From NCBI GenBank assembly GCA_021819825.1, contig JAKAEZ010000006.1:37332-101331 (forward strand): a DNA stretch of 64,000 bases. Reading direction: 5' to 3'. The notes beneath the pieces are model-generated. The model saw only the letters and a list, made by a program, of their open reading frames with translations, was not told where the DNA came from and did no database searches. Of the stretch, positions 1 to 64,000 are shown piece by piece. The position numbers were made by a program, and so were the translations under genes. Positions within the stretch are counted from its first letter, which is position 1. Each line of letters opens with the position of its first letter. Source of the stretch: Planctomycetota bacterium. Lineage in GTDB: Bacteria; Planctomycetota; Phycisphaerae; WQYP01.

Positions 1-1422
1 CAAAATAAGGGCCTAAGCAATGCGCGCAATCTTGGCTTGCAAGCCGCTACCGGGGAAATCGTCGCGTATCTGGATGATGACGCGTGTCCCACGCCGTACT
101 GGCTGCATTTTCTGGTGGAAACTTTCCGCACCGGGAAATATGTCGGCGTGGGCGGACCGAACATTGCACCGCCCGGCGATGCGGATATTGCTGATGCGGT
201 AGCCCATTCCCCCGGCGGCCCGATTCATGTTTTGTTAAGCGATACGGAGGCCGAGCACATTCCCGGCTGCAACATGGCGTTTTTGACGCAGTCCTTACGG
301 GCGGTCGGTGGTTTTGACCCGCTATTCCGAATTGCCGGTGACGATGTGGATGCCTGTTGGCGGCTGCAGGCTCGCGGCTGGCACCTGGGCTTTAGTCCGG
401 CGGCTGTGGTGTGGCATAAACGCAGAAATTCGCTGCGCGCCTACTGGCGGCAACAGTTGAATTACGGTAAAGCCGAAGCCATGCTGGAACGTAAATGGCC
501 TGAAAAATATAATGCCTTCGGCCATATCGCGTGGCACGGGCGGATTTATGGCCGCGGATTGTGGCAGTTTCTAAACTGGGGACACCGCAGAATATATCAT
601 GGCTCCTGGGGCGGAGCCTTGTTTCAAAGCGTGTATCACGGCTCGCCGGGGGTTATGATGTCATTGGCTATGACGCCCGAATGGTATCTGGGCGTGCTGA
701 TGTTAAGTGTGATGGTCATGGTGGGCTTTTATTGGCACCCTGTCGTACTGGGCATACTGCTTCTGGCGGCCTTGACCGCGACCGTGACCCAGGCGGTCAT
801 TGGTGCTTTCTACTGCCGCTTTGACGAGGTTCCCCGCACGCGAAAGGCCGTGTTAAAATTGCGGCTCCTGACCATGTGGTGTTATCTCATTCAACCGGTG
901 GCGCGCTTGCGTGGTAGACTTTCTCGAGGTTTATCACCTTGGCGGATGCGTATGCCAAGCGGGCTGGATATTCCTGTGCCGCGGGAATTTGTTCTCTGGA
1001 GCGAAGCGTGGCGCGGTACCGAAGATCGCCTGACTGATCTGGAATCCTTCCTTAAACAGGAAGGAATGTGTGTGCAGCGCGGGGGCGATTTTGACCGCTG
1101 GGATCTGACATGTCGCAGCGGTACATTTGGCTCCCTGCGCATCCGGCTGGTCATGGAAGAGCATGGAAATGGCCGGCAACTGGCCCGCTTGCGCACCTGG
1201 CCGACAGTTCCCCGCGTTATTTTGATGATGTTGGTTACTTTAATTGGTCTGGGGATTTTTGATCTTAGTGCGCGCAGTTGGCCCGGGGCTATTCCCATGT
1301 TGCTGGTGGCCGGGGCGTTGGCGCTGCGGGTGTCCATGGATGCGGGCGCGGCGTTGGCGGTCATCTTCAAATACATCCGCCAGAGTCGGCCCGGTGAATG
1401 CGAAGTCAGGAATGATCGATGA
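1..1422 (+). CDS. Family 2 glycosyltransferase, membrane-associated, 5' end missing
   Basis: Transfers a sugar from a nucleotide-sugar donor during surface polysaccharide assembly. The frame is open from base 1 and reads NKGLSNARNLG before the first listed start (TTG at 37), which is normal GT2 core sequence, so the real start lies upstream of the window. The GT-A signature LDDDACP follows at about residue 24 of the visible part, and GDDVDACWRLQARGW matches the usual acceptor-side ED/DD region. Two hydrophobic segments lie near residues 225-270 and one pair near 400-440, so the C-terminal half is membrane bound. The stop overlaps the ABC transporter start by 4 bases. The family call is firm; donor and acceptor are unknown. 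Confidence 0.88.
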   Translation, partial: QNKGLSNARNLGLQAATGEIVAYLDDDACPTPYWLHFLVETFRTGKYVGVGGPNIAPPGDADIADAVAHSPGGPIHVLLSDTEAEHIPGCNMAFLTQSLRAVGGFDPLFRIAGDDVDACWRLQARGWHLGFSPAAVVWHKRRNSLRAYWRQQLNYGKAEAMLERKWPEKYNAFGHIAWHGRIYGRGLWQFLNWGHRRIYHGSWGGALFQSVYHGSPGVMMSLAMTPEWYLGVLMLSVMVMVGFYWHPVVLGILLLAALTATVTQAVIGAFYCRFDEVPRTRKAVLKLRLLTMWCYLIQPVARLRGRLSRGLSPWRMRMPSGLDIPVPREFVLWSEAWRGTEDRLTDLESFLKQEGMCVQRGGDFDRWDLTCRSGTFGSLRIRLVMEEHGNGRQLARLRTWPTVPRVILMMLVTLIGLGIFDLSARSWPGAIPMLLVAGALALRVSMDAGAALAVIFKYIRQSRPGECEVRNDR

Positions 1423-3281
1423 ACGTGCCGGCCAAAACGGTTCGACCCGCCCGGCCCGGTGCCTTGCGCACGGCGGCACGGCTTTTGGCGTTGTGCATGG
1501 GCGGGGAAGTGCGAACAACAAGTATCGGTCTGTTGCTGATGCTCTCCGGATCATTAATCGGGCTTTTGCAGCCGTGGCCGCTGAAATACATTATGAATGT
1601 GGTGGCGACAAAATCCGCACCGCCGGGATTTCTGGTCGCCACGCAAAACTTTATCGCGCATTTAATTCCTATCGGCAACAACAAGCTGGGGCTAATCGGA
1701 TTGTTATGTCTGGCGTTGCTGCTTTTAAGTGTGGGCAGCGCTGCGATAACCGTCCTAAGCACCTGGCTTCTGGTTTCATCCGGCTTGCGCATGGTCTTTA
1801 AACTCCGCTGCCGCGTCTTTGAACATATGCAACGCCTGCCCTTGAGTTTCCACGATTCCACCACGGTCGGCGACTCTTTATACCGCATTACCTGGGATAC
1901 GTATGCTGTGCAGGCTCTGTTTAATGCGGGGTTGGTGCCGGGGATTTCATCGGTTGTCACACTCGTGGGCATTGCGATCGTGATGGTCGGACAGGATTGG
2001 GAGATCGCGGTGGTGGCTCTGGTTATCGGCTGCGTGTTGCTGGTGCTGGTTCATGGGCTGGAAAAGCCCACAACCGAGCTATCTACGCGTGTGCATGAAT
2101 ATGAGAGCCGCGTCAGTACGCGCGTGGAGCAAACCCTGGGCGGTATTCGCGCGGTGCAAGCCTTTGGCCGGGAGGCCTTGGAGTCAACGCGCTTTGCCAA
2201 GCAGGCCAATGAAAGCCTGAAGGCCAATTTACGCCTTACGGTCCTGCAAACCGCCAGTCAAAGCGGCGTGGCCGTTTTGTTCGCTTGCGGTACTGCCGCC
2301 ATCATATGGATGACGGCTCGCCGGGTGCTGGCCGGGCAGTTGTCACCGGGCGATATTGTTCTGATGGTCGGTTACACCGCCCTGTTGTTTAAGCCGCTGG
2401 AAACACTTTCTTATACAGTATCGTCCATACAAGGATCAGTAGCCGGAGCGCATCGGGTTTTTGAAATTTTGGATAAAAAACCCCTGATCAGTGATTCGCC
2501 CCATGCCACTGCGATCAAAACCCCGGTGCTGGGGAAAATCGAATTCGAGCATGTCACTTTTGGTTACCAACCCGACCAAAAGGTGCTCGGCGGCGTTGAC
2601 CTGACCATTCCCGCCGGTACGTCTGTGGCGATGGTAGGGCCGTCCGGTGCGGGAAAAACTACGTTGGCGTCGCTGATTTTACGCTTTTATGATCCGGTTC
2701 ACGGGCGGATATTGCTCGATGGCCGCGACTTACGCGACATTACGCTGGCGTCTTTGCGACGGCAGATTGCCATTGTGCCGCAGGAACCGGTGCTTTTCGA
2801 TGTCAGCATTCATGAAAATATCGCCTATTCCCGGCCGGAAGCCACCCTTGAGGATGTCCATGCCGCCGCCCGCGCTGCCGGAGCCTGGGATTTCATTCAG
2901 GCATTGCCCGCGGGTTTTGATACGGTTATCGGAGAGCGCGGCGTGATGCTCTCCGGCGGCCAACGGCAACGATTGTCTCTGGCCCGCGCGTTTTTGAAAG
3001 ATGCGCGAATTGTTGTGCTGGATGAACCCACCACCGGCCTGGATGCCCAAACCGAAGCAGATGTTTTATCTGCCCTGCGGCGGCTTATGGCGGGCCGCAC
3101 GACCATTATCATCGCGCATCACCTGCATACCGTGCGGTATGTGGATCAGATTATCGTGCTGCAAGGCGGAGCGCTCATTCAAACCGGAACGCACGATCAA
3201 CTGCTGCAACAGGATGGTCTGTACCGCCAGTTGTATAATTTGCAATATCAGCCTCAGATGCAGCCGGCGGAGGTTCCATGA
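1419..3281 (+). CDS. ABC exporter, fused permease and ATPase (MsbA/lipid-glycan type)
   Basis: Half-size exporter that probably flips a lipid-linked glycan or exports a polysaccharide precursor across the inner membrane as a homodimer. At 620 residues it has the expected length. The N-terminal half carries the transmembrane segments, starting near residue 35. The ATPase half shows Walker A GPSGAGKTT near residue 406, the signature LSGGQRQR near 510 and Walker B IVVLDEPT near 530, followed by the H-loop IIIAHHLHTV. The ATG sits in an ATGA overlap with the upstream glycosyltransferase and the stop overlaps the next start, so it is translated in the same operon. The substrate cannot be told from sequence; the neighbours argue for a glycan. 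Confidence 0.9.
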   Translation: MNVPAKTVRPARPGALRTAARLLALCMGGEVRTTSIGLLLMLSGSLIGLLQPWPLKYIMNVVATKSAPPGFLVATQNFIAHLIPIGNNKLGLIGLLCLALLLLSVGSAAITVLSTWLLVSSGLRMVFKLRCRVFEHMQRLPLSFHDSTTVGDSLYRITWDTYAVQALFNAGLVPGISSVVTLVGIAIVMVGQDWEIAVVALVIGCVLLVLVHGLEKPTTELSTRVHEYESRVSTRVEQTLGGIRAVQAFGREALESTRFAKQANESLKANLRLTVLQTASQSGVAVLFACGTAAIIWMTARRVLAGQLSPGDIVLMVGYTALLFKPLETLSYTVSSIQGSVAGAHRVFEILDKKPLISDSPHATAIKTPVLGKIEFEHVTFGYQPDQKVLGGVDLTIPAGTSVAMVGPSGAGKTTLASLILRFYDPVHGRILLDGRDLRDITLASLRRQIAIVPQEPVLFDVSIHENIAYSRPEATLEDVHAAARAAGAWDFIQALPAGFDTVIGERGVMLSGGQRQRLSLARAFLKDARIVVLDEPTTGLDAQTEADVLSALRRLMAGRTTIIIAHHLHTVRYVDQIIVLQGGALIQTGTHDQLLQQDGLYRQLYNLQYQPQMQPAEVP

Positions 3282-3847
3282 GCACGCCATCGGCTGATTG
3301 TATGACCCCTTGGGACGGCGGAACATTGCCGACGGGAGTTCGCGTCGGCGCGAATACCTGTATCTTGGGTAAAGCTGCGTTTCGCAGATTTCGCGGGCAA
3401 CTGCCCGATGCTCTGGTCATCGGGGATCAGGCGACTATGGACGGCGTCCAATTTTCCGTGGGGCCGGCGGCCCGGATTGCCATCGGCAGTTTCTGCTGTT
3501 TCACCGGCGCTGTGCTGATGTGTGAATTATCCATATCCATTGGCAGTTACGTACTTATTGGGTGGAATGCGGTGATCGCGGACAGTGATTTTCATCCCAT
3601 TGCCCCGGCAGAAAGAATTCTGGACGCGGTAGCCTGCTCTCCGGCAGCCCATGGGCCGCGGCCGAAGGTGCTGACGGCGGCGGTAGTTATTGAGGACGAT
3701 GTGTGGATCGGACCGAATGCCACCATTTTTAAGGGTGTGCATATCGGCCGGGGGGCGTGGATCGGGCCGGGCAGCGTGGTAACGCGGAATGTTGCTCCGG
3801 GCACACGGGTGGCCGGCAACCCGGCTCGCCCGGTGGAGGCATCCTAA
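3278..3847 (+). CDS. Left-handed beta-helix (hexapeptide) acyltransferase, first copy
   Basis: A 189-residue O-acetyltransferase-like protein (WbbJ/maltose acetyltransferase type) that would acylate a sugar from acyl-CoA. Hexapeptide repeats are visible in the middle and at the C-terminus: VVIEDDVWIGPNATIFKGV, then IGRGAWIGPGSVVTRNV, and the family ending AGNPARPV. Start and stop both overlap neighbours (ATGA with the ABC gene, TAATG with the next acyltransferase). With the second copy downstream it suggests acyl decoration at two positions of the exported glycan. Confidence 0.85.
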   Translation: MSTPSADCMTPWDGGTLPTGVRVGANTCILGKAAFRRFRGQLPDALVIGDQATMDGVQFSVGPAARIAIGSFCCFTGAVLMCELSISIGSYVLIGWNAVIADSDFHPIAPAERILDAVACSPAAHGPRPKVLTAAVVIEDDVWIGPNATIFKGVHIGRGAWIGPGSVVTRNVAPGTRVAGNPARPVEAS

Positions 3848-4446
3848 TGAGCCGCACGATACCAGGCGACTGGCATAACGGATACATTCCGGACAATGCC
3901 GTAGTGGGCGACGGTGCCTATGTGGAAACGTCCTGGAGTTTTCAACGATGCCGCAGCACGCGCGATCAGGCGATCATATTGGGAGAAAATAGCTCGGTAT
4001 ACATGGGCTGCATGTTTGACATGGGAATGGAAGCGCAGCTGACTGTCGGGGCGTACAGCCTGATAAATGGCCTGTGGCTGATTTGTGATCAGCGCGTGAC
4101 TATCGGCACGCACTGTCTGGTGTCATGGAATGTGGTCATCATGGACAATTTCCGTGCCCCGGAGGATATTCCCTCGCGCCGGCGCATGTTGGAGGAATTT
4201 GCCGCCGGGCGCGACCGCCGACTGACGCCCGCCATAAAACCGCGGCCGGTCGTCATCGGCCATAACGTATGGATTGGTTTTGATTGTTGCATATTGCCGG
4301 GCGTTCGCATCGGAGACGGCAGCATTATCGGCGCGCGATCGGTGGTGGACGGCGAGATACCTCCGTATTGTATTGCCGCCGGCAACCCGGCACGAATCAT
4401 TCGTTTCCTGTCGGAAAAGGAGGACCGCCTTGGCCGCCGAATCTAA
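3847..4446 (+). CDS. Left-handed beta-helix (hexapeptide) acyltransferase, second copy
   Basis: A 199-residue acyltransferase of the same fold as its neighbour. I start it at ATG 3847, which overlaps the previous stop by one base (TAATG); the longer frame in the ORF track from 3757 runs through the upstream gene. Repeats include VVIGHNVWIGFDCCILPGV and IGDGSIIGARSVVDGEI, ending AAGNPARIIRFL. The two proteins share fold and closing motif but are divergent, so they look like old paralogues with different acceptors rather than a recent duplication. Confidence 0.85.
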   Translation: MSRTIPGDWHNGYIPDNAVVGDGAYVETSWSFQRCRSTRDQAIILGENSSVYMGCMFDMGMEAQLTVGAYSLINGLWLICDQRVTIGTHCLVSWNVVIMDNFRAPEDIPSRRRMLEEFAAGRDRRLTPAIKPRPVVIGHNVWIGFDCCILPGVRIGDGSIIGARSVVDGEIPPYCIAAGNPARIIRFLSEKEDRLGRRI

Positions 4447-5599
4447 ACCTAAAATAATTGTTTTTGGCATTCTGTTCTGGTATCCGCTGGCGGGCGTAAC
4501 GTATCAATTTCTGCACTTTATGCTGGGCCTGCGGAAGCTGGGGTATGATCCCTATTACGTGGAAGATTCCGCGCGGTGGGTCTACAACCCTGACGTAGGT
4601 GATTGCACTGCAGACGCTTCAACAAACATTAACGCCGTGACTCCCATTCTAAGCCGGCACGGCTTGGCGGACCGCTGGGCATTTCGCGGGAATTATGAAG
4701 GCGGCCAATGTTATGGCATGACCGACTCACAAATAACAGAACTCTATCGCACCGCGGATGTGATGATCAACGTGACCGGAGCGCAGGAACTGCGGGAAGA
4801 GCATCTGCGGTGTCCCGTACGCGTTTATCTGGAAACTGATCCGGTGGAATCGCAAATTCGCATTTCACAGGGAGATCCAAAAACGCTGGCCACGCTGGAT
4901 CAGTACACGCACCACTTTACCTATGGTGAAAATCTGGGCTATCCGGATTGCAAACTTCCCGCAGGGCGTTACCACTGGCGGCCTACGCGACAGCCGGTAC
5001 TTCCGGATTTATGGGAGCCGCTGGCGGCGGTTCCCGGCGCACCGTTCAATACGATTGCGACGTGGAAAAACAAGGGAAAAGATATCGTATTTAACGGCGA
5101 AACTTACCACTGGTCAAAAGATCGTGAGTTCCTCAAATTTATTGATTTACCGAAGCGTTGCTCCGCGGCATTTGAACTGGCAACCGGCGCTGATGCCCCA
5201 ACGCGAACTCTTCTGGAATCAAATCGCTGGCGCGTTGCCGATCCCGTGGCAGTTTCACGGGATATGCAGCGTTACCGCGACTATATCCGGCAATCTCGCG
5301 GGGAATTTACGGTGGCCAAAGATCAGAACATCCGTCTGAGAAGCGGTTGGTTCAGTGATCGTAGCGCCTGTTATCTGGCGGCGGGGCGGCCGGTGATTAA
5401 TCAGGAAACCGGTTTCAGTAACCATCTACCCACCGGACGCGGACTGTTTTCTTTTCAGACCATGGATGATATCCTTATGGCCGTTGACGCAATTAATACC
5501 GATTATCCTGGTCATTGCCAGGCGGCGCGGGAAATTGCCCGGCAGTATTTTTCCGCGGAAAAAGTTTTGAAAAATGTCATGGATCAAATTGGATGCTGA
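4430..5599 (+). CDS. GT-B-like glycosyltransferase of the surface-glycan operon
   Basis: A 389-residue protein with a glycosyltransferase-like C-terminal half: SDRSACYLAAGRPVINQETG, then LPTGRGLFSFQTMDDIL and a closing helix AAREIARQYFSAEKV, as in CgeB/GT4-like enzymes. I start it at TTG 4430 because AAAAGGAGG lies just before it and because LAAESKPKIIVFG then begins the first Rossmann strand; the ORF-track start at 4274 is inside the acyltransferase. It overlaps the acyltransferase by 17 bases and the next gene by 7. Its sugar specificity is unknown. Confidence 0.72.
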   Translation: MAAESKPKIIVFGILFWYPLAGVTYQFLHFMLGLRKLGYDPYYVEDSARWVYNPDVGDCTADASTNINAVTPILSRHGLADRWAFRGNYEGGQCYGMTDSQITELYRTADVMINVTGAQELREEHLRCPVRVYLETDPVESQIRISQGDPKTLATLDQYTHHFTYGENLGYPDCKLPAGRYHWRPTRQPVLPDLWEPLAAVPGAPFNTIATWKNKGKDIVFNGETYHWSKDREFLKFIDLPKRCSAAFELATGADAPTRTLLESNRWRVADPVAVSRDMQRYRDYIRQSRGEFTVAKDQNIRLRSGWFSDRSACYLAAGRPVINQETGFSNHLPTGRGLFSFQTMDDILMAVDAINTDYPGHCQAAREIARQYFSAEKVLKNVMDQIGC

Positions 5600-6345
5600 A
5601 TTCTACCGGCACGGTAAGGCCACAGGGAAAACAAAAGCGGTTAATTATTAATGCCGATGATTTCGGCTTAAGCACTGAAACCAACCGCGGCATTATTCAA
5701 TGTCGTCAGCACGGAGTGTTAACCAGCGCCAGCCTCATGGTGCGAGCCCCCGCGGCGCGGCACGCCGCGCAATATGCCTTGGACGATCCCGAACTAAGCC
5801 TGGGGTTGCATGTTGACCTGGGGGAATGGGTTTTGCGTGGTGATCAATGGGTGCAGACGCGATCGGTAGTGCCGCTGGATACGCCATCCGCCGTGCGCGA
5901 TGAAATTTATGCGCAGTTGGACACATTCAGAGAATTAACACAGCGGAATCCCACGCATCTGGACTCGCATCAGCATACGCATCAGCGGCCATTCATAAAA
6001 GCCCTCATGCTGGAAATCGCCGCGCAGATGGGAATTGTGCTGCGCGGCACAGATAACCGTGTTCGTTTCTGGGGTGCTTTTTTCGGACAGGATGAATATT
6101 TGCGGCCAAGGGTGGAAAATATCTCCGTGGCTAATTTCATCACACTGTTAAACAACCTCCAACCCGGTGTTACCGAATTGAGCTGCCACCCGGGCCTTGA
6201 TGATCAATTAGATTCAGATTACCGCGCGGAACGCCTCCTGGAAGTTCAGACACTCTGTGATCCACGGGTCCGCCGAGTCATTGAAGACTTGGGAATCCAA
6301 TTAACCTCATTTTTGTCCCTAGGTTCGACAGTTGCGGATGCTTAA
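5593..6345 (+). CDS. ChbG/HpnK (YdjC) family carbohydrate deacetylase
   Basis: A metal-dependent deacetylase that removes N-acetyl groups from acetylated sugars. It has 250 residues. The family's metal and catalytic motifs are present: INADDFGLS near residue 18, LDSHQHTHQRP near 122 and ELSCHPG near 196. The ATG at 5593 overlaps the preceding stop by 7 bases, and the ORF-track start at 5515 lies within the upstream gene. As the last gene of the glycan operon it probably deacetylates an amino sugar of the exported polymer. HpnK of hopanoid clusters is in the same family, which matters because HpnN- and HpnO-like genes lie near 53-57 kb, but the operon context favours a glycan substrate here. 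Confidence 0.85.
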   Translation: MLNSTGTVRPQGKQKRLIINADDFGLSTETNRGIIQCRQHGVLTSASLMVRAPAARHAAQYALDDPELSLGLHVDLGEWVLRGDQWVQTRSVVPLDTPSAVRDEIYAQLDTFRELTQRNPTHLDSHQHTHQRPFIKALMLEIAAQMGIVLRGTDNRVRFWGAFFGQDEYLRPRVENISVANFITLLNNLQPGVTELSCHPGLDDQLDSDYRAERLLEVQTLCDPRVRRVIEDLGIQLTSFLSLGSTVADA

Positions 6346-6681
6346 CAGCATGATGGGACGACGCACACGACGCCACGAACGCTGGAGTATTTTTTCACCG
6401 CTGAGGTAGGCGGGGTGATGAAGGACACGGAGGCGAACTGAGGCGGAGCGAGCTTACGCGACTTTAGGTGACGGGGAACAGGAAAAGCATTTAGCAGTCC
6501 TTTCCACTGATCAAAGATCACGGGTCACTGATCGAATTGGCGTAGGCGGTGGGCGGTTCAGTTTCAGCGGCAAATGGCGTATCGATCGGTTAATTTGCGA
6601 CTCGTGGATTTGCGGGTTTGCGGGTTGGGGCTTGGCGGGAACGGGGGAGTATGCAAACGAGTTTCACTTGGGTCAACACGT
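6346..6681. other. Gene-free spacer with degenerate word repeats
   Basis: No ORF with coding character. It contains short imperfect phrases of the kind ...CACCGCTGAGGTAGGCGGG... and GATCAAAGATCACGGGTCAC, in which TGATC/GATCA words recur. The same style of sequence fills 7758-8942. No RNA gene or convincing terminator is visible. Confidence 0.5.
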
Positions 6682-6708
6682 TTGGCAATCGGCGGTTGGT
6701 GGTATAAT
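6682..6708 (+). promoter_or_regulatory. Sigma-70-type promoter for the LolA-like gene
   Basis: TTGGCA at 6682-6687 and a consensus TATAAT at 6703-6708, separated by 15 bases, slightly short. It would start a transcript near 6715 with a leader of about 135 bases before the ATG at 6852. The leader contains a small GGCC-GAAA-GGCC hairpin. Confidence 0.55.
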
Positions 6709-6851
6709 CTGCTTTCATGGTCAGGCTTGTTGTGCGCTTGGCAGGCCGAAAGGCCGTGAGCGGGTACGCGTTTTCCAACATGAGCCGGTCAACCATGGAG
6801 TGCTCTGTGAGGCCATCACACGTTACGCCAAATATTTTGGAGGTACGAACC

Positions 6852-7757
6852 ATGTTGCGGCCGAAACTGATAATCTCTGGTTGCATTTTCGTGGCCCTGC
6901 TGCTTGCAGGCGGCGTTGCGATGGCATCAGCTCCACGCCATGGCAACCATAACAAGTTGACGGCACAAGACATAATTATCAAAACGACACATGCCTACGC
7001 CGCACTTTCAAGCTACAGTGACAAGGGGACGGCCGTCGCAAAGATGCGAGGTATGAACGGTGGTGCGTCGTTCACGATGCGCACGACTTTCAGTATCCAT
7101 TTACAACGCCCCCAGCTTTATCGCATACATTGGTCGCAACGGCTATTCGATGGCATGACCGGGGGCGGGGCCGTGTGGTCGGATGGAAAGGGAAGTTTTG
7201 TCGTGATGAATGTGGATGGCCATGAGGTGAAGAAAAAGTACTCTGATGGCCAGTTGGCGCTGGCTGCCGGTGCCGGTGTTTCCAACGGCGCTTCGTCAAC
7301 CATTCCCGAAATTTTCTTCGGGCACAAAAAACTGGGCGATGTCCTCGATTCGACCAACGCCACGCTGCGCCAACAAAAAGATCAAGCCCTGCACGGCGTT
7401 GATTGCTATGTCGTTTCATGGCACACACACCCTGCCGCCGGTCACGGAAAGCAGCCGGAATTGGCGTCCTCGGGAACCACTGTGACACTTTGGATTGACA
7501 AAAAGAATTTTCTCATTCGCCAGGTCAGAATGGTAATCCAAGCAGGGCATGGCGTACCGCACGTGAGTGATGCGGAGATCAAGAAGGACTTAGCTCAACT
7601 GCACGAGCCGGCCACGCCTGCTGCGGTTGCTACCCTCCGAAGGGAATTAAAAAAAGCATCAAAAATGCGGTTGAAAGGATCGATTACGTTTACTGAGACG
7701 CACGGCAAGATTGTGTTGGACAAAAACCTTCCGTCGGCGGATTTCAGCAATCATTAA
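6852..7757 (+). CDS. Secreted LolA/DUF2092-like periplasmic protein
   Basis: A 301-residue exported protein. The start at ATG 6852 is preceded by TTGGAGG and opens a signal peptide (LIISGCIFVALLLAGGVAMA, cleavage after ASA). The mature part begins with a helix, DIIIKTTHAYAALSSYSDKG, followed by strands such as FSIHLQRPQLYRIHW and TVTLWIDKKNFLIRQVRMVI. This is the pattern of the LolA-like barrel found in DUF2092 proteins of environmental bacteria. The true LolA role (lipoprotein carrier) is not shown. The gene stands alone between two repeat-rich spacers. Confidence 0.6.
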   Translation: MLRPKLIISGCIFVALLLAGGVAMASAPRHGNHNKLTAQDIIIKTTHAYAALSSYSDKGTAVAKMRGMNGGASFTMRTTFSIHLQRPQLYRIHWSQRLFDGMTGGGAVWSDGKGSFVVMNVDGHEVKKKYSDGQLALAAGAGVSNGASSTIPEIFFGHKKLGDVLDSTNATLRQQKDQALHGVDCYVVSWHTHPAAGHGKQPELASSGTTVTLWIDKKNFLIRQVRMVIQAGHGVPHVSDAEIKKDLAQLHEPATPAAVATLRRELKKASKMRLKGSITFTETHGKIVLDKNLPSADFSNH

Positions 7758-8942
7758 CGCCGTAGTTCAGCGACCGCGACGCGCGATCCGTCTTGGGGAA
7801 GGGGGGCGTGACGGTTGCAGCATCGCAAAAGCGGCGGCTGCGGTCGCAGAGCAGTTGATCAGGAGAGAGTTGAGCAGTAGAGCATATTAACGCCGTGCTT
7901 CAACGAATAACGAGGGAGAGGGCCTGTGACCGATTCTGCAACGCGGCGGCGCTTCGATCATTGGGGGGTTATGTTTCAGGATTTCACGGATCACGAATCA
8001 ATATGGCGACGGGCGACAAACAATCCAGAATCCGAAATCGGAAAGGCCTTTACGCTATTTATCAGAATTGTTCAGTAGTTTCAGTCATGATCAGTAGGGG
8101 CTGCCGCGGCTGAGGTTTCAGGTTATAGGCGAGTTTTCGGGCTGCCGGTGCAAGTTGCTCAAGAAGCTCAAGATGTTTTGGGCCTCCAGGGGGCATTCAG
8201 AAGTTAGGAGTTAGGAGAATAGGAGTTAGAAGACTTTGCGAATTTCAAGGTGCCCAAGATGCCCAAGTTCGGGGGCAAGTTGCCCAAGTTGGGCAAGTTG
8301 ATGGAAGCGTTGATTTTAGCGGGTTTGCTTCAAGTTGCTCAAGAAGCTCAAGATGTTTTTGGCCCCCAGGGGGGGCAGTATTTGGCATTGAGGAGTTAGG
8401 AGGCGTTTTACAGTATTGGTCGGTATTGGTCAGTATTGATCAGTAATTTGAGAATTGAGCGGAATGGGCGCGGGCTGTTGGCTACAACGAACAACGAAAC
8501 GCTGCGCTTAACGAGCAGCGAGCAACGAAACACACGGGCACTCAACGAGAGACGAGCAACGGGTTTCCGTTCAGGATTCTTTTCCGCGATCACTGTGGCG
8601 GCATGTTATTTACTTGTCAAACCCCGGCGGACCGGAATGCGGCACTTATGCCGTGGAGAGGCTATAGGGGGTGAGACAGGCGCATAATGAAATAATGAAT
8701 AATCAATGAGTAATGGCCAAGACGAGGGGGGCTATCCATCCCGGCGCGCACGGGATAAACTCCGGCGGAGGGGTAGCCGCTGCGGCGGCTGGAAGAGGAG
8801 AACAGTAGATAGTTGAGCTGTAGAGCACATAAGGCTGGCCTGGAGAGTTGCCGGTGCTTGCGACCAGCAGCGGTTGGGCAGGGGGCTGGCGGCGGGTCTG
8901 GTGTGGTTTGTCGGCATGGGTGATTGGGGTTAAACTTTTGCC
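7758..8942. repeat. 1.2-kb non-coding spacer built of short direct and tandem repeats
   Basis: No credible gene. A 29-bp word beginning CAAGTTGCTCAAGAAGCTCA occurs at 8151 and again at 8331, exactly 180 bp apart, each followed by a similar GGCC(T/C)CCAGGGGG tail. A 10-bp tandem repeat (CAGTATTGGT and variants) fills 8411-8450. Further variations on AGTTAGGAG, TTGCCCAAG, ACGAGCAACGA and AATAATGAATAAT are scattered through it. Similar words recur at 21600-21690. No CRISPR-like spacing is present. Confidence 0.7.
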
Positions 8943-11900
8943 ATGTCGTTGGATATCACATTTATCACGAATGAAAGCGGCAAAACGCTACGCGATCGAC
9001 TCGCGGCGTTGCTCGGTACCGACACGCGACAGTTTGACTGCCTGGTAGGCTATTTTTTCATCAGCGGATTTTATAAGATTTATCCGAGTCTGGAAAAAGT
9101 AGAAAGGGTTCGCATCCTTGTCGGTCTGAACACCGACCACACCGTTTGGAAGCTTTCGCAAAATGCCAAAGCGCCCTCGGATGAGCCTCCCGCCTTCCAT
9201 TTCCACTCCCACTCGGAGGTGCAGAAGGAAATTCCCCGCACCATGCTGCGAGAATTGGAACATGCCGCGTACACCGCCGAGGTCGAAACTGGCGTGGATA
9301 AGTTCGTACAATGGATCAAATCGGGAAAATTGGAAATCAGGGCGCATCCATCCCGGGATCTGCACGCGAAGGTCTACATCGTGACCTTTCGCGATGGGGA
9401 TAGGGATATTGGCCGCGTGATTACCGGCTCAAGCAACCTGACCCAATCCGGCCTGCAGGACAATCTTGAATTCAACGTCGAGCTGAAAAACCGCTCCGAT
9501 TACGATTTCGCCATCGACAAATTCAATGCACTCTGGACCGGTGCTGTGGAATTATCTGAACCCTGTAAACAGGCCATTTTGTCGCAGTCCCCGTACGCCC
9601 AGTTCACCCCTTATGAGCTTTATCTGAAGTTCCTTTACGAGTATTTCCGCAGTGAGCTGAACCGTCCGACGGAGCTTGACGACCTCTACGTCCCGGATGG
9701 GTTCAAAAAGCTCAAATATCAGGAAGAGGCCGTCCTGACGGCGAAAAGAATTCTTGAAGAATACGGCGGTGTGTTTCTTTCCGATGTCGTCGGGTTGGGA
9801 AAAACTTACATGGCCGCCATGCTTGCCCAGCAGCTTAAAGGCCCATCACTCGTGCTCGCTCCGCCTCATCTTATTGATGCCAAGAATCCCGGTTCATGGC
9901 GCAATGTGTTCCGCCAGTTCAACGTTCCGCAACACACAGATTTCGAATCCATCGGAACGCTGGATTCCCTGCTCCAGCGTGATATGTCCAAATACAGGAA
10001 CGTGTTTATTGATGAATCACATCGCTTCCGCAATGAGGATAATCAAACCTACGCCAATCTCGCGCAAATCTGCCGGGGAAAGCGCGTTATTTTGGTATCC
10101 GCCACCCCGCTTAACAACACTCCGGGTGACATTCTCAGCCAGATCAAGCTGTTTCAGAACGGCACCAACAGTACCATCCCCAATGTCCGGAATCTCGTGG
10201 AATTCTTTGGCAAATTGCAACGGAACCTCCGCGGTCTTGACCGCCGCACCCACCGAGAGCAGTATCTCCGCACCGTTCAGGCCAACGCCAAAACCACGCG
10301 GGAAAGCGTTCTTAAATATCTCATGATCCGCCGCACCCGTGGCGAGGTGGCAAGGTATTATGCCACCGACCTTGCGTTGCAGGGCGTGACATTTCCCGAT
10401 GTTGTGGACCCCAAAGCTCTTTTTTACAAGTTCAATAAGGAAGAAAGCCGAATCCTGGATTCCACTATGCAGATGCTGGGGCACGATTTCAAATATGCAC
10501 GCTACAAGCAGCTCGCCTACTACCTGGGCGAGCGCGAAGGGGGGCAATCTCAGGCCCAGCAGAACCTTGCGAAGTTCATGAAAATACTCATGGTCAAGCG
10601 CCTGGAAAGCAGTTTCCATGCTTTTCGTCTCACGCTGGACCGTTTCATTCGCACCTACCAGCGTGTTATTGCGGAATTCCGCAAGGGGAATGTTTACATC
10701 AGCAAGAAATATACCAGCAAAATTTTTGACCTGCTGGATGATGACGAACAGGAATCCATACAACAATTACTTGATGAAGACAAGGCGGAAATGCTCGACG
10801 CGAAGGAGTTCCGTCCTGAATTTATCGTCGATCTGGAAAGCGATCTGGCCATCCTGAATTCCATCCGCAGTCTCTGGAACAACATCAAACGCGATCCCAA
10901 GTGGGAGGCCTTCCGCCAACTCCTGCTTGATGATAAGCAGCTTAAGCAATCCAAGGTGATCATATTCACTGAATCAAGGGAAACCGCAGAGTATCTGGGC
11001 CGGCAGATCGCGGCCGGGGTGGAGAAAAGGGTCCTGGTTTCCAGCAGTGATTCCGATGAGGCCGTGTATCGGCAAGTCACGGACAATTTTGATGCCCGGG
11101 CACTGCACCGTAAGGATGACTTCCGTATTCTTGTGGCCACAGAGGTGCTTTCGGAGGGTGTTAACCTGCACCGTTCCAATGTCGTCATTAACTATGATAT
11201 TCCGTGGAACCCCACGCGCCTGATTCAGCGTGTGGGCCGCGTGAATCGGGTGGGCACAACTTTCGACACCATCCACACTTATAACTTTTTCCCGACGGAT
11301 GAAGGCAATGATCTTATCAAACTCAAAGAGGCCGCCGAGGCCAAAATCAACGCCTTCATTGAAATGCTTGGTAATGATGCCCGCCTGCTGACGGATGGCG
11401 AAGAAATTAAATCACACGATCTCTTTGATCGGTTAAATTCGAAAGCCACGATCACCGGTGAGGATGAGCAGGAAGAAACCGAACTCAAATACCTTGCCGA
11501 GATACGGGAAATCCGGGATAAGAACCCCGATTTGTTCATCCGCATCAAGGCGTTGCCTAAAAAGGCCCGCTCCACCCGGGCGGTGCCGGCACCAATTGGC
11601 ATCGCGCCAAAATTTGCGTTCCCCTCGTTGGTCACGTACTTTCGGCAGGGGCAATTGGACAAGTTCTTCATCGCCACGCCGTTGGGCATTTCTCAGGAGT
11701 TGGATTTCATGCGGACTGCGGCGCTTCTCAAGCCCGTTGACGCCAATGAGCCGCTGCTGAAAATTGCCGAGAACTTTTATGACCTGTTGGATAAAAACCG
11801 GGCCGAGTTCTTGGCCGCCACCAGCGCCGAGGCCTCCGGGGCCACCGCGAGACCCGGCGGCGGCGTCAACGCCGCCTACATTCTCAAGCGGTTGGCCGCC

Positions 11901-12173
11901 CGGGAAGTCCGAGATTACCATGGTTACACTGAAGAGGATGAACTCCTTATGCAACAGGTGATCCAGTGCCTCGCGGACGGGGCGATTCCCAGGGCCATCG
12001 CGAAGAAAGTTGCGGGCGCAATGAAGAAACAGGCCGATCCCCTGAAGGTACTGGCTATCCTGCGGCGCGATATTCCCCAAGCGCTGCTTTCGCCCATGCA
12101 GGCGGCGCAATCCCACGGAACGAACAGTCCGCGTGAAGTGATTCTCTCCTCCATGCTGTTGGAGGCACGATGA
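8943..12173 (+). CDS. PLD-domain superfamily 2 helicase (defence-type)
   Basis: A 1,076-residue protein that joins a phospholipase-D-like domain to a SNF2-like ATP-dependent helicase/translocase. The PLD part shows HAKVYIV near residue 141 and GSSNLTQSG near 168, the HxK and GSxN elements of nuclease-type PLD domains. The helicase part shows Walker A VVGLGKTYMA near 283, DEAH-type FIDESHRF near 356, motif III SATPLNN near 385 and motif VI QRVGRVNR near 760. Its stop overlaps a small ORF by 4 bases, and together with the Eco57I-like methylase it looks like a restriction or anti-phage unit. Expected role: translocating along foreign DNA and cutting it. Family and domains are clear; the biological role is inferred. 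Confidence 0.85.
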   Translation: MSLDITFITNESGKTLRDRLAALLGTDTRQFDCLVGYFFISGFYKIYPSLEKVERVRILVGLNTDHTVWKLSQNAKAPSDEPPAFHFHSHSEVQKEIPRTMLRELEHAAYTAEVETGVDKFVQWIKSGKLEIRAHPSRDLHAKVYIVTFRDGDRDIGRVITGSSNLTQSGLQDNLEFNVELKNRSDYDFAIDKFNALWTGAVELSEPCKQAILSQSPYAQFTPYELYLKFLYEYFRSELNRPTELDDLYVPDGFKKLKYQEEAVLTAKRILEEYGGVFLSDVVGLGKTYMAAMLAQQLKGPSLVLAPPHLIDAKNPGSWRNVFRQFNVPQHTDFESIGTLDSLLQRDMSKYRNVFIDESHRFRNEDNQTYANLAQICRGKRVILVSATPLNNTPGDILSQIKLFQNGTNSTIPNVRNLVEFFGKLQRNLRGLDRRTHREQYLRTVQANAKTTRESVLKYLMIRRTRGEVARYYATDLALQGVTFPDVVDPKALFYKFNKEESRILDSTMQMLGHDFKYARYKQLAYYLGEREGGQSQAQQNLAKFMKILMVKRLESSFHAFRLTLDRFIRTYQRVIAEFRKGNVYISKKYTSKIFDLLDDDEQESIQQLLDEDKAEMLDAKEFRPEFIVDLESDLAILNSIRSLWNNIKRDPKWEAFRQLLLDDKQLKQSKVIIFTESRETAEYLGRQIAAGVEKRVLVSSSDSDEAVYRQVTDNFDARALHRKDDFRILVATEVLSEGVNLHRSNVVINYDIPWNPTRLIQRVGRVNRVGTTFDTIHTYNFFPTDEGNDLIKLKEAAEAKINAFIEMLGNDARLLTDGEEIKSHDLFDRLNSKATITGEDEQEETELKYLAEIREIRDKNPDLFIRIKALPKKARSTRAVPAPIGIAPKFAFPSLVTYFRQGQLDKFFIATPLGISQELDFMRTAALLKPVDANEPLLKIAENFYDLLDKNRAEFLAATSAEASGATARPGGGVNAAYILKRLAAREVRDYHGYTEEDELLMQQVIQCLADGAIPRAIAKKVAGAMKKQADPLKVLAILRRDIPQALLSPMQAAQSHGTNSPREVILSSMLLEAR

Positions 12174-12358
12174 ATCGGCATCAGGCCCGCAAACTCGGTA
12201 CGGTCTTCACCTGGGAATTGGAGGCAAGGCGACTTCTTGGATTTTTCGGCAAGCAGTTGAGCATGATGGGACAACCCAAGGAGTTCGTTCGCAACAGCCG
12301 ATACGTCGAAGACATGTTGGCGCTGCCTGTAAAGGGCGTGGAAGGAGAGGCATCTTGA
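12170..12358 (+). CDS. Small coupled ORF, unknown function (62 aa)
   Basis: It starts at an ATGA overlap with the helicase stop, behind TTGGAGG, and ends in a TTGA overlap with the start of the DUF1016 gene, so ribosomes would read all three in turn. I do not recognise the product. Its first residues, MNRHQARKL, resemble the start of the downstream methylase (MNRDQARQL), and the DNA around the two starts is clearly related (see findings). It may be a rebuilt remnant of a methylase 5' end rather than a selected gene. Confidence 0.5.
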   Translation: MNRHQARKLGTVFTWELEARRLLGFFGKQLSMMGQPKEFVRNSRYVEDMLALPVKGVEGEAS

Positions 12359-13518
12359 TCAAGAAGCGCGGCCATTTAGCCAAATTACAACCCAGAATCG
12401 CCGACTATGATTCGATACTGACCGACGTTACCGGTCTCCTGGAATCCGCCCGGCGCGGTGCCGCACGGGCGGTTAATGCGACGATGACCACCGTTTATTG
12501 GCGCGTCGGAGAGCGAATCGTGGAATGGGAGCAAGGCGGGCGCAACCGTGCTGATTATGGTGTTGCACTTCTCAAGCGGCTGGCTGGCGACTTGAGAACC
12601 CGCTTTGGAACCGGATTTTCGGAGCGCAATCTCGAACAGATGCGACTGTTTTACCGCCAGTGGCCAATTTCGCAGACACCGTCTGCGAAATTGGCCACAA
12701 TGTCCGCCCCGCCCCCCTCTGCGCCCATTACTCAAATTGTGCAATCACCGTCTGCACAATTCGCCTCGCCACGGTTCCCGCTGGCCTGGTCTCATTATGT
12801 TCGGCTTCTTGCGGTGAAAAATGTCTTGGCAAGACAATTCTACGAAACCGAGGCCCTCCGTGGCGGATGGTCGATCCGGCAACTTGATCGGCAGATAGAT
12901 TCCCTTTATTACGAACGCACGGTCTTGTCAAAAAATAAGGCCGCCATGCTTACCAAAGGCCAAAAGCCAGCCTCCGGCGACTCTGTTACGCCCGAAGAAG
13001 AAATCAAAGACCCCTTTATTCTCGAATTCCTTGACCTCAAAGATGAATATTCCGAAACCCAATTGGAGGAGGCACTGATCCGCCATTTGGAATCGTTCCT
13101 TCTGGAACTTGGCGATGACTTCGCCTTCCTTGGCCGGCAACGGCGATTACGGATTGGTGACCAATGGTTTCGTGTGGACCTGTTATTCTTCCACCGCAGG
13201 CTAAAATGTCTGATCGTAATCGATCTCAAGACGGGAAAATTTACCCACGCCGACGCCGGCCAAATGCACCTATATCTCAATTACGCCGCAGACCATTGGA
13301 CCAAGCCCGGTGAGAATCCGCCTGTAGGACTGATACTCTGCGCACAAAAAGATGCGGCCGTTGTCCACTATGCACTGGAGAATCTGCCCAACAAAGTTCT
13401 CGCGGCTGAATACAAGATGAAATTACCTGATGAAGCCACCCTCGCTGGTGAAATAGATCGCACGCGCCGGGCGCTGGAAGTCAGATCGGTGGGCGGACGC
13501 GGGGGCAGGAAGAAATGA
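12355..13518 (+). CDS. DUF1016/YhcG PDDEXK nuclease-like protein
   Basis: A 387-residue DUF1016 family protein. The N-terminal domain has VYWRVGERIVEWEQGG and FGTGFSERNLEQMRLFY; the family's central FPLAWSHYVRLLAVKN follows. The C-terminal PDDEXK-like domain shows VDLLFFHRRLKCLIVIDLK, where the D and the D-x-K triad lie near residues 272-290. The start is TTG 12355, behind AAGGAGAGG and overlapping the previous stop. DUF1016 genes often ride in restriction loci, and this one sits between a helicase and a methylase. Residues about 103-137 are a low-complexity insert coded by two DNA palindromes. Confidence 0.85.
   Translation: MIKKRGHLAKLQPRIADYDSILTDVTGLLESARRGAARAVNATMTTVYWRVGERIVEWEQGGRNRADYGVALLKRLAGDLRTRFGTGFSERNLEQMRLFYRQWPISQTPSAKLATMSAPPPSAPITQIVQSPSAQFASPRFPLAWSHYVRLLAVKNVLARQFYETEALRGGWSIRQLDRQIDSLYYERTVLSKNKAAMLTKGQKPASGDSVTPEEEIKDPFILEFLDLKDEYSETQLEEALIRHLESFLLELGDDFAFLGRQRRLRIGDQWFRVDLLFFHRRLKCLIVIDLKTGKFTHADAGQMHLYLNYAADHWTKPGENPPVGLILCAQKDAAVVHYALENLPNKVLAAEYKMKLPDEATLAGEIDRTRRALEVRSVGGRGGRKK
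12660..12698 (+). repeat. Perfect 18-bp-stem palindrome inside the DUF1016 gene
   Basis: The left arm GTGGCCAATTTCGCAGAC and its exact reverse complement enclose a 3-base loop (ACC). It is read in frame as part of ISQTPSAKLA. Confidence 0.9.
12735..12761 (+). repeat. Second, diverged palindrome inside the DUF1016 gene
   Basis: Nine-base arms AATTGTGCA and TGCACAATT flank a 9-base loop. It shares CACCGTCTGC with the first palindrome and encodes IVQSPSAQFA, so it is a copy whose two arms changed together. Confidence 0.85.
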
Positions 13519-13562
13519 GTATACCACGAAATATTAGGCGCTACGTTGCGATCATCGCTGCG

Positions 13563-13640
13563 GCTCATACCGCAGGCCCGCGTGGGGCTATTCTTTCCCC
13601 CATGTTGTTGGAGGCACCATGAATCGCGACCAGGCTAGGC
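13563..13640 (+). repeat. Duplicated helicase-end/methylase-start junction
   Basis: This stretch resembles 12113-12190. The bases before the methylase ATG still read ILSPMLLEAP-stop in the same frame in which the helicase ends ILSSMLLEAR-stop, followed in both places by ATGAATCG..CAGGC. The 5' side here is a 3' remnant of a helicase-like gene with no body. Confidence 0.75.
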
Positions 13641-16600
13641 AGCTTGTTAAGAACACATTCAAGCAGAAATTCGATAAGGGCCGATTCACCACTTTTATCG
13701 GAAACCTGCTCAACCATATCGATGTTTCCAACGCCACCTCCTGTAATTTCCGTCGTATAAAGGATGCGTATAAGCCGCATGTTGACCTCTCCCAGCGAAT
13801 TGGTACTTACACCTCCCCAGATAATCAGCTTTTGGATGTTTTGGTAGTCCGGCTCACAAGCCAAGCAAAACTAATCCGCACTCGTGCTGCAATTCGGAAT
13901 TTCGTGGCTGATTACCTCGCGGGGGAAGGTAAACATGCCGCCCTTGTCGCCTTTGTTTCCCCGTCTGAAAACGCCTGGCGATTTTCCTATGTGAAAATGG
14001 AATATGCCACAGTTGAAAAGTCATCCGGCGATGTCGGCGTGGAGGCCCGCCTGACCCCCGCCCGGCGGTTTTCTTATCTGGTCGGCCCCGGTGAAAGCTG
14101 TCATACGGCCCAAACCCGGTTTCTTGATCTGCTGCAAAATACGCAGACCAATCCGCAGTTGGAGGACATTGAAGAAGCCTTCAGCGTGGAGGCCGTTACC
14201 AAGGAATTCTTTGCGGGGTACAAGGATCTCGCCCTTGAGGTTAAGGAGGAACTGGACAGGCTGGCCGCGGGCGATAACGCCATCAGGGACGAATTTGCCG
14301 CCTGTCAGATCAGCACCATCGGCTTTGCCAAAAAACTCATGGGCCAAATTGTATTTCTTTACTTTCTCCAGAAAAAGGGCTGGCTCGGCGTGGCCAAAGA
14401 CGCCCCTTGGGGTACCGGCCCGCATAATTTCTTGCGCAAACTGGCCGATGGCGATTTTGGCCAACGCGCCAACTTTTTCGATGATATGCTGGAGCCGCTA
14501 TTTTATGGCACTCTGGCCAAGGATCGCGGCCATGAGGCCTTTTGCGAACGCTTTGATTGCCGCATCCCATTTCTCAATGGCGGCCTTTTTGAACCGCTCA
14601 ATAATTACAATTGGCGCAAAACCGAAATCCTGCTGCCCAACCGTCTGTTCACCAATGACGTTGCGGTGGAGGAAGGAATTACCGGCACCGGCATTTTAGA
14701 TGTTTTTGACCGTTACAACTTCACCGTCAATGAAGCCGAGCCGCTGGAAAAGGAAGTGGCCATTGATCCGGAAATGCTGGGCAAAGTGTTTGAGAACCTG
14801 CTGGAAGTCAAAGAGCGTAAATCCAAGGGATCGTTTTATACCCCGCGTGAAATTGTCCATTACATGTGCCAGGAAAGCCTGATTAACTATCTCGACACGG
14901 CGGTCAATGGTGAATGTGACACAGGCATTCCTGCCTGTACCCCATCAAAAACACCCAGCCAGGCACAAGAAACACAGACAGGAATGTCTGTGCTACCGCA
15001 ACCACAAACACAGACAGGAATGTCTGTGCCACGTTGTGACATTGAAACGTTCATCCACGAAGGGGACCGCATTGCGGATTACGACGCCGTTAAGGCCAAC
15101 CATGGCATTGAGTTGCCCGCCGCCATAAAAACCCACGCCCGGCTGTTGGATGACAAACTTGCCGCGATCACCGTGTGCGATCCGGCAATCGGATCAGGCG
15201 CGTTTCCGGTGGGCATGATGCAGGAAATCGTCCGCGCCCGCTCCGCACTGACACCCTATTGCAACGATGTGCATGATCGCACCGCCTACCACTTCAAACG
15301 CCACGCGATACAAAACTGTCTGTACGGTGTGGATATTGATCCCGGTGCCGTGGAGATCGCCAAATTGCGACTCTGGCTTTCACTGGTGGTGGATGAAGAG
15401 GATGTGCGGCAGATCAAGCCGCTGCCGAACTTGGATTACAGGGTCGTGGTTGGGAACTCCTTGCTGGGCTTTCTATTCAGGTCCGTGCGCGTACAGAAAA
15501 TCGAGGAACTCAAGGCCCGATTTTTTGGGGAGACTGACTACGACGCGAAAATGCGACTAAAGACGGAAATTGATGGCCAGCTTTCACAGGCCTTCGCCAA
15601 CTCGAAACGGAGCCTGGGCTACGAGGTAAACTTCGATTTTCAAACGGTATTCTCTGAGGTCTTCCGCGGGGGCGGTTTCGATGTCGTCATTGGCAACCCG
15701 CCCTATGTTAGCCATGAACACATCCGGGAAATGAAGACCGCGCTGCGGGAGGCCTCCGAGGTCTATAGCCCATTTGCTGACATTTATTGTTATTTCATCG
15801 AGAAGGCCGTCAGAGTCTTGGCCAAAAAAGGAGTCCTAGCATTTATAACGTCCAACTCCTATATTAAGGCGGACTACGGAGCAAAACTTCGCGAATATCT
15901 TGGCAAACATACAAATATCCTGCAATTGCTTAGCGTTGAGCGCTCGCAGATTTTCGATACGGCAATCGTCAACGTTGCGATCCTACTCGCGACAAAGGCG
16001 CAGCCGGTCGAAGGTGCAACCGCTTACGTAATTAACTCAGCGTGGAACTCAGCGTCTTTTCGGAGATTCGTTCGGGCCGCCGGCTTCGAGGTACCAAGGT
16101 CCGTATTCAATTCATGTACCTGGGCGCTCGCGCACGCCAATGTGCAAGAACTCCGCGCGAGGGTCGAGGCGAACGGAAAGGCTCTTATTTCGCTGGGGGC
16201 TAAGATTCGCTTGGGAATAGCCACCGGGCGTAACGACGCCTTCCTCCTTACCGCCGCAGCGAGGGACGCACTTTTGGACATGGACGGGAGAAATGGTGAT
16301 GTCATTGTCCCGGTCGTTCGTGGTCGCGACATCGAACGATACGGGAAAATTGAGCCGGGGACGTACTTAATTGCTGCGCGGAATGGAGTCAATATCAAAA
16401 GGGACTATCCGACGTTATATCGCCATTTCGAATCCTTCGGCGCTAGCTTTCGGTCGCGCGGAGCGCAGGGGCAGGAGTGGTGGAACCTGCGGGCCTGCAG
16501 CTTCTACGACGATTTCGATTGCGAGAGAATTGTCTGGATCGAACTGAGCAATGAGGCTCGGTTTACCAGGTGCCCGGCGGGAGTGTGGTGCCTTAACAGT

Positions 16601-16936
16601 GCATACTTCATGTTGCCGCCGCTGGGGTTTTCTCTCAGCTACATTCTCGGAGTGCTGAATTCCCGGTTGATAAAGTTCTATTTCAATCTGATCGCACAGA
16701 CAAGCGGCATGGGCGTTACTCGTTGGATAAACGTTTACGTTGAGAAATTCCCGATTCCCACCGCGCCGTCGGAGGAGCAGGGAGCAGTGGAGCGGCTGGT
16801 TGACCGCATTTTAGCGGCTAAGGAAGAAATGGTCTCTCCGGACACCAGCTCGCTGGAACGCGAGATCGACCAGCTTGTCTACCAACTTTACAACCTGACG
16901 CCGGAAGAAATTGCGATTGTTGAGGGGGCGGGGTAG
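13619..16936 (+). CDS. Eco57I-like adenine methylase / type IIG-like restriction-modification protein
   Basis: A 1,105-residue protein that methylates adenine and may also recognise and cut DNA. Motif I DPAIGSGAFPVG lies near residue 520 and motif IV IGNPPYVSHE near 694. GSFYTPREIVHYM near 402 is the usual lead-in of this family, and the C-terminus (GMGVTRWINVYVEKFPIP) matches TaqI-like specificity domains. The first 170 residues could hold a nuclease domain, but I cannot identify a full PD-ExK triad. The start at 13619 has TTGGAGG in front. Residues about 434-470 are a proline/threonine-rich insert coded by three small palindromes, located between the lead-in motif and motif I. Confidence 0.85.
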   Translation: MNRDQARQLVKNTFKQKFDKGRFTTFIGNLLNHIDVSNATSCNFRRIKDAYKPHVDLSQRIGTYTSPDNQLLDVLVVRLTSQAKLIRTRAAIRNFVADYLAGEGKHAALVAFVSPSENAWRFSYVKMEYATVEKSSGDVGVEARLTPARRFSYLVGPGESCHTAQTRFLDLLQNTQTNPQLEDIEEAFSVEAVTKEFFAGYKDLALEVKEELDRLAAGDNAIRDEFAACQISTIGFAKKLMGQIVFLYFLQKKGWLGVAKDAPWGTGPHNFLRKLADGDFGQRANFFDDMLEPLFYGTLAKDRGHEAFCERFDCRIPFLNGGLFEPLNNYNWRKTEILLPNRLFTNDVAVEEGITGTGILDVFDRYNFTVNEAEPLEKEVAIDPEMLGKVFENLLEVKERKSKGSFYTPREIVHYMCQESLINYLDTAVNGECDTGIPACTPSKTPSQAQETQTGMSVLPQPQTQTGMSVPRCDIETFIHEGDRIADYDAVKANHGIELPAAIKTHARLLDDKLAAITVCDPAIGSGAFPVGMMQEIVRARSALTPYCNDVHDRTAYHFKRHAIQNCLYGVDIDPGAVEIAKLRLWLSLVVDEEDVRQIKPLPNLDYRVVVGNSLLGFLFRSVRVQKIEELKARFFGETDYDAKMRLKTEIDGQLSQAFANSKRSLGYEVNFDFQTVFSEVFRGGGFDVVIGNPPYVSHEHIREMKTALREASEVYSPFADIYCYFIEKAVRVLAKKGVLAFITSNSYIKADYGAKLREYLGKHTNILQLLSVERSQIFDTAIVNVAILLATKAQPVEGATAYVINSAWNSASFRRFVRAAGFEVPRSVFNSCTWALAHANVQELRARVEANGKALISLGAKIRLGIATGRNDAFLLTAAARDALLDMDGRNGDVIVPVVRGRDIERYGKIEPGTYLIAARNGVNIKRDYPTLYRHFESFGASFRSRGAQGQEWWNLRACSFYDDFDCERIVWIELSNEARFTRCPAGVWCLNSAYFMLPPLGFSLSYILGVLNSRLIKFYFNLIAQTSGMGVTRWINVYVEKFPIPTAPSEEQGAVERLVDRILAAKEEMVSPDTSSLEREIDQLVYQLYNLTPEEIAIVEGAG
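14921..15028 (+). repeat. Three short palindromes inserted in frame in the methylase gene
   Basis: ACAGGCATTCCTGCCTGT at 14921-14938, and two identical copies of CACAGACAGGAATGTCTGTG at 14973-14992 and 15009-15028, 36 bp apart. Each is an inverted repeat with a 4-base loop. They encode TGIPAC and two TQTGMSV segments in the protein. Confidence 0.9.
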
Positions 16937-17177
16937 GCGGGACCCTACGGGGAGTATTATAGGAACAAGGCCGAGTATCCCGGCGGCACGATCCGGCCGA
17001 GCGGTTAACGGCGGCCACGGGCAAATGTCGGCGGGAAGCCCGGTGAAAACTATATGATGCCAGGCCACTTTCGGTTACACTGAAAGACGGAAACAGGGTG
17101 CACGGTGGCGTACTGCCTCCCGCTGGCGGTTTTCGGTCACCGTACACCGCGGTGGAAAAGATGTAACGGGTTATGTT

Positions 17178-18248
17178 ATGCAATGCGTATTAGAGCCAAC
17201 CTCCAAACCAGCAGAGGACCGCAGGATTGGTGCCTTATGGATGCGGTCTATCAGGTTTGCGGGATTGGCGAGGGTACTTCATCTGTTCGGTGGACGCCAC
17301 GCCGAATTCAAAGCTAAAGATCTTAATTATCGCATCATCGAAACGGGGGCGTACCAGACTGAGCGTCGCACTCAGCCGTCAACGACCACGCTTTACCATT
17401 GTCGGAACACACTCCTGCAGATCGGGGCACTAACCAAGGCGGATGGTCATTATCGCCTGGCACAGAGGCCCGAAATTGAAACGATTCTCTCGAACACCGA
17501 ACCCAGCACGGAGAAGCTCAACTGGGAGGCTTGCAACGCATTTGCAGACTTGGTACTGCAGAATACGGATTGCCAGACCGCGTTTTTCTCCCTTTTCAGC
17601 CGACAAGGGTGGCTACGCAGTGCCGCCGATTTCCGAGAGGGTGCGATTCCCGTATCTTGGCGGTCCACGCAGGCTCAGGGTAGTCGTGACCGCTTAGGAG
17701 TAATCCTCGAATCGGAGGGAAGCGGTGAACACCGCTCCCTAGCGACCAAACGCGTGACTATTGGCGGTAACCGGAGCCAAGATATCTGCAGCATACTTTA
17801 CGGCGTGCGGTACTGGGCGAGGGACGAACTTCGCCTGGTCGATGAGTATTTTAGCCTTGGCCGAGGCTCGGTCATGTTCCCCATCCGGGCGGAGAACACG
17901 GAGGCCGCTACGGTAGTGGTAATGGATAGGATAATCAAGTCCGTCGCAGAAGATAGGGCTTGGACAAGATTTTCGCTGCAGGATATGATCAGCCGCTACT
18001 GTGTTGGGGAGCGGTACGCACTCGCGGCATTGCATTTGGCAATAAAAAAACTTGTCGCATCCGCACCCGGCAAGGTAGTGCTGATTCCCTCGGCGGAGTC
18101 GTTTGCCGCGAATACGCTCTCGGCCACATTTCCGGGAACACGGGCACACGAGTTGGGAAGCTATTACAGGGATGGCTCCGGTAGGTTGATCTCCCACATA
18201 CGATTGCATGTTTCAATTGCAAGGATGAATTATGCCCAGTCCGCTTGA
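17178..18248 (+). CDS. Unknown protein opening the ATPase-PIN-methylase operon
   Basis: A 356-residue protein that I do not recognise. The N-terminal 110 residues (FAGLARVLHLFGG ... TLYHCRNTLLQIGALTKADG) could form a winged helix, which would suit a DNA-binding or specificity role. The rest has no clear motif and no membrane segment. ATG 17178 has a poor ribosome site; ATG 17241 is an alternative. Its 3' end overlaps the ATPase start by 17 bases, so the pair are co-translated. The 241-bp spacer before it (16937-17177) shows only a CTTTC/GAAAG inverted repeat and no clear promoter. Confidence 0.6.
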   Translation: MQCVLEPTSKPAEDRRIGALWMRSIRFAGLARVLHLFGGRHAEFKAKDLNYRIIETGAYQTERRTQPSTTTLYHCRNTLLQIGALTKADGHYRLAQRPEIETILSNTEPSTEKLNWEACNAFADLVLQNTDCQTAFFSLFSRQGWLRSAADFREGAIPVSWRSTQAQGSRDRLGVILESEGSGEHRSLATKRVTIGGNRSQDICSILYGVRYWARDELRLVDEYFSLGRGSVMFPIRAENTEAATVVVMDRIIKSVAEDRAWTRFSLQDMISRYCVGERYALAALHLAIKKLVASAPGKVVLIPSAESFAANTLSATFPGTRAHELGSYYRDGSGRLISHIRLHVSIARMNYAQSA

Positions 18249-19389
18249 GCGCCTTCAACTAAAGTTCAATCCCTTCGAGCCGTCCGGAAGCGGCGCTCCG
18301 GCTTCAGAGAAGGAGCCGTGGCTTCCGGAAAGGTGGAAGCAGAAGCTTAAGAAATATTTCGAGCAATTGGGTGTGGGGGAGGGGATCAGGCCCCTTGCCG
18401 TGGTTGGGGAGTACGGCAGCGGGAAAAGTTATCTGTTGCATTGGTTGGATCAACATGAGTTCCCGCGTCGGCGCGTGCAGAGCTATTACTTTAATGACCC
18501 CGGCGTGCAGTTCTACGACTTGGCAAACCAATTTTTGCGGCGCCTTGGACGAAAGCACTTTTCCAAACTGGTGTGGGAGCTTGCGCAGCCACATGTCATG
18601 CACAGGCAACTTACTCTCTTTACCGGGACCTACGAAGACTTTCTGGGATCGTTTAGACAAAAGGATAGGCCCAAGCTAGAGCAGCAGATCCAGGCGGCGC
18701 TCATTGCAGCCAAGGTAACAACGGATGAAGAGATAGCCAGTCGCCTTGCCCAGATTGTTATGGATACCCCTAACAAGCCGTATTTTGAGTACCGCGATTT
18801 TGTTCCCGGCACGGCGCGATCGGTCGTCGCGGAGCATCAAGGGGCCAACTACTTCGGTGCATTGCTCCGAACGTTGCGATTGGCCGCGGGCGTGGAGAAG
18901 GTAGCGTTCTTGATAGACGAGTTCGAGGAGATTTCTCTTCACCGTAATATCACCGCCGCTGCATCCCAAGACTACCGCGTCACTCTGAAGAGGCTTATTG
19001 ATCTGACAGATGCGGGCGAACTTTGGCTCGTGTTATCGCTGACGCACGATGGAGCAGAAAAGACCAAACAGCTCGACCAAGCATTATGGAGTCGAATGTT
19101 CGAGTTCACAGTCGACCCGCTCGAGGATGATGAGGCTTACGATTTGGTCAAGAACCGTTTGGCCGATGCACGTCCGGACGAGTTAAAGCCGAAGCACGAT
19201 CTATTCCCCTTCGATCCAGGCTTCATGGCAGATCTTCGGCCGGTCACGAGATCCATTCCCCGATCCATCGTTAAGGTGTGTTCTGCCGCAATAAGCCAGG
19301 CCGCGAGCCGGAACAAAAAATCTATAAGTAACGTGGACGTGCTAGCCGTGGAGGAGAATCTCTTCCCGGTAAGTGGTGGAGAAAGATAA
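18232..19389 (+). CDS. Orc1/Cdc6-like AAA ATPase of a defence-type operon
   Basis: A 385-residue soluble P-loop ATPase. It begins KFNPFEPSGSG, a lead-in typical of ExeA/Orc-like ATPases, then Walker A GEYGSGKSYLLHWL near residue 57 and Walker B VAFLIDEFEEISLH near 222. A candidate sensor stretch, LWLVLSLTHDG, follows. A short-chain ATPase of this kind often drives or gates an effector in defence systems (BrxC/BrxD are distant comparisons), but no PglZ or other BREX core gene is present. The start has AAGGA six bases upstream. The stop overlaps the PIN gene start (TAATG). Confidence 0.75.
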   Translation: MPSPLERLQLKFNPFEPSGSGAPASEKEPWLPERWKQKLKKYFEQLGVGEGIRPLAVVGEYGSGKSYLLHWLDQHEFPRRRVQSYYFNDPGVQFYDLANQFLRRLGRKHFSKLVWELAQPHVMHRQLTLFTGTYEDFLGSFRQKDRPKLEQQIQAALIAAKVTTDEEIASRLAQIVMDTPNKPYFEYRDFVPGTARSVVAEHQGANYFGALLRTLRLAAGVEKVAFLIDEFEEISLHRNITAAASQDYRVTLKRLIDLTDAGELWLVLSLTHDGAEKTKQLDQALWSRMFEFTVDPLEDDEAYDLVKNRLADARPDELKPKHDLFPFDPGFMADLRPVTRSIPRSIVKVCSAAISQAASRNKKSISNVDVLAVEENLFPVSGGER

Positions 19390-20216
19390 TGAAGCCGGAT
19401 GAGACTGGAAGGACGCCCCCGCAACCGACCGCGCCATCACCGATCCTTTTTTTGGACACAAATGGAATCCACTACGCGCGGCTTGCATTGTCGCTCGCGA
19501 GAACGCAACACCGAAAAATTCTGAAGATGGATAATGATGAGTTCAAGGCCGCGATCAAGCGGGCCAGGGTCTGGAAGGGATCGGAAAAACCCTACATGGA
19601 CGGTTTTGCCATTGGTCACTATTTAGCAAAGCGCGTCGACGAGAGTGATGCCCGCGTTCAATACGCACCTGTCAGCGGGTTTGAGTTGCTATGCGGAGGC
19701 CTACGCGGCAGGGCCATCGTAAATGCTGCCAGAGGTAGGGTACCCAATCGGTGGTACAGCCGGTTGGACGAGGCCGAGTTGCTGCACTACCTCAACCCTG
19801 GCGACTTCGCTAAAAACGATTCCGACCGCATGGGCATATCCGATCTCTTTCAGGGCCAACTTGGCTTCACCGTCGGCGAGGCGGATGAGCGCGACATCGG
19901 GAGGGTCTTCGACTTGTCAAAATCCATATTAAAAGCCACGTTTCTCGAGATTGGCGACTGTTTGGTATACGCTAGTTCAATGCTCGCGCGAGCCGAGGCG
20001 GTAATTACCTGCGACTCGCACTTGGCAAACGTGATCCGCTCGGTGGAGAACCCGGGATCAAATCCAGAGCTTGCCAAGCAGTTTAACCGCGCGAGCAAGA
20101 TCATCCGCGAATGCGTGGCAGCGATATTAGAGGTTCAGGCATCACAGGTGTCGCTACCAAAAGCGCTGAAGATCAAGGATATGACGCAAAAAAAATCCCA
20201 AAGAGGTGCCGGGTGA
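19389..20216 (+). CDS. PIN-domain-like nuclease
   Basis: A 275-residue protein with the acidic pattern of PIN-fold RNases: ILFLDTNGIHY near residue 19, VSGFELLCGG near 96, FLEIGDCLVYASSMLARA near 193, and the closing AVITCDSHLANVI. PIN domains cut RNA, usually as toxins or ribosome-targeting effectors. At 275 residues it is longer than stand-alone VapC toxins and no VapB-like antitoxin is adjacent. The partner is more likely the ATPase upstream or the methyltransferase downstream, with which it overlaps by 4 bases (GTGA). Confidence 0.7.
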   Translation: MKPDETGRTPPQPTAPSPILFLDTNGIHYARLALSLARTQHRKILKMDNDEFKAAIKRARVWKGSEKPYMDGFAIGHYLAKRVDESDARVQYAPVSGFELLCGGLRGRAIVNAARGRVPNRWYSRLDEAELLHYLNPGDFAKNDSDRMGISDLFQGQLGFTVGEADERDIGRVFDLSKSILKATFLEIGDCLVYASSMLARAEAVITCDSHLANVIRSVENPGSNPELAKQFNRASKIIRECVAAILEVQASQVSLPKALKIKDMTQKKSQRGAG

Positions 20217-21487
20217 TCGAGAATCGGAAAGAATGGAGCGCATGGGTTACGCCGCGCGCACTGCGATCAGAACCAATCCACCGCTGGTACACGTTCCCGC
20301 ATAGTTTCACGCACCAATTGGTCGATGCCTTGGCAGAGGAGTGGGGGCTTGGGGGCCACGACCTTATTTTGGACCCTTTTGTCGGGGCTGGAACGACCGT
20401 CCTCGCGGCGAAGCTCGGTGGTATTCCCGCCGTAGGGCACGATCTTTCTCCGCTTGCCGTGTTCGTGAGCCGTGTTAAATCAACCCATTACAGCCTACCG
20501 GAAGTGCAGAAGGCATGGAACGGGCTTCTGCCGCGGCTTGTGCCGGGCAACTGGGATATGCCGCAGGGAGCGTATCCCCAGCTAGTAATCCGCGCACTTC
20601 CGTCGAAATTGCTGGGTGCATTCGAAGGGATCAGCAGCGGGATCGGCAGGATGCGTTGCCCGGAGGCGACAAAAGATCTTTTTCGGCTGGCTCTCCTCGC
20701 GACCATACCTGATTTTAGCCAGGCCGTTGCAACCGGCGGCTGGCTTTCTTGGGTTGGGAAGCGGCGTACCAAGGCGGAACTCGTTCCGGCATTCAGGCTA
20801 CGGATGCAGAAAATACTGGAGGACATCCGCGAGTCGCCAGCACCTTGCAATGGAAACTGGCCTGTTTCATGCGCTGACGCCCGGAAACTTCCGGAGGCTG
20901 ACTCGACGGTCAGTGCGGTGATTACGTCACCCCCGTACCCAAACCGGCATGATTACACGCGCGTTTTCGGGGTCGAGTTGATGTATGGCTTTTTGGATTG
21001 GGAGCGAACTCGAGATCTCCGCCGCCAGAGTTTTCAATCCCACCCCGAATCGCGGCCGGACCGGCCAACTTCAACTGAGTACTTCCCGCCACCGCGCCTT
21101 ATAAAACTTCTCCGCGAGCTGAAGGAAGCTGGCGTTGAGGAAAAAATTACGGGGATGATCAGCGGCTATTTTCTGGACATATTCTTATGTCTCCGCGAAC
21201 TCCGACGGGTCTGCAAGCCGAACGCTCCGATAGCCCTAGTCCTGGGTAATGCCCGTTACGCCGGAGTTCCGGTGATCGTTGACGAGCTGACGGCAACAAT
21301 TGGGGAGCAGGCGGGCTTACGTTGCGAACGCATCAGAGCAGTCCGATTTCGAGGAAACAGCGCCCAACAAATGGGGGCCTATGGGAGATCGCCGTCCCGT
21401 GAGAGCGTCATCATTTTCCGGAACGGCAAAGATAGGGTCACAAATCGGGAAGGTAATCCGTCGTATCGCCGCTCGGGCCGGGAATGA
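20213..21487 (+). CDS. Amino-type DNA methyltransferase (N6-adenine or N4-cytosine)
   Basis: A 424-residue methyltransferase. Motif I LDPFVGAGTTVLAA lies near residue 53 and catalytic motif IV TSPPYPNRHDYTR near 237, with about 180 residues between them that would hold the recognition domain. This is the alpha-like motif order. I start it at GTG 20213 (GTGA overlap with the PIN stop, AAAGAGG upstream) rather than the upstream ORF-track start inside the PIN gene. It would mark host DNA so that the ATPase/PIN proteins act only on unmarked DNA or after infection; that role is inference. Confidence 0.82.
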   Translation: MIENRKEWSAWVTPRALRSEPIHRWYTFPHSFTHQLVDALAEEWGLGGHDLILDPFVGAGTTVLAAKLGGIPAVGHDLSPLAVFVSRVKSTHYSLPEVQKAWNGLLPRLVPGNWDMPQGAYPQLVIRALPSKLLGAFEGISSGIGRMRCPEATKDLFRLALLATIPDFSQAVATGGWLSWVGKRRTKAELVPAFRLRMQKILEDIRESPAPCNGNWPVSCADARKLPEADSTVSAVITSPPYPNRHDYTRVFGVELMYGFLDWERTRDLRRQSFQSHPESRPDRPTSTEYFPPPRLIKLLRELKEAGVEEKITGMISGYFLDIFLCLRELRRVCKPNAPIALVLGNARYAGVPVIVDELTATIGEQAGLRCERIRAVRFRGNSAQQMGAYGRSPSRESVIIFRNGKDRVTNREGNPSYRRSGRE

Positions 21488-21844
21488 ATGCGAATTACCA
21501 CGCCTGTCAGTCAATTATTGCCCGAGAAATGTGACGGGGACGTAACTGGATTATAAAATTGGCGACGGCATTCACGGTTGCTGAATTGTGCGGCGGCTAT
21601 CGCCGCGGAGCAGGCGAATTTGGAGCAGGGGAGCAGGGGAGCACTTATGGCGGGCGGCGCTGCGCTTAATGAATAATGAATAATGGGACGCGGTGCGGGG
21701 CACTGCTTAATGGTTTTGGGTTGCGGATCGCGTTGGGTTAGGGGGGGGGGACGCGGGCACGATGCCCGCGGCTTAATGGGCGGCGGCGGGGTGGCGGATA
21801 CCACGGGTACTTGCTTCCTGTTGCCTATTGCGCTAGGATGTGTC
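21488..21844. other. Spacer between defence island and copper genes
   Basis: No gene. It contains GGAGCAGGGGAGCAGGGGAG, AATGAATAATGAATAATGGG, a run of ten G at 21741-21750 and a REP-like palindrome. The word style matches the spacer at 7758-8942, so related sequence flanks the island on both sides. Confidence 0.55.
21752..21770. repeat. REP-like palindrome
   Basis: CGCGGGCA and TGCCCGCG form an 8-bp stem around the loop CGA. It is a compact inverted repeat in non-coding DNA; no T-run follows on either strand, so it is not a good terminator. Confidence 0.65.
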
Positions 21845-21865
21845 ATATACCCCATGGGGGTATAT
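21845..21865. promoter_or_regulatory. CsoR-type operator
   Basis: A near-perfect palindrome, ATATACCCC-ATGGGGGTATAT, lies 20 bp before the repressor gene. A/T-flanked C-run/G-run dyads are the known binding pattern of CsoR/RcnR family repressors, so this is the likely site of autoregulation and of copA control. Confidence 0.75.
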
Positions 21866-21884
21866 AAGACGGAGTAGCGCTTCT

Positions 21885-22286
21885 ATGCCTAAGAATGTGA
21901 AAAGCCGAAACTTAGAACCCAGGCCGGCCGAACAACATGGCCGTTCTCCTGGCCCGGCTGACCGGCCTCTACCGAAATTGCGGCGGTTTGGCCCCGGAGG
22001 GAACGCTTTCGCGGTGGATGCGGATAAGAAGAGGGCCAACCTCCATCGCCTCAAAAGAATTGAAGGCCAAATTCGCGGTGTGCATGAGATGGTGCAACAG
22101 GACCGGTACTGCGCGGATATTCTTATTCAGATTGCCGCCGCGCAAAAGTCTCTTTCGGGTGTCGCACGGCAATTGCTGGCTAATCATCTCAAGCATTGTG
22201 TTGCGCATGAGATTCGGGCCGGCGGGGCGCAGGCTGATGCCGCCTGCGAGGAACTTGTGAAACTCATATCTCATCTGGACCATTAA
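21885..22286 (+). CDS. csoR: CsoR-family copper-sensing repressor
   Basis: A 133-residue metal-sensing repressor. After an unusual basic, proline-rich N-terminal stretch of about 50 residues comes the family core [20 protein letters not shown]. The copper ligands of CsoR can be seen: Cys in RYCADIL, then His and Cys in NHLKHCV (H-x3-C). This C-H-C set fits Cu(I) rather than nickel or formaldehyde sensing. ATG 21885 is chosen because it lies downstream of the operator with GGAG upstream; the track start would put the operator inside the gene. The copper ATPase follows after 16 bp. Confidence 0.85.
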
Positions 22287-22302
22287 GCGGAAGAAGGAAA
22301 CT

Positions 22303-24993
22303 ATGAATACCGTGAATATAACAACTGATACATCATTGCAGGGCAGCCAGACGCTTGACCCAGTCTGTGGCATGAAGATAACGCCCGAAAAGGCGGCAGC
22401 GCACCGTGAGCATGGCGGCCAGACCTATTATTTCTGTGGTAAAAGCTGCCTGGAGAAATTCCTGCTTCACCCGGAGCAATACGTGAAAGCAAGCGTTGTC
22501 GCTCAGACGGCGATTGATCCAGTCTGCGGCATGAATGTTGCGCGGGAAACTGCGCGGGGGAAATGGGAGCATCGGGGTGTTACCTATTATTTCTGTTGCA
22601 AAGGGTGTTTAGAAAAATTCCAGAGCGATCCGGAAAAATATCTCAATAAGCAGCCATTAAAGCCAGGGGGTGGCGGCCTGGTGCAACTGGGAGTTTCCGC
22701 AAAAACGATGAGGACAACGCCCGCCGCCGCGTTGACCGCTGGTCCGGCAGCGCCGCTTGGGGCCGCAAATCACCAATACATCTGTCCGATGGATCCGGAA
22801 ATTCACAGTGATAAACCGGGAGCGTGCCCCAAGTGCGGCATGGCCCTGGAACTTGATTTGTCATCGCCGCCTGCCCGCAAGGCAATGCGTTATACCTGCC
22901 CGATGGATCCGGAAATTATCCGTACTGAACCGGGCGCGTGCCCCAAGTGCGGTATGGCCTTGGAGCCAATGGAAGTTCAATCGGCTGGCGAACCGGAGAA
23001 TCCGGAATTAGTGGATATGTCCCGGCGTTTCCGCATTGGCCTGGCACTGGCGGTGCCGGTGTTTATATTATCCATGCTGGCAGATTTAAAAATTGCCCAT
23101 CTCAACACGTCGGCGTGGGTAAACTGGGTCAACCTTCTCTTATCTACACCGGTGGTGTTCTGGTGCGGCATGCCCTTTTTTGTGCGGGCGTGGGCTTCGA
23201 TTAAAACCTGGCATCTCAACATGTTTACGCTGATCGGGTTAGGCGTGGGCGTGGCGTATGTGTACAGCTTTGTTGCCACGCTGGTGCCGCAAATTTTTCC
23301 CCCGGCATTTCAGGTTCATCCCGGCCTGGTGGCGACATACTTTGAAGCTGCCGCCGTGATTGTCGTGCTGGTGTTGCTGGGGCAAATGCTGGAGTTGCGG
23401 GCACGCGGCAAAACCGGCGCGGCCATCCGGGAATTATTGGATTTATCGCCCAAAAGTGCCCGGCGTATTGCCGCCGACGGCAATCAACAGGATGTGCCGC
23501 TGGAACAGATTGCCGTGGGGGATAAACTCCAAGTGCGCCCCGGGGAAAGACTCCCCGTTGATGGAATCGTGCTGGAAGGTTCCAGTACCGTCGATGAATC
23601 CATGATTTCCGGGGAACCCATTCCTGTGCTCAAGGCGACGGGGGACAAAGTCATTGGGGGCACGGTGAATGGCACCGGCGGCCTGGTGATGGAGGCGCAA
23701 AAAGTCGGGGCCGATACGCTGTTAGCGCAAATTGTGGCGTTGGTTTCCCAGGCACAGCGCAGCCGTGCGCCGATTCAACGTCTGGCTGATAAAGTTGCCG
23801 GAATTTTTGTGCCCGCGGTGGTAGGCTCGGCAATTCTGACGTTTATTTTATGGTCCCTATTTGGCCCCGCTCCGGCGATGGCCTATGCGCTGGTAAATGC
23901 GGTGGCGGTGGTGATGATCGCCTGCCCCTGCGCCCTGGGGTTGGCCACACCGATGTCCATCATGGTGGGTGTTGGCCGGGCGGCCCAATCGGGCGTGCTG
24001 ATAAAAAACGCGGAAGTTCTTGAAGTCATGGAAAAAATTGACACCATCGCACTGGATAAAACCGGTACGTTGACACAGGGCCATCCGAAGGTGGTAACAC
24101 TTCAGCCGCAGCCGGGCGTTTCCGCTGATGATTTGCTTCAATTGGCCGCTTCGTTGGAGCGTGGCAGCGAGCATCCGCTGGCGGCAGCCATTGTTTCCGC
24201 GGCCCAAACCCGGGGCATGCCGCTATTGCCGGTTGAGGAATTTCAATCCACCAGCGGACAGGGTGTCTGTGGCAAAATCAAGGGGCAGAATGTGGCCATC
24301 GGCAATGCGGCACTGATGCAGCAACTGCGGATTCCCATTGAATCCGTGTCACAACAAGAGGAAGTTCTGCGCAGCACCGGTCAAACAATTATGTATGTGG
24401 CGGCGGAGGGAAATTTTATGGGTCTCTTGGGTACGCAAGATCCGCTGCGTCCCGGTGCCGCGGAAATGGTTAAGCGTATAAAGTCTCTGGGCCTGTCTGT
24501 GGTTATGATCACCGGTGATAACGAGGCCACGGCCAAGGCCGTTGCCCGTCGCGTGGGTATTGACGCGGTCGAAGCGAATACTTTACCGCAGCAAAAAGCC
24601 GAGGCGGTGCGCCGCCTGCAAAGTCAGGGACGAAAAGTGGCTCTGGCGGGCGACGGCATTAATGACGCGCCCGCCCTGGCGCAGGCGGATGTGGGTATTG
24701 CCATGGGTACCGGTACGGATGTCGCAATCGCCAGTGCCGGTGTGACATTACTGCACGGAGATTTAGCCGGCATACTCCAGGCGCGACACATAAGCATCGC
24801 GACGATGCGGAATATCCGGCAGAATCTTTTATGGGCATTTGGTTACAACATTCTGGGAATACCGGTTGCCGCGGGTATTTTGTATCCATTTTTCGGCATT
24901 CTTCTAAGCCCCATGATCGCCGCGGCAGCGATGAGCTTCAGTAGCGTATCGGTTATTGCCAATTCTCTGCGGCTGCGAAAACTGAAACTGTAG
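22303..24993 (+). CDS. copA: P-type copper-exporting ATPase with two YHS and two heavy-metal-binding domains
   Basis: Pumps Cu(I) out of the cytoplasm at the cost of ATP. It has 896 residues. Two YHS domains (DPVCGM ... [12 protein letters not shown] and DPVCGM ... [12 protein letters not shown]) occupy residues 20-112. Two copies of the small metal-binding module CPMDPEI...[12 protein letters not shown] follow at about 154-225. The ATPase core has CPC in [12 protein letters not shown] near 540, phosphorylation site DKTGTLTQG near 585, TGDNEAT near 736 and [10 protein letters not shown] near 783. The N-terminus replaces the usual HMA domains. It is co-transcribed with csoR. Confidence 0.93.
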
Positions 24994-24995
24994 CC

Positions 24996-25011
24996 TGACG
25001 CGGCAGCGTCA
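24996..25011. terminator. Possible terminator hairpin between convergent genes
   Basis: TGACGC-GGCA-GCGTCA just after the copA stop. The T-tract after it is short and interrupted (ATGGTTTG), so it may only protect the 3' end. It lies between copA and the convergent MFS gene; the remaining spacer to 25184 holds nothing recognisable. Confidence 0.35.
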
Positions 25012-25184
25012 TGGTTTGATGCGGAGTGGGGCGGCGGGCGAAAACACAGTCCAGTTCGGCACGCAGTGTACGCATCGTGACGGGGGAAGCGCATGGTGTC
25101 ACAGGAACGTAATCCGCAAAAAACTCAACGCTGCCGCATTGAGCTAATCACACGGCATGGTTGGGATGGGCATCGCCGCGCCGA

Positions 25185-26591
25185 TTACGGTTCCTGCGCT
25201 AATGATTTATTGGTCGTATCTATACGAAACAGCCAGGTTGTCACACCGCCCAAAACCGACCCCGCGGCCAGGACCAGCAGCAGTTTTGGCGTGCCAATCG
25301 CCTTGCCTAATACGGGGAGAAAAAACGTGCTCGCCACCGCTCCCAGACGGGAAAAAGCGGTGGCAAAGCCGTGGCCCGCAGCTCGCACGTCCGTGGGGAA
25401 TACTTCCGCCGCCAGAACATACGTGGTGTTGCCGGGGCCAAAAGCGTTAAAAGCCTGTGAGAGCATCATTCCCAGAAACACCATGGCCAATGCCAGCGTG
25501 CTGTATTGCATCACCCATTGCGCGTGGCCATGTTTTATTACCTGGTGGGCGGGAACATTCATCGCGGTGACGCCCACGAGGACCAGCGCTACCGCACTGC
25601 CGACAAAGCCAATAATCTGCGGCCAGATGCGCCCGATGCGATCCACGGTGAGCGCCAATGGCACATATCCGAGCAAAAACGTGACCGAGAGCATCGCCGA
25701 ACCAAGTATCTGCTGGTGTGCCGTCTTAAAGCCAAGATGGCCGAGAATCAGCGGTGTGTAAATGGTCAGGTAATAACCCACAAGGTCCATGATAAACCAT
25801 GGAATGCACACCAGCAGCGTGGCGCGAATATAGCGCTTTTGAAATAACACACGCCATGGCGTTCTGGGTGCCACGGCCCGCTTTTGCTCCGCCGCCAAGA
25901 TGACGTTGAGATCAGCCGGTGTGATCGTGGGATCAACACGCGCTAAAACCGCCGCCGCATTTTCCGCCTGCCCATGGCGCAGGTACCACCTTGGCGACTC
26001 GGGCAAATTACGCCGCAACCAGATGACAAACAACGCCGGCACTGCGCCAATCAGCAGCATAATCCGCCAGGCGATGGGGCCAAACGATAGCAGGCTGTAT
26101 GCCACCAAACCGGCGGCAATAGCCCCACCTGTCCACAGGCCGAAGGTCCAGGTAATTACGCCGCCGCGTTTATTTTTAGGCATGAACTCGGCCATGTATG
26201 TAGCGCTGATAGGATAATCCGCACCGATGCCCATACCCAGTACAAAGCGGAACGCTACCAGAGCCTCAATGTTCCAGGCCGCACTGCATAGGATCGCGGC
26301 AAAAAAAAAGGTGATCAAATCAATAAGGTAAATAGCCTTGCGCCCGTAGCGGTCCGCCACGTGCCCCCCGATCAGGGCACCAAGAAATGCCCCGGCCAAT
26401 GCGGATGTGCCAACCCAGCGGTATTGCGACGGCCCAAGATGCCATTGTCGCGCCAGCAGCACCAGCACCGCACCGACAATAATTGTGTCATAGCCGTCGA
26501 GAAATATGCCCAGCCCTGCCGCCCAGGCCAGTCGCCGATGCAAGGGACTCATCGGGGCATCATCCATTTTTTCCAGCAGGCTATTCACCAA
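25185..26591 (-). CDS. MFS transporter (metabolite/phosphate:proton symporter-like)
   Basis: A 12-helix major facilitator carrier of about 468 residues. The loop 2-3 signature GGHVADRYGRKAIYL is present, and GMGIGADYPISATYMAEF resembles the stretch in phosphate:H+ and related sugar-porter families. The gene starts directly after the stop of the phosphoesterase gene upstream on the minus strand; GGAG upstream suits GTG 26588 better than TTG 26591. The pairing suggests uptake of phosphate or of a product released by the exported phosphoesterase, which is inference. Confidence 0.82.
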   Translation of the reverse strand: MVNSLLEKMDDAPMSPLHRRLAWAAGLGIFLDGYDTIIVGAVLVLLARQWHLGPSQYRWVGTSALAGAFLGALIGGHVADRYGRKAIYLIDLITFFFAAILCSAAWNIEALVAFRFVLGMGIGADYPISATYMAEFMPKNKRGGVITWTFGLWTGGAIAAGLVAYSLLSFGPIAWRIMLLIGAVPALFVIWLRRNLPESPRWYLRHGQAENAAAVLARVDPTITPADLNVILAAEQKRAVAPRTPWRVLFQKRYIRATLLVCIPWFIMDLVGYYLTIYTPLILGHLGFKTAHQQILGSAMLSVTFLLGYVPLALTVDRIGRIWPQIIGFVGSAVALVLVGVTAMNVPAHQVIKHGHAQWVMQYSTLALAMVFLGMMLSQAFNAFGPGNTTYVLAAEVFPTDVRAAGHGFATAFSRLGAVASTFFLPVLGKAIGTPKLLLVLAAGSVLGGVTTWLFRIDTTNKSLAQEP

Positions 26592-29438
26592 TTAATCTCC
26601 ATGCGCCGGTCCGTCCCCGGCATCGCTTGCAATGTAATGAGTCAGAGGCTGATCCTGCGCTTTGGCCAAGCGTCGCAGGTACGCCATCACATGCCGGTAC
26701 GATGCCTTGCCTTTTACCGCGATCCATTCCTGCCGCATCTGTTCGGGGCCGGGAACTTTCATCAGTTCTGTGGGCGTAAACATTGGACGGCTGATTTGGG
26801 CGGCCGCTGCGCCGTGTACTTTTAGCCAATGGGGCGAAAGCCAATGACCCGTTTTGCCGGCCTTACGCCGCAGTTGTTCGCCCTGCCACATTTTTCCGGG
26901 ATTATAACCCACCGGTACGCGAATCGGTTGCACATCATACGGAGCAAAATTCGGATGGCGTGTCCAGATCCCGGAAAGCACCTGGGCGTTGGCGTCCCAC
27001 TGGGACATAGGGGGTACACCCGTAATGGCTTCAATGGTGCGCATCAGATTAACTTGGGAATAGCGATGCGTGATCAGCATTCCCGGCTTCATCCATGGGC
27101 TGACGATCACCGCGAAAGAACGGTGGGCGTCAATATGATCGGCTCCGGATTGCGCATCATCTTCGGTGATAAATATGGCCATGTGCTTCCATTGCGGGGT
27201 GCGGGTTAATTCCGCCACAATTTGCCCGGTCGCCAGATCATTGTTAGCCACGTAATACTGTGGCGTGTAATACCCGGGTGATCGGCCGGCGGTATGATCA
27301 TCCGGAAGCCATATATACATGAAGTGCGGCAGATTGTTTTTATGGGCGGCTATGAATTCATGCACCACGTTCGCCCGATCCGTATCGAGAATAAAGCGAT
27401 TCCACGCCGGGAAATTTTTGCCCAGATGTTTGGCCATTTCCGGGCTGATTTGTCCGGCCTGGCTGCGGGATACAAATTCACCGAAATCCATAAATGAAAC
27501 ATGGTTGGTCAGCAGATCATTAAAAATAAACATGCCGCCGGGATAGGAAATCCACGGATTAGACCAATGCTTAAGCGAGCTTAAATTGATGTAATCGGAA
27601 TAGGGATCATCTCCGCCGCTAAAGCCGGTGCCGCTCTGGTACGCCTGGCCCTCAAGATTTTGCGACCAGCCTGGATTGGGAACGATTCCCCGGTTGGAAT
27701 AATACATGGGCCACGTCCGCTGCACATAATCCGAATCCTCCGCGGCGGTCGTCCATTGATGCCCCTGGGCGGTTACTTCGCCATCCATATAGAAATTTAC
27801 GCACAATCCAAACCGGTCGGCCATGGCGTAAAGATTTGGCAATTCTGTGCGGTTGTAAAGGTCCAAGTGTGGATCGGCCCAGCGGCCCGCGCGGTGGTAG
27901 GCACCAAATTCTTCATCAAAGGTCTTGTTTTCCCGAAGGATAAAGACTACATAGTGGATATGGTGGTTAATAAACCGGGTGGCGATTTTATTTTGCGCTG
28001 CCAACTTCGCGCGCTGCATCCGGGAAAAGCCATTATTGGCTAAAGCGGCGTGAGTCCATGCTGCAAGATGGGTGGGCAAATCAGTGAGGGCAATACGCTG
28101 GACCGTGCCGGGCATGGAATTGCCGATCCATTGATAATGCGGATTCGGTGCTGATCCCAGGCCTTTGGCGGAAACCACATACAATGCGTGCTGATAAATA
28201 CATAAGTTGGTTGGATACCATCCGGTGGGAATTAAGCCCTCCAGCTTACCTGTGGCGGCATTAAATACCGCGACATCATCGTTGCCCGCATTCCCAGCGA
28301 AGACTTTGCCGTCCGCCACCGCCAGCGCGTCGGGAAATGATCCCGGCGGGGCATCATGGTATGAGCGGTCGATAGCCATGCCGATAATGGCCAAACGCGC
28401 GGCATTAATTTCGGTAAGAATATCCGCGTTGGCGCAGGCCACCCAGACGGTTGCGGAATTGCCCACCGCCGCCAGAGCGGTGGGATGTACTCCGGGCAGT
28501 TGATTATTTGGACCGGTTGGGCCGCCGATGCGGATAAAGCCCAGCGATTGCATGGTTTGGGCATTGAGCACCATGACGCCGTTATCTCCCCAGTCGCTGA
28601 CCACCAGCCGTCGGCCATGATCGCAGACAACCACTTGAAAAGGCATGGCTCCGGCATTGGCATAAACCGTGTGCCCGGTATGCAGGTTAATGCGGGCCAC
28701 GCTGTTACTTAGCAATCCGATAGTGAATATATGTAGACCGCGCGTTCCCACCGCTACTGAGTCCGGATAAAAATCCCAGGTGGAATGTTTTTGCGATCCG
28801 GTCGATGGAATAATTTCGCCTGATGTGCCGACGGCCTTTTCCCCGGTTGAATCAATATGTTCCCCTTGATACGTATAGGGGTATTGTTTGCTTGAAAACA
28901 TTTGAAATGCCAACGGATATTTGCGAAGCAATTTCAACGTGCCGCCGGCGGTCACCTGCAAGGCCAGCACGTTGTTGGAAACGCCGCCGGCGGCATAAAC
29001 CATGCGATGCGGCCCGGCGGCCAGGCCTTGAAAAAGGCTTTGTCGCGAAACACCTGGGAGTTTTTCGCTGCGCCAGGATCGGCCCTTGAGAAATCCGATC
29101 TGGGACTGCATACCAAGACTTTCCGCATCCATGAGCGTTAACGTATGGCGAAACGCGTCTCCCGCCGCCTCCACCACCACGTGGTTCCCCACACCCACAA
29201 CCCCAATGGCAAAATTCGGCGTCATGGCCATTGTGCCAACCGGGCTGATAATTCGGTCCGTGGCGGTTTTATGGATGACAGGCATAGTGCCTGCCGCAAT
29301 CGCAAACATTCCGGTAACCATCAGCGGGAGCACCGCTGATGCCGTGGCGGCGCATGCGGCGGTAACTGCAGCCATCCGAGAAATATTTATATTTCCCAAA
29401 ATCTCTGATTTATGTCTGATGTATAACCGCGTTTTCAT
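26592..29438 (-). CDS. Exported bifunctional YncE-like propeller / alkaline-phosphatase-family phosphoesterase
   Basis: A 948-residue secreted enzyme. ATG 29438 has GAAAGG upstream and opens a signal peptide with a long n-region (MKTRLYIRHKS, then hydrophobic AAVTAACAATASAVLPL). Residues up to about 480 contain YncE-like propeller repeats (VNVHTGHTV-type turns, for example LLSNSVARINLHTG and VAVFNAATGKLEGL). The C-terminal half is a phosphatase/phospholipase-C-fold domain: FILRENKTFDEEFG, MYIWLPDDHTAG and ITEDDAQSGADHIDAHRS with the metal-binding Asp/His cluster. The domain pairing is known in bacterial proteins annotated as YncE/alkaline phosphatase family; the natural substrate is not known. 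Confidence 0.85.
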   Translation of the reverse strand: MKTRLYIRHKSEILGNINISRMAAVTAACAATASAVLPLMVTGMFAIAAGTMPVIHKTATDRIISPVGTMAMTPNFAIGVVGVGNHVVVEAAGDAFRHTLTLMDAESLGMQSQIGFLKGRSWRSEKLPGVSRQSLFQGLAAGPHRMVYAAGGVSNNVLALQVTAGGTLKLLRKYPLAFQMFSSKQYPYTYQGEHIDSTGEKAVGTSGEIIPSTGSQKHSTWDFYPDSVAVGTRGLHIFTIGLLSNSVARINLHTGHTVYANAGAMPFQVVVCDHGRRLVVSDWGDNGVMVLNAQTMQSLGFIRIGGPTGPNNQLPGVHPTALAAVGNSATVWVACANADILTEINAARLAIIGMAIDRSYHDAPPGSFPDALAVADGKVFAGNAGNDDVAVFNAATGKLEGLIPTGWYPTNLCIYQHALYVVSAKGLGSAPNPHYQWIGNSMPGTVQRIALTDLPTHLAAWTHAALANNGFSRMQRAKLAAQNKIATRFINHHIHYVVFILRENKTFDEEFGAYHRAGRWADPHLDLYNRTELPNLYAMADRFGLCVNFYMDGEVTAQGHQWTTAAEDSDYVQRTWPMYYSNRGIVPNPGWSQNLEGQAYQSGTGFSGGDDPYSDYINLSSLKHWSNPWISYPGGMFIFNDLLTNHVSFMDFGEFVSRSQAGQISPEMAKHLGKNFPAWNRFILDTDRANVVHEFIAAHKNNLPHFMYIWLPDDHTAGRSPGYYTPQYYVANNDLATGQIVAELTRTPQWKHMAIFITEDDAQSGADHIDAHRSFAVIVSPWMKPGMLITHRYSQVNLMRTIEAITGVPPMSQWDANAQVLSGIWTRHPNFAPYDVQPIRVPVGYNPGKMWQGEQLRRKAGKTGHWLSPHWLKVHGAAAAQISRPMFTPTELMKVPGPEQMRQEWIAVKGKASYRHVMAYLRRLAKAQDQPLTHYIASDAGDGPAHGD

Positions 29439-29704
29439 TCCAACGTGCCTTTCAAAAGAGCTTTCCGTCCAAACTGCTCCCGAATCGGTTCGGAAATAAT
29501 AACACAAAACCAACCGCACGGGCGGCCCGGGCGTCCGCGAACGAGAAGGTCGCTATCGACCACGCACCCGCTGCCGGCGCTGATCTTAACTACGCTGATC
29601 CGATGGGCAATGGCACATCGGGCACAATTGGAAAGCCTGGTGATTTCACAAGAGATAAAAAATACGGTATCTTCCATACGAATATCACACAGGAGATGAT
29701 TCTG

Positions 29705-30532
29705 ATGATCCTTCGCCATCAAATCCTGCTTCCACTGATATTTCTGGCTGTGGCATGGGTGCCCGCGGTGGCACCTGCGGCGGTGATCTTGGTGGGCAAT
29801 AAGCATTCGATCAGTGAATACACCGCTGCGGGACAGGTTATTAACCGTGCCCTTATATCGGGGTTGCATCTTACGTTTGGCCTTGCGGTATCCGGACGGG
29901 ATGTATTCGTTGCCAATGAAAACTCCGGAACGATCGGCAAATACAGCCTCTCCGGGCGTGTGATTAAGGCCGCGCTGATTTCGCACCTGGATGGCCCCGC
30001 CGGTATTGCCATCTCAGGAAACGAATTGTTTGTAGCCGACTACCGCGCGGATACTATTGGTGAGTACACCACTTCGGGACGTGTGATCAACGCCGCGCTG
30101 ATTACCGGATTGTACGGCCCTACGGGCATCGCGGTATCGGGCAATGATTTATATATCGTAAATTTCAACTCCGGTGCCGTCGGCGAATACACCACTGCGG
30201 GCCGCGTGGTCCATGCCGTACTAATTTCCCGACTGGCTGGTCCGGATGCCATCGCGGTGTCGGGGAAGGATTTGTTCGTTGTGGCCGGGGGCGCTGGAAC
30301 GGTGGGCAAATACACCATCTGGGGTCAGGCGGTCAACGCCGCCCTGATTTCCGGGCTGCACAACCCCTTCGGCCTGGCCTTGTGGAGAAACAGGATTTTT
30401 GTCACCAATGAACGCACCCACGGCACCATCGGCGAATATACCGCAGCCGGGCGCGTGATCAATGCGGCATTGGCTACGGGACTCAATTATCCCGGCTTCG
30501 TCATTGTGTCCAATCAGCGGCGCGGGAGATGA
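29705..30532 (+). CDS. Secreted beta-propeller of six about 41-residue repeats
   Basis: A 275-residue exported protein. I start it at ATG 29705, nine bases after AGGAG; a signal peptide follows (LLPLIFLAVAWVPAVAPA). Six repeats follow, each with the pattern G-[IL]AVSGxDLFVAN-xxxGTIGEYTTxGRVINAALISGL. This is NHL/YncE-like propeller architecture and may close as a single six-bladed ring. No catalytic residues or C-terminal anchor are visible. It is divergent from the phosphoesterase gene, 266 bp away. Confidence 0.7.
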   Translation: MILRHQILLPLIFLAVAWVPAVAPAAVILVGNKHSISEYTAAGQVINRALISGLHLTFGLAVSGRDVFVANENSGTIGKYSLSGRVIKAALISHLDGPAGIAISGNELFVADYRADTIGEYTTSGRVINAALITGLYGPTGIAVSGNDLYIVNFNSGAVGEYTTAGRVVHAVLISRLAGPDAIAVSGKDLFVVAGGAGTVGKYTIWGQAVNAALISGLHNPFGLALWRNRIFVTNERTHGTIGEYTAAGRVINAALATGLNYPGFVIVSNQRRGR

Positions 30533-30576
30533 AAAAGGGAAATGTTGCTTTGCATAAGTCAGCTTGCGGTCAAGCT

Positions 30577-30686
30577 GTTATTGCATTTCCGCCGACTGCC
30601 GCCGGCGCAAAATGTGCGGGCCAAGCAACAGCATCGCGGTCAAAAGTGCGACAGTGAGGATCAGGCCGTTGCCTGGCTGGGGCGCA
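30577..30686. repeat. 110-bp copy of the 3' end of the GH44 gene
   Basis: It matches 42609-42718 in the same orientation with one mismatch in 110 bases. The matching part encodes, on the minus strand, the C-terminal hydrophobic anchor of the GH44 protein. Confidence 0.92.
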
Positions 30687-30745
30687 CCAGGCCCGTGGCC
30701 CTCGTGCCCATCAAATTTCCGCTGACCCGCCTCGCGGTAAATCAT
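30578..30745 (-). pseudogene. Orphan C-terminal anchor fragment
   Basis: On the minus strand the 110-bp repeat still reads PGNGLILTVALLTAMLLLG, then an RRR cluster and the stop, exactly as in the GH44 protein. In frame upstream there is a short open stretch (MIYREAGQRKFDGHEG...) back to an ATG at 30745, with a stop codon further upstream. The body of whatever exported protein used this anchor is missing. It could instead be a tiny membrane peptide gene, which I think less likely. Confidence 0.55.
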
Positions 30746-30846
30746 GATGCAAATGCGATCTGGTTGTCGGGCATCGCGCGATTATGGTATAAATCGTCTG
30801 GCGAATGAGGTTGATAATTGTTTAGTGGAGGTGCCGGCAGGATACT

Positions 30847-31080
30847 ATGCGTTGTATTGGAGCACTTCTCAATGCGCGAATGGTGCTTGGACTATTTGTG
30901 GCACAGAGTGTTGGCGACTGGATCGCGCATCACGCCCATGCCATCGACACGGTGCCCACGTCGATTGAGACTGATGCCCGGGAGTTTCAACGCTTCATTG
31001 CCAAGCCCTTGTCCTGCGATAGGGAGTTCTGCCAACTCACAACATCTCGATCCCTTGCGTATGTGACGGCGGCACCTTAA
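30847..31080 (+). CDS. Small ORF coupled to ureF, unknown
   Basis: A 77-codon ORF with AGGA five bases before ATG, ending in a TAATG overlap with the ureF start. ureE often precedes ureF, but this product (MRCIGALLNARMVLGLF...) has no UreE features beyond a small HHAH cluster. It may be a leader that couples translation into ureF, or chance. Confidence 0.3.
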   Translation: MRCIGALLNARMVLGLFVAQSVGDWIAHHAHAIDTVPTSIETDAREFQRFIAKPLSCDREFCQLTTSRSLAYVTAAP

Positions 31081-31748
31081 TGAAGTCATCAACGGAATAT
31101 ATTTTCTGGCAGCTTGCTGATACCAGCTTTCCCACCGGTGGTTTCGCCCATTCCTCGGGCTTGGAATCCGGATGGCGGCATGGTCTGGTGCAGCGCGAAA
31201 ATATCCACGACTTTTGCCACGATCTGATTCGGCAAGTTTCCATGCAGACCGGGCCGTTTGTGGATGCAGCCAGCCAAAATCCTTCGCGAATCTGGTCATT
31301 GGACAGTTTGTATCATGTCATGTGTGCCAATCATGTCGCGCGCCGGGCCAGTATTCTTCAGGGCGGCGCGATGCTGCTGGCAGCCCAGCGAGCATTTGGT
31401 CTGGAAGCACTCAAGAGTTTGCAGGAATCGCATTGCACAGGCGAATTTAATGGACATTTCGGCCCTGTATTTGGAGCGGTCTGCGGGCTGGTGCATATTG
31501 AGCCCTTGGCGGCCGTGCGATTGCTGTTGTTTGGTACCGTGCGACAGACGTTGTCGGCAGCAGTGAGACTGGGAATTATGGGTTCGCTGGAAAGTTTGCC
31601 GATGCTCCATGCGATGACGAATCTGATGGATCAGGCCGCCGAATCAGCATTGAATCGGCTGCCGGAACATGCTGCCATGGCCTGTCCGCTGGTAGATATT
31701 TGTCAGAGCAGTCACGACCGTCTCTATTCTCGATTGTTCCAAAGTTAG
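31080..31748 (+). CDS. ureF: Urease accessory protein UreF
   Basis: Part of the UreD-UreF-UreG complex that delivers nickel to urease. It has 222 residues, and the family opening LADTSFPTGGFAHSSGLESG is clear, with helical sequence to the end and the usual SSHDRLYSRLFQS close. It is followed after 21 bp by ureG. Together they lie upstream of the urea transporter rather than next to the structural genes, which are 8 kb downstream. Confidence 0.92.
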   Translation: MKSSTEYIFWQLADTSFPTGGFAHSSGLESGWRHGLVQRENIHDFCHDLIRQVSMQTGPFVDAASQNPSRIWSLDSLYHVMCANHVARRASILQGGAMLLAAQRAFGLEALKSLQESHCTGEFNGHFGPVFGAVCGLVHIEPLAAVRLLLFGTVRQTLSAAVRLGIMGSLESLPMLHAMTNLMDQAAESALNRLPEHAAMACPLVDICQSSHDRLYSRLFQS

Positions 31749-31769
31749 TTCATTGTAGGAGTCGCGTTT

Positions 31770-32495
31770 ATGCACAGAATAAATTCCGATGTGGGTCACA
31801 CCCATGACAAAGCCGATCATCCGGGGTCCTTCCCACAACGGGCAAAGCCGTTGAATCGTGATTTCCAGCAGCGGGCATATACCGTTGGGATTGGCGGCCC
31901 GGTGGGCAGCGGAAAGACGGCTTTGGTGTTGGCGCTGTGCCGACATCTGCGGGAGACCATGAGTCTGGCAGTGGTAACTAACGACATATTTACCCGGGAA
32001 GATGGCGAATTTCTCACGAAGCACGCCGCTCTGCCGGCAGAGCGTATTGCCGCCGTAGAAACAGGAGGGTGTCCTCATTCCGCGATCCGCGAGGATATCT
32101 CCGCCAATTTACTGACGTTAGAGCGTTTGCATCGGCGTTTTTCTCCCGAACTTATGTTTGTTGAGTCCGGGGGAGACAATCTTGCCGCCGACTTCAGTCG
32201 AGAGCTTGCTGACTACACGGTATATGTCATTGATGTGGCCGGCGGCGATAAAATTCCACGAAAAGGGGGGCCGGGGATTACCCAATCCGATTTGCTGGTA
32301 ATAAATAAGACCGATCTTGCTTCCGCCGTCGGAGCCGACCTGGCCATCATGCAACGTGACGCTCAACTCATGCGCCAAGATGGACCGTTTATTTTTGCCC
32401 AAGTTAAACATGATCAGGGCGTGGCTGAAATCGCCCGACACATCCTGCACGCGCTGCACCACGCTCTTGGGCAGCCGCACGATCATGTAGCATGA
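31770..32495 (+). CDS. ureG: Urease accessory GTPase UreG
   Basis: The GTPase that powers nickel insertion into urease. It has 241 residues, longer than the usual 200-210 because of an N-terminal extension with several His ([19 protein letters not shown]). The P-loop GGPVGSGKT lies near residue 42, followed by [13 protein letters not shown], the metal-binding [13 protein letters not shown] (Cys-Pro-His), ESGGDNL and the guanine motif NKTD. With no ureE in the window, the His-bearing extension could help hold nickel. Confidence 0.93.
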
Positions 32496-32802
32496 CCCTG
32501 CTTGTCGGCTACGCCGGAAAGATAGGGGCGTTCCAGCCATCCCGGGGATAGTCTGTACTTGAATGGTCATCATCAGATCGCTTGAGTACTTGCAATGCCG
32601 ATGTGGCCACAGTCCGGCGGCATGCCGGCTGCAAAAGTTCAAGGTCGCATTGGCGCTTCGGCCAGGGCATTGGTTGTCCGCATAGCAAATGACCAGTCAG
32701 AACATCGCTTGCGCGCTAGGTAGGCAATCACCGGATGTGAAGACCTGCGTATATTACACTTAGTAATGAACTTCGTCGCAATGCGGCTTTTTTCCCAGTG
32801 TA
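32496..32802. other. Spacer upstream of the urea-transport promoter
   Basis: About 300 bases without a gene. A small GCCGGCGGCATGCCGGC-type palindrome is present near 32610-32630. No NtrC enhancer dyad could be identified by eye, although one would be expected within 200 bp of the sigma-54 promoter. Confidence 0.4.
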
Positions 32803-32818
32803 TGGCATGTGGTTTGCA
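32803..32818 (+). promoter_or_regulatory. Sigma-54 (RpoN) promoter of the urt-ure operon
   Basis: TGGCATG-TGGT-TTGCA is an exact match to the -24/-12 consensus TGGCAYG-N4-TTGCW. It implies a transcript start near 32830 and a 135-base leader before urtA. RpoN control fits nitrogen-limited urea uptake. Confidence 0.85.
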
Positions 32819-32963
32819 TCTGTTTACGGTAGTGACTAATCCTGGGGTAACATAACCGGGTTAGATACTTTCCGGGTGTGGGCCGTTTTGGATCGTTTGA
32901 TTCACGCGGTAAGCAAAGATGCCCGGAGGTAGATTTTTTGTCGTTCCTTTTTTAGGAGCTGTC

Positions 32964-34250
32964 ATGTCTGGGTGTCTTTCATCTTCGTTGCAATTTGTTC
33001 GGCGGTGCGGCAGGAAACTGTCGTCGGGTTTTTCCCTTACCGCACTTTTGTTAGCGGGCGTCGCCGGTGCGGGCGCGGCCCACGGAGCCGGGACGGTCAA
33101 GGTTGGCATACTGCATTCGCTTACTGGCACGATGGCTATTTCTGAAACATCTCTGCATGATGTTGAACTTATGGCGATCCATGAAATCAACGCCAAAGGC
33201 GGTGTGCTGGGCAAGCAAATTGATCCGGTGGTTGTAAATCCTGCGTCCAATTGGGATTTATTTGCGCAAGACGCCAACACCCTTATTGAAAAAGACAAAG
33301 TTAAAGTCATTTTCGGATGCTGGACATCCGTGAGTCGAAAGTCCGTGCTGCCGGTAGTTCAGGCAGACCATGGCCTGTTAATTTATCCGGTGCAGTACGA
33401 AGGTGAAGAATACAGCCCCAATATTTTCTATATGGGGGCCGTGCCCAATCAGCAGTTGATTCCTTCGGTAAAATATCTTATGAGCAAATCCGGCGGCAAG
33501 CGGAAGCGATTTTTCCTGCTGGGAAGTGATTATGTATTTCCCCGGACCGCCAACGAGATCATTGAAGGCTATTTATTAAGCCACGGCGTGCCGAAATCGC
33601 GGATTAAAGTAATGTACGTTCCGTTGGGTTACACGGATTTCCAGACGGTTGTGTCCAAAATTAAGGCTTTTGCTCAGGCTGGGCATGCCTGCGTGCTGTC
33701 AACTCTCAATGGCAGCAGCAATGTGCCGTTCTACACCGAATTCGCCAATCAGGGATTAACGGCCGAGTCCTGTCCGATCATGGCGTATTCCATTGCGGAA
33801 GATGAACTGAGATCGATGGATACCACCAAACTTGTAGGCCATTACGCATGTTGGAATTATTTTGAGTCACTGCGCAGCAAGTCCAACAAAAAATTTGTCC
33901 GGGACTTTAAAATGTGGTGTATGTCCAATCATTTACCCGGCGGCATGGCTCGGGTGACCGATGACCCAATTGAGTGCGCGTACACCGGCGTGTATCTCTG
34001 GGCGGCGGCATGTGAGAAAGCCAAATCATTTGCCCCGATGAAAGTGGCTAAAGCTATGATCGGGCTGAAGATGATGACGCCCGGCGGAATGGTGAAAGTC
34101 GCAAAGAATCACAATCTTTACAAGCCCGTGTATGTCGGTAAGATTCTCGCCGATGGACAGTTCCGGATTGTCTGGAAGAGCAAAGGTTGGGTCAAACCGG
34201 TGGCCTTCAGTCCCTACATCAAGGTGGCGATGAAGAATAAAGCCAATTAA
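32964..34250 (+). CDS. urtA: Urea ABC transporter substrate-binding protein UrtA
   Basis: Periplasmic urea-binding protein of about 428 residues. ATG 32964 is six bases after AGGAG and opens a twin-arginine-like basic n-region and a signal peptide ending GAGAAHG; the ORF-track start at 32919 has no such support. The mature protein starts VKVGILHSLTGTMAISE, the UrtA/amide-binding family opening, with SNWDLFAQDANTLIEKDKV and PVQYEGEEYSPN further on. The first gene of the operon after the RpoN promoter. Confidence 0.92.
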   Translation: MSGCLSSSLQFVRRCGRKLSSGFSLTALLLAGVAGAGAAHGAGTVKVGILHSLTGTMAISETSLHDVELMAIHEINAKGGVLGKQIDPVVVNPASNWDLFAQDANTLIEKDKVKVIFGCWTSVSRKSVLPVVQADHGLLIYPVQYEGEEYSPNIFYMGAVPNQQLIPSVKYLMSKSGGKRKRFFLLGSDYVFPRTANEIIEGYLLSHGVPKSRIKVMYVPLGYTDFQTVVSKIKAFAQAGHACVLSTLNGSSNVPFYTEFANQGLTAESCPIMAYSIAEDELRSMDTTKLVGHYACWNYFESLRSKSNKKFVRDFKMWCMSNHLPGGMARVTDDPIECAYTGVYLWAAACEKAKSFAPMKVAKAMIGLKMMTPGGMVKVAKNHNLYKPVYVGKILADGQFRIVWKSKGWVKPVAFSPYIKVAMKNKAN

Positions 34251-34259
34251 GCCTTCATC

Positions 34260-34332
34260 GGCGCGGGTTGCCGCGCCGGATCTCCTTCCAACGCCGAAGG
34301 GGCGGACAGGCTTGGAACTTGTCTCGCCCCTT
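34260..34332 (+). promoter_or_regulatory. Two stem-loops between urtA and urtB
   Basis: GGCGCGG-GTTG-CCGCGCC at 34260-34277 and AAGGGGCG...CGCCCCTT at 34297-34332. Neither has a T-run. They may shield the urtA message so the binding protein is made in excess of the permease, a common arrangement in ABC operons; that role is inferred. Confidence 0.5.
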
Positions 34333-34375
34333 GGCGATCTGGCCTGATGGGCTTAGTACATCGGAGGATGTTACT

Positions 34376-36058
34376 GTGAAAATCGCATCGACACTCCTGA
34401 TCGTATGTGTGGCGATGGTTATTGCCGTGCTGTGTAACAGGGGCCAGGCTTCGGCAATGCCCCAGGTGCCTGCCCGTGTGCCACTATCCCAGGTCTTGAC
34501 CGACCTCGGTTCCGATTCCGACGCGCAAGTTTCAGCGGCGCTAAGGCAAATCGCAGCCAGCGGGAATTATCACCTGATAACCGCGTTGCAGGCCTATCAG
34601 AATGGTCTGCTGGCAATGCATGGCGGACAACTGGTGATGTTCGGTTCTCCGATAATGGATCCGGTCAGGGGAAAGCTTTATCCCTTGCTTAATGCCCTCA
34701 CGAACCGGCAAGTGATAGCTCACGGTAAGCCCGTCCTCGCAGATTCCATCCCTGATAACACGCTGGCGGTGCCAGACTCGGATTCCGATCAGCTTCAGCA
34801 GACAATTAACACTCTTTCAATGTATATTCCGGGGCAATCAGCCCGGCGACAGGCAATTGTTGCCTTGGGTAACGCCGGAAGTCCGGCTTATCTTCCACCT
34901 CTGCAGCAACAATTGACGCAACACCATTCTTCGCGCATTCATCGACTATTGCAGGAAAGTATCGCCCGAATTCTCCTGCGGCACGGAACTCCGGCGCAAA
35001 AAATGCAGGCAGCCGTGTTGCTGGGGCAGATCCATTCCACGCGAGGGCTGGAACTGCTCAAACGCTCCTGGCGAACGCTCCGGAATGCTCCAACGTCCGC
35101 CATGGCCAGGGCCGTGAGAACCTCCATCGACCAGATCAAGGGATATACGAAACTGACCAACCTCCTATTTGACTCCTTTGCGGGACTGTCCCTTGCTAGT
35201 ATCTATGTGCTTATCGCCTTGGGGCTGGCGATTATTTTCGGCCTGATGGGTGTCATCAACATGGCGCAGGGTGAGTTCCTGACCCTTGGTGCTTTTACCA
35301 CTTTTGCTGTAGGCGAAATATTCAAAACTTACCTGCCGCCGTCGGATTATAACTGGTACTTTGTCTGTGCGATTCCGGCTGCGTTTCTGGTATCGGCACT
35401 GGCCGGGGCGATATGCGAATGGACCATCATCCGTCGCTTATATGGTCGTCCGCTGGAAACACTTCTGGCTACTTTTGGATTGAGCTTGATTCTCATCGAA
35501 TTGATTCGAGTGGTCTTTGGGAATAACAATGCCATGATCGCGCCATCGTGGCTTTCCGGCGGACTCTGGATAATGCCGGGATTGGTTTTTCCAAAAAACC
35601 GCCTTTTTATCATCGTATTTTGCGCCGGATGTATTATCGCGGTCTATGCCCTGATCAGGAAAACCAAGCTGGGGCTTCTGCTGCGCGCCACGACGCAGGA
35701 TCGTGAAATGGCGGCGGCTCTGGGTGTGCATACGCGCATGGTGGACATGCTGACGTTTTCCCTTGGTACCGGGTTGGCGGGACTGGCGGGATGCGCTGTG
35801 CCCCTGTTTTCAACCTTGGATCCTCGCATGGGACAATCCTACATTGTGGAGAGTTTTCTGGTGGTCGTAACGGGAGGCGTGGGCAATCTTGCCGGGGTTA
35901 TTTGTGCGGGGGCCGGGCTGGGTTTCCTGGAAAAATTTATTGAGCCATGGGTGCAGCCGGTTTACGGCAAGGTGTTTGTTTTGATTATTGTTATTGCTTT
36001 TCTGCAATGGAAGCCGTCGGGGTTATTTGCAGCCAAGGGCCGGTCGATGGACCATTAG
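34376..36058 (+). CDS. urtB: Urea ABC transporter permease UrtB
   Basis: One of two permeases of the urea importer. It has 560 residues from GTG 34376, which has GGAGG eight bases upstream; the longer track ORF starts in the hairpin region. The first 270 residues carry a signal/TM segment and an extracytoplasmic alpha-helical repeat region (HEAT-like: RRQAIVALGNAGSPAYLPPL), a known extension of UrtB. The LivH-type membrane part follows: LGLAIIFGLMGVINMAQGEFLTLGAF and FGLSLILIELIR. Confidence 0.9.
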   Translation: MKIASTLLIVCVAMVIAVLCNRGQASAMPQVPARVPLSQVLTDLGSDSDAQVSAALRQIAASGNYHLITALQAYQNGLLAMHGGQLVMFGSPIMDPVRGKLYPLLNALTNRQVIAHGKPVLADSIPDNTLAVPDSDSDQLQQTINTLSMYIPGQSARRQAIVALGNAGSPAYLPPLQQQLTQHHSSRIHRLLQESIARILLRHGTPAQKMQAAVLLGQIHSTRGLELLKRSWRTLRNAPTSAMARAVRTSIDQIKGYTKLTNLLFDSFAGLSLASIYVLIALGLAIIFGLMGVINMAQGEFLTLGAFTTFAVGEIFKTYLPPSDYNWYFVCAIPAAFLVSALAGAICEWTIIRRLYGRPLETLLATFGLSLILIELIRVVFGNNNAMIAPSWLSGGLWIMPGLVFPKNRLFIIVFCAGCIIAVYALIRKTKLGLLLRATTQDREMAAALGVHTRMVDMLTFSLGTGLAGLAGCAVPLFSTLDPRMGQSYIVESFLVVVTGGVGNLAGVICAGAGLGFLEKFIEPWVQPVYGKVFVLIIVIAFLQWKPSGLFAAKGRSMDH

Positions 36059-36117
36059 CCGACATGCATCCCGCGCTTTCCCTGCACTGAATCTCCGATA
36101 GGAAGAGACGGTAATTT

Positions 36118-37536
36118 GTGATCAGCCCCTCATCCGATAAAACTTCTCAGCCACCGGCAGCCGCCGATTCTGACGGCCGGATTCCCGCGCTGCCACGACT
36201 GAATCCTCGGGTCAGGCAGTTGCGGATTAGCGCGATAATCGCGGTGGTGGCGTTATTTTATATATTGATACCGGTACTAAACAGTGTGGGCGCGGTTTCA
36301 GATTTAAGCGTCAATATTCTTGGCCGGTACCTGTGCTTCGCGATCGTTGCTTTGGGCATTGATTTAATCTGGGGATACGCGGGGTTACTGTCTCTGTGCC
36401 AGGCTTTTTTCTTCTGCCTCGGCGGTTATGCCATCGGCATGTTCTTGAGCCTGCCGGAAGGGGGCGGGCAGGTTCAGAAAGCCTACAACAACATTCCGCA
36501 ATTTTTCTTCTTTAATAATCAATCAACGCTGCCGACATTCTGGAAGCCTTTTGCATCGCTTCCATTTGCTCTTGCCATGGGTATTTTGATTCCTGCGGTC
36601 GTTGCCGGTATTTTCGGATTCTTCATTTTCCGCAGCCGCGTGCGCGGCGTTTATTTTGCCATTATCACACAGGCGTTGGCCTGGGCGGCGTATCTGCTGT
36701 TTTGCCGAAATGAGTTGTTACTGGGGGGGACCGACGGTTTGAATAATTTTTATCCGCCGCTGCAGCACGATCATCATTGGATACTGGGTCTGTATTTCCT
36801 CACGGCCGCGATTCTGGGATTGCTGTACCTGGCGCTTTTCAAGCTTACCAAAAGCCGTTTCGGCAGAATATTGGTGGCTATCCGCGATCGGGAAGTGCGT
36901 CTGCACTTTGCCGGCTATAAACCCTACGCGTTTAAGGTCTTCGCGTTTGTCATCGCAGCGGTGATCGCGGCTATAGGAGGGATGCTATATGTGCCGCAAA
37001 ATGGGATTATTACACCCGGCACGATGGCCGTGGAATCGTCTATACTTATGGTTGTGCTGGTGGCGGTCGGCGGGCGCGGGCGATTATGGGGCGCAATTAT
37101 TGGCGCACTGGTCGTGCGCTACGCCTACAGCATTCTTAGCTCGGATATGCCGGCGATGTGGTCGTTTTTTGAGGGCGGCCTGTTTATTGCCGTGACGCTG
37201 CTATTTTCCAACGGGCTGGTGGGGCTATGGGATGAACTCGAAGAGAAAATGCGGATGCGCCATGGAGGCCTACAACTGGCCCTCTCGGTAATCCCGCTGG
37301 CAAGCGTCCTGGGATTTGTCCTGTGTGAGGCGCTTGGCATCATGCCGAAGGCGCTGCAACAGACAATTGCCACACCATGGAGTGTCATGCCCGATATTCC
37401 AATCAAATTTATTCTACTGGCGGGAATTCTCATTTCGGTCGCCCTCGCACGGTGGCTGGTAAGGTTCATCGGGCGTCCGCGTGGCAGCGTCGTTGTGCCG
37501 GTATCGCACACGGCGGTGGAGGAGGTGCACGCATGA
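36118..37536 (+). CDS. urtC: Urea ABC transporter permease UrtC
   Basis: Second permease, LivM type, 472 residues, starting at GTG 36118. It shows LCFAIVALGIDLIWGYAGLLSLCQAFFF and the cytoplasmic coupling region AIRDREVRLHFAGY, ending with QNGIITPGTMAVESSILMVV, all standard for this family. It overlaps urtD by 4 bases. Confidence 0.9.
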   Translation: MISPSSDKTSQPPAAADSDGRIPALPRLNPRVRQLRISAIIAVVALFYILIPVLNSVGAVSDLSVNILGRYLCFAIVALGIDLIWGYAGLLSLCQAFFFCLGGYAIGMFLSLPEGGGQVQKAYNNIPQFFFFNNQSTLPTFWKPFASLPFALAMGILIPAVVAGIFGFFIFRSRVRGVYFAIITQALAWAAYLLFCRNELLLGGTDGLNNFYPPLQHDHHWILGLYFLTAAILGLLYLALFKLTKSRFGRILVAIRDREVRLHFAGYKPYAFKVFAFVIAAVIAAIGGMLYVPQNGIITPGTMAVESSILMVVLVAVGGRGRLWGAIIGALVVRYAYSILSSDMPAMWSFFEGGLFIAVTLLFSNGLVGLWDELEEKMRMRHGGLQLALSVIPLASVLGFVLCEALGIMPKALQQTIATPWSVMPDIPIKFILLAGILISVALARWLVRFIGRPRGSVVVPVSHTAVEEVHA

Positions 37537-38315
37537 TACATGCCCCGACAGACTCCTCGGCTTCTGCTGCGGGAACGTCGACCGCCTACACGGTGTTCTT
37601 AGAGGATGTGACGGTCGATTTTGACGGCTTCCGGGCGTTGGACATTTATCGCTTCGGCGTGTTTCGCAATGAATTGCGCGTAGTGATTGGTCCCAATGGG
37701 GCTGGGAAGACCACGTTGTGCGACGTTATCAGTGGTAAAACGCATCCCAGCGGAGGCCGAGTGTTTTTTAAAGGAATGGATATTACCCATCGTCGCGACA
37801 CCGACATAGCAGCGCTGGGTGTGGGGCGAAAATTTCAGACGCCGACAATTTTTCCCAGTCTGACGGTCTATGAAAATATGGACTTGGCGTTACCGGGCAG
37901 GAGGAGGGTTTTTCAGAATATATTCAGACACGAATCCCCTGAAGCTAAGGAAAAAATATTCAATATTTTACGCCGTGTGCGGCTGCTGGATTTGGCGCAT
38001 TGTCCGGCTGGTACTTTGAGTCACGGGCAGCGCCAGTGGCTGGAAATAAGTATGCTCATGGCTGCGGAACCAGAACTCCTGCTGGTAGATGAGCCCGCGG
38101 CCGGTCTTACCGACGCCCAGACAGACGTGACCGCAGAGTTGCTGCTGGAACTAAAGGGGCGTCACACCATTATTGTCATCGAACACGATATGGAGTTTGT
38201 GCGCCGCCTTAATTCCCGTGTGACCGTTCTGAATGAAGGAAAGGTGCTCTCGGACGGCTCCATGGAACAGGTTCAGCGGGATCCAAAAGTTATTGAAGCG
38301 TATCTGGGGCGATAA
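37533..38315 (+). CDS. urtD: Urea ABC transporter ATPase UrtD
   Basis: LivG-type ATPase of 260 residues from ATG 37533 (ATGA overlap with urtC). Walker A IGPNGAGKTTL, then GVGRKFQTPTIFPSLTVYEN (UrtD-type Q-loop), signature LSHGQRQWLEI and Walker B LLLVDEPAAGLTD. The track ORF start at 37377 is inside urtC. Confidence 0.92.
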   Translation: MIHAPTDSSASAAGTSTAYTVFLEDVTVDFDGFRALDIYRFGVFRNELRVVIGPNGAGKTTLCDVISGKTHPSGGRVFFKGMDITHRRDTDIAALGVGRKFQTPTIFPSLTVYENMDLALPGRRRVFQNIFRHESPEAKEKIFNILRRVRLLDLAHCPAGTLSHGQRQWLEISMLMAAEPELLLVDEPAAGLTDAQTDVTAELLLELKGRHTIIVIEHDMEFVRRLNSRVTVLNEGKVLSDGSMEQVQRDPKVIEAYLGR

Positions 38316-38341
38316 TTTAAAGGCATGGCGAGGACCTGACG

Positions 38342-39049
38342 TTGAGTGAAATATTGCTGTCAATCCGGAATCTGGCGTTTTCATACGGTGCCGTGCAGGC
38401 CCTGCGCGGCGTGGATATGGACGTTTCCCGGGGAAGTATCACCTGCCTGATGGGACGTAACGGCGTGGGAAAAACCACCCTGGTGGGAGCAATCATGGGG
38501 TTGTTGAAATCCGACTCCGGGGTAATAACGTTTGACGGGCAGAACGTCACTAAGTGGCCGGCGTTTAAGCGGGCCAGACATGGCATTGGGCTTGTTCCCC
38601 AAGGGCGGCGGATATTTCCCAAGCTTACGGTAAACGAAAATCTGATCGTCGGAATGCAGGCGGCAGGCGGCCGGACAAAAACAATTCCGGATTCGGTGGT
38701 GGAAATGTTTCCGATTATCAAAACCATGTCCGGACGATTGGGCGGCGACCTTTCCGGCGGTCAACAGCAGCAACTGGCGATTGCCCGCGCCCTGGTGGGC
38801 AGGCCGAAGATCCTCCTCTTGGACGAACCCACCGAGGGTATCCAGCCCAATATTATTAAGCAGATCGGTCAGGTGCTGCGAAATTTGGTGAAAGAACACA
38901 ACATGACGGTTCTGCTCGTGGAGCAATATGTCGATTTTGTCCGTGAATACGGGGATCACTTCTACATCATGAATCGGGGGAGAATTGTCGCCAACGGAAA
39001 TACGGAGCAGTTGCATGCCGGTGTGATCCAGGAGCATTTAAGTGTTTGA
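38342..39049 (+). CDS. urtE: Urea ABC transporter ATPase UrtE
   Basis: LivF-type ATPase of 235 residues, starting at TTG 38342. Walker A MGRNGVGKTTL, GLVPQGRRIFPKLTVNEN, signature LSGGQQQQLAIARAL and Walker B ILLLDEPTEGIQPNI. It completes the five-gene urea importer. Confidence 0.92.
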   Translation: MSEILLSIRNLAFSYGAVQALRGVDMDVSRGSITCLMGRNGVGKTTLVGAIMGLLKSDSGVITFDGQNVTKWPAFKRARHGIGLVPQGRRIFPKLTVNENLIVGMQAAGGRTKTIPDSVVEMFPIIKTMSGRLGGDLSGGQQQQLAIARALVGRPKILLLDEPTEGIQPNIIKQIGQVLRNLVKEHNMTVLLVEQYVDFVREYGDHFYIMNRGRIVANGNTEQLHAGVIQEHLSV

Positions 39050-39154
39050 TCCACCCGAGAAAATGCGGATACTCATTGAAGCTTCCGTCGGCTCGATCGG
39101 GATTGGGCCGTACACAACCGGCCGGGGCGCCATCGGATTTTCCGGAGCGTTCCT

Positions 39155-40057
39155 ATGAAATCCCCGACGATATGCCGAGATCGATTCTCCGAAGTTTCAA
39201 ATGACCGTTGCGCCCCAGGCGATACACCGGTTCGACCGCAGCGTGCCGCCGTTTTCGGCCATGCCGAATTCGCACTGCAGGGAGATAGCACACGCGTGGT
39301 ATCCCTTGGCAGTCGCGCGCCCTTACAACTGCTTGCACCGCGCGCCGGCAGTGACGTGGGGTGGCTGGTAATGGGAAGTCTTGGGGGCGGCCTGCTAGGC
39401 GGTGACCACATCAAGGTGGATTTGCATGTACAGCAAGGCGCAGGGGCGTATGTCACGACCCAGGCTTCTACCAAGATTTTTAAATCCGGAGGTTGCGGGG
39501 CTGTCCGCCAAAGTCTTGATGCGCTGATAGCCCCGGATGCCTCCATGCTATTGGCTCCTGATCCTGTGGTCTGCTTTGCCCAATCAGATTATCAGCAGGA
39601 ACAGAAATTCTATCTGCACGCCGGCAGTTCATTGCTGGCAGTTGATTGGTTTACCAGTGGGCGGTGGCAATGCGGCGAACGCTGGAACTTTGCGCGCTAT
39701 ATAAGTCGTCAGAGTGTCTATGTTAACGGGGATCCTATTTTGCTTGACGCCTTGGAGTTGGATAATACGGTGTCCCATATTTCCCGAACGGTCGGATTCA
39801 ATGTGGTGAACGCTTTGGCGACGGTGATATGCCTCGGGCCGAGATTTGCGGGTGCCGCCCTTGCCCTGCTGCAGCGGCTGCATAATACGCCGATACAAAC
39901 AAAAGACTCCGTGATGTTTGGCATCAGTGAACTCGCTGATGGATTTCTTCTGCGGGTGGGGGGCGATTCAGCGGAAAACGTCGGCCGCTTTCTCCAGAAA
40001 GAGTTGGTCTCGGCTGCCGCCGCAATGGGCGTAGAACTCTGGCAGCGTAAATGGTAA
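39155..40057 (+). CDS. ureD: Urease accessory protein UreD
   Basis: The scaffold that docks UreF-UreG onto urease apoprotein. It has 300 residues. The family core is clear: GSLGGGLLGGDHIKVDLHVQ, then TTQASTKIFKSGG and MLLAPDPVVCFAQSDYQQ. The final part (AENVGRFLQKEL) also fits. It begins the structural urease cluster, 106 bp after urtE and 12 bp before the fused ureAB gene. Confidence 0.9.
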   Translation: MKSPTICRDRFSEVSNDRCAPGDTPVRPQRAAVFGHAEFALQGDSTRVVSLGSRAPLQLLAPRAGSDVGWLVMGSLGGGLLGGDHIKVDLHVQQGAGAYVTTQASTKIFKSGGCGAVRQSLDALIAPDASMLLAPDPVVCFAQSDYQQEQKFYLHAGSSLLAVDWFTSGRWQCGERWNFARYISRQSVYVNGDPILLDALELDNTVSHISRTVGFNVVNALATVICLGPRFAGAALALLQRLHNTPIQTKDSVMFGISELADGFLLRVGGDSAENVGRFLQKELVSAAAAMGVELWQRKW

Positions 40058-40069
40058 AGGATTTGGAAC

Positions 40070-40828
40070 ATGCACCTGACACCGCGTGAACTGGACAAAT
40101 TGGTCTTGCATCAGGCCGGGTACCTGGCACAGAAACGCCTGGCGCGCGGGCTGCGGCTGAATTTGCCGGAGTCCATTGCTCTCATCGCCGCCCAGTTGCT
40201 GGAATTGATCCGCGACGGTCAAAGCGTTGCCCAACTCATGGAAATAGGACGCAGCATGCTGGGCCGTCGCCAAGTTATGGAGGGTGTTGCTGAAATGATT
40301 GCCGAGGTGCAGGTTGAAGGAACTTTTCCGGATGGGACCAAGCTGGTTACTGTGCACCACCCGGTGGTCCGGGAAAATGGGGATCTTGCCCTGGCGCTTT
40401 ACGGCAGTTTCTTGCCGGTGCCTGACGCTGCCTTATTTCAAACGCATCACACGCCTTGCATGCCGGGGCAGATCTGTCCGAGCGATGGAGACATAACGCT
40501 TAATGCCCAGCGCCCAACGGCGACGGTCATGGTAGTTAATACAGGTGATCGCCCCATTCAGGTGGGCAGCCACTATCACTTCATTGAAGTTAATAAAGCA
40601 TTGAAGTTTTCACGCGGTGCGGCCTACGGCATGCGACTGGATATACCCGCGGGCACAGCCGTGCGGTTTGAGCCTGGCGAGGGAAAAACGGTACAGCTAG
40701 TTGCCATTGCAGGCGGTAAGGTTATTAGCGGCGGCAATAATTTGGCATCGGGTCCAGTGTCGGATCAGGGCCGCTTAGAGGCCTTGCGCCGCGTGGCACA
40801 GGAAGGATTTCAATGTACGGAGCATTAA
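40070..40828 (+). CDS. ureAB: Fused urease gamma-beta subunit (UreA-UreB)
   Basis: A 252-residue fusion of the two small urease subunits, as in Helicobacter UreA but at a bacterial-operon locus with a separate alpha gene. Residues 1-100 are gamma ([20 protein letters not shown] ... [14 protein letters not shown]). Residues about 135-240 are beta ([20 protein letters not shown], then [15 protein letters not shown] and [13 protein letters not shown]). Most bacteria encode these separately. One base separates its stop from the ureC ATG. Confidence 0.92.
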
Positions 40829-40829
40829 C

Positions 40830-42545
40830 ATGAGCAACCAGATTTCACGCACGGCCTATGCGGGTATGTATGGTCCTACCACCGGCGATACCGTGCGCCT
40901 GGCCGATACCGAATTGATTCTTCGCGTTGAACGGGATCTCACACATTACGGGGATGAATGCAAATTCGGCGGAGGGAAAGTATTGCGCGAGGGAATGGGT
41001 CAGGCCGCAGGCGTTGATCCGGCCGCGGCATTGGATCTGCTGATCACCAACGCGCTGATTGTGGATTATACCGGTATCTATAAGGCGGATGTGGGAATAA
41101 AAAGCGGCCGCATCTCCGCAATTGGTAAGGCTGGCAATCCCAATGTTATGGCAGGTGTAACGCCGGGAATGATTTTCGGCGTTACAACCGAAGTCATCGC
41201 CGGCGAAGGACTGATACTTACCGCCGGTGGCATAGACGCCCACATCCATTTCATTTGCCCGCAGTTGGCACATGAGGCGATTGCCTCTGGCCTGACCACC
41301 ATGATCGGCGGCGGCACAGGCCCCGCCACGGGGACATGCGCAACGACCTGCACGCCCGGAGCCTTTCATATCGAAGCAATGCTGGGCGCAACGGATGATC
41401 TGCCGTTAAACTTCGGCTTCACCGGAAAGGGGAATGCGGCGTCACCGGAGGGTCTGGGAGCGCAAATTGAAGCCGGCGCGATTGGCCTGAAACTTCATGA
41501 AGATTGGGGTACCACTCCCGCCGCCATTGATTGCTGCCTGACCGTAGCCGAAGATTATGACGTTCAGGTGACTATTCACACCGATACGCTTAACGAATCG
41601 GGCTTTGTTGAAAGTTCCATCTCCGCGTTTCGAGGGCGTACGATACACACCTATCATTCCGAGGGTGCTGGCGGCGGCCATGCGCCGGATATTCTCCGGG
41701 TTTGCGGACAAAGTAACGTCTTGCCGAGTTCCACCAACCCCACGCGCCCGTTTACCGTCAACACCCTTGACGAACATCTTGATATGTTGATGGTATGCCA
41801 TCACCTCGATTCTGATCTTCCGGAGGATGTCGCTTTTGCGGAAAGCCGTATCCGCGGCGAAACGATCGCCGCTGAAGATATCCTCCATGATCTTGGAGCC
41901 ATCAGCATCATCAGTTCCGACTCTCAGGCCATGGGTCGGGTGGGGGAAGTCATTACCCGCACATGGCAAACAGCGGATAAAATGCGTCGACAACGCGGTT
42001 CGCTTCCGGAGGATGTCCCAGGTGACGATAATTTCCGCATCCGTCGCTATGTGGCCAAGTACACGATTAACCCGGCAATAGCCCATGGTGTGGGGCATCT
42101 GATTGGCTCAATTGAAATCGGCAAGCTTGCCGATCTTGTGCTCTGGAGGCCCGCGCTTTTTGGGGTCAAACCGGAGTTGGTAATTAAGGGCGGCTTTGTG
42201 GCCTGGGCCCAGATGGGAGACCCCAATGCCTCCATTCCTACTCCCCAGCCGGTAATTATGCGGCCCATGTTCGGGGCCTTCGGCAACGCACCGGCCAAAA
42301 CCAGTCTGGCGTTTGTAAGTGCGGCCGCCGCCGCCAGCGGCGTAACTGAACATTATGGCCTGAAAAAAAACATTGCAGCCGTAAAGGCGTGCCGCGATCT
42401 CACCAAGCGGGATATGAAACTTAACGATGTGCTGCCGGTTATTGAAGTCGATCCGGAAACCTATCGCGTGTCCGCCGATGGGGTCCACCTGACCTGCCGG
42501 CCCGCGGAAATATTGGGTCTGGCTCAACGCTATTTTTTGTTTTAA
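40830..42545 (+). CDS. ureC: Urease alpha subunit UreC
   Basis: Catalytic subunit that hydrolyses urea to ammonia and carbamate with two nickel ions. At 571 residues it has normal length. Nickel-binding HIHF lies near residue 137, the carbamylated-lysine segment GLKLHEDWG near 217, and the mobile flap with active-site Cys-His (MVCHHLDSD) near 322. The C-terminus AQRYFLF is standard. Nothing is missing from the active site, so the enzyme should be functional once loaded by UreDFG. Confidence 0.95.
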
Positions 42546-42608
42546 TTTTTTGGGATTCAGTGCCTGTACCGAGATGTCAGAGCATCAGGCGTCGCGGTGC
42601 GCAGCTCC

Positions 42609-42718
42609 GTTATTGCATTTCCGCCGACTGCCGCCGGCGCAAAATGTGCGGGCCAAGCAACAGCATCGCGGTCAAAAGTGCGACAGTGAGGATCAGGCCG
42701 TTGCCTGGCTTGGGCGCA
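42609..42718. repeat. 110-bp repeat, copy at the GH44 3' end
   Basis: Partner of the copy at 30577-30686, same orientation, one mismatch. It covers the last 33 or so codons and the stop of the GH44 gene. Confidence 0.92.
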
Positions 42719-44331
42719 TCGACCAGATTCAAGGTGCTCACGCTGTACGCGGGCATGGTATAGGTGAAAAAAGCGGGATTGGTAATCGTTACATCGCCGG
42801 CAAACATGGGGCTGGCGGCGCTGCTGGTCAACTGATACACCTGTGCCTGGTCAAAGGTTTTGGTGTGATCCAAGTTAATGGTTACCGTGATGGCATTGGC
42901 GGTTTTATTAATGGCAATCACCACCATGTGCGACGGATCATTGGAATCCAGACTGGCATAAACTGAAGTATCCGCCACATCACTGGTACTGGCGGATATG
43001 GACGTATCGCCAAATGTCGCTCCCTTGCCATTATAGTTGCGGTACATGGCAAACGCGGCCTGCGTATACGGTTCGCTGGACGCCAAGGCCCATTGGTTGG
43101 CGGAATACACGCCGTACTTTCCGAATATCCCCAGCACATCCGCTTCCGCGATTGCACCGGAAATATCCGAACCTCCGCCGTAGTTATATTCGCTGAAGGA
43201 AAGCTTCGTTCCGGAATAATTGGCGTTAATTTCGCTTTGAAGTGTCGGCAGCAGATCAATAGCTTTGCCGCCGAGGCTTTGGGTAATCCAGCTTGTTTCA
43301 ACATACGTCGGGTCCCAAAGCGAGCGCGGTGCCTGCAATCGGGCTGCTACCACTGCGGGATCGGATGAGCTTTCGGTGGTAATTCGCGTGCCATCGCCCG
43401 TGGCTTCCGGGTACCAATGCAGATCCAGCACATCCAGCAGGCGAAGCTTGGCGGCGATGCCCGCCAAGTGCATTTGCGCCAGATAGCACGAGAGAAAATT
43501 GCCGTAGGGTTTTCCGGTATAGGGATCAATGGCGGCATTATCAGCGGTGGAATCAGTTGCATTTTGTAACGTCTGATATCCCTCCCAGCCGTAGCTCACC
43601 GGACCATACACCAAGCTGGTGGGCGCAATGCTTTTAATCATGGTGGAATATTGAATCGTTTTTTGCAGCAACTCCGCATACGTCACGGGCGTGGGATGTA
43701 CTTCCGGATGGGTGCTGGACCACAAATCCGGTTCGTTGTCGAGGTCAAAATTAATCGGCGTGCTGCTGCCGGCGGTAAAGTCCTGTGGATAATTGGTTTT
43801 AACCCAGTTCACAAATTGGCTTTGGTATACCGGGTTGGTGGACATGCCGGTAACCGATGCCGGCGCGTTGGCATATTCGGGGACAAAATAAGGTGAAGTG
43901 GCTGGATTGGCGGTAGGGCTGGCGTCGCCGGATTTGGCGGCAGAGACATAGCCTGCCATCGGGACGGTCAGGAGTAATCCCGCGCCATTGGCGGCAGCAT
44001 TGTTAATCCCGGGAATCATGGCACCGCCGGGCGTTGATCCGCCGCCCAAAAATGTATCGTTGGAATATTTATAATCACTTCCCGCATTGGAGTAATTGTT
44101 GGTCCAGTTGTAGGCGGTCCAGCGATTTCCGCCGAGGCGGTCATACGTCAGGTTGGAGCCGGAGGTAATGGGTTGATTAATGCCATAAATGTATCGGGAG
44201 ATGGCGTGGACATTTTGCGAGGCGTCAATAGTAAAAGTAACCGCGTTCTGGACCTGAGCGGGGTGCACTGAAATGGTTGCCGCCAAAAGCGCGCAAATGC
44301 TCAAAGCCTGCCGGTTCATCCGAATTGTCAT
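42610..44331 (-). CDS. Secreted glycoside hydrolase family 44 (endoglucanase/xyloglucanase) with C-terminal anchor
   Basis: Cleaves beta-1,4-glucan or xyloglucan outside the cytoplasm. It has 573 residues from ATG 44331, which has GGAGAGGAA upstream and opens a signal peptide. LGGNRWTAYNWTNN near residue 70 is a GH44 hallmark. The catalytic acid is in LDNEPDLW near 199 and the nucleophile in SFSEYNYGG near 380, both intact. The C-terminus is tripartite: PGNG, a hydrophobic stretch LILTVALLTAMLLLG, then RRR, resembling a sorting or membrane-anchor signal but without the PEP motif. It is convergent with ureC. Confidence 0.88.
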   Translation of the reverse strand: MTIRMNRQALSICALLAATISVHPAQVQNAVTFTIDASQNVHAISRYIYGINQPITSGSNLTYDRLGGNRWTAYNWTNNYSNAGSDYKYSNDTFLGGGSTPGGAMIPGINNAAANGAGLLLTVPMAGYVSAAKSGDASPTANPATSPYFVPEYANAPASVTGMSTNPVYQSQFVNWVKTNYPQDFTAGSSTPINFDLDNEPDLWSSTHPEVHPTPVTYAELLQKTIQYSTMIKSIAPTSLVYGPVSYGWEGYQTLQNATDSTADNAAIDPYTGKPYGNFLSCYLAQMHLAGIAAKLRLLDVLDLHWYPEATGDGTRITTESSSDPAVVAARLQAPRSLWDPTYVETSWITQSLGGKAIDLLPTLQSEINANYSGTKLSFSEYNYGGGSDISGAIAEADVLGIFGKYGVYSANQWALASSEPYTQAAFAMYRNYNGKGATFGDTSISASTSDVADTSVYASLDSNDPSHMVVIAINKTANAITVTINLDHTKTFDQAQVYQLTSSAASPMFAGDVTITNPAFFTYTMPAYSVSTLNLVDAPKPGNGLILTVALLTAMLLLGPHILRRRQSAEMQ

Positions 44332-44458
44332 GGAAAATTCCTCTCCACCGCCGATATTCATGGGGCTTATGTGTGTGACCGTGGCGTGATCATACATTGG
44401 CCCAATCAGCGGCGAGATAAGCAGTCAACCCGTGAGGGAACGCTTATCTGGTAAATGG

Positions 44459-44487
44459 AGTGTAACATGTTGATGTGGGCGCATCAA
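44459..44487 (-). promoter_or_regulatory. Sigma-70-type promoter of the GH44 gene
   Basis: Read on the minus strand: TTGATG, 17 bases, TACACT. The spacing is ideal and the start lies about 120 bases upstream of the GH44 ATG. Confidence 0.55.
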
Positions 44488-44683
44488 TAAAATATCTTCC
44501 ATTTTTTTGCAACCAAAATCAGCCTGTGGCTGAGATTGCGGGGGCCTTCCAAGAATCAAAAGACTGCCAATTTGGCCCAATTTCCGCGCTAACACGGGAT
44601 TTTTTCACTCCCACGAGGCAGCGCCCCCGGTGAGGAGCCATGGAGCCTGCTCCGGGCCGTCCGAGATTTTACCTATTTTTCGC

Positions 44684-44712
44684 TTGACCCAATCGCCTTT
44701 AGCGGTGATAGT
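44684..44712 (+). promoter_or_regulatory. Possible sigma-70 promoter of the BRCT-protein/trpA pair
   Basis: TTGACC, 17 bases, GATAGT, about 105 bases before the ATG at 44825. The -35 is good and the -10 weak. Confidence 0.4.
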
Positions 44713-44824
44713 TTTAGTACAGCGCCGAAGCTGTCGTGGCCCGGGGTTCGATTATTGGATGGTCGATGGCGTCACGAGGCTGCGGCATGCCGGTCAGGAT
44801 GTTTGGCTACGGAGGCTTTCACCT

Positions 44825-46237
44825 ATGGCAACAGTTCGCACACAGCGCAGCGCGCCACCTTACGCACTTATTGTTTTCATCGGTCTGTTTCTTGTGGTGA
44901 CCGTGGTCGCCATTCTGCTTTACCTTAAATTAGGTAAGGCGGAACAAACGGCTTCCGCCGATCAACAGAATCTGGCACTGATCGCGTCAACCGAAGATCA
45001 GAATCTTCCGATCGTTGCGGATCTTAAAGCTAACGCCTCCGCCGGCAATACGGTGGTGCGGCAGTTGGTTTCGCAAATAAATCAGTTGGAAGTTGAGATC
45101 AGCGGCAACAGTGGGACACAGGTGTCGCAGCTCATTGGGCCGTCCGGTCCGGTGAATCGGGTGTTGACCAAGGCTGGTATGACTGGAAAATCCCTTGTCC
45201 TGGCTTTGTCACAAGTGGATTCGGCCCTGGTCAATGCGCGAAATGAAATTAAGCAGTATCGCCTGCACCTGGCCAATTATCAGCGTCGGTTTGCTTCCAC
45301 ACGATCATCTTTTAAGGATGATATTCATGCGATTAATGATAAGCTGACATCCGCGCAGAATCGGATCGATGCTTTAACGGCCAAGTTAAATGCCGCCAAC
45401 ACACAAGTTTCCACCGAGGCCGGCACGTTGCAACAGCAAATTACCGGTGAACAAACCAAGTACATTTCGGAACTGCGCGGGCAGGTTATTCAGATTCAGC
45501 AGCTCAAACAGGAACTCCAGGCGCGAATCGCCGTGGTACAGGATTTGCGAAATCAAATCGCAGCCTATCGTGCTCCGAACACTGGTGCCAACGCCATTTT
45601 GAGTCAGGCCGACGGCAAAGTTATTCGCGTGTCGCCGATGACCCAGCATGTTTATATCAACTTGGGTACCTCTGAACATATTACCGTCGGCCTATCGTTT
45701 GCGGTGTATAATCCGAATCTGGGCGTCAACACGGGCCAGAACGGTGGCGGGGTGGGTTCCATATCCGTTATCCGCGCGGGGAAATTCGCGTCGGTCTGCC
45801 GCATTACCCACCTGCAACCCAATGCGCAGATTTTTGCCGGCGATCTGATTGCCAACCCGGTATTCCATAAAGACCAGAACCGGAAGTTCCACTTTGTTAT
45901 CTACGGCGATTTTGATGTCAACGGTAACGGCGTACCCACGGCCGCCGGTCGTCGGGAAATTGTGCGGCTCGTTGAATCCTGGGGCGGCGTGGTGCAGAAG
46001 CACCTTTCCACACAGACCGATTTTCTGGTGCTGGGATCACGGCCCGCCAATTCGGAGCTGAATTTCAGCGGTGTGGAAACGGCGCAGACGGCGGCCCTCA
46101 AGGCCGCCCGCGCAACGCAACAGCAACGCTATGAGCATCTGGAACAAAAGGCACAGAATCTTTCCGTGCCGATTCTCAATGCCAATCGCTTCCTTGCGAT
46201 GATCGGTTATTACGCCCATCCACTGGTGCGGCAGTAA
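44825..46237 (+). CDS. Membrane-anchored coiled-coil protein with a BRCT-like C-terminal domain
   Basis: A 470-residue protein starting at ATG 44825 (GGAGG nine bases upstream), not at the track start 44630. One transmembrane helix (YALIVFIGLFLVVTVVAILL) lies near residues 13-35. A long coiled coil follows to about 270 (NDKLTSAQNRIDALTAKLNA, LRGQVIQIQQLKQELQ). A beta-rich segment (GKVIRVSPMTQHVYINLGTS) comes next, then near residues 355-412 a BRCT-like fold: FVIYGDFD ... IVRLVESWGGVVQ ... TDFLVLGSRP. BRCT domains usually bind phosphopeptides or DNA ends in the cytoplasm, so one on a membrane stalk is odd. One base separates its stop from trpA. Confidence 0.65.
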   Translation: MATVRTQRSAPPYALIVFIGLFLVVTVVAILLYLKLGKAEQTASADQQNLALIASTEDQNLPIVADLKANASAGNTVVRQLVSQINQLEVEISGNSGTQVSQLIGPSGPVNRVLTKAGMTGKSLVLALSQVDSALVNARNEIKQYRLHLANYQRRFASTRSSFKDDIHAINDKLTSAQNRIDALTAKLNAANTQVSTEAGTLQQQITGEQTKYISELRGQVIQIQQLKQELQARIAVVQDLRNQIAAYRAPNTGANAILSQADGKVIRVSPMTQHVYINLGTSEHITVGLSFAVYNPNLGVNTGQNGGGVGSISVIRAGKFASVCRITHLQPNAQIFAGDLIANPVFHKDQNRKFHFVIYGDFDVNGNGVPTAAGRREIVRLVESWGGVVQKHLSTQTDFLVLGSRPANSELNFSGVETAQTAALKAARATQQQRYEHLEQKAQNLSVPILNANRFLAMIGYYAHPLVRQ

Positions 46238-46238
46238 T

Positions 46239-47048
46239 ATGACCGACAGGCTTTCAGCCGCGTTTGCCGCACCAAGTCGCAATCGGCGGGCGCTATTGTG
46301 CCCCTTTGTGACCGCCGGTTATCCGAGCGTTGACCTGCTGGGACCTGTCTTGGAATCGCTGCAACGGGCCGGTGCTGGTTGTATTGAATTGGGAATTCCC
46401 TTTTCTGATCCCATTGCCGATGGGCCGACCATACAGGAAAGCTATCGCCTGGCGCTGCAAAATGGTGCTACAGTACCACGCATCATGCAGTCGGTGGAAA
46501 AAATTCGCGGCCTTGGTTTTTCGCTGCCCATCATGGCCATGGCCAGCTTCAGCATTATTTTCAAACATGGGGCTGATGCGTTTGCGTCAGCGTGTGCCAA
46601 TGCGGGAATCGATGGGTTGATTTTGCCGGATGTACCCCTGGAGGAAGCACCGGCGCTGGTTGCTGTGTTAGACAAACATCATCTCAAAAGCAGTCTTTTG
46701 ATCGCTCCTACAACAGCTCCGGATCGACGGGCAAAAATTGCCGCCTTATGCACCGGGTTTATTTATTATCTGTCGGTAACCGGTATAACCGGAGAACGAC
46801 AATCCCTGCCGGCTGATGTGCCGTTAAATCTTAAAGTGTTGCGTGCAATGACACCGCACCCCATTTGTGTAGGATTTGGAATTTCCCGTCCGGATCAGGT
46901 GGCGGAACTGGCCTCGCTGGCCGATGGCATCATTGTGGGGTCAGCCATTATCAAGACCATTACCCGCGAACTGGCTAAGCCGGCACCGGATGTTGCCGCC
47001 GCGGTTGGGACGTTCGCAGCGGAACTTGCCGCCGGATTAACGCAATAA
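46239..47048 (+). CDS. trpA: Tryptophan synthase alpha subunit
   Basis: Converts indole-3-glycerol phosphate to indole and glyceraldehyde-3-phosphate. It has 269 residues. The catalytic Glu and Asp are in IELGIPFSDPIADGPTIQ near residues 50-66, and the phosphate loop is in VGFGISRPDQV and GIIVGSAIIKTI. The beta subunit gene is not in the window, so trpA is separated from the rest of the pathway and instead tied to the BRCT-like membrane protein by a 1-bp gap. Confidence 0.95.
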   Translation: MTDRLSAAFAAPSRNRRALLCPFVTAGYPSVDLLGPVLESLQRAGAGCIELGIPFSDPIADGPTIQESYRLALQNGATVPRIMQSVEKIRGLGFSLPIMAMASFSIIFKHGADAFASACANAGIDGLILPDVPLEEAPALVAVLDKHHLKSSLLIAPTTAPDRRAKIAALCTGFIYYLSVTGITGERQSLPADVPLNLKVLRAMTPHPICVGFGISRPDQVAELASLADGIIVGSAIIKTITRELAKPAPDVAAAVGTFAAELAAGLTQ

Positions 47049-47148
47049 CCAATTGTTCCACAAAGCCGTCGGCACTGCTGACAGTATCGCATTCGACTGC
47101 ACCCAAGCCTGAAAATCATTTTAACGCTGTGCCGGCAAGCGCAAAAAA

Positions 47149-47514
47149 TCAAATCCCCGGTTTATAAACACAGCGAATAATAGATCGCAATCCACCCCGC
47201 GGCGTCCATTCACTGATCAGGGTCATTTGCCGGGGTTTTAGCCGTTGGACCAATTCATCTAAGATAACATTCGTGACATCTTCGTAAAAAATGCCTTCAT
47301 TGCGAAAACTCTGAAGATACATTTTGTAGCTTTTCAATTCCACGCATAATTTGTCCGGAATGTACAGCAAACGAAGGGTCCCGAAATCGGGCTGTCCGGT
47401 TTGGGGGCAAACGGACGTAAATTCCGGAGCAATGTGTTCAATTTCGTAATCTCTTGCAGGATGTGGATTATTGAATGTTTCCAGCAGGTGAATTCGTCGG
47501 GCCTGTTTTTTCAT
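47149..47514 (-). CDS. queF: 7-cyano-7-deazaguanine (preQ0) reductase QueF
   Basis: Reduces preQ0 to preQ1 with NADPH, a step of queuosine synthesis. It is the short one-domain form of 121 residues. The active-site Cys is in [15 protein letters not shown] near residue 36, and [13 protein letters not shown] holds the family's substrate residues. I start it at ATG 47514, behind AAAGGAA; the track start adds 54 unrelated residues. Confidence 0.92.
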
Positions 47515-47588
47515 TATATATTCCTTTGCTTTTAACAATGTCTTAAAATTAGTCACCGCATAACGGTTAAGTTTTACACGGGCAACTT

Positions 47589-48287
47589 TTACGTTCCGCG
47601 GGTGTTTCCATACAGCAGAATATGCAAACGCATTCCAAAGCGAAAGCCCCGCTCGCGGCATATTTCCGCCAGCCAACTCCCACGCGTTTGCACCGCATCG
47701 GCGGTAACGCCTTCCGGCATGAGGATAACATCAGCGGGATTAATCGGCGCTGCTTGCGACACCCTTGATAAAATCATATCCACCTCCTGCATATCCTCCG
47801 GCTTACAGATGACAAATTTCCATTGCCGCTCAACAATGAAATCAGATCGGGCAAACTGTGCCAGCACGTCCCAATTCAAACGCCGCCGCTCGTGCGTTGG
47901 CGACCAGGCGGAATGATCCGTCGGAGTAGAATTGGATAATTTTGGGCTGATGCTGGCAAGGTTCATGGGCACATCCTGCCACAACGTACCGGCTGTCTCG
48001 ATGGTAATATGCCGGCCCATATTTTTTAAGCCGGTGACAAGTTCCGGCAATTGACTTTGCATCATCGGTTCGCCGCCGGTGATGACCACGTGCCTACCGG
48101 GCTGTCGGGCCGCTTGATCCAGAATTTGCGAAACCGTCATATTCTCCCCCGTGGGTTCCCATGAGCTGTACGGGGTGTCGCACCAGCGGCAGCGCAAATT
48201 GCACCCGCTGCTACGAATAAATAATGAGGGAACTCCAGTGAGTTTTCCTTCTCCCTGTATACTGTAAAACATCTCCGCTATTTTCAT
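47589..48287 (-). CDS. queE: 7-carboxy-7-deazaguanine synthase QueE (radical SAM)
   Basis: Radical-SAM enzyme that contracts carboxytetrahydropterin to CDG. It has 232 residues from ATG 48287, which overlaps the queC stop (ATGA). The cluster motif CNLRCRWC, with the exact C-x3-C-x2-C spacing, lies near residue 29, preceded by [28 protein letters not shown] follows. The longer track start (TTG 48293) is less likely. Confidence 0.93.
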
Positions 48288-49009
48288 GGGCAATCGCCGC
48301 GGTTCGGTTCATACGGTGCCGGGTCGGTGATGCCCAACTGTTCAAACGCGGCCAGCCGCAGTTGGCAGGCATCACAACGACCGCAGGCTGCACCGGTAAA
48401 GCCCGGATCGTAACAGGTCCAGGTGTGGCCGTAATTAACTCCCAGGGAGAGTCCAAGCTTGATAATATCCGCTTTGTGCAGGCTTATCAGCGGGGAATGA
48501 ATATGAAACTTTCCTCGGCCTTCAATGCCCGCGCGCGTGGCCAGATTGGCCATGGTTTCAAATGCGGCAATATAATCCGGGCGGCAATCCGGATATCCGG
48601 AGTAATCCACCGCATTGACCCCAATGAATATATCGAAACACTCCAGCACCTCCGCCCAGGCCAAAGCACAGGACAGAAATACCGTATTGCGCGCCGGCAC
48701 ATAGGTCACCGGTATGTCGTGGGTCATCTCCGCGGCGGGGCGGTCTTTTGGCACGGCAATATCCGCCGTCAGTGCTGATCCGCCGAAGTGCCGCAGATTT
48801 AAGTCCAGCACCACGTGCCGCGCAACGCCTGCCTCTGTGGCCAACTGTGCAGCCGCATGAAGTTCCTGCCGATGGCGCTGCCCGTAATCAAAACTCAGAG
48901 CATAGCATAGATAGCCGCGGTCTTTTGCGACGGCCAACACCGTGGCGGAATCCAGCCCGCCGCTTAACAGCACGACCGCCTTTTTTGTTTTTATATCCGC
49001 ATCCATCAT
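48284..49009 (-). CDS. queC: 7-cyano-7-deazaguanine synthase QueC
   Basis: Makes preQ0 from CDG with ATP and ammonia. It has 241 residues. The ATP-pyrophosphatase loop [17 protein letters not shown] lies near residue 12, and four Cys in the C-terminal zinc site are visible in [20 protein letters not shown]. queD is not present here. Order queC-queE-queF with a 4-base overlap between the first two makes an operon. Confidence 0.95.
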
Positions 49010-49025
49010 ACCCAGAGTTTACCGG

Positions 49026-49622
49026 TTAGTGCGATTTGTGCCAGTGGTACCGTTCCAGAAGCTTCCACAGGTCGGTAAGAGACTGTTTATTGACCGCAAT
49101 CGCATTGTTCAGATATTGTCGCAAGCCCGGTCCCGCCTGATTCTTCCGGGCTTGCTTTTGGGCCGCCTTATCCATGGCAAGCTGCCAGGAATAATCCATG
49201 TACATCATGATCAGATAGCGTTTTTGAAAATCGGCGGAATTGCTGTGCAGCAACAGTGAGCCTTGGTCATCCGCGATAATTTTCTGGGCTTTGCCGAAAA
49301 GGCCCGGACGATAAAAGTAATGCAGCTTAACGCCATGCTTTGTTGCCCAGGCTTTGAGTTCTTTTAAAAGCTTTCCCTGACTGCTGGACATATAACTGTT
49401 AAACCGGCTTACCGATGTTGACAATCCCTTAAAATCCGCAAGAAAGGCCAGTTGGGTTTTATCTTTATGACCCTTAGCCAAGGACCGCAATATTTGCAGG
49501 ACCGCCGGGTTAAGCGGCTGCCGCATCGCGGGCCGTGGCGGCGCAGAATTACTGCATCCGGGAAGGAAGAAAAATAATACGGGTGCCAACACCAGCACCG
49601 CAAAAATATTCATCAACCGCAT
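49026..49622 (-). CDS. Small lipoprotein upstream of queC
   Basis: A 198-residue lipoprotein. ATG 49622 follows AAGGAG at seven bases and opens the signal FAVLVLAPVLFFFLPGC, with lipobox LPGC. The mature part is helical and basic, with LSTSVSRFNSYMSSSQGKLL and AQKQARKNQAGPG; I find no known domain. Its stop is 16 bp before the queC start, so it may share the que transcript. The 329-bp stretch upstream (49623-49951) shows nothing I can support. Confidence 0.55.
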   Translation of the reverse strand: MRLMNIFAVLVLAPVLFFFLPGCSNSAPPRPAMRQPLNPAVLQILRSLAKGHKDKTQLAFLADFKGLSTSVSRFNSYMSSSQGKLLKELKAWATKHGVKLHYFYRPGLFGKAQKIIADDQGSLLLHSNSADFQKRYLIMMYMDYSWQLAMDKAAQKQARKNQAGPGLRQYLNNAIAVNKQSLTDLWKLLERYHWHKSH

Positions 49623-49951
49623 AAGCCAACTCCTTACCAAGGTGCACCTTCCAAGTGTATACCAGAATTTCCTCCAAGGCCACGCGGCGGGCGGCGGCGT
49701 CAAGCCAAAGTAAAATGTCTGTTTTGAGGAACTTGAGCCATCGCGCAGCAAGGCGGCCTAATGCAACAAGCATCGGCGATCACCATTGTTGCGGCATTAC
49801 CAAGATCCGTAACCTCCTGAGGAACTTGATTCGGTTGACGTGCGACTGAACGGTCGAAGTCATTTCACGGTTTTGAATGTGCCGCATTAACAGATAATTA
49901 ATATTTCGGCGCATCAGAGGGAACAAATCAAAATATTTCTAAACTATCCTC

Positions 49952-52948
49952 TTAATATCTCGGAGATGTGTGCGGTCGTGTATCCGGCATCGTATCGTCG
50001 GAGGTAGTGGCCTTTTGAGAGTTGGCGGAGAGCAATGGCTTTATGAGTTCTTCCGCAGGGACCGGTCGGCCAAAGAAATAGCCTTGGAAAAGTGGACAAG
50101 CACGCTCTTTCAGTGCCTCAAACTGCTCGAGTGTTTCAATACCTTCGGCGACCACCTGCAGTTGATGGTGGTGCGCGATTGCGAGAATGGCCTCGACAAG
50201 TGCGGCATCATTGGGATTCGTGGCTATGTCACAAATAAATGAGCGATCAATTTTTAATTCATTTAACGGAAGATTTTTCAGATAACCCAGTGAGGAATAG
50301 CCTGTGCCAAAATCATCAATTGAAAAGCCGATACCCAGTTGATTGATCTCCTTCATTTTTTCCACCGCGTCTTTGGCATTACGCATCAGTACTGACTCGG
50401 TGATTTCGATGGTCAGACTTCTGGGGTCAATTTCGGAGGATTTTACAATTGCTATGATGCGTTGCACAAAATCAGTCATCTGAAATTGCCGCAGACTGAC
50501 GTTGACGGAAATGCGGAATCTGATGTCGGCACGCTGAAGCCGCCGCAATATGTGACAGGCCTCACGCAGCATGAACTCTCCCATCGGCACGATCAGGCCG
50601 GTATCTTCCGCTGCGGGAATGAACTTGGCTGGAGCGATCAGACCCCCTTCCCTGGATTGCCAGCGAATTAACGCCTCCGCTCCGATTATTGATCGGGTCT
50701 GATCTACCTGCGGCTGGAGAAATATCCGGAAATCACCATTGCTTAGGGCGATTCGCAGATCCTGTACCATCGCGACTCTTTCTTTGATCCGCTCCTGCAT
50801 TGCAGGCTCAAAAAAGCAGATGGTGTTGCGACCCGCCTCCTTGGCACGGTACATGGCAATATCCGCCTGCGTAATGAGTTCCGGCGCGGTCGTATTCCCC
50901 TGTGGAAAAAGCGTCACACCCATACTGGCGGTAATCGCATATTCCGCATGACCAACTTTGATCGGCTCGGATAACAGTTGGATAATCCGCTGTAAAATCA
51001 ATTCCAGTTCATTGGCTGCCCTCTGGCGATCAGGCGAAAGATCCGGCAGAACAATGACGAATTCGTCGCCGCCAATGCGTCCCAGCGTATCGGTCTGGCG
51101 TAATATCGTACGCACCCGCTCGACCATCATAATCAGCAGCGAATCGCCGGCTTCGTGGCCTTGAATATCATTGACTTCTTTGAAATGATCCAGATCCAGA
51201 AATACCAGCGCTCCGTAATTGCCGCTCCGGTTTGCTGCGGCGATATCATGTTCAAGTTGCACCAATGTCAATTGACGATTCGGTGCGCCGGTCAGGGAAT
51301 CATAATAGGCCAGGTGCTCGAGTTTCTCCTCCGCTGCCAGACGTGCCGTAATATCATTCTGGATTCCCAGCCAATGCGTTATGTCGCCGTGCGTATTACG
51401 AACCGGTGAAATACTTACTTCGCACCAATATGCTGTGGCATCTTTTCGATAGTTTTTCAAAATGGTATGGGCGCTGCGCCCCTCACTGATGGCACGGCGA
51501 ACGTCATCGCGGCCCATACGATCTCGCGTTACACCCTGCAGTAGCCGCGGATTCTTTCCCCGAACTTCATTTAATGTATAACCTGTAAGTTTTTCAAAGG
51601 CGGGATTTACGTAAACAATAGGAGTATCGGATGGTGTCGCATCTGTAATGATGATCCCATTGGCCGATGCCTCAATGGCCTGTTGAAAAAGCGATAGGTC
51701 TGCAAGAGCTTCTTTGCGTTCCGTGTCATCGCGAATAACGTCATAGATCACGGTGCGGCCGGCGAGATTTAGTGCCACCGAGTACGCATCGACGTCCCGG
51801 ATATCGCCGTTTTTAAGGCGATGTTGAAAATGAAAATGCGCTTTGCTTCCGGACGTGACATGTTTGATCCGCTCTTCAATCACAGCGCGAGGAAGTGTGT
51901 TGATATCCCAGATATGCAGATTTTGAAGTTCCGGGCGGGAATAGCCGTAAAATGTTGCGGCGGCTTGATTGCAGTCCAAAATCTTTCCGCTTTCGGGATC
52001 CAGCAGCAAAATAACTTCACTGTTTTTCTCAAAAAGCGTTCGGAATTGTGCCTCGCTTTCAGTAAGCCTCTGGTGGGGTTCCCGAAAGCCGACCATAAAA
52101 GTATAGCGAAGAACCCAGGCGAATCCCATCAGGCGATAAAAGTGTGTCAATAATATCAATTGATTTCTGCCGCTGATTGATGCGAAAATCTGAATTAATT
52201 CTCCCGCTGTGAGAAGAATAATTGCCAGCATGTAATCAGTGGCATTGGGATTGGGTTTCCGGTGCGCGCCCGACCAGGTGACCAAGATTGCTCCGCCGTA
52301 TAGGCCTAACAGTGCAGTGGCCATGAGCGCCGCCGCCGCATGTTGCCATGGAAAAATAGCCGCGCTCCATGTCTGCAGAATGCTCGTGAAGTAAAGTGTC
52401 GCTAACGCAAGAGGTATCCCGGCGATCCACAGCGCGATATTGGAGCGGGGGACGCGCCACTGCAGTGCCCGTTCTGACCGGATCCCCATCATAAACAGTG
52501 CCGCCGCCAGCAGTATCTCCGCGGTGGAATCCAAATGTTCCCTTAGAAGATGATGAACATATGCCGACTCGATCGGCCTGTATCCCTTTGATGCCAGTTC
52601 AATCGCCAATAATAGGCCGCCGGTAATAAACAGCAGTGCAAAAGTCAGTCGCAGGACAAAGTGCTCAATGCGTAGGGATTCCCAGCTTACAAGTGCATTC
52701 AGCAGGACAACTGTTACGATACCGGCCTGAACGATTGCATACAACTCCGCCATTGGCTTTGTGGTTATATGTGAGAAAACAAGCCAGAACAGAAATGGCG
52801 AAATAATAAGTAGGCCGGATCGCAGCAATCTGCAAACTCGACTGTGATGACATGTATTCCGATTGTTGGTTGCCGCAAGATCGGAATGGTCCTCCGCATG
52901 TTGATGTTCGAGCTGATCGGGTGGTTCAAGCATGAAGCTTTCCTTCAT
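49952..52948 (-). CDS. Membrane PAS-GGDEF-EAL cyclic-di-GMP enzyme
   Basis: A 998-residue signalling protein that may make and/or break cyclic-di-GMP. The N-terminal 290 residues hold about eight membrane helices of a MASE-like sensor. PAS domain 1 is near 300-410 and PAS domain 2 near 425-540 (GKNPRLLQG, with Pro where LOV domains carry Cys). GRIGGDEFVIVLP near 625 has the intact diguanylate cyclase motif, and GAEALIRWQ near 757 the intact EAL; later EAL residues such as NVSLRQF, IDDFGTGYSSL and LKIDRSFI are all present. Both catalytic halves look active, so direction depends on regulation. Confidence 0.92.
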   Translation of the reverse strand: MKESFMLEPPDQLEHQHAEDHSDLAATNNRNTCHHSRVCRLLRSGLLIISPFLFWLVFSHITTKPMAELYAIVQAGIVTVVLLNALVSWESLRIEHFVLRLTFALLFITGGLLLAIELASKGYRPIESAYVHHLLREHLDSTAEILLAAALFMMGIRSERALQWRVPRSNIALWIAGIPLALATLYFTSILQTWSAAIFPWQHAAAALMATALLGLYGGAILVTWSGAHRKPNPNATDYMLAIILLTAGELIQIFASISGRNQLILLTHFYRLMGFAWVLRYTFMVGFREPHQRLTESEAQFRTLFEKNSEVILLLDPESGKILDCNQAAATFYGYSRPELQNLHIWDINTLPRAVIEERIKHVTSGSKAHFHFQHRLKNGDIRDVDAYSVALNLAGRTVIYDVIRDDTERKEALADLSLFQQAIEASANGIIITDATPSDTPIVYVNPAFEKLTGYTLNEVRGKNPRLLQGVTRDRMGRDDVRRAISEGRSAHTILKNYRKDATAYWCEVSISPVRNTHGDITHWLGIQNDITARLAAEEKLEHLAYYDSLTGAPNRQLTLVQLEHDIAAANRSGNYGALVFLDLDHFKEVNDIQGHEAGDSLLIMMVERVRTILRQTDTLGRIGGDEFVIVLPDLSPDRQRAANELELILQRIIQLLSEPIKVGHAEYAITASMGVTLFPQGNTTAPELITQADIAMYRAKEAGRNTICFFEPAMQERIKERVAMVQDLRIALSNGDFRIFLQPQVDQTRSIIGAEALIRWQSREGGLIAPAKFIPAAEDTGLIVPMGEFMLREACHILRRLQRADIRFRISVNVSLRQFQMTDFVQRIIAIVKSSEIDPRSLTIEITESVLMRNAKDAVEKMKEINQLGIGFSIDDFGTGYSSLGYLKNLPLNELKIDRSFICDIATNPNDAALVEAILAIAHHHQLQVVAEGIETLEQFEALKERACPLFQGYFFGRPVPAEELIKPLLSANSQKATTSDDTMPDTRPHTSPRY

Positions 52949-53100
52949 AAGCGCAGAGACGCACCGATTTTCGATTGCTGTGCGCTCTATGCTGTCGATG
53001 AATCCTCGCGTGCCATCTTTTCACGGATAGACTCAAGCAGCTTGCCCATTATCGTAAATTATCGGTCTTTGAGCTGAAAAAAAATCAAGTAATTTTCTGA

Positions 53101-55863
53101 TTATTCTACCATGGACGTTTTTGCGGTGGCTGCTCTAGCGTAAACCCCCTTATTGGCCAGCCGCCAGGTCAGCAGGGGGCGGATCACAAAGATGGCTGAT
53201 AGATAAATACAGGCAATTCCCAGCGCCATGATCACACCCAGGCTGGCGATGCCGCGGTCGCGGGAAAGACCCAGAAAGCCAAAACTGCTGCACGTTACAA
53301 AAGCGCACATCAGCAATGCCCGTTCACTGACATCCCAGAACCGCCAGATACGGCGCGGATTATGTTCCGCCTCGCGGTAACGATGCATCATAAATACGCC
53401 GTATTCGTGGCCCGCACCAATGAGAATCGGCATGGCAAAAAAGTTCGCAAAGTTCCATTTCAGCCCCAGCACACCCATGATCCCAACCAGCATCGGCAAT
53501 CCCAGCGCTAATACTGAAACCGTCATAGCGGTGCGCCCAAGGGAGCCCAAATCCAGATACACCAGAAAAATGACGACCAGAAATGCCAATACGGTTGTCT
53601 GCATAAAGGCCGCGCGAATGGATTTTGTGGAATGATAAAGTTGAATAGCAATGCCGGTTAAATCGACGTTGCCGGGTACCAAGCCGGGCGCTTGCGCTGT
53701 GCCCTGTACCGCCGCTACGAACTGCCGCAAGCGCGATTGATCCCATAGATCAAACCGGGGATAAATATACAAAGCATACTCACCAGTGGCCGCCCGAAAA
53801 TGCCGGCTTATCTGTGGAGGCACGCGGGCCATGTCTAACTTACCGGGCGTGAGCATCGCCGCCGCGGATGCCAGAGATTGGCTGAAATTGGTCTGCCACC
53901 GTGAGAGCTGCTGCGCTGCAACATCCCGTTGCAACCCGGTTGCCGAATTCAATTTTACGGCAAACGCGCGCAGCGTTGCGACCGCTTCTGGAGCCGGTGC
54001 AGCGGCGGTTGGCGCGGTGCCATGAATGGGTTGGCTCCAAGAGTCGGCCAGTGCATCGGCGGCCTGGGCAATGGCGGGTAGGTCTACGGGGGCTACCGCT
54101 GATGGATTATGCCAGTGAATATTTCGCAAGACTGCGTTATGCCCGGCGAGATATTTTTGTTTCGCTGCGGCACTGAGAATACTGCTGGTGGATAATATCG
54201 GAGAATCGGCGTCCGCTGCCGCTTTATCGAGCGTGGCTTGAATGGGAGCCAGTTGCGACAAGGATTTCGACAGCACAACGGCGTACCAGGTGGGCATTTC
54301 TTTGACAAGTTTTACCGAGGTCAGGCCGCGGGCCTGCAAATCCAGCAGATTTGGATCAAACCGCAGTTGCAGCGCGTAGGGAATCAGCCCGATAAGAATA
54401 GCCAGCCACAGACCCAGTCCCAGAAAATTTTTCAAACCCGCACGCGGTGGGGGACGATTATCCGTGTAGCGTTGGGCGGGTTGAACTTTACCGAGTTTCG
54501 GGGGAAATAGGACCAGCAGGGCGGGCAAAACCGTATAACCCGCCAGCAGGCATAGCAATAGTCCGGCACCGGCGATTAACCCCAATTCCGCATCGCCTCT
54601 AAAGTGAGTGGTCAACGCCACGAGAAATGCGCCGGCCGCGCCGGCGCAGGATGTGGCTATCGGCGGCCCGGCGTATCGGAAAACCCGCGCCCAGATCGCT
54701 TGTTTCCTTTCATAACGCCGGGCTTCGCGGCGGTAGCGCAACATGATTTGAATAAGATAATCCATACCAATGCCGATCAGGGCAATGACAAATACTGTGG
54801 AAAGCAAATTCAATTCGCCAACGAAAATCGTGGCGAAGCCAAATGTCCAGGCAATCGCGATGGCCAGCGTTATTCCCGCCGCAAATCCCATCCAGATGGA
54901 GCGTAGCATCAATATCAGGCCGATCAGTACGACGATCATCGCCAGTGTCTCGGCTTTGTCACTATCCGAGGTGGTAATCCGCATTTCGTCTGCGGCCAGT
55001 ACGGGGCGACCGGTCATCCCAAACGTGAATTCCGAATGAAAGTCCCTGGTGGATTGGACCATGGCCGCATGGATTTTCTCCAGCGGCAAGGATACCGCTG
55101 CCAGAGAATCAAACGTAAATTTAGGGAAGACTTTGATCAGCAGCAAATGTTCGGAGCCGTTGCCTGCTTGAATGTAGTAATAGCCCGCCGCGGCCGGAGT
55201 AGTCGGGCGTTGGGATAACAGGGTTGGCAAATCCGGAGTCACGACGGGCTTGGCAATCGGCTGTCTTAGGGCCTGAAGCCAGGATTCGCTGAGCATTCGA
55301 ACAAAGCCGGTAGTTTGCACGCTGGGTGTTTGTGCAGCCAGAAGCCGCAAAAATCGCTGTATGCGCGTATGGCCAAAGAACGACATCGGGATGTCAGGTT
55401 TTTCTCCCCAGACTGTAGCTAATTGTGCCAATGACTGGGCACCATTGGCTGCCGCCCGCAGGTCAGGCCAAGTTGCAAATAAGAGAGCTTGATTGCCAAG
55501 CTTTTTTAACGGCACGTGGCTGTCCACGGATATAACATACTTTGGCAACTTTCGAAGTGACGCGGTGACGGCATTTGCTGCGGCAATCCATTGGCTGCTC
55601 GCGGGTGGATGGGCCGGATTTCGCGCTTTAATGACGATATAGGCCGCCTCATTTTCGGGAAATTGCTTAATAAATTGGAGATATTGGTGGAAGAACGCGA
55701 CGTGCGAGGAAAAAAGCTTGTTTTGATCCGTGGAAATTCGCAGGCGGGTGCACGCCAGAAAAGCACTGATTGCCGCGAGCAACAATGCTATGCCCAGCAC
55801 CGTGCGCGGGTACCGGGTGAGCCGCAACGTGTCCTTCAGAACTCTTCGATGTATTGGACCCAT
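53101..55863 (-). CDS. MMPL/RND transporter, HpnN-like
   Basis: A 920-residue inner-membrane lipid transporter with two repeats, each a large periplasmic domain and a six-helix bundle, as in HpnN and MmpL. Visible helices include LLAAISAFLACTRLRIS at the start, LAMIVVLIGLILMLRSI and VALITTHF-type segments, with GIGMDYLIQIMLRYRRE in repeat one and GAGHEYGVFMMHRYRE in repeat two. These are the signature loop of the family. It lies 66 bp downstream of a class III aminotransferase, an arrangement known for hpnN-hpnO in hopanoid producers, but no squalene-hopene cyclase is in view. Confidence 0.85.
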   Translation of the reverse strand: MGPIHRRVLKDTLRLTRYPRTVLGIALLLAAISAFLACTRLRISTDQNKLFSSHVAFFHQYLQFIKQFPENEAAYIVIKARNPAHPPASSQWIAAANAVTASLRKLPKYVISVDSHVPLKKLGNQALLFATWPDLRAAANGAQSLAQLATVWGEKPDIPMSFFGHTRIQRFLRLLAAQTPSVQTTGFVRMLSESWLQALRQPIAKPVVTPDLPTLLSQRPTTPAAAGYYYIQAGNGSEHLLLIKVFPKFTFDSLAAVSLPLEKIHAAMVQSTRDFHSEFTFGMTGRPVLAADEMRITTSDSDKAETLAMIVVLIGLILMLRSIWMGFAAGITLAIAIAWTFGFATIFVGELNLLSTVFVIALIGIGMDYLIQIMLRYRREARRYERKQAIWARVFRYAGPPIATSCAGAAGAFLVALTTHFRGDAELGLIAGAGLLLCLLAGYTVLPALLVLFPPKLGKVQPAQRYTDNRPPPRAGLKNFLGLGLWLAILIGLIPYALQLRFDPNLLDLQARGLTSVKLVKEMPTWYAVVLSKSLSQLAPIQATLDKAAADADSPILSTSSILSAAAKQKYLAGHNAVLRNIHWHNPSAVAPVDLPAIAQAADALADSWSQPIHGTAPTAAAPAPEAVATLRAFAVKLNSATGLQRDVAAQQLSRWQTNFSQSLASAAAMLTPGKLDMARVPPQISRHFRAATGEYALYIYPRFDLWDQSRLRQFVAAVQGTAQAPGLVPGNVDLTGIAIQLYHSTKSIRAAFMQTTVLAFLVVIFLVYLDLGSLGRTAMTVSVLALGLPMLVGIMGVLGLKWNFANFFAMPILIGAGHEYGVFMMHRYREAEHNPRRIWRFWDVSERALLMCAFVTCSSFGFLGLSRDRGIASLGVIMALGIACIYLSAIFVIRPLLTWRLANKGVYARAATAKTSMVE

Positions 55864-55929
55864 AAATAATACGCAACGCGGCCCACTATCCGCCAGGTGT
55901 TACAGCAACAACCGCGGGAGTAACCTCTG

Positions 55930-57321
55930 CTAAGCCTTCACAACGTTTTTTGCCAACCCCAATACGGTATCCCACGCGGTACCGGGGAATTTTTGTGTAT
56001 CGGCCAGGACTTCCTGCATGGCTCGCAGGAACCAGTCCATATCCTGTTTGGTGGCCACCAGCGGCGGCAGAAATTTGATCACCTCGGTATGGTAACCCGC
56101 AACCTGCGTAAGTATATGGTGCTTTTTCAGCAGCGGAATAATAATCATCTGCCCAAAGACGCCGAAGTTAAGTTTATGAAGCATGTCCCATGCCAGACGG
56201 AGTTTCAAGGAATTCTCCGGACGGGCGAAATCAATGCCGAACATCAGCCCTTTGCCGCGGACTTCCGTCACAAATGGGCAGGTTTTTCCGATTTCCGCCA
56301 GGCGAGTCATGGTGTAGCGCCCCAATTCATCGGCATTTTCAACCAGTTTGTCTTCTTCAATAACCTGTATGCTCGCCAATGCCGCCGCCATGGCCAGATC
56401 ATTTTGGCCGAAGGTGTTGGAATGCACGACACAGCGCTCCATGGAATTAAAAACCGCATCCATAATGCGGGGCCGCGTTATCACCGCACCTACGGGGACG
56501 AAACCGCCGGAAAGTCCTTTGGCCACGCAGATAATATCCGGTTCTACCTCGGGCCAATGCTGAAAGCAAAACCATTTTCCCGTGCGGCCCATGCCGGATT
56601 GTACTTCGTCCACCACCAATAAAGTGCCGGCCTTGCGGCACAGGCGTTGGGCTTCAGCTAAATAGCCATCTGCGACAAGTTCACAACTTTTTCCCTGAAT
56701 GGGTTCAAGAATAAAGGCCGCGGCATCCTGTTTGGCCAAGGCTTTTTCCAGTGAAACCAGATCGTTAAAGGGAACCGCCTCGGTATGCGGCAGCAGATCG
56801 CCGAAGCGCTCCCGGAAAAACTCGGCACCGTTGATGGCCAGTGATCCGGTGGTCAGCCCGTGAAACGCATGTTCACAGTATATGATTTTTTGCCGGCCCG
56901 TGGCACAACGGGAAAATTTTATCGCGGTCTCCACGGTTTCCGTGCCGCTGTTGCAGAAAAATACGCGGTCCAATCCGTCTGGGGTATGCCGCACCAGAGC
57001 CTCCGCGGCTAAACCGCTTAAAATGCTGCAATCCATGCGCACCAGATTGGGGCTTTGCGCATCGAGTACTTGCCGCAGCACCTGGCGCACTTTGGGATGA
57101 TTCCGCCCGAGCATAAATACGCCCCAGCCCGTCAGCAAATCCAGATATTTCGTGCCTGCACCATCCCATAAATAACACCCCTCCCCGCGGGTATAATTGC
57201 GGTCAAAGCCAATGGTCTTGAGCATTTTTACGAAAGTCGGGTTGATATGATCCGTGTGCAGGTCATATTGCGTTCCACGATGCTGTTCCACCCAAGCGAT
57301 AAAATCTTCATGCATTACCAA
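55930..57321 (-). CDS. Class III PLP aminotransferase, HpnO-like
   Basis: A 463-residue class III aminotransferase. The PLP lysine is in DIICVAKGLSGGFVPVGA near residue 267, and the cofactor region VFFCNSGTETVETAIKFSR and LLVVDEVQSGMGRTGKW are typical. Closest family possibilities are ornithine-type enzymes or HpnO, which adds the amino group of aminobacteriohopanetriol. The adjoining HpnN-like transporter favours HpnO, but this cannot be settled by eye. Confidence 0.85.
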   Translation of the reverse strand: MVMHEDFIAWVEQHRGTQYDLHTDHINPTFVKMLKTIGFDRNYTRGEGCYLWDGAGTKYLDLLTGWGVFMLGRNHPKVRQVLRQVLDAQSPNLVRMDCSILSGLAAEALVRHTPDGLDRVFFCNSGTETVETAIKFSRCATGRQKIIYCEHAFHGLTTGSLAINGAEFFRERFGDLLPHTEAVPFNDLVSLEKALAKQDAAAFILEPIQGKSCELVADGYLAEAQRLCRKAGTLLVVDEVQSGMGRTGKWFCFQHWPEVEPDIICVAKGLSGGFVPVGAVITRPRIMDAVFNSMERCVVHSNTFGQNDLAMAAALASIQVIEEDKLVENADELGRYTMTRLAEIGKTCPFVTEVRGKGLMFGIDFARPENSLKLRLAWDMLHKLNFGVFGQMIIIPLLKKHHILTQVAGYHTEVIKFLPPLVATKQDMDWFLRAMQEVLADTQKFPGTAWDTVLGLAKNVVKA

Positions 57322-57508
57322 TATCCTTCATGCCGTACAGGGAGTCTATCCCGGCCATTACCCGGACAAACTCCAAGCAGCGAATTATACGCCCCGCAGT
57401 GGAAAAATGAAAAATTGCGCAGCGATATCAGGTTTCTTGCGCTGAGGCTGTAAGCGTGCCTCACGGCCAACCCGGCGATTACTCAGACAGAGCACTAGGG
57501 TTAGATTC

Positions 57509-59005
57509 CTATTGGCTGGCGGCCCATAGTGTTAATGCGGCCCCGGTTGCGGCGGCGATCAAAATCCCCAGGCGCATTAACCAAATGCGGCGGGCGAATT
57601 GCTTTTGCCTATTCGGCGATTCGGCCAGTGCGGCCAGCAGGTCCACCCGGTTTTGCGTGCTCGGATGCATCCATCCCGCGCGATCGCGCGGCCGATTGGC
57701 GATACCCACCAACATTGTCAGGCTTTCAGAAAAAATTCTTGCTCCGGCCTGATATGGCGTTTCCTGCGTGATCATGGCAAGTTCATCCGTGCGCGGCGGA
57801 TCAACGACGGTGTCCTCGGGAGGTAGGTATTCCGCCGCAGATGCCACCGGCACCTGCACGGTGGCTCCGACGCGATCGGCAATATGCCGGGCGGCAAACC
57901 AGTCCGCCTGGTGTTCGCATAATCGGCTTACCTGCGAAAAACCGAAGAGCAGCAGCAGTCCCACAATTGAAAAATTCAGCAGCATGGCGGCGTTATCGCT
58001 TAATGACCAGTAATTTCCCGCCCAGAGAGATATTCCCGTGCCCAATAGATCGGCGGCGGTAAAGGTCAGCAGGTACCACCAGATATGCCGATGGTATCCA
58101 TGCCCTACTTCATGGGCAAAGACGGCTTCCACCTGTTGCGGTTCCAGACGTTCCAGAAGCAGGTCCGTAAGCAGAAAATACCGGCACCAGGGCAGCAATC
58201 CCAGGATCGCCGCGTTGGGAATGCGGTAATAGGTGTTCCATATTCGTATATCCATGAATCCAACTTTTTTACGGCGGGATAAATCTTCCAGGCGTGTGCG
58301 CAGTGGTCCGGATGGAAGCCGGGTGGTGCGCCAATAACGCACGATGATCGCCGGCAAAACCAGAAATAGAATCATCGCGGGCAGCAATGACGCGATTTCC
58401 GACCAATTCCCCAGATTCAGATGTTCCAATAGCGCGGTAAATGGAATCGTCAGCAGATCAAACCCCAACAGCACCACCAGCAAGGACATGCCATGGCGGA
58501 ATTGCATGTTGACGTATTGCATGCGGGATGGAAGGGCGTGCGTTGGTAGATCGTCATCCGGTTGGGAAAGTTCCCCGAGGTTGTGAATCCGCACTTCCAG
58601 CGGATATTCCAGATACCATATCATCAGCCATGTCACCACCGGAGCGATCAGCCAGATCACGGATGACAGCATCGGAATATGGTGCGCATTCCAATGGTAC
58701 TTAACCAGGTAGCCGAACCCGAATAACCACAAATCCGCAGCCAGCAACATGATGTTAAATGCGGTCAGACGGCGGAGCGTTTTTTGAATTGCGCCGGCGG
58801 CCTCAAAAGTTGAGGTACGGCCGTTACCCAGTTGCTGATCCAGGCTCGCAAAGCGCCGCCGGCCCCGAAGCAGCAATGCGCCGTGCGCCAGAATCACCAG
58901 CAGAACGATCATGAACGGGGAAAGATGAATTGGCGGGCGCTGGGGAGCAGCATTAAATGCGGCGACCATCAAGAGAAGAATAATAACCTGCAACGGAGCA
59001 ATCAT
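57509..59005 (-). CDS. M48 family membrane metallopeptidase
   Basis: A 498-residue zinc peptidase of the HtpX/Ste24 type. The zinc motif AHEVGHGYHRH (HExxH) lies near residue 299, and the third ligand region is probably LCEHQADWFAARH (ExxxD) near 370. Several membrane helices precede the motif and two follow it. It probably degrades misfolded membrane proteins. The 187-bp gap to the aminotransferase holds no gene. Confidence 0.88.
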   Translation of the reverse strand: MIAPLQVIILLLMVAAFNAAPQRPPIHLSPFMIVLLVILAHGALLLRGRRRFASLDQQLGNGRTSTFEAAGAIQKTLRRLTAFNIMLLAADLWLFGFGYLVKYHWNAHHIPMLSSVIWLIAPVVTWLMIWYLEYPLEVRIHNLGELSQPDDDLPTHALPSRMQYVNMQFRHGMSLLVVLLGFDLLTIPFTALLEHLNLGNWSEIASLLPAMILFLVLPAIIVRYWRTTRLPSGPLRTRLEDLSRRKKVGFMDIRIWNTYYRIPNAAILGLLPWCRYFLLTDLLLERLEPQQVEAVFAHEVGHGYHRHIWWYLLTFTAADLLGTGISLWAGNYWSLSDNAAMLLNFSIVGLLLLFGFSQVSRLCEHQADWFAARHIADRVGATVQVPVASAAEYLPPEDTVVDPPRTDELAMITQETPYQAGARIFSESLTMLVGIANRPRDRAGWMHPSTQNRVDLLAALAESPNRQKQFARRIWLMRLGILIAAATGAALTLWAASQ

Positions 59006-59047
59006 TATTTCATATTACCCGAATTCGATTGCCGAAGTAAAAACCGT

Positions 59048-60106
59048 TTAATAACTCATGCGGACGAACAACCCCAGAATGGTCGCGTCACTGTGAGTCC
59101 CGGCGGGCTGTGAATATCGTGATCCCGCAAAAATGCTATTGATCACCGCTCCAACTTCATAATGGCCGCGGTCCGCGGGGATATGAAATATTCCGTTGAG
59201 CGGATAGGTCAGGATCGTGCCGACAAACGTGCCCAGATAGCCGTCACGATAGCTTCGCAGGTTGACATCCAGACGCTTTTCATCATGGATAAATGATACG
59301 CTCAACGGCGAATAAATAGTCAGGCCACCGGTATGCGGAACCACGAAAATCGGATTCATTCCGATTTCAAAGTATTGCCCGGCCCCGCTGGTGTAGTAAG
59401 CTCCATCATAATCAAAGCCCACAAGCACAAACGGATGAAACGCGAATTGACCAAAATAACGATCATCATTGAAACTCAGGCGGATGTATGCCTCCTGGCT
59501 GTCGGCCTGCCCGTGGCTGATGATCGTGTTAGCCAGCGGATCACCGGACGGCACAAAATACTGGTTTATGGGGGTAATATAATTGGTGTACCCGGCATCA
59601 AAGCGAAAAATATCCATGATGTCGTATTGATAACCAATGGTAATATCGGCTTCTGTAAAATTGCTGGAGGGAACATATCCGACGTTGCCGCCCGCCACAG
59701 GTCTGCCGGCAATTCCCCGGGATAGTGCATTGATGTATGGATTGCGAATATCGTAAGAATAATCTTCAAATGTCCGCAGGTAGACTGATCCCCATTTTTT
59801 TAAGCTTAAACTGATTTGTGTGACATTTTGCAGATTGGGGCGGTTGGGCGCTACGTCATGATAGCGAAACCAGTAATCATTGAAGTACCCGAACAGTGTA
59901 GTAATGCGCCACGCCTGCTTGTGCACGTGATAGGCCGCTAGAGATGGGATCATGGTGCCTGTTTCTTCCGCGTTGGCGGGATTGTCCGCACCGAAGCTGG
60001 GCGTCGGCAAGGGCATAATGCCGTTATCAACGCCTGCGGCCATAGCCGGTCCGGCGGCCAAACCAGCCGTGAGAAACAGTCCAACGATCGCGCTTTTATT
60101 AGCCAT
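59048..60106 (-). CDS. Outer-membrane beta-barrel protein
   Basis: A 352-residue exported protein with a clear signal peptide (AIVGLFLTAGLAAGPAMA). The body is made of alternating-residue strands rich in Tyr and Phe (TLFGYFNDYWFRYHDV, AYIRLSFNDDRYFGQFAFH) and ends in LGLFVRMSY, an aromatic terminus typical of barrel proteins recognised by BamA. I cannot assign a specific family. It lies 32 bp downstream of the LptD-like gene, in the same direction. Confidence 0.7.
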   Translation of the reverse strand: MANKSAIVGLFLTAGLAAGPAMAAGVDNGIMPLPTPSFGADNPANAEETGTMIPSLAAYHVHKQAWRITTLFGYFNDYWFRYHDVAPNRPNLQNVTQISLSLKKWGSVYLRTFEDYSYDIRNPYINALSRGIAGRPVAGGNVGYVPSSNFTEADITIGYQYDIMDIFRFDAGYTNYITPINQYFVPSGDPLANTIISHGQADSQEAYIRLSFNDDRYFGQFAFHPFVLVGFDYDGAYYTSGAGQYFEIGMNPIFVVPHTGGLTIYSPLSVSFIHDEKRLDVNLRSYRDGYLGTFVGTILTYPLNGIFHIPADRGHYEVGAVINSIFAGSRYSQPAGTHSDATILGLFVRMSY

Positions 60107-60138
60107 ATATTATTAACCCACGCTGTTTCCCATACGCC

Positions 60139-63100
60139 TTACGGCGCGATAGTCTGCAACGCCTGCTGATTGGTAATGCCCGCCTGCGGGAACCCGGCCG
60201 GCCAGAGACTTACCATGGCGGCAGTAGTGGCAGTATCCGCATTATAGGCCAAGGTTATTCCGACATAAAACCGCGGAATTTCACGTACCAGGGTAAAATC
60301 GGTTGCGACATTATGATTGAGCGCAAAATCGTAGCTTTCCGAAGCGGCGATGGTGTATTTGCGCGTGAGTTTATAGGAAATCGCCGCCGTCCACTGATCC
60401 GAATCAACGGCCCGGATATACCGATTACCCAGGAAATAACTTAAATTCGGTGATTGATTCACTTCCACACCCGAGTCGAGCTGCTCAAGCTGCTGCAAAT
60501 CAATATTCCAGCTTTCATCCGCCAGGAATTCGACATTTGCGCCAATCCGCCATGAAAAATTAGCATTGATGCTGTCGGCAATCTGGCTTAATTCCGGGCG
60601 GCTCCAGTCATAGTAGCCAATCAACGGATTGCCAAAATCACTGGTGGAAAATGGTGCCCCCGCATATTGCGGGTTATTTGGATCAAAAGGCCCGGATAAA
60701 TTATGGTTCCAAAATACGTCCGCCGCCACGTTAAAGGTGATCCAGTCCACAATCTGACGGTGTCCTTTGCGTCCACGCTTGGTTTGCAGAGTTTGACGCA
60801 ACGCGAATTCGGCACCACTGGCATCAGTAATGCCTTCCACATTGCGGTCAAAGGGTTGCAGATAACCCTGTTGCACATTGGCACCGGTGGCAAACATGCT
60901 GACCTCCGGTTCAATGATATGCCGCAACTGGTCAACATCCAGCAAATCTGACTTCACATCCGGATACACCTTCCAGAATGTGGTGGAACTGCGGAACCCG
61001 ACGGTTCCCCACGCCCGGGTTGTGCCGCCGCCCAACTGATTGTCCACCACCGGGAAACTTGTATCCCAATACGTCAAGCGTCCGCTGACAAACGGATCAA
61101 ATTGCACCGGTCCAACCGCCATCGGAAAGTCAATTTCCTGCCGCGAATCCAATCGTGCGACCGGTTGATCCGTCCAGCCATTGCTCAGGTAATATTGAGA
61201 GAATGTTTCATTGGGATTTAAACCCGGAAAATTCAGTTCCAACGCCCGCACGCCCGAAGTCGTGTTGCTGAATTGATCATTGATGATTCCGCCGCTGCTG
61301 TCACTGAAATACGTGAACAGGCCCAGAATTTTATCTCCCTCACGGTAATAATGCGCTTCAGGATAGCGTTGCACGGAGTATTCATTATTTTCCAGATCAG
61401 CATTGGTTATAAAGCCCGTCAGATTCCATTTCCCCAGCGCGGTAAATGCTTCCGTATCATGCTGCTGTTTGACATAAATGGAGGTTTGCTGCTCCGGTGC
61501 CGTGGAATAAATGTTTTGAAAATACTGCTCAAGATAATTCGGATCTGAAACGTAACTTCCTTCCACCGCGACCGTCCATTGATTCGAAAGTTGCTGCATG
61601 TGCCGGACGGAAATATAGCCGCGCGTGTGCTGCGTGACCGGTAAATTATCGCGATTGGCTCCAAGTTGATCTGTGCCCGTGTCATACATCAAAGCGCTAT
61701 TCACCACGCCGTGCATTCCGTCAATGTTATAACGCGCGTTGACACCCGTCGACGGTCCGCGGCTGGAGTACTCATTAACATTGACATCGGCTTCTACACC
61801 GCCCGGTGGCGTAATGCCCATTAGGGCCAATAAGTTCCAATCGGTTTGCACCGTGGCACCAAAGATACTGGAATTGCCGACGCTGACGGATTTCAGCGGT
61901 GACGGATTTTGCTGCGTGGTGCCTGTAACATACGGCCAATAGAAAAATGGTACACCCAGAAAATAGGCCGTGGTATTGGTGGAGGAAAAGGCATAGTACG
62001 CGGTTTTAGGTTTGGTGCCCGGCGGAGCCGGTGCCGCAACGCTGCGCACCGTCATGGCACCGGCACCGATATAGTAATGCGGCTGATAAAATTCATCCGT
62101 CGACAGTTTCACCGATTTAGCTTCAAATTGCCCCTGCGCCAGTTGGATGATTTCATTGGCCCGCATGTACAAGGGCGAGTTTGCCTGAATATCGGCGGAA
62201 CTTAATACCGCATGAAGCAGGATGGCACGATTCGTTGTGAAATCAAAATATACCTGATTGGCATGCAGTGTCTGCTGTCCGTAGGTGACTGTTACGTCGC
62301 CTTCAAGATATACACCCTGTACCTTACGCGCAAAGGGGACTGTTTGTGGATTTGCGGGTTTTTTACCGCCGCCGTCTTGATGCCCCGCCGCACTAAACAT
62401 AACGGCGTTGTTGGCCCGCAGTTCAAGAGCATTATGGCCGGGCACTTGCCTGAACAGATAAAATTCACCCTTGGCCACCGTCAGGCGTTGGTCTCCAACA
62501 ACTTCCTCTTGGATGATATTGCCTGTGGCCATAACAGTGGGTGTCGGCGCAGGGGGAACGGCACGTTTTGGCGCTCCAATTTTAGATACGGATGACGCGT
62601 TTACCGGTGCCACAGGAATGGGTGCCACCGGCATGCGTGATCCGCCGGCAAACCAGCCATTGCGCAAAGCCAATTCGGTCGGCGATATTTCAATAGTGGG
62701 AATCGCCATTTGCCCCTGCGGAGCCGCCGCCAATTTATCAATAAGTTTTCGTCCGCGAATCACCAGAGCATTTTTTGATTCATCGCGGGCAATCGGCGGT
62801 GGCCCGGATAATCGCACGCGTGAGGTAATGCGCGTGGTTACCAGCATTTCATTGGCGGTGCTTACCGCCGCATTCATCGCACCTTCACGGATTACCACAT
62901 GCCCCGCCAGAAATATCCGCACCTTAAAATATCCGGACTGTCGCTGTCCCCGCGGATACAACCAGATGACCACATGTTCCGCCGAGAGCCGACGATACGC
63001 GACGTCCACGTGCACGTTCCCCGCGGCCAAAAGATGTATGGTTCCTCCATTATTTTGCCACGTCGTGGTATGCTGTGCCGCCACCACCAGCGGCACGCCG

Positions 63101-63285
63101 ATGGTACCCGTGGGTTTAAGAATCGGGTAAATAGTCGGGCTGATTGGCGGCTCAAACGTTTGCGCTTGAACCATGCCAAAGCCCGTTGCCCCAAGGACCG
63201 CCGCCACAATTGCGGCACGAAACTTTCCGCGTAGCGCGAATGTGGGTGCCAACGAGTTGGGTCTTTTGTCTTTTATGTTCGTCAC
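60139..63285 (-). CDS. LptD/OstA-like LPS-assembly outer-membrane protein
   Basis: An approximately 1,048-residue protein that would insert lipopolysaccharide into the outer membrane. A signal peptide (AAIVAAVLGATGFGMVQAQ) is followed by an OstA/LptA-like jellyroll region: VYLEGDVTVTYGQQTLHANQ and VYFDFTTNRAILLHAVL near residues 340-375, then a long barrel with many Tyr/Trp strands. Length exceeds E. coli LptD (about 780) mainly through the N-terminal region, which has extra OstA-like segments. I prefer GTG 63285; TTG 63324 is possible and behind AAGGGG. The last gene before the tRNA region. Confidence 0.8.
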   Translation of the reverse strand: MTNIKDKRPNSLAPTFALRGKFRAAIVAAVLGATGFGMVQAQTFEPPISPTIYPILKPTGTIGVPLVVAAQHTTTWQNNGGTIHLLAAGNVHVDVAYRRLSAEHVVIWLYPRGQRQSGYFKVRIFLAGHVVIREGAMNAAVSTANEMLVTTRITSRVRLSGPPPIARDESKNALVIRGRKLIDKLAAAPQGQMAIPTIEISPTELALRNGWFAGGSRMPVAPIPVAPVNASSVSKIGAPKRAVPPAPTPTVMATGNIIQEEVVGDQRLTVAKGEFYLFRQVPGHNALELRANNAVMFSAAGHQDGGGKKPANPQTVPFARKVQGVYLEGDVTVTYGQQTLHANQVYFDFTTNRAILLHAVLSSADIQANSPLYMRANEIIQLAQGQFEAKSVKLSTDEFYQPHYYIGAGAMTVRSVAAPAPPGTKPKTAYYAFSSTNTTAYFLGVPFFYWPYVTGTTQQNPSPLKSVSVGNSSIFGATVQTDWNLLALMGITPPGGVEADVNVNEYSSRGPSTGVNARYNIDGMHGVVNSALMYDTGTDQLGANRDNLPVTQHTRGYISVRHMQQLSNQWTVAVEGSYVSDPNYLEQYFQNIYSTAPEQQTSIYVKQQHDTEAFTALGKWNLTGFITNADLENNEYSVQRYPEAHYYREGDKILGLFTYFSDSSGGIINDQFSNTTSGVRALELNFPGLNPNETFSQYYLSNGWTDQPVARLDSRQEIDFPMAVGPVQFDPFVSGRLTYWDTSFPVVDNQLGGGTTRAWGTVGFRSSTTFWKVYPDVKSDLLDVDQLRHIIEPEVSMFATGANVQQGYLQPFDRNVEGITDASGAEFALRQTLQTKRGRKGHRQIVDWITFNVAADVFWNHNLSGPFDPNNPQYAGAPFSTSDFGNPLIGYYDWSRPELSQIADSINANFSWRIGANVEFLADESWNIDLQQLEQLDSGVEVNQSPNLSYFLGNRYIRAVDSDQWTAAISYKLTRKYTIAASESYDFALNHNVATDFTLVREIPRFYVGITLAYNADTATTAAMVSLWPAGFPQAGITNQQALQTIAP

Positions 63286-63410
63286 AGTCCCGCTCAATAT
63301 ACCCCTGCAAAGATCACCAGCCAATTCGCCGGGACCCCTTCAGGGCGCACCAAAACAACCGGGGCAAATCATAGAGCGCCCGGGGGTTACTGGGAAGTCA
63401 ATAGAGTAAA

Positions 63411-63440
63411 AAACTCCGCGGGTAGGATTCGAACCTACAA
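63411..63440. repeat. 30-bp direct repeat, left copy (tRNA 3' end)
   Basis: AAACTCCGCGGGTAGGATTC and the ten bases after it are identical to 63751-63780. The pair brackets the GIY-YIG gene, 340 bp apart. It corresponds to the T-arm and 3' acceptor strand of tRNA-Asn plus three trailing bases. Confidence 0.92.
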
Positions 63441-63493
63441 TCCCGATAGCCATCGGGATTAATCCCGGCTCGCCGGGACTCTACCATTGAGCA
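63414..63493 (-). pseudogene. tRNA-like remnant A (lacks 5' acceptor strand)
   Basis: On the minus strand it has a D-arm (GCTCAATGGTAGAG), then two palindromes TCCCGGCGAGCCGGGA and AATCCCGATGGCTATCGGGA.. in place of the anticodon arm, then the tRNA-Asn T-arm and 3' acceptor. The matching 5' acceptor bases are absent, so it cannot fold as a tRNA. Its D-arm side is also read as the last codons of the GIY-YIG gene. Confidence 0.75.
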
Positions 63494-63752
63494 GTTGCTC
63501 GCGAATCCAGCGGGCTGATTTCATGGCTTTGATCTGCCGTTCTCGCCGTACCGCGGAACTTCGTGACGGATGGGCCTCCGACCATCGCATCACCCATGGG
63601 CCTCTGGCTCGCGTATATTTAAAGGCGGAATCCGCTGACTGGTCATTGTGTTGCTGAAATCGGCGTTGGAGGTCCTCCGTGCTTCCGACATAAAATCGTC
63701 CCGCAGGATTTTCCAAAACATAGACCCAGAATTCGTGAGAAGAGTCATCCAA
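63459..63752 (-). CDS. Small GIY-YIG nuclease (UPF0213-like) embedded in tRNA-like sequence
   Basis: A 97-residue single-domain GIY-YIG protein. The catalytic features are visible: VYVLENPAGRFYVGSTEDLQ with the Y...YVG pair, then RRFQQHN, and the helix SRSSAVRRERQIKAMKS with the Glu of the RERQIK motif. The start is TTG 63752, two bases past the 3' end of tRNA-Asn. The closing residues LLNGRVPASRD are encoded by the tRNA-like D-arm and a palindrome of remnant A. Such proteins are usually harmless housekeeping-size nucleases of unknown role, but here the gene looks like the insert of a tRNA-targeting element. Confidence 0.85.
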   Translation of the reverse strand: MDDSSHEFWVYVLENPAGRFYVGSTEDLQRRFQQHNDQSADSAFKYTRARGPWVMRWSEAHPSRSSAVRRERQIKAMKSARWIREQLLNGRVPASRD

Positions 63753-63780
63753 ACTCCGCGGGTAGGATTCGAACCTACAA
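63751..63780. repeat. 30-bp direct repeat, right copy (tRNA-Asn 3' end)
   Basis: Identical to 63411-63440; this copy lies within the intact tRNA-Asn gene. Confidence 0.92.
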
Positions 63781-63825
63781 CCGATCGGTTAACAGCCGAT
63801 TGCTCTACCATTGAGCTACCGCGGA
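63754..63825 (-). tRNA. tRNA-Asn(GTT)
   Basis: A 72-base cloverleaf. Acceptor TCCGCGG pairs with CCGCGGA, with G as discriminator. The D-arm is GCTCAATGGTAGAGC, the anticodon arm ATCGG-CTGTTAA-CCGAT with anticodon GTT (63791-63793 on the plus strand), and the T-arm GTAGG-TTCGAAT-CCTAC. CCA is not encoded. Confidence 0.92.
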
Positions 63826-63849
63826 AAAAAGGCTTCCGCTAAATTTATA

Positions 63850-63927
63850 CTATCGGAGCCGGACTCGAGCCGACAACCGATCGGTTAATCCCGGCGCGCC
63901 GGGACTCTACCATTGAGCTACCGCGGA
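63850..63927 (-). pseudogene. tRNA-like remnant C (chimeric acceptor ends)
   Basis: It has the tRNA-Asn 5' acceptor (TCCGCGG) and D-arm, two palindromes (TCCCGGCGCGCCGGGA and AACCGATCGGTT) in place of the anticodon arm, and a different T-arm (GTCGG-CTCGAGT-CCGGC) with an acceptor end that does not pair. I do not think it is a working tRNA. Confidence 0.65.
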
Positions 63928-64000
63928 AAAAAGGCTTCCGCCAAATTTATACTATCGGAGCCGGACTCGAGCCGACAATCCGATCGGTTAATCCCGGCGC
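63851..64000. repeat. Tandem 102-bp tRNA-like repeat array, running off the window
   Basis: The sequence beginning TATCGGAGCCGGACTCGAGC occurs at 63851 and again at 63953, 102 bp apart, with one inserted T and otherwise near identity through the window edge. The A-run and GGCTTCCGC linker at 63826 and 63928 repeats with the same 102-bp period. On the minus strand each linker carries a TATAAA box before the next tRNA-like unit. Confidence 0.85.

What the first reader, a model, noticed from the sequence alone, without database searches (positions are those of the whole stretch)
63411..63825. GIY-YIG gene bracketed by tRNA-Asn 3' repeats, with tRNA sequence read as protein
A 30-bp perfect repeat of the tRNA-Asn 3' end flanks the gene. 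The start codon lies two bases after the tRNA, and the last eleven residues come from the tRNA-like remnant A. It looks like an element that inserts at tRNA-Asn, restores the tRNA, and uses host tRNA sequence as its own ends. A small nuclease partnered with palindromic, tRNA-derived repeats recalls RAYT-REP pairs but with a different enzyme family.
Basis: partly seen in the sequence, partly recalled or inferred. Interest (0 to 1): 0.75.

Follow-up and report, generated by a model that had tools for sequence, protein, structure and literature searches.

The report
Nuclease gene nested in broken tRNAs
A tiny DNA-cutting enzyme gene sits flush against a transfer-RNA gene in an uncultured planctomycete, bracketed by damaged copies of that tRNA in which hairpin-forming DNA replaces part of the loops, and the same pattern recurs at many different tRNA genes in two bacterial phyla, so it looks like an undescribed kind of mobile element that invades tRNA genes while leaving one copy intact.

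Summary
The 97-aa GIY-YIG gene (63459-63752, -) starts one base after tRNA-Asn; its last 11 residues and stop codon read from a damaged tRNA-Asn copy. That copy is a chimera: D-arm, palindrome TCCCGGC..GCCGGGA in place of half the anticodon arm, then the rest of the tRNA. More chimeras lie upstream.

The pattern is general. Of 148 homologous domains (planctomycete survey plus named loci), 57 lie within 250 bp of a tRNA/tmRNA gene, all on the same strand; Verrucomicrobiota give 15/33, again all same-strand; a toxin-family control gives 0/30. Partial tRNA copies beside the gene carry palindromes in the anticodon arm, D-loop or T-loop of ten tRNA species. In one genome, paralogues at tRNA-Arg and tRNA-Ala share gene and palindrome, but each is flanked by its own tRNA's 5' part. 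A relative has the empty site; a second filled/empty pair exists.

Best reading: a REP-like palindrome plus GIY-YIG nuclease element that enters tRNA genes with partial tRNA duplication. Movement by the nuclease is inferred, not shown. The RAYT-REP analogy is apt; tyrosine-integrase islands use the same 30-bp repeat. Closest known: CGTC REPs, Ssn/NTS (recalled), GIY-YIG rRNA insertions.

The parts
63754..63825 (-). intact tRNA-Asn (GUU) gene
   Evidence: Rfam RF00005 75.5 bits; ARAGORN; cloverleaf -27.9 kcal/mol
63459..63752 (-). GIY-YIG nuclease ORF, 97 aa, TTG start one base after the tRNA; last 11 residues read from the tRNA chimera
   Evidence: PF01541 E=1.3e-16; dN/dS about 0.09 against two relatives; conserved GIY-YIG positions invariant in A1
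63411..63494 (-). downstream tRNA-Asn chimera: D-arm, palindrome, second palindrome, T-arm and 3' acceptor half
   Evidence: sub-threshold tRNA hit 22.2 bits at 63422-63492
63463..63478 (.). palindrome TCCCGGCTCGCCGGGA in place of the 5' half of the anticodon arm
   Evidence: folds as a stem
63441..63458 (.). second palindrome TCCCGATAGCCATCGGGA in place of the 3' half of the anticodon arm; also present in the upstream chimera of relative G006
63459..63461 (-). stop codon TAA, taken from the anticodon-loop TTAA of the tRNA-Asn copy
63411..63440 (.). 30-bp exact repeat of the tRNA-Asn 3' end, copy downstream of the gene
   Evidence: family D2
63751..63780 (.). 30-bp exact repeat, copy at the 3' end of the intact tRNA-Asn
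   Evidence: family D2
63851..63928 (-). upstream tRNA chimera 1: tRNA-Asn 5' half, palindrome TCCCGGCGCGCCGGGA (63889-63904), other T-arm; unit of a 102-bp tandem repeat
63953..64000 (-). upstream tRNA chimera 2, cut by the contig end; the array continues on contig C56:1-261

Best explanation
A compact mobile (or formerly mobile) element made of a GIY-YIG nuclease gene and REP-like palindromes (commonly TCC[C/G]..[C/G]GGA) that enters tRNA genes. SHOWN: the gene lies flush with an intact tRNA on the same strand; on one or both sides lie partial copies of that same local tRNA; left partial copies carry the tRNA 5' end and right ones its 3' end; palindromes interrupt or replace the anticodon arm, and sometimes the D-loop or T-loop, of those copies; filled and empty sites exist; closely related genes sit at different tRNA genes. 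INFERRED: the nuclease recognises the palindrome, or a tRNA hairpin exposed in single-stranded or cruciform DNA, and cuts in a loop; repair with partial tandem duplication of the target leaves [damaged tRNA copy] - [intact tRNA + GIY-YIG] - [damaged tRNA copy], so the host keeps a working tRNA. In G000 the gene probably shares the tRNA-Asn transcript (start codon one base past the tRNA), and its reading frame runs on into the downstream damaged copy.
For: Adjacency: 48/150 loci within 200 bp; 57/148 unique domains within 250 bp, 57/57 same strand; Verrucomicrobiota 15/33, 15/15 same strand; PemK control 0/30 within 500 bp. Partial tRNA copies in 26/46 tRNA-near loci, commonly with palindromes, at Asn, Pro, Ile, Ala, Arg, Val and Arg, Met, Tyr, Ser, His, Pro in Verrucomicrobiota. 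L282: the same palindromic block is inserted, with no loss of tRNA bases, in the anticodon loop of two tRNA-Ser copies bracketing the intact tRNA-Ser plus gene. Genome G103: paralogues at tRNA-Arg and tRNA-Ala share gene and palindrome CCCGATGTnACATCGGGG, but each flank is its own tRNA. Partial copies match their own tRNA at least as well as any other same-isotype tRNA: 22 better, 9 ties, 0 worse. Filled/empty pairs G000/G006 and G007/G002. Palindromes dispersed: 34 v 1, 121 v 6 in seven genomes. Purifying selection.
Against: No transposition was seen and no activity tested. The 30-bp direct repeats would also let homologous recombination delete the gene, so an empty site need not be ancestral. 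Relatives G006 and G002 carry chimeras without the gene, so chimeras can persist or arise without it in cis. Tyrosine-integrase islands use the same repeat. In the G000 genus the upstream chimeras could have begun as an unequal crossover between adjacent tRNA-Phe and tRNA-Asn. Most data are draft MAGs. The survey profile was seeded with tRNA-adjacent members, so the fraction does not hold for all GIY-YIG proteins; 91 of 148 domains are not near an RNA gene.
Confidence: 0.55

Rival explanations
1. Attachment-site debris: the gene is cargo of tyrosine-integrase islands that use the tRNA-Asn 3' end as attB; the 30-bp repeats are attL/attR left after island loss.
For: C71 carries a GIY-YIG copy, then the tRNA-Asn 3' end, then a tyrosine integrase (PF00589 E=4e-18), a repressor and IS21 genes. 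In G005:C94 an island end abuts the tRNA 3' end and then GIY-YIG. The C71 and C94 copies are identical over 283 bp while the polA region is 78% identical.
Against: At tRNA-Pro, Val, Ala and Arg the duplicated piece is the 5' part and the intact tRNA lies after the gene, not integrase geometry. It does not explain palindromes in anticodon arms, or the pattern at many tRNA species in two phyla.
Confidence: 0.15
2. Passive association: tRNA genes are recombination hotspots; slippage and template switching at palindromes make damaged tRNA copies, and the small nuclease gene only hitchhikes beside them.
For: Chimeras occur without the gene in G006 and G002; the G000 genus shows tandem expansion of a 102-bp unit; tRNA-His locus L037 is a tandem duplication of promoter plus tRNA.
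Against: All near pairs are on the same strand (72/72); the PemK control shows none; the same palindrome sits at the same tRNA position at two different tRNAs with paralogous genes; the exact TCCCG-type Asn chimera was found in 1 of 294 phylum genomes, the window's own.
Confidence: 0.17
3. Domesticated function: chimeras and the intact tRNA act as processing signals (RNase P/Z punctuation) or the nuclease acts on tRNA or tRNA-like RNA, so the arrangement is kept for expression rather than mobility.
For: Start codon one base past the tRNA; same strand always; dN/dS about 0.09; the G003 chimera keeps a palindrome stem and T-arm hairpin when folded.
Against: The gene is absent from several same-genus genomes of high completeness; G023 and G018 hold broken copies; the tRNA partner changes between close paralogues.
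Confidence: 0.1

Closest known systems
CGTC-tagged REP palindromes (dRS3 in Neisseria), PMC3733652
   Same: Short palindromes with a conserved core, dispersed in genomes, also in inverted pairs. CGTC-type motifs lie on both sides of 25 of 148 surveyed GIY-YIG genes against 1 in a distal control. That paper says CGTC REPs seem to lack a dedicated transposase.
   Different: The window palindrome has no CGTC tag and is embedded in tRNA copies.
Ssn GIY-YIG ssDNA nucleases and their NTS repeats in Neisseria (recalled from memory; the paper was not in the library)
   Same: Small stand-alone GIY-YIG enzyme paired with a palindromic genomic repeat whose core resembles TCCCG..CGGGA.
   Different: As far as I recall no tRNA chimeras or tRNA insertion are described there; no Ssn sequence could be compared here.
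RAYT/REP pairs (REPtrons), described in PMC3733652
   Same: Nuclease-type gene bracketed by palindromes that are dispersed elsewhere in the genome.
   Different: GIY-YIG enzyme instead of a tyrosine (IS200-like) transposase; tRNA-derived flanks.
GIY-YIG-encoding insertion sequences in CPR rRNA genes (PMC11270868)
   Same: GIY-YIG ORFs inside structured RNA genes, not group I/II introns, most insertions at tops or bases of stem-loops. Matching cases seen here: L024, L028/L040, L221 in 23S rRNA.
   Different: Those interrupt rRNA; here a duplicated tRNA copy is interrupted and an intact tRNA kept.
Tyrosine-integrase islands at tRNA 3' ends
   Same: tRNA 3'-end direct repeat and a preserved intact tRNA.
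   Different: No integrase in the unit; palindromes in tRNA loops; 5'-part duplications at other tRNAs.

Membership tests
GIY-YIG nuclease superfamily (PF01541) | GIY-YIG domain with conserved catalytic positions | tested here: met
   PF01541 E=1.3e-16, all 11 members of A1 match; invariant Y11, G18, Y21, G23, H35, E59, A67, E71, K75
UPF0213-like small GIY-YIG proteins | sequence similarity to solved UPF0213 structures | tested here: met
   profile hits 1zg2 E=5e-17 and 1ywl E=1e-14, then SLX1 E about 1e-7 to 1e-5
Ssn/NTS nuclease-repeat system | site-specific cleavage of a single-stranded palindromic repeat | not testable with these tools
   no assay possible; paper and sequences not held
Ssn/NTS nuclease-repeat system | enzyme gene co-occurs with a dispersed palindromic repeat | tested here: met
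   34 v 1 mirrored control in G000; 121 v 6 in seven genomes
CGTC REP family | unpaired CGTC tag next to the stem | tested here: not met
   window palindromes are flanked by tRNA bases GAG and TTAA
RAYT REPtron | tyrosine (IS200-like) transposase gene between REPs | tested here: not met
   the gene is GIY-YIG
Tyrosine-integrase genomic island | integrase gene inside the unit between the 30-bp repeats | tested here: not met
   the 340-bp unit holds only the GIY-YIG ORF as a recognisable gene; integrase islands at the same repeat exist elsewhere (C71)
Homing endonuclease cassette | cleavage of the empty allele and copying into it | not testable with these tools
   filled and empty sites exist but there are no cleavage or conversion data
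Group I/II intron | catalytic intron RNA around the ORF | tested here: not met
   no intron family in window 63300-64000

The most novel reading that the evidence does not exclude
A family of mobile elements in which a GIY-YIG nuclease uses hairpin loops as targets: palindromes are placed in loops of structured-RNA genes (tRNA anticodon, D and T loops, and 23S rRNA loops), with duplication keeping one RNA gene intact. Target choice would be by DNA secondary structure rather than by one sequence.
Probability: 0.33. Interest if true: 0.85.

Novelty: new variant of a known kind. Interest (0 to 1): 0.72.

Why it matters
It offers a candidate enzyme and a natural insertion record for REP-like palindromes, whose CGTC class was described in 2013 as seeming to lack a dedicated transposase (PMC3733652). 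It suggests that tRNA genes are invaded by a route distinct from tyrosine integrases, with marks (a palindrome in the anticodon arm, a partial tRNA next to an intact one) that can be searched for in any genome. It would also tie GIY-YIG insertions in rRNA stem-loops (PMC11270868) and in tRNA loops to one process. Practically, such loci break assemblies and give false protein C-termini and doubtful tRNA calls.

Tried and rejected
Group I intron: rejected, no Rfam match in the window stretch; the TIGR01453 hit is far below its cut-off. Idea that the 16-mer palindrome always comes with tRNA sequence: rejected, about ten of the exact copies in G000 have no shared flanks. Idea that dispersed copies generally replace hairpin loops: suggested by L043 and L050/L051 but not evident in other genomes. 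RNA folding of all chimeras as cloverleaves: not supported; two gave z-scores of -0.6 and -0.9. Paper search for Ssn/NTS: not held.

Full report
1. What is in the window. The window is G000:C39:37332-101331, the right end of a contig of a 2.49-Mb, 68%-complete MAG; named members of its genus are deposited as Planctomycetota. On the minus strand the order is: tandem tRNA chimeras (cut by the contig end), tRNA-Asn (63754-63825), a 97-aa GIY-YIG ORF (63459-63752), a further tRNA-Asn chimera (63411-63494), and an lptD-like gene. The 30-bp repeat is exact. The ORF starts with TTG one base past the tRNA. It ends LLNGRVPASRD*, read from the D-arm of the tRNA copy, a perfect palindrome and the anticodon-loop TTAA. 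The array of chimeras continues at the start of contig C56, followed by tRNA-Phe, tRNA-Cys and polA; relatives G003 and G006 show tRNA-Phe, chimera and tRNA-Asn in this order on single contigs.

2. The chimeras. Compared with tRNA-Asn (..GGTAGAG CAATCGGCTG TTAACCGATCGG..), chimeras read ..GGTAGAG TCCCGGCGCGCCGGGA TTAACCGATCGG... The 16-mer recurs in the genome: 34 sites with up to one mismatch against 1 for the mirrored pattern; the dispersed copies share no flanks. The strict Asn-chimera pattern was found only in the window's own genome among 294 genomes of the phylum.

3. Filled and empty sites. Of eight genomes of the genus, four (G001, G002, G004, G006; two of them over 90% complete) have no GIY-YIG match, G003 and G005 have the gene, and G007 has its tail at a contig end. 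G006 has the site without the gene: its tRNA-Asn runs straight into the flank that follows the chimera in G000, with 95% identity over 1510 bp. G002 is the matching empty site for the gene tail seen in G007. Direct repeats mean that deletion cannot be told from insertion. A second GIY-YIG copy in G000 (C71) is identical over 283 bp to one in G005 while the polA region is 78% identical: recent transfer, or mis-binning. The gene is under purifying selection (dN 0.07-0.12, dS 0.64-0.93).

4. The pattern is general. With an 11-member profile I surveyed 294 genomes of the phylum and fetched loci. 48 of 150 matches have a tRNA or tmRNA within 200 bp; after adding named loci and removing duplicates, 57 of 148 lie within 250 bp, all 57 on the gene's strand. 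A control family (PemK) gives 0 of 30 even at 500 bp. Verrucomicrobiota give 15 of 33, all on the gene's strand. Named examples include Verrucomicrobium sp. BvORR034, a Prosthecobacter MAG, a Pelagicoccus MAG and Phycisphaerae.

5. Anatomy. 26 of 46 tRNA-near loci carry partial copies of the neighbouring tRNA. Left partial copies hold the tRNA 5' end, right ones the 3' end, and one intact copy remains. Palindromes sit in the anticodon arm (Asn, Pro, Ile, Ala, Arg, Val, Met, Tyr, Ser, His), in the D-loop (Val) or in the T-arm/T-loop (His, Asn). In L282 the same palindromic block splits two tRNA-Ser copies at the same anticodon-loop position without loss of a tRNA base, on both sides of the intact tRNA-Ser plus gene. 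In G103, paralogues at tRNA-Arg and tRNA-Ala share gene and palindrome but have different, local tRNA flanks. Partial copies match their own tRNA best or tie in 31 of 31 cases: the tRNA part comes from, or is kept like, the local target. The tRNA partner changes between close relatives on the tree, though tRNA-adjacency is clustered in clades (15 changes against 45 in shuffles; few columns, many weak forks).

6. Beyond tRNA. In another part of the tree, CGTC-type REP motifs lie on both sides of the gene in 25 of 148 cases against 1 in a distal control, and inverted repeats bracket the gene in 26 of 142 cases above the 99% level of mismatched pairs. Some genes lie in 23S rRNA within stem-forming inserts (L024, L028/L040, L221), as reported for CPR bacteria (PMC11270868).

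7. Mechanism and rivals. The simplest account is a nuclease-palindrome element that enters tRNA genes with partial duplication. The cutting step and its loop preference are inferred. Tyrosine-integrase islands use the same Asn repeat and may carry or reshuffle the unit, but cannot explain the 5'-part duplications at other tRNAs or the palindromes. Passive recombination at tRNA genes explains tandem chimeras but not the strict strand rule or the shared palindrome at two tRNAs.

8. Limits. Draft MAGs; the profile was seeded with tRNA-adjacent members; the control is 30 loci; comparison with Ssn/NTS rests on memory; no activity data.

Noticed in passing
63803-64000 and G000:C56:1-261: 102-bp tandem tRNA-like repeats break the assembly; C39 and C56 are probably neighbours, as G003 and G006 show the same order on one contig.
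   Followed up: partly
L009 (G000:C71:1-6000): Integrative element at the tRNA-Asn 3' end: tyrosine integrase, S24/HTH repressor and IS21 istA/istB genes, next to a second GIY-YIG copy that is identical over 283 bp to one in G005.
   Followed up: partly
L024, L028/L040, L221: GIY-YIG ORFs inside 23S rRNA genes within stem-forming inserts; L221's locus also has a group I intron match just past the LSU rRNA match.
   Followed up: partly
25 of 148 surveyed loci, e.g. L030, L031, L165: CGTC-type REP motifs on both sides of GIY-YIG genes, a possible enzyme partner for these repeats.
   Followed up: partly
G267, G069, G157, G103: Genomes with 9 to 14 GIY-YIG matches each, suggesting spread within the genome.
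   Followed up: no
G000:C45:4327-4999 (L050, L051) and G000:C12:23272 (L043): Dispersed TCCCGGCGCGCCGGGA copies that take the place of an arm or loop of a local hairpin when compared with a sibling copy.
   Followed up: partly
L020, L101, L106, L111, L288: GIY-YIG genes near the 3' side of tmRNA genes, same strand, with other palindromes between in some.
   Followed up: no
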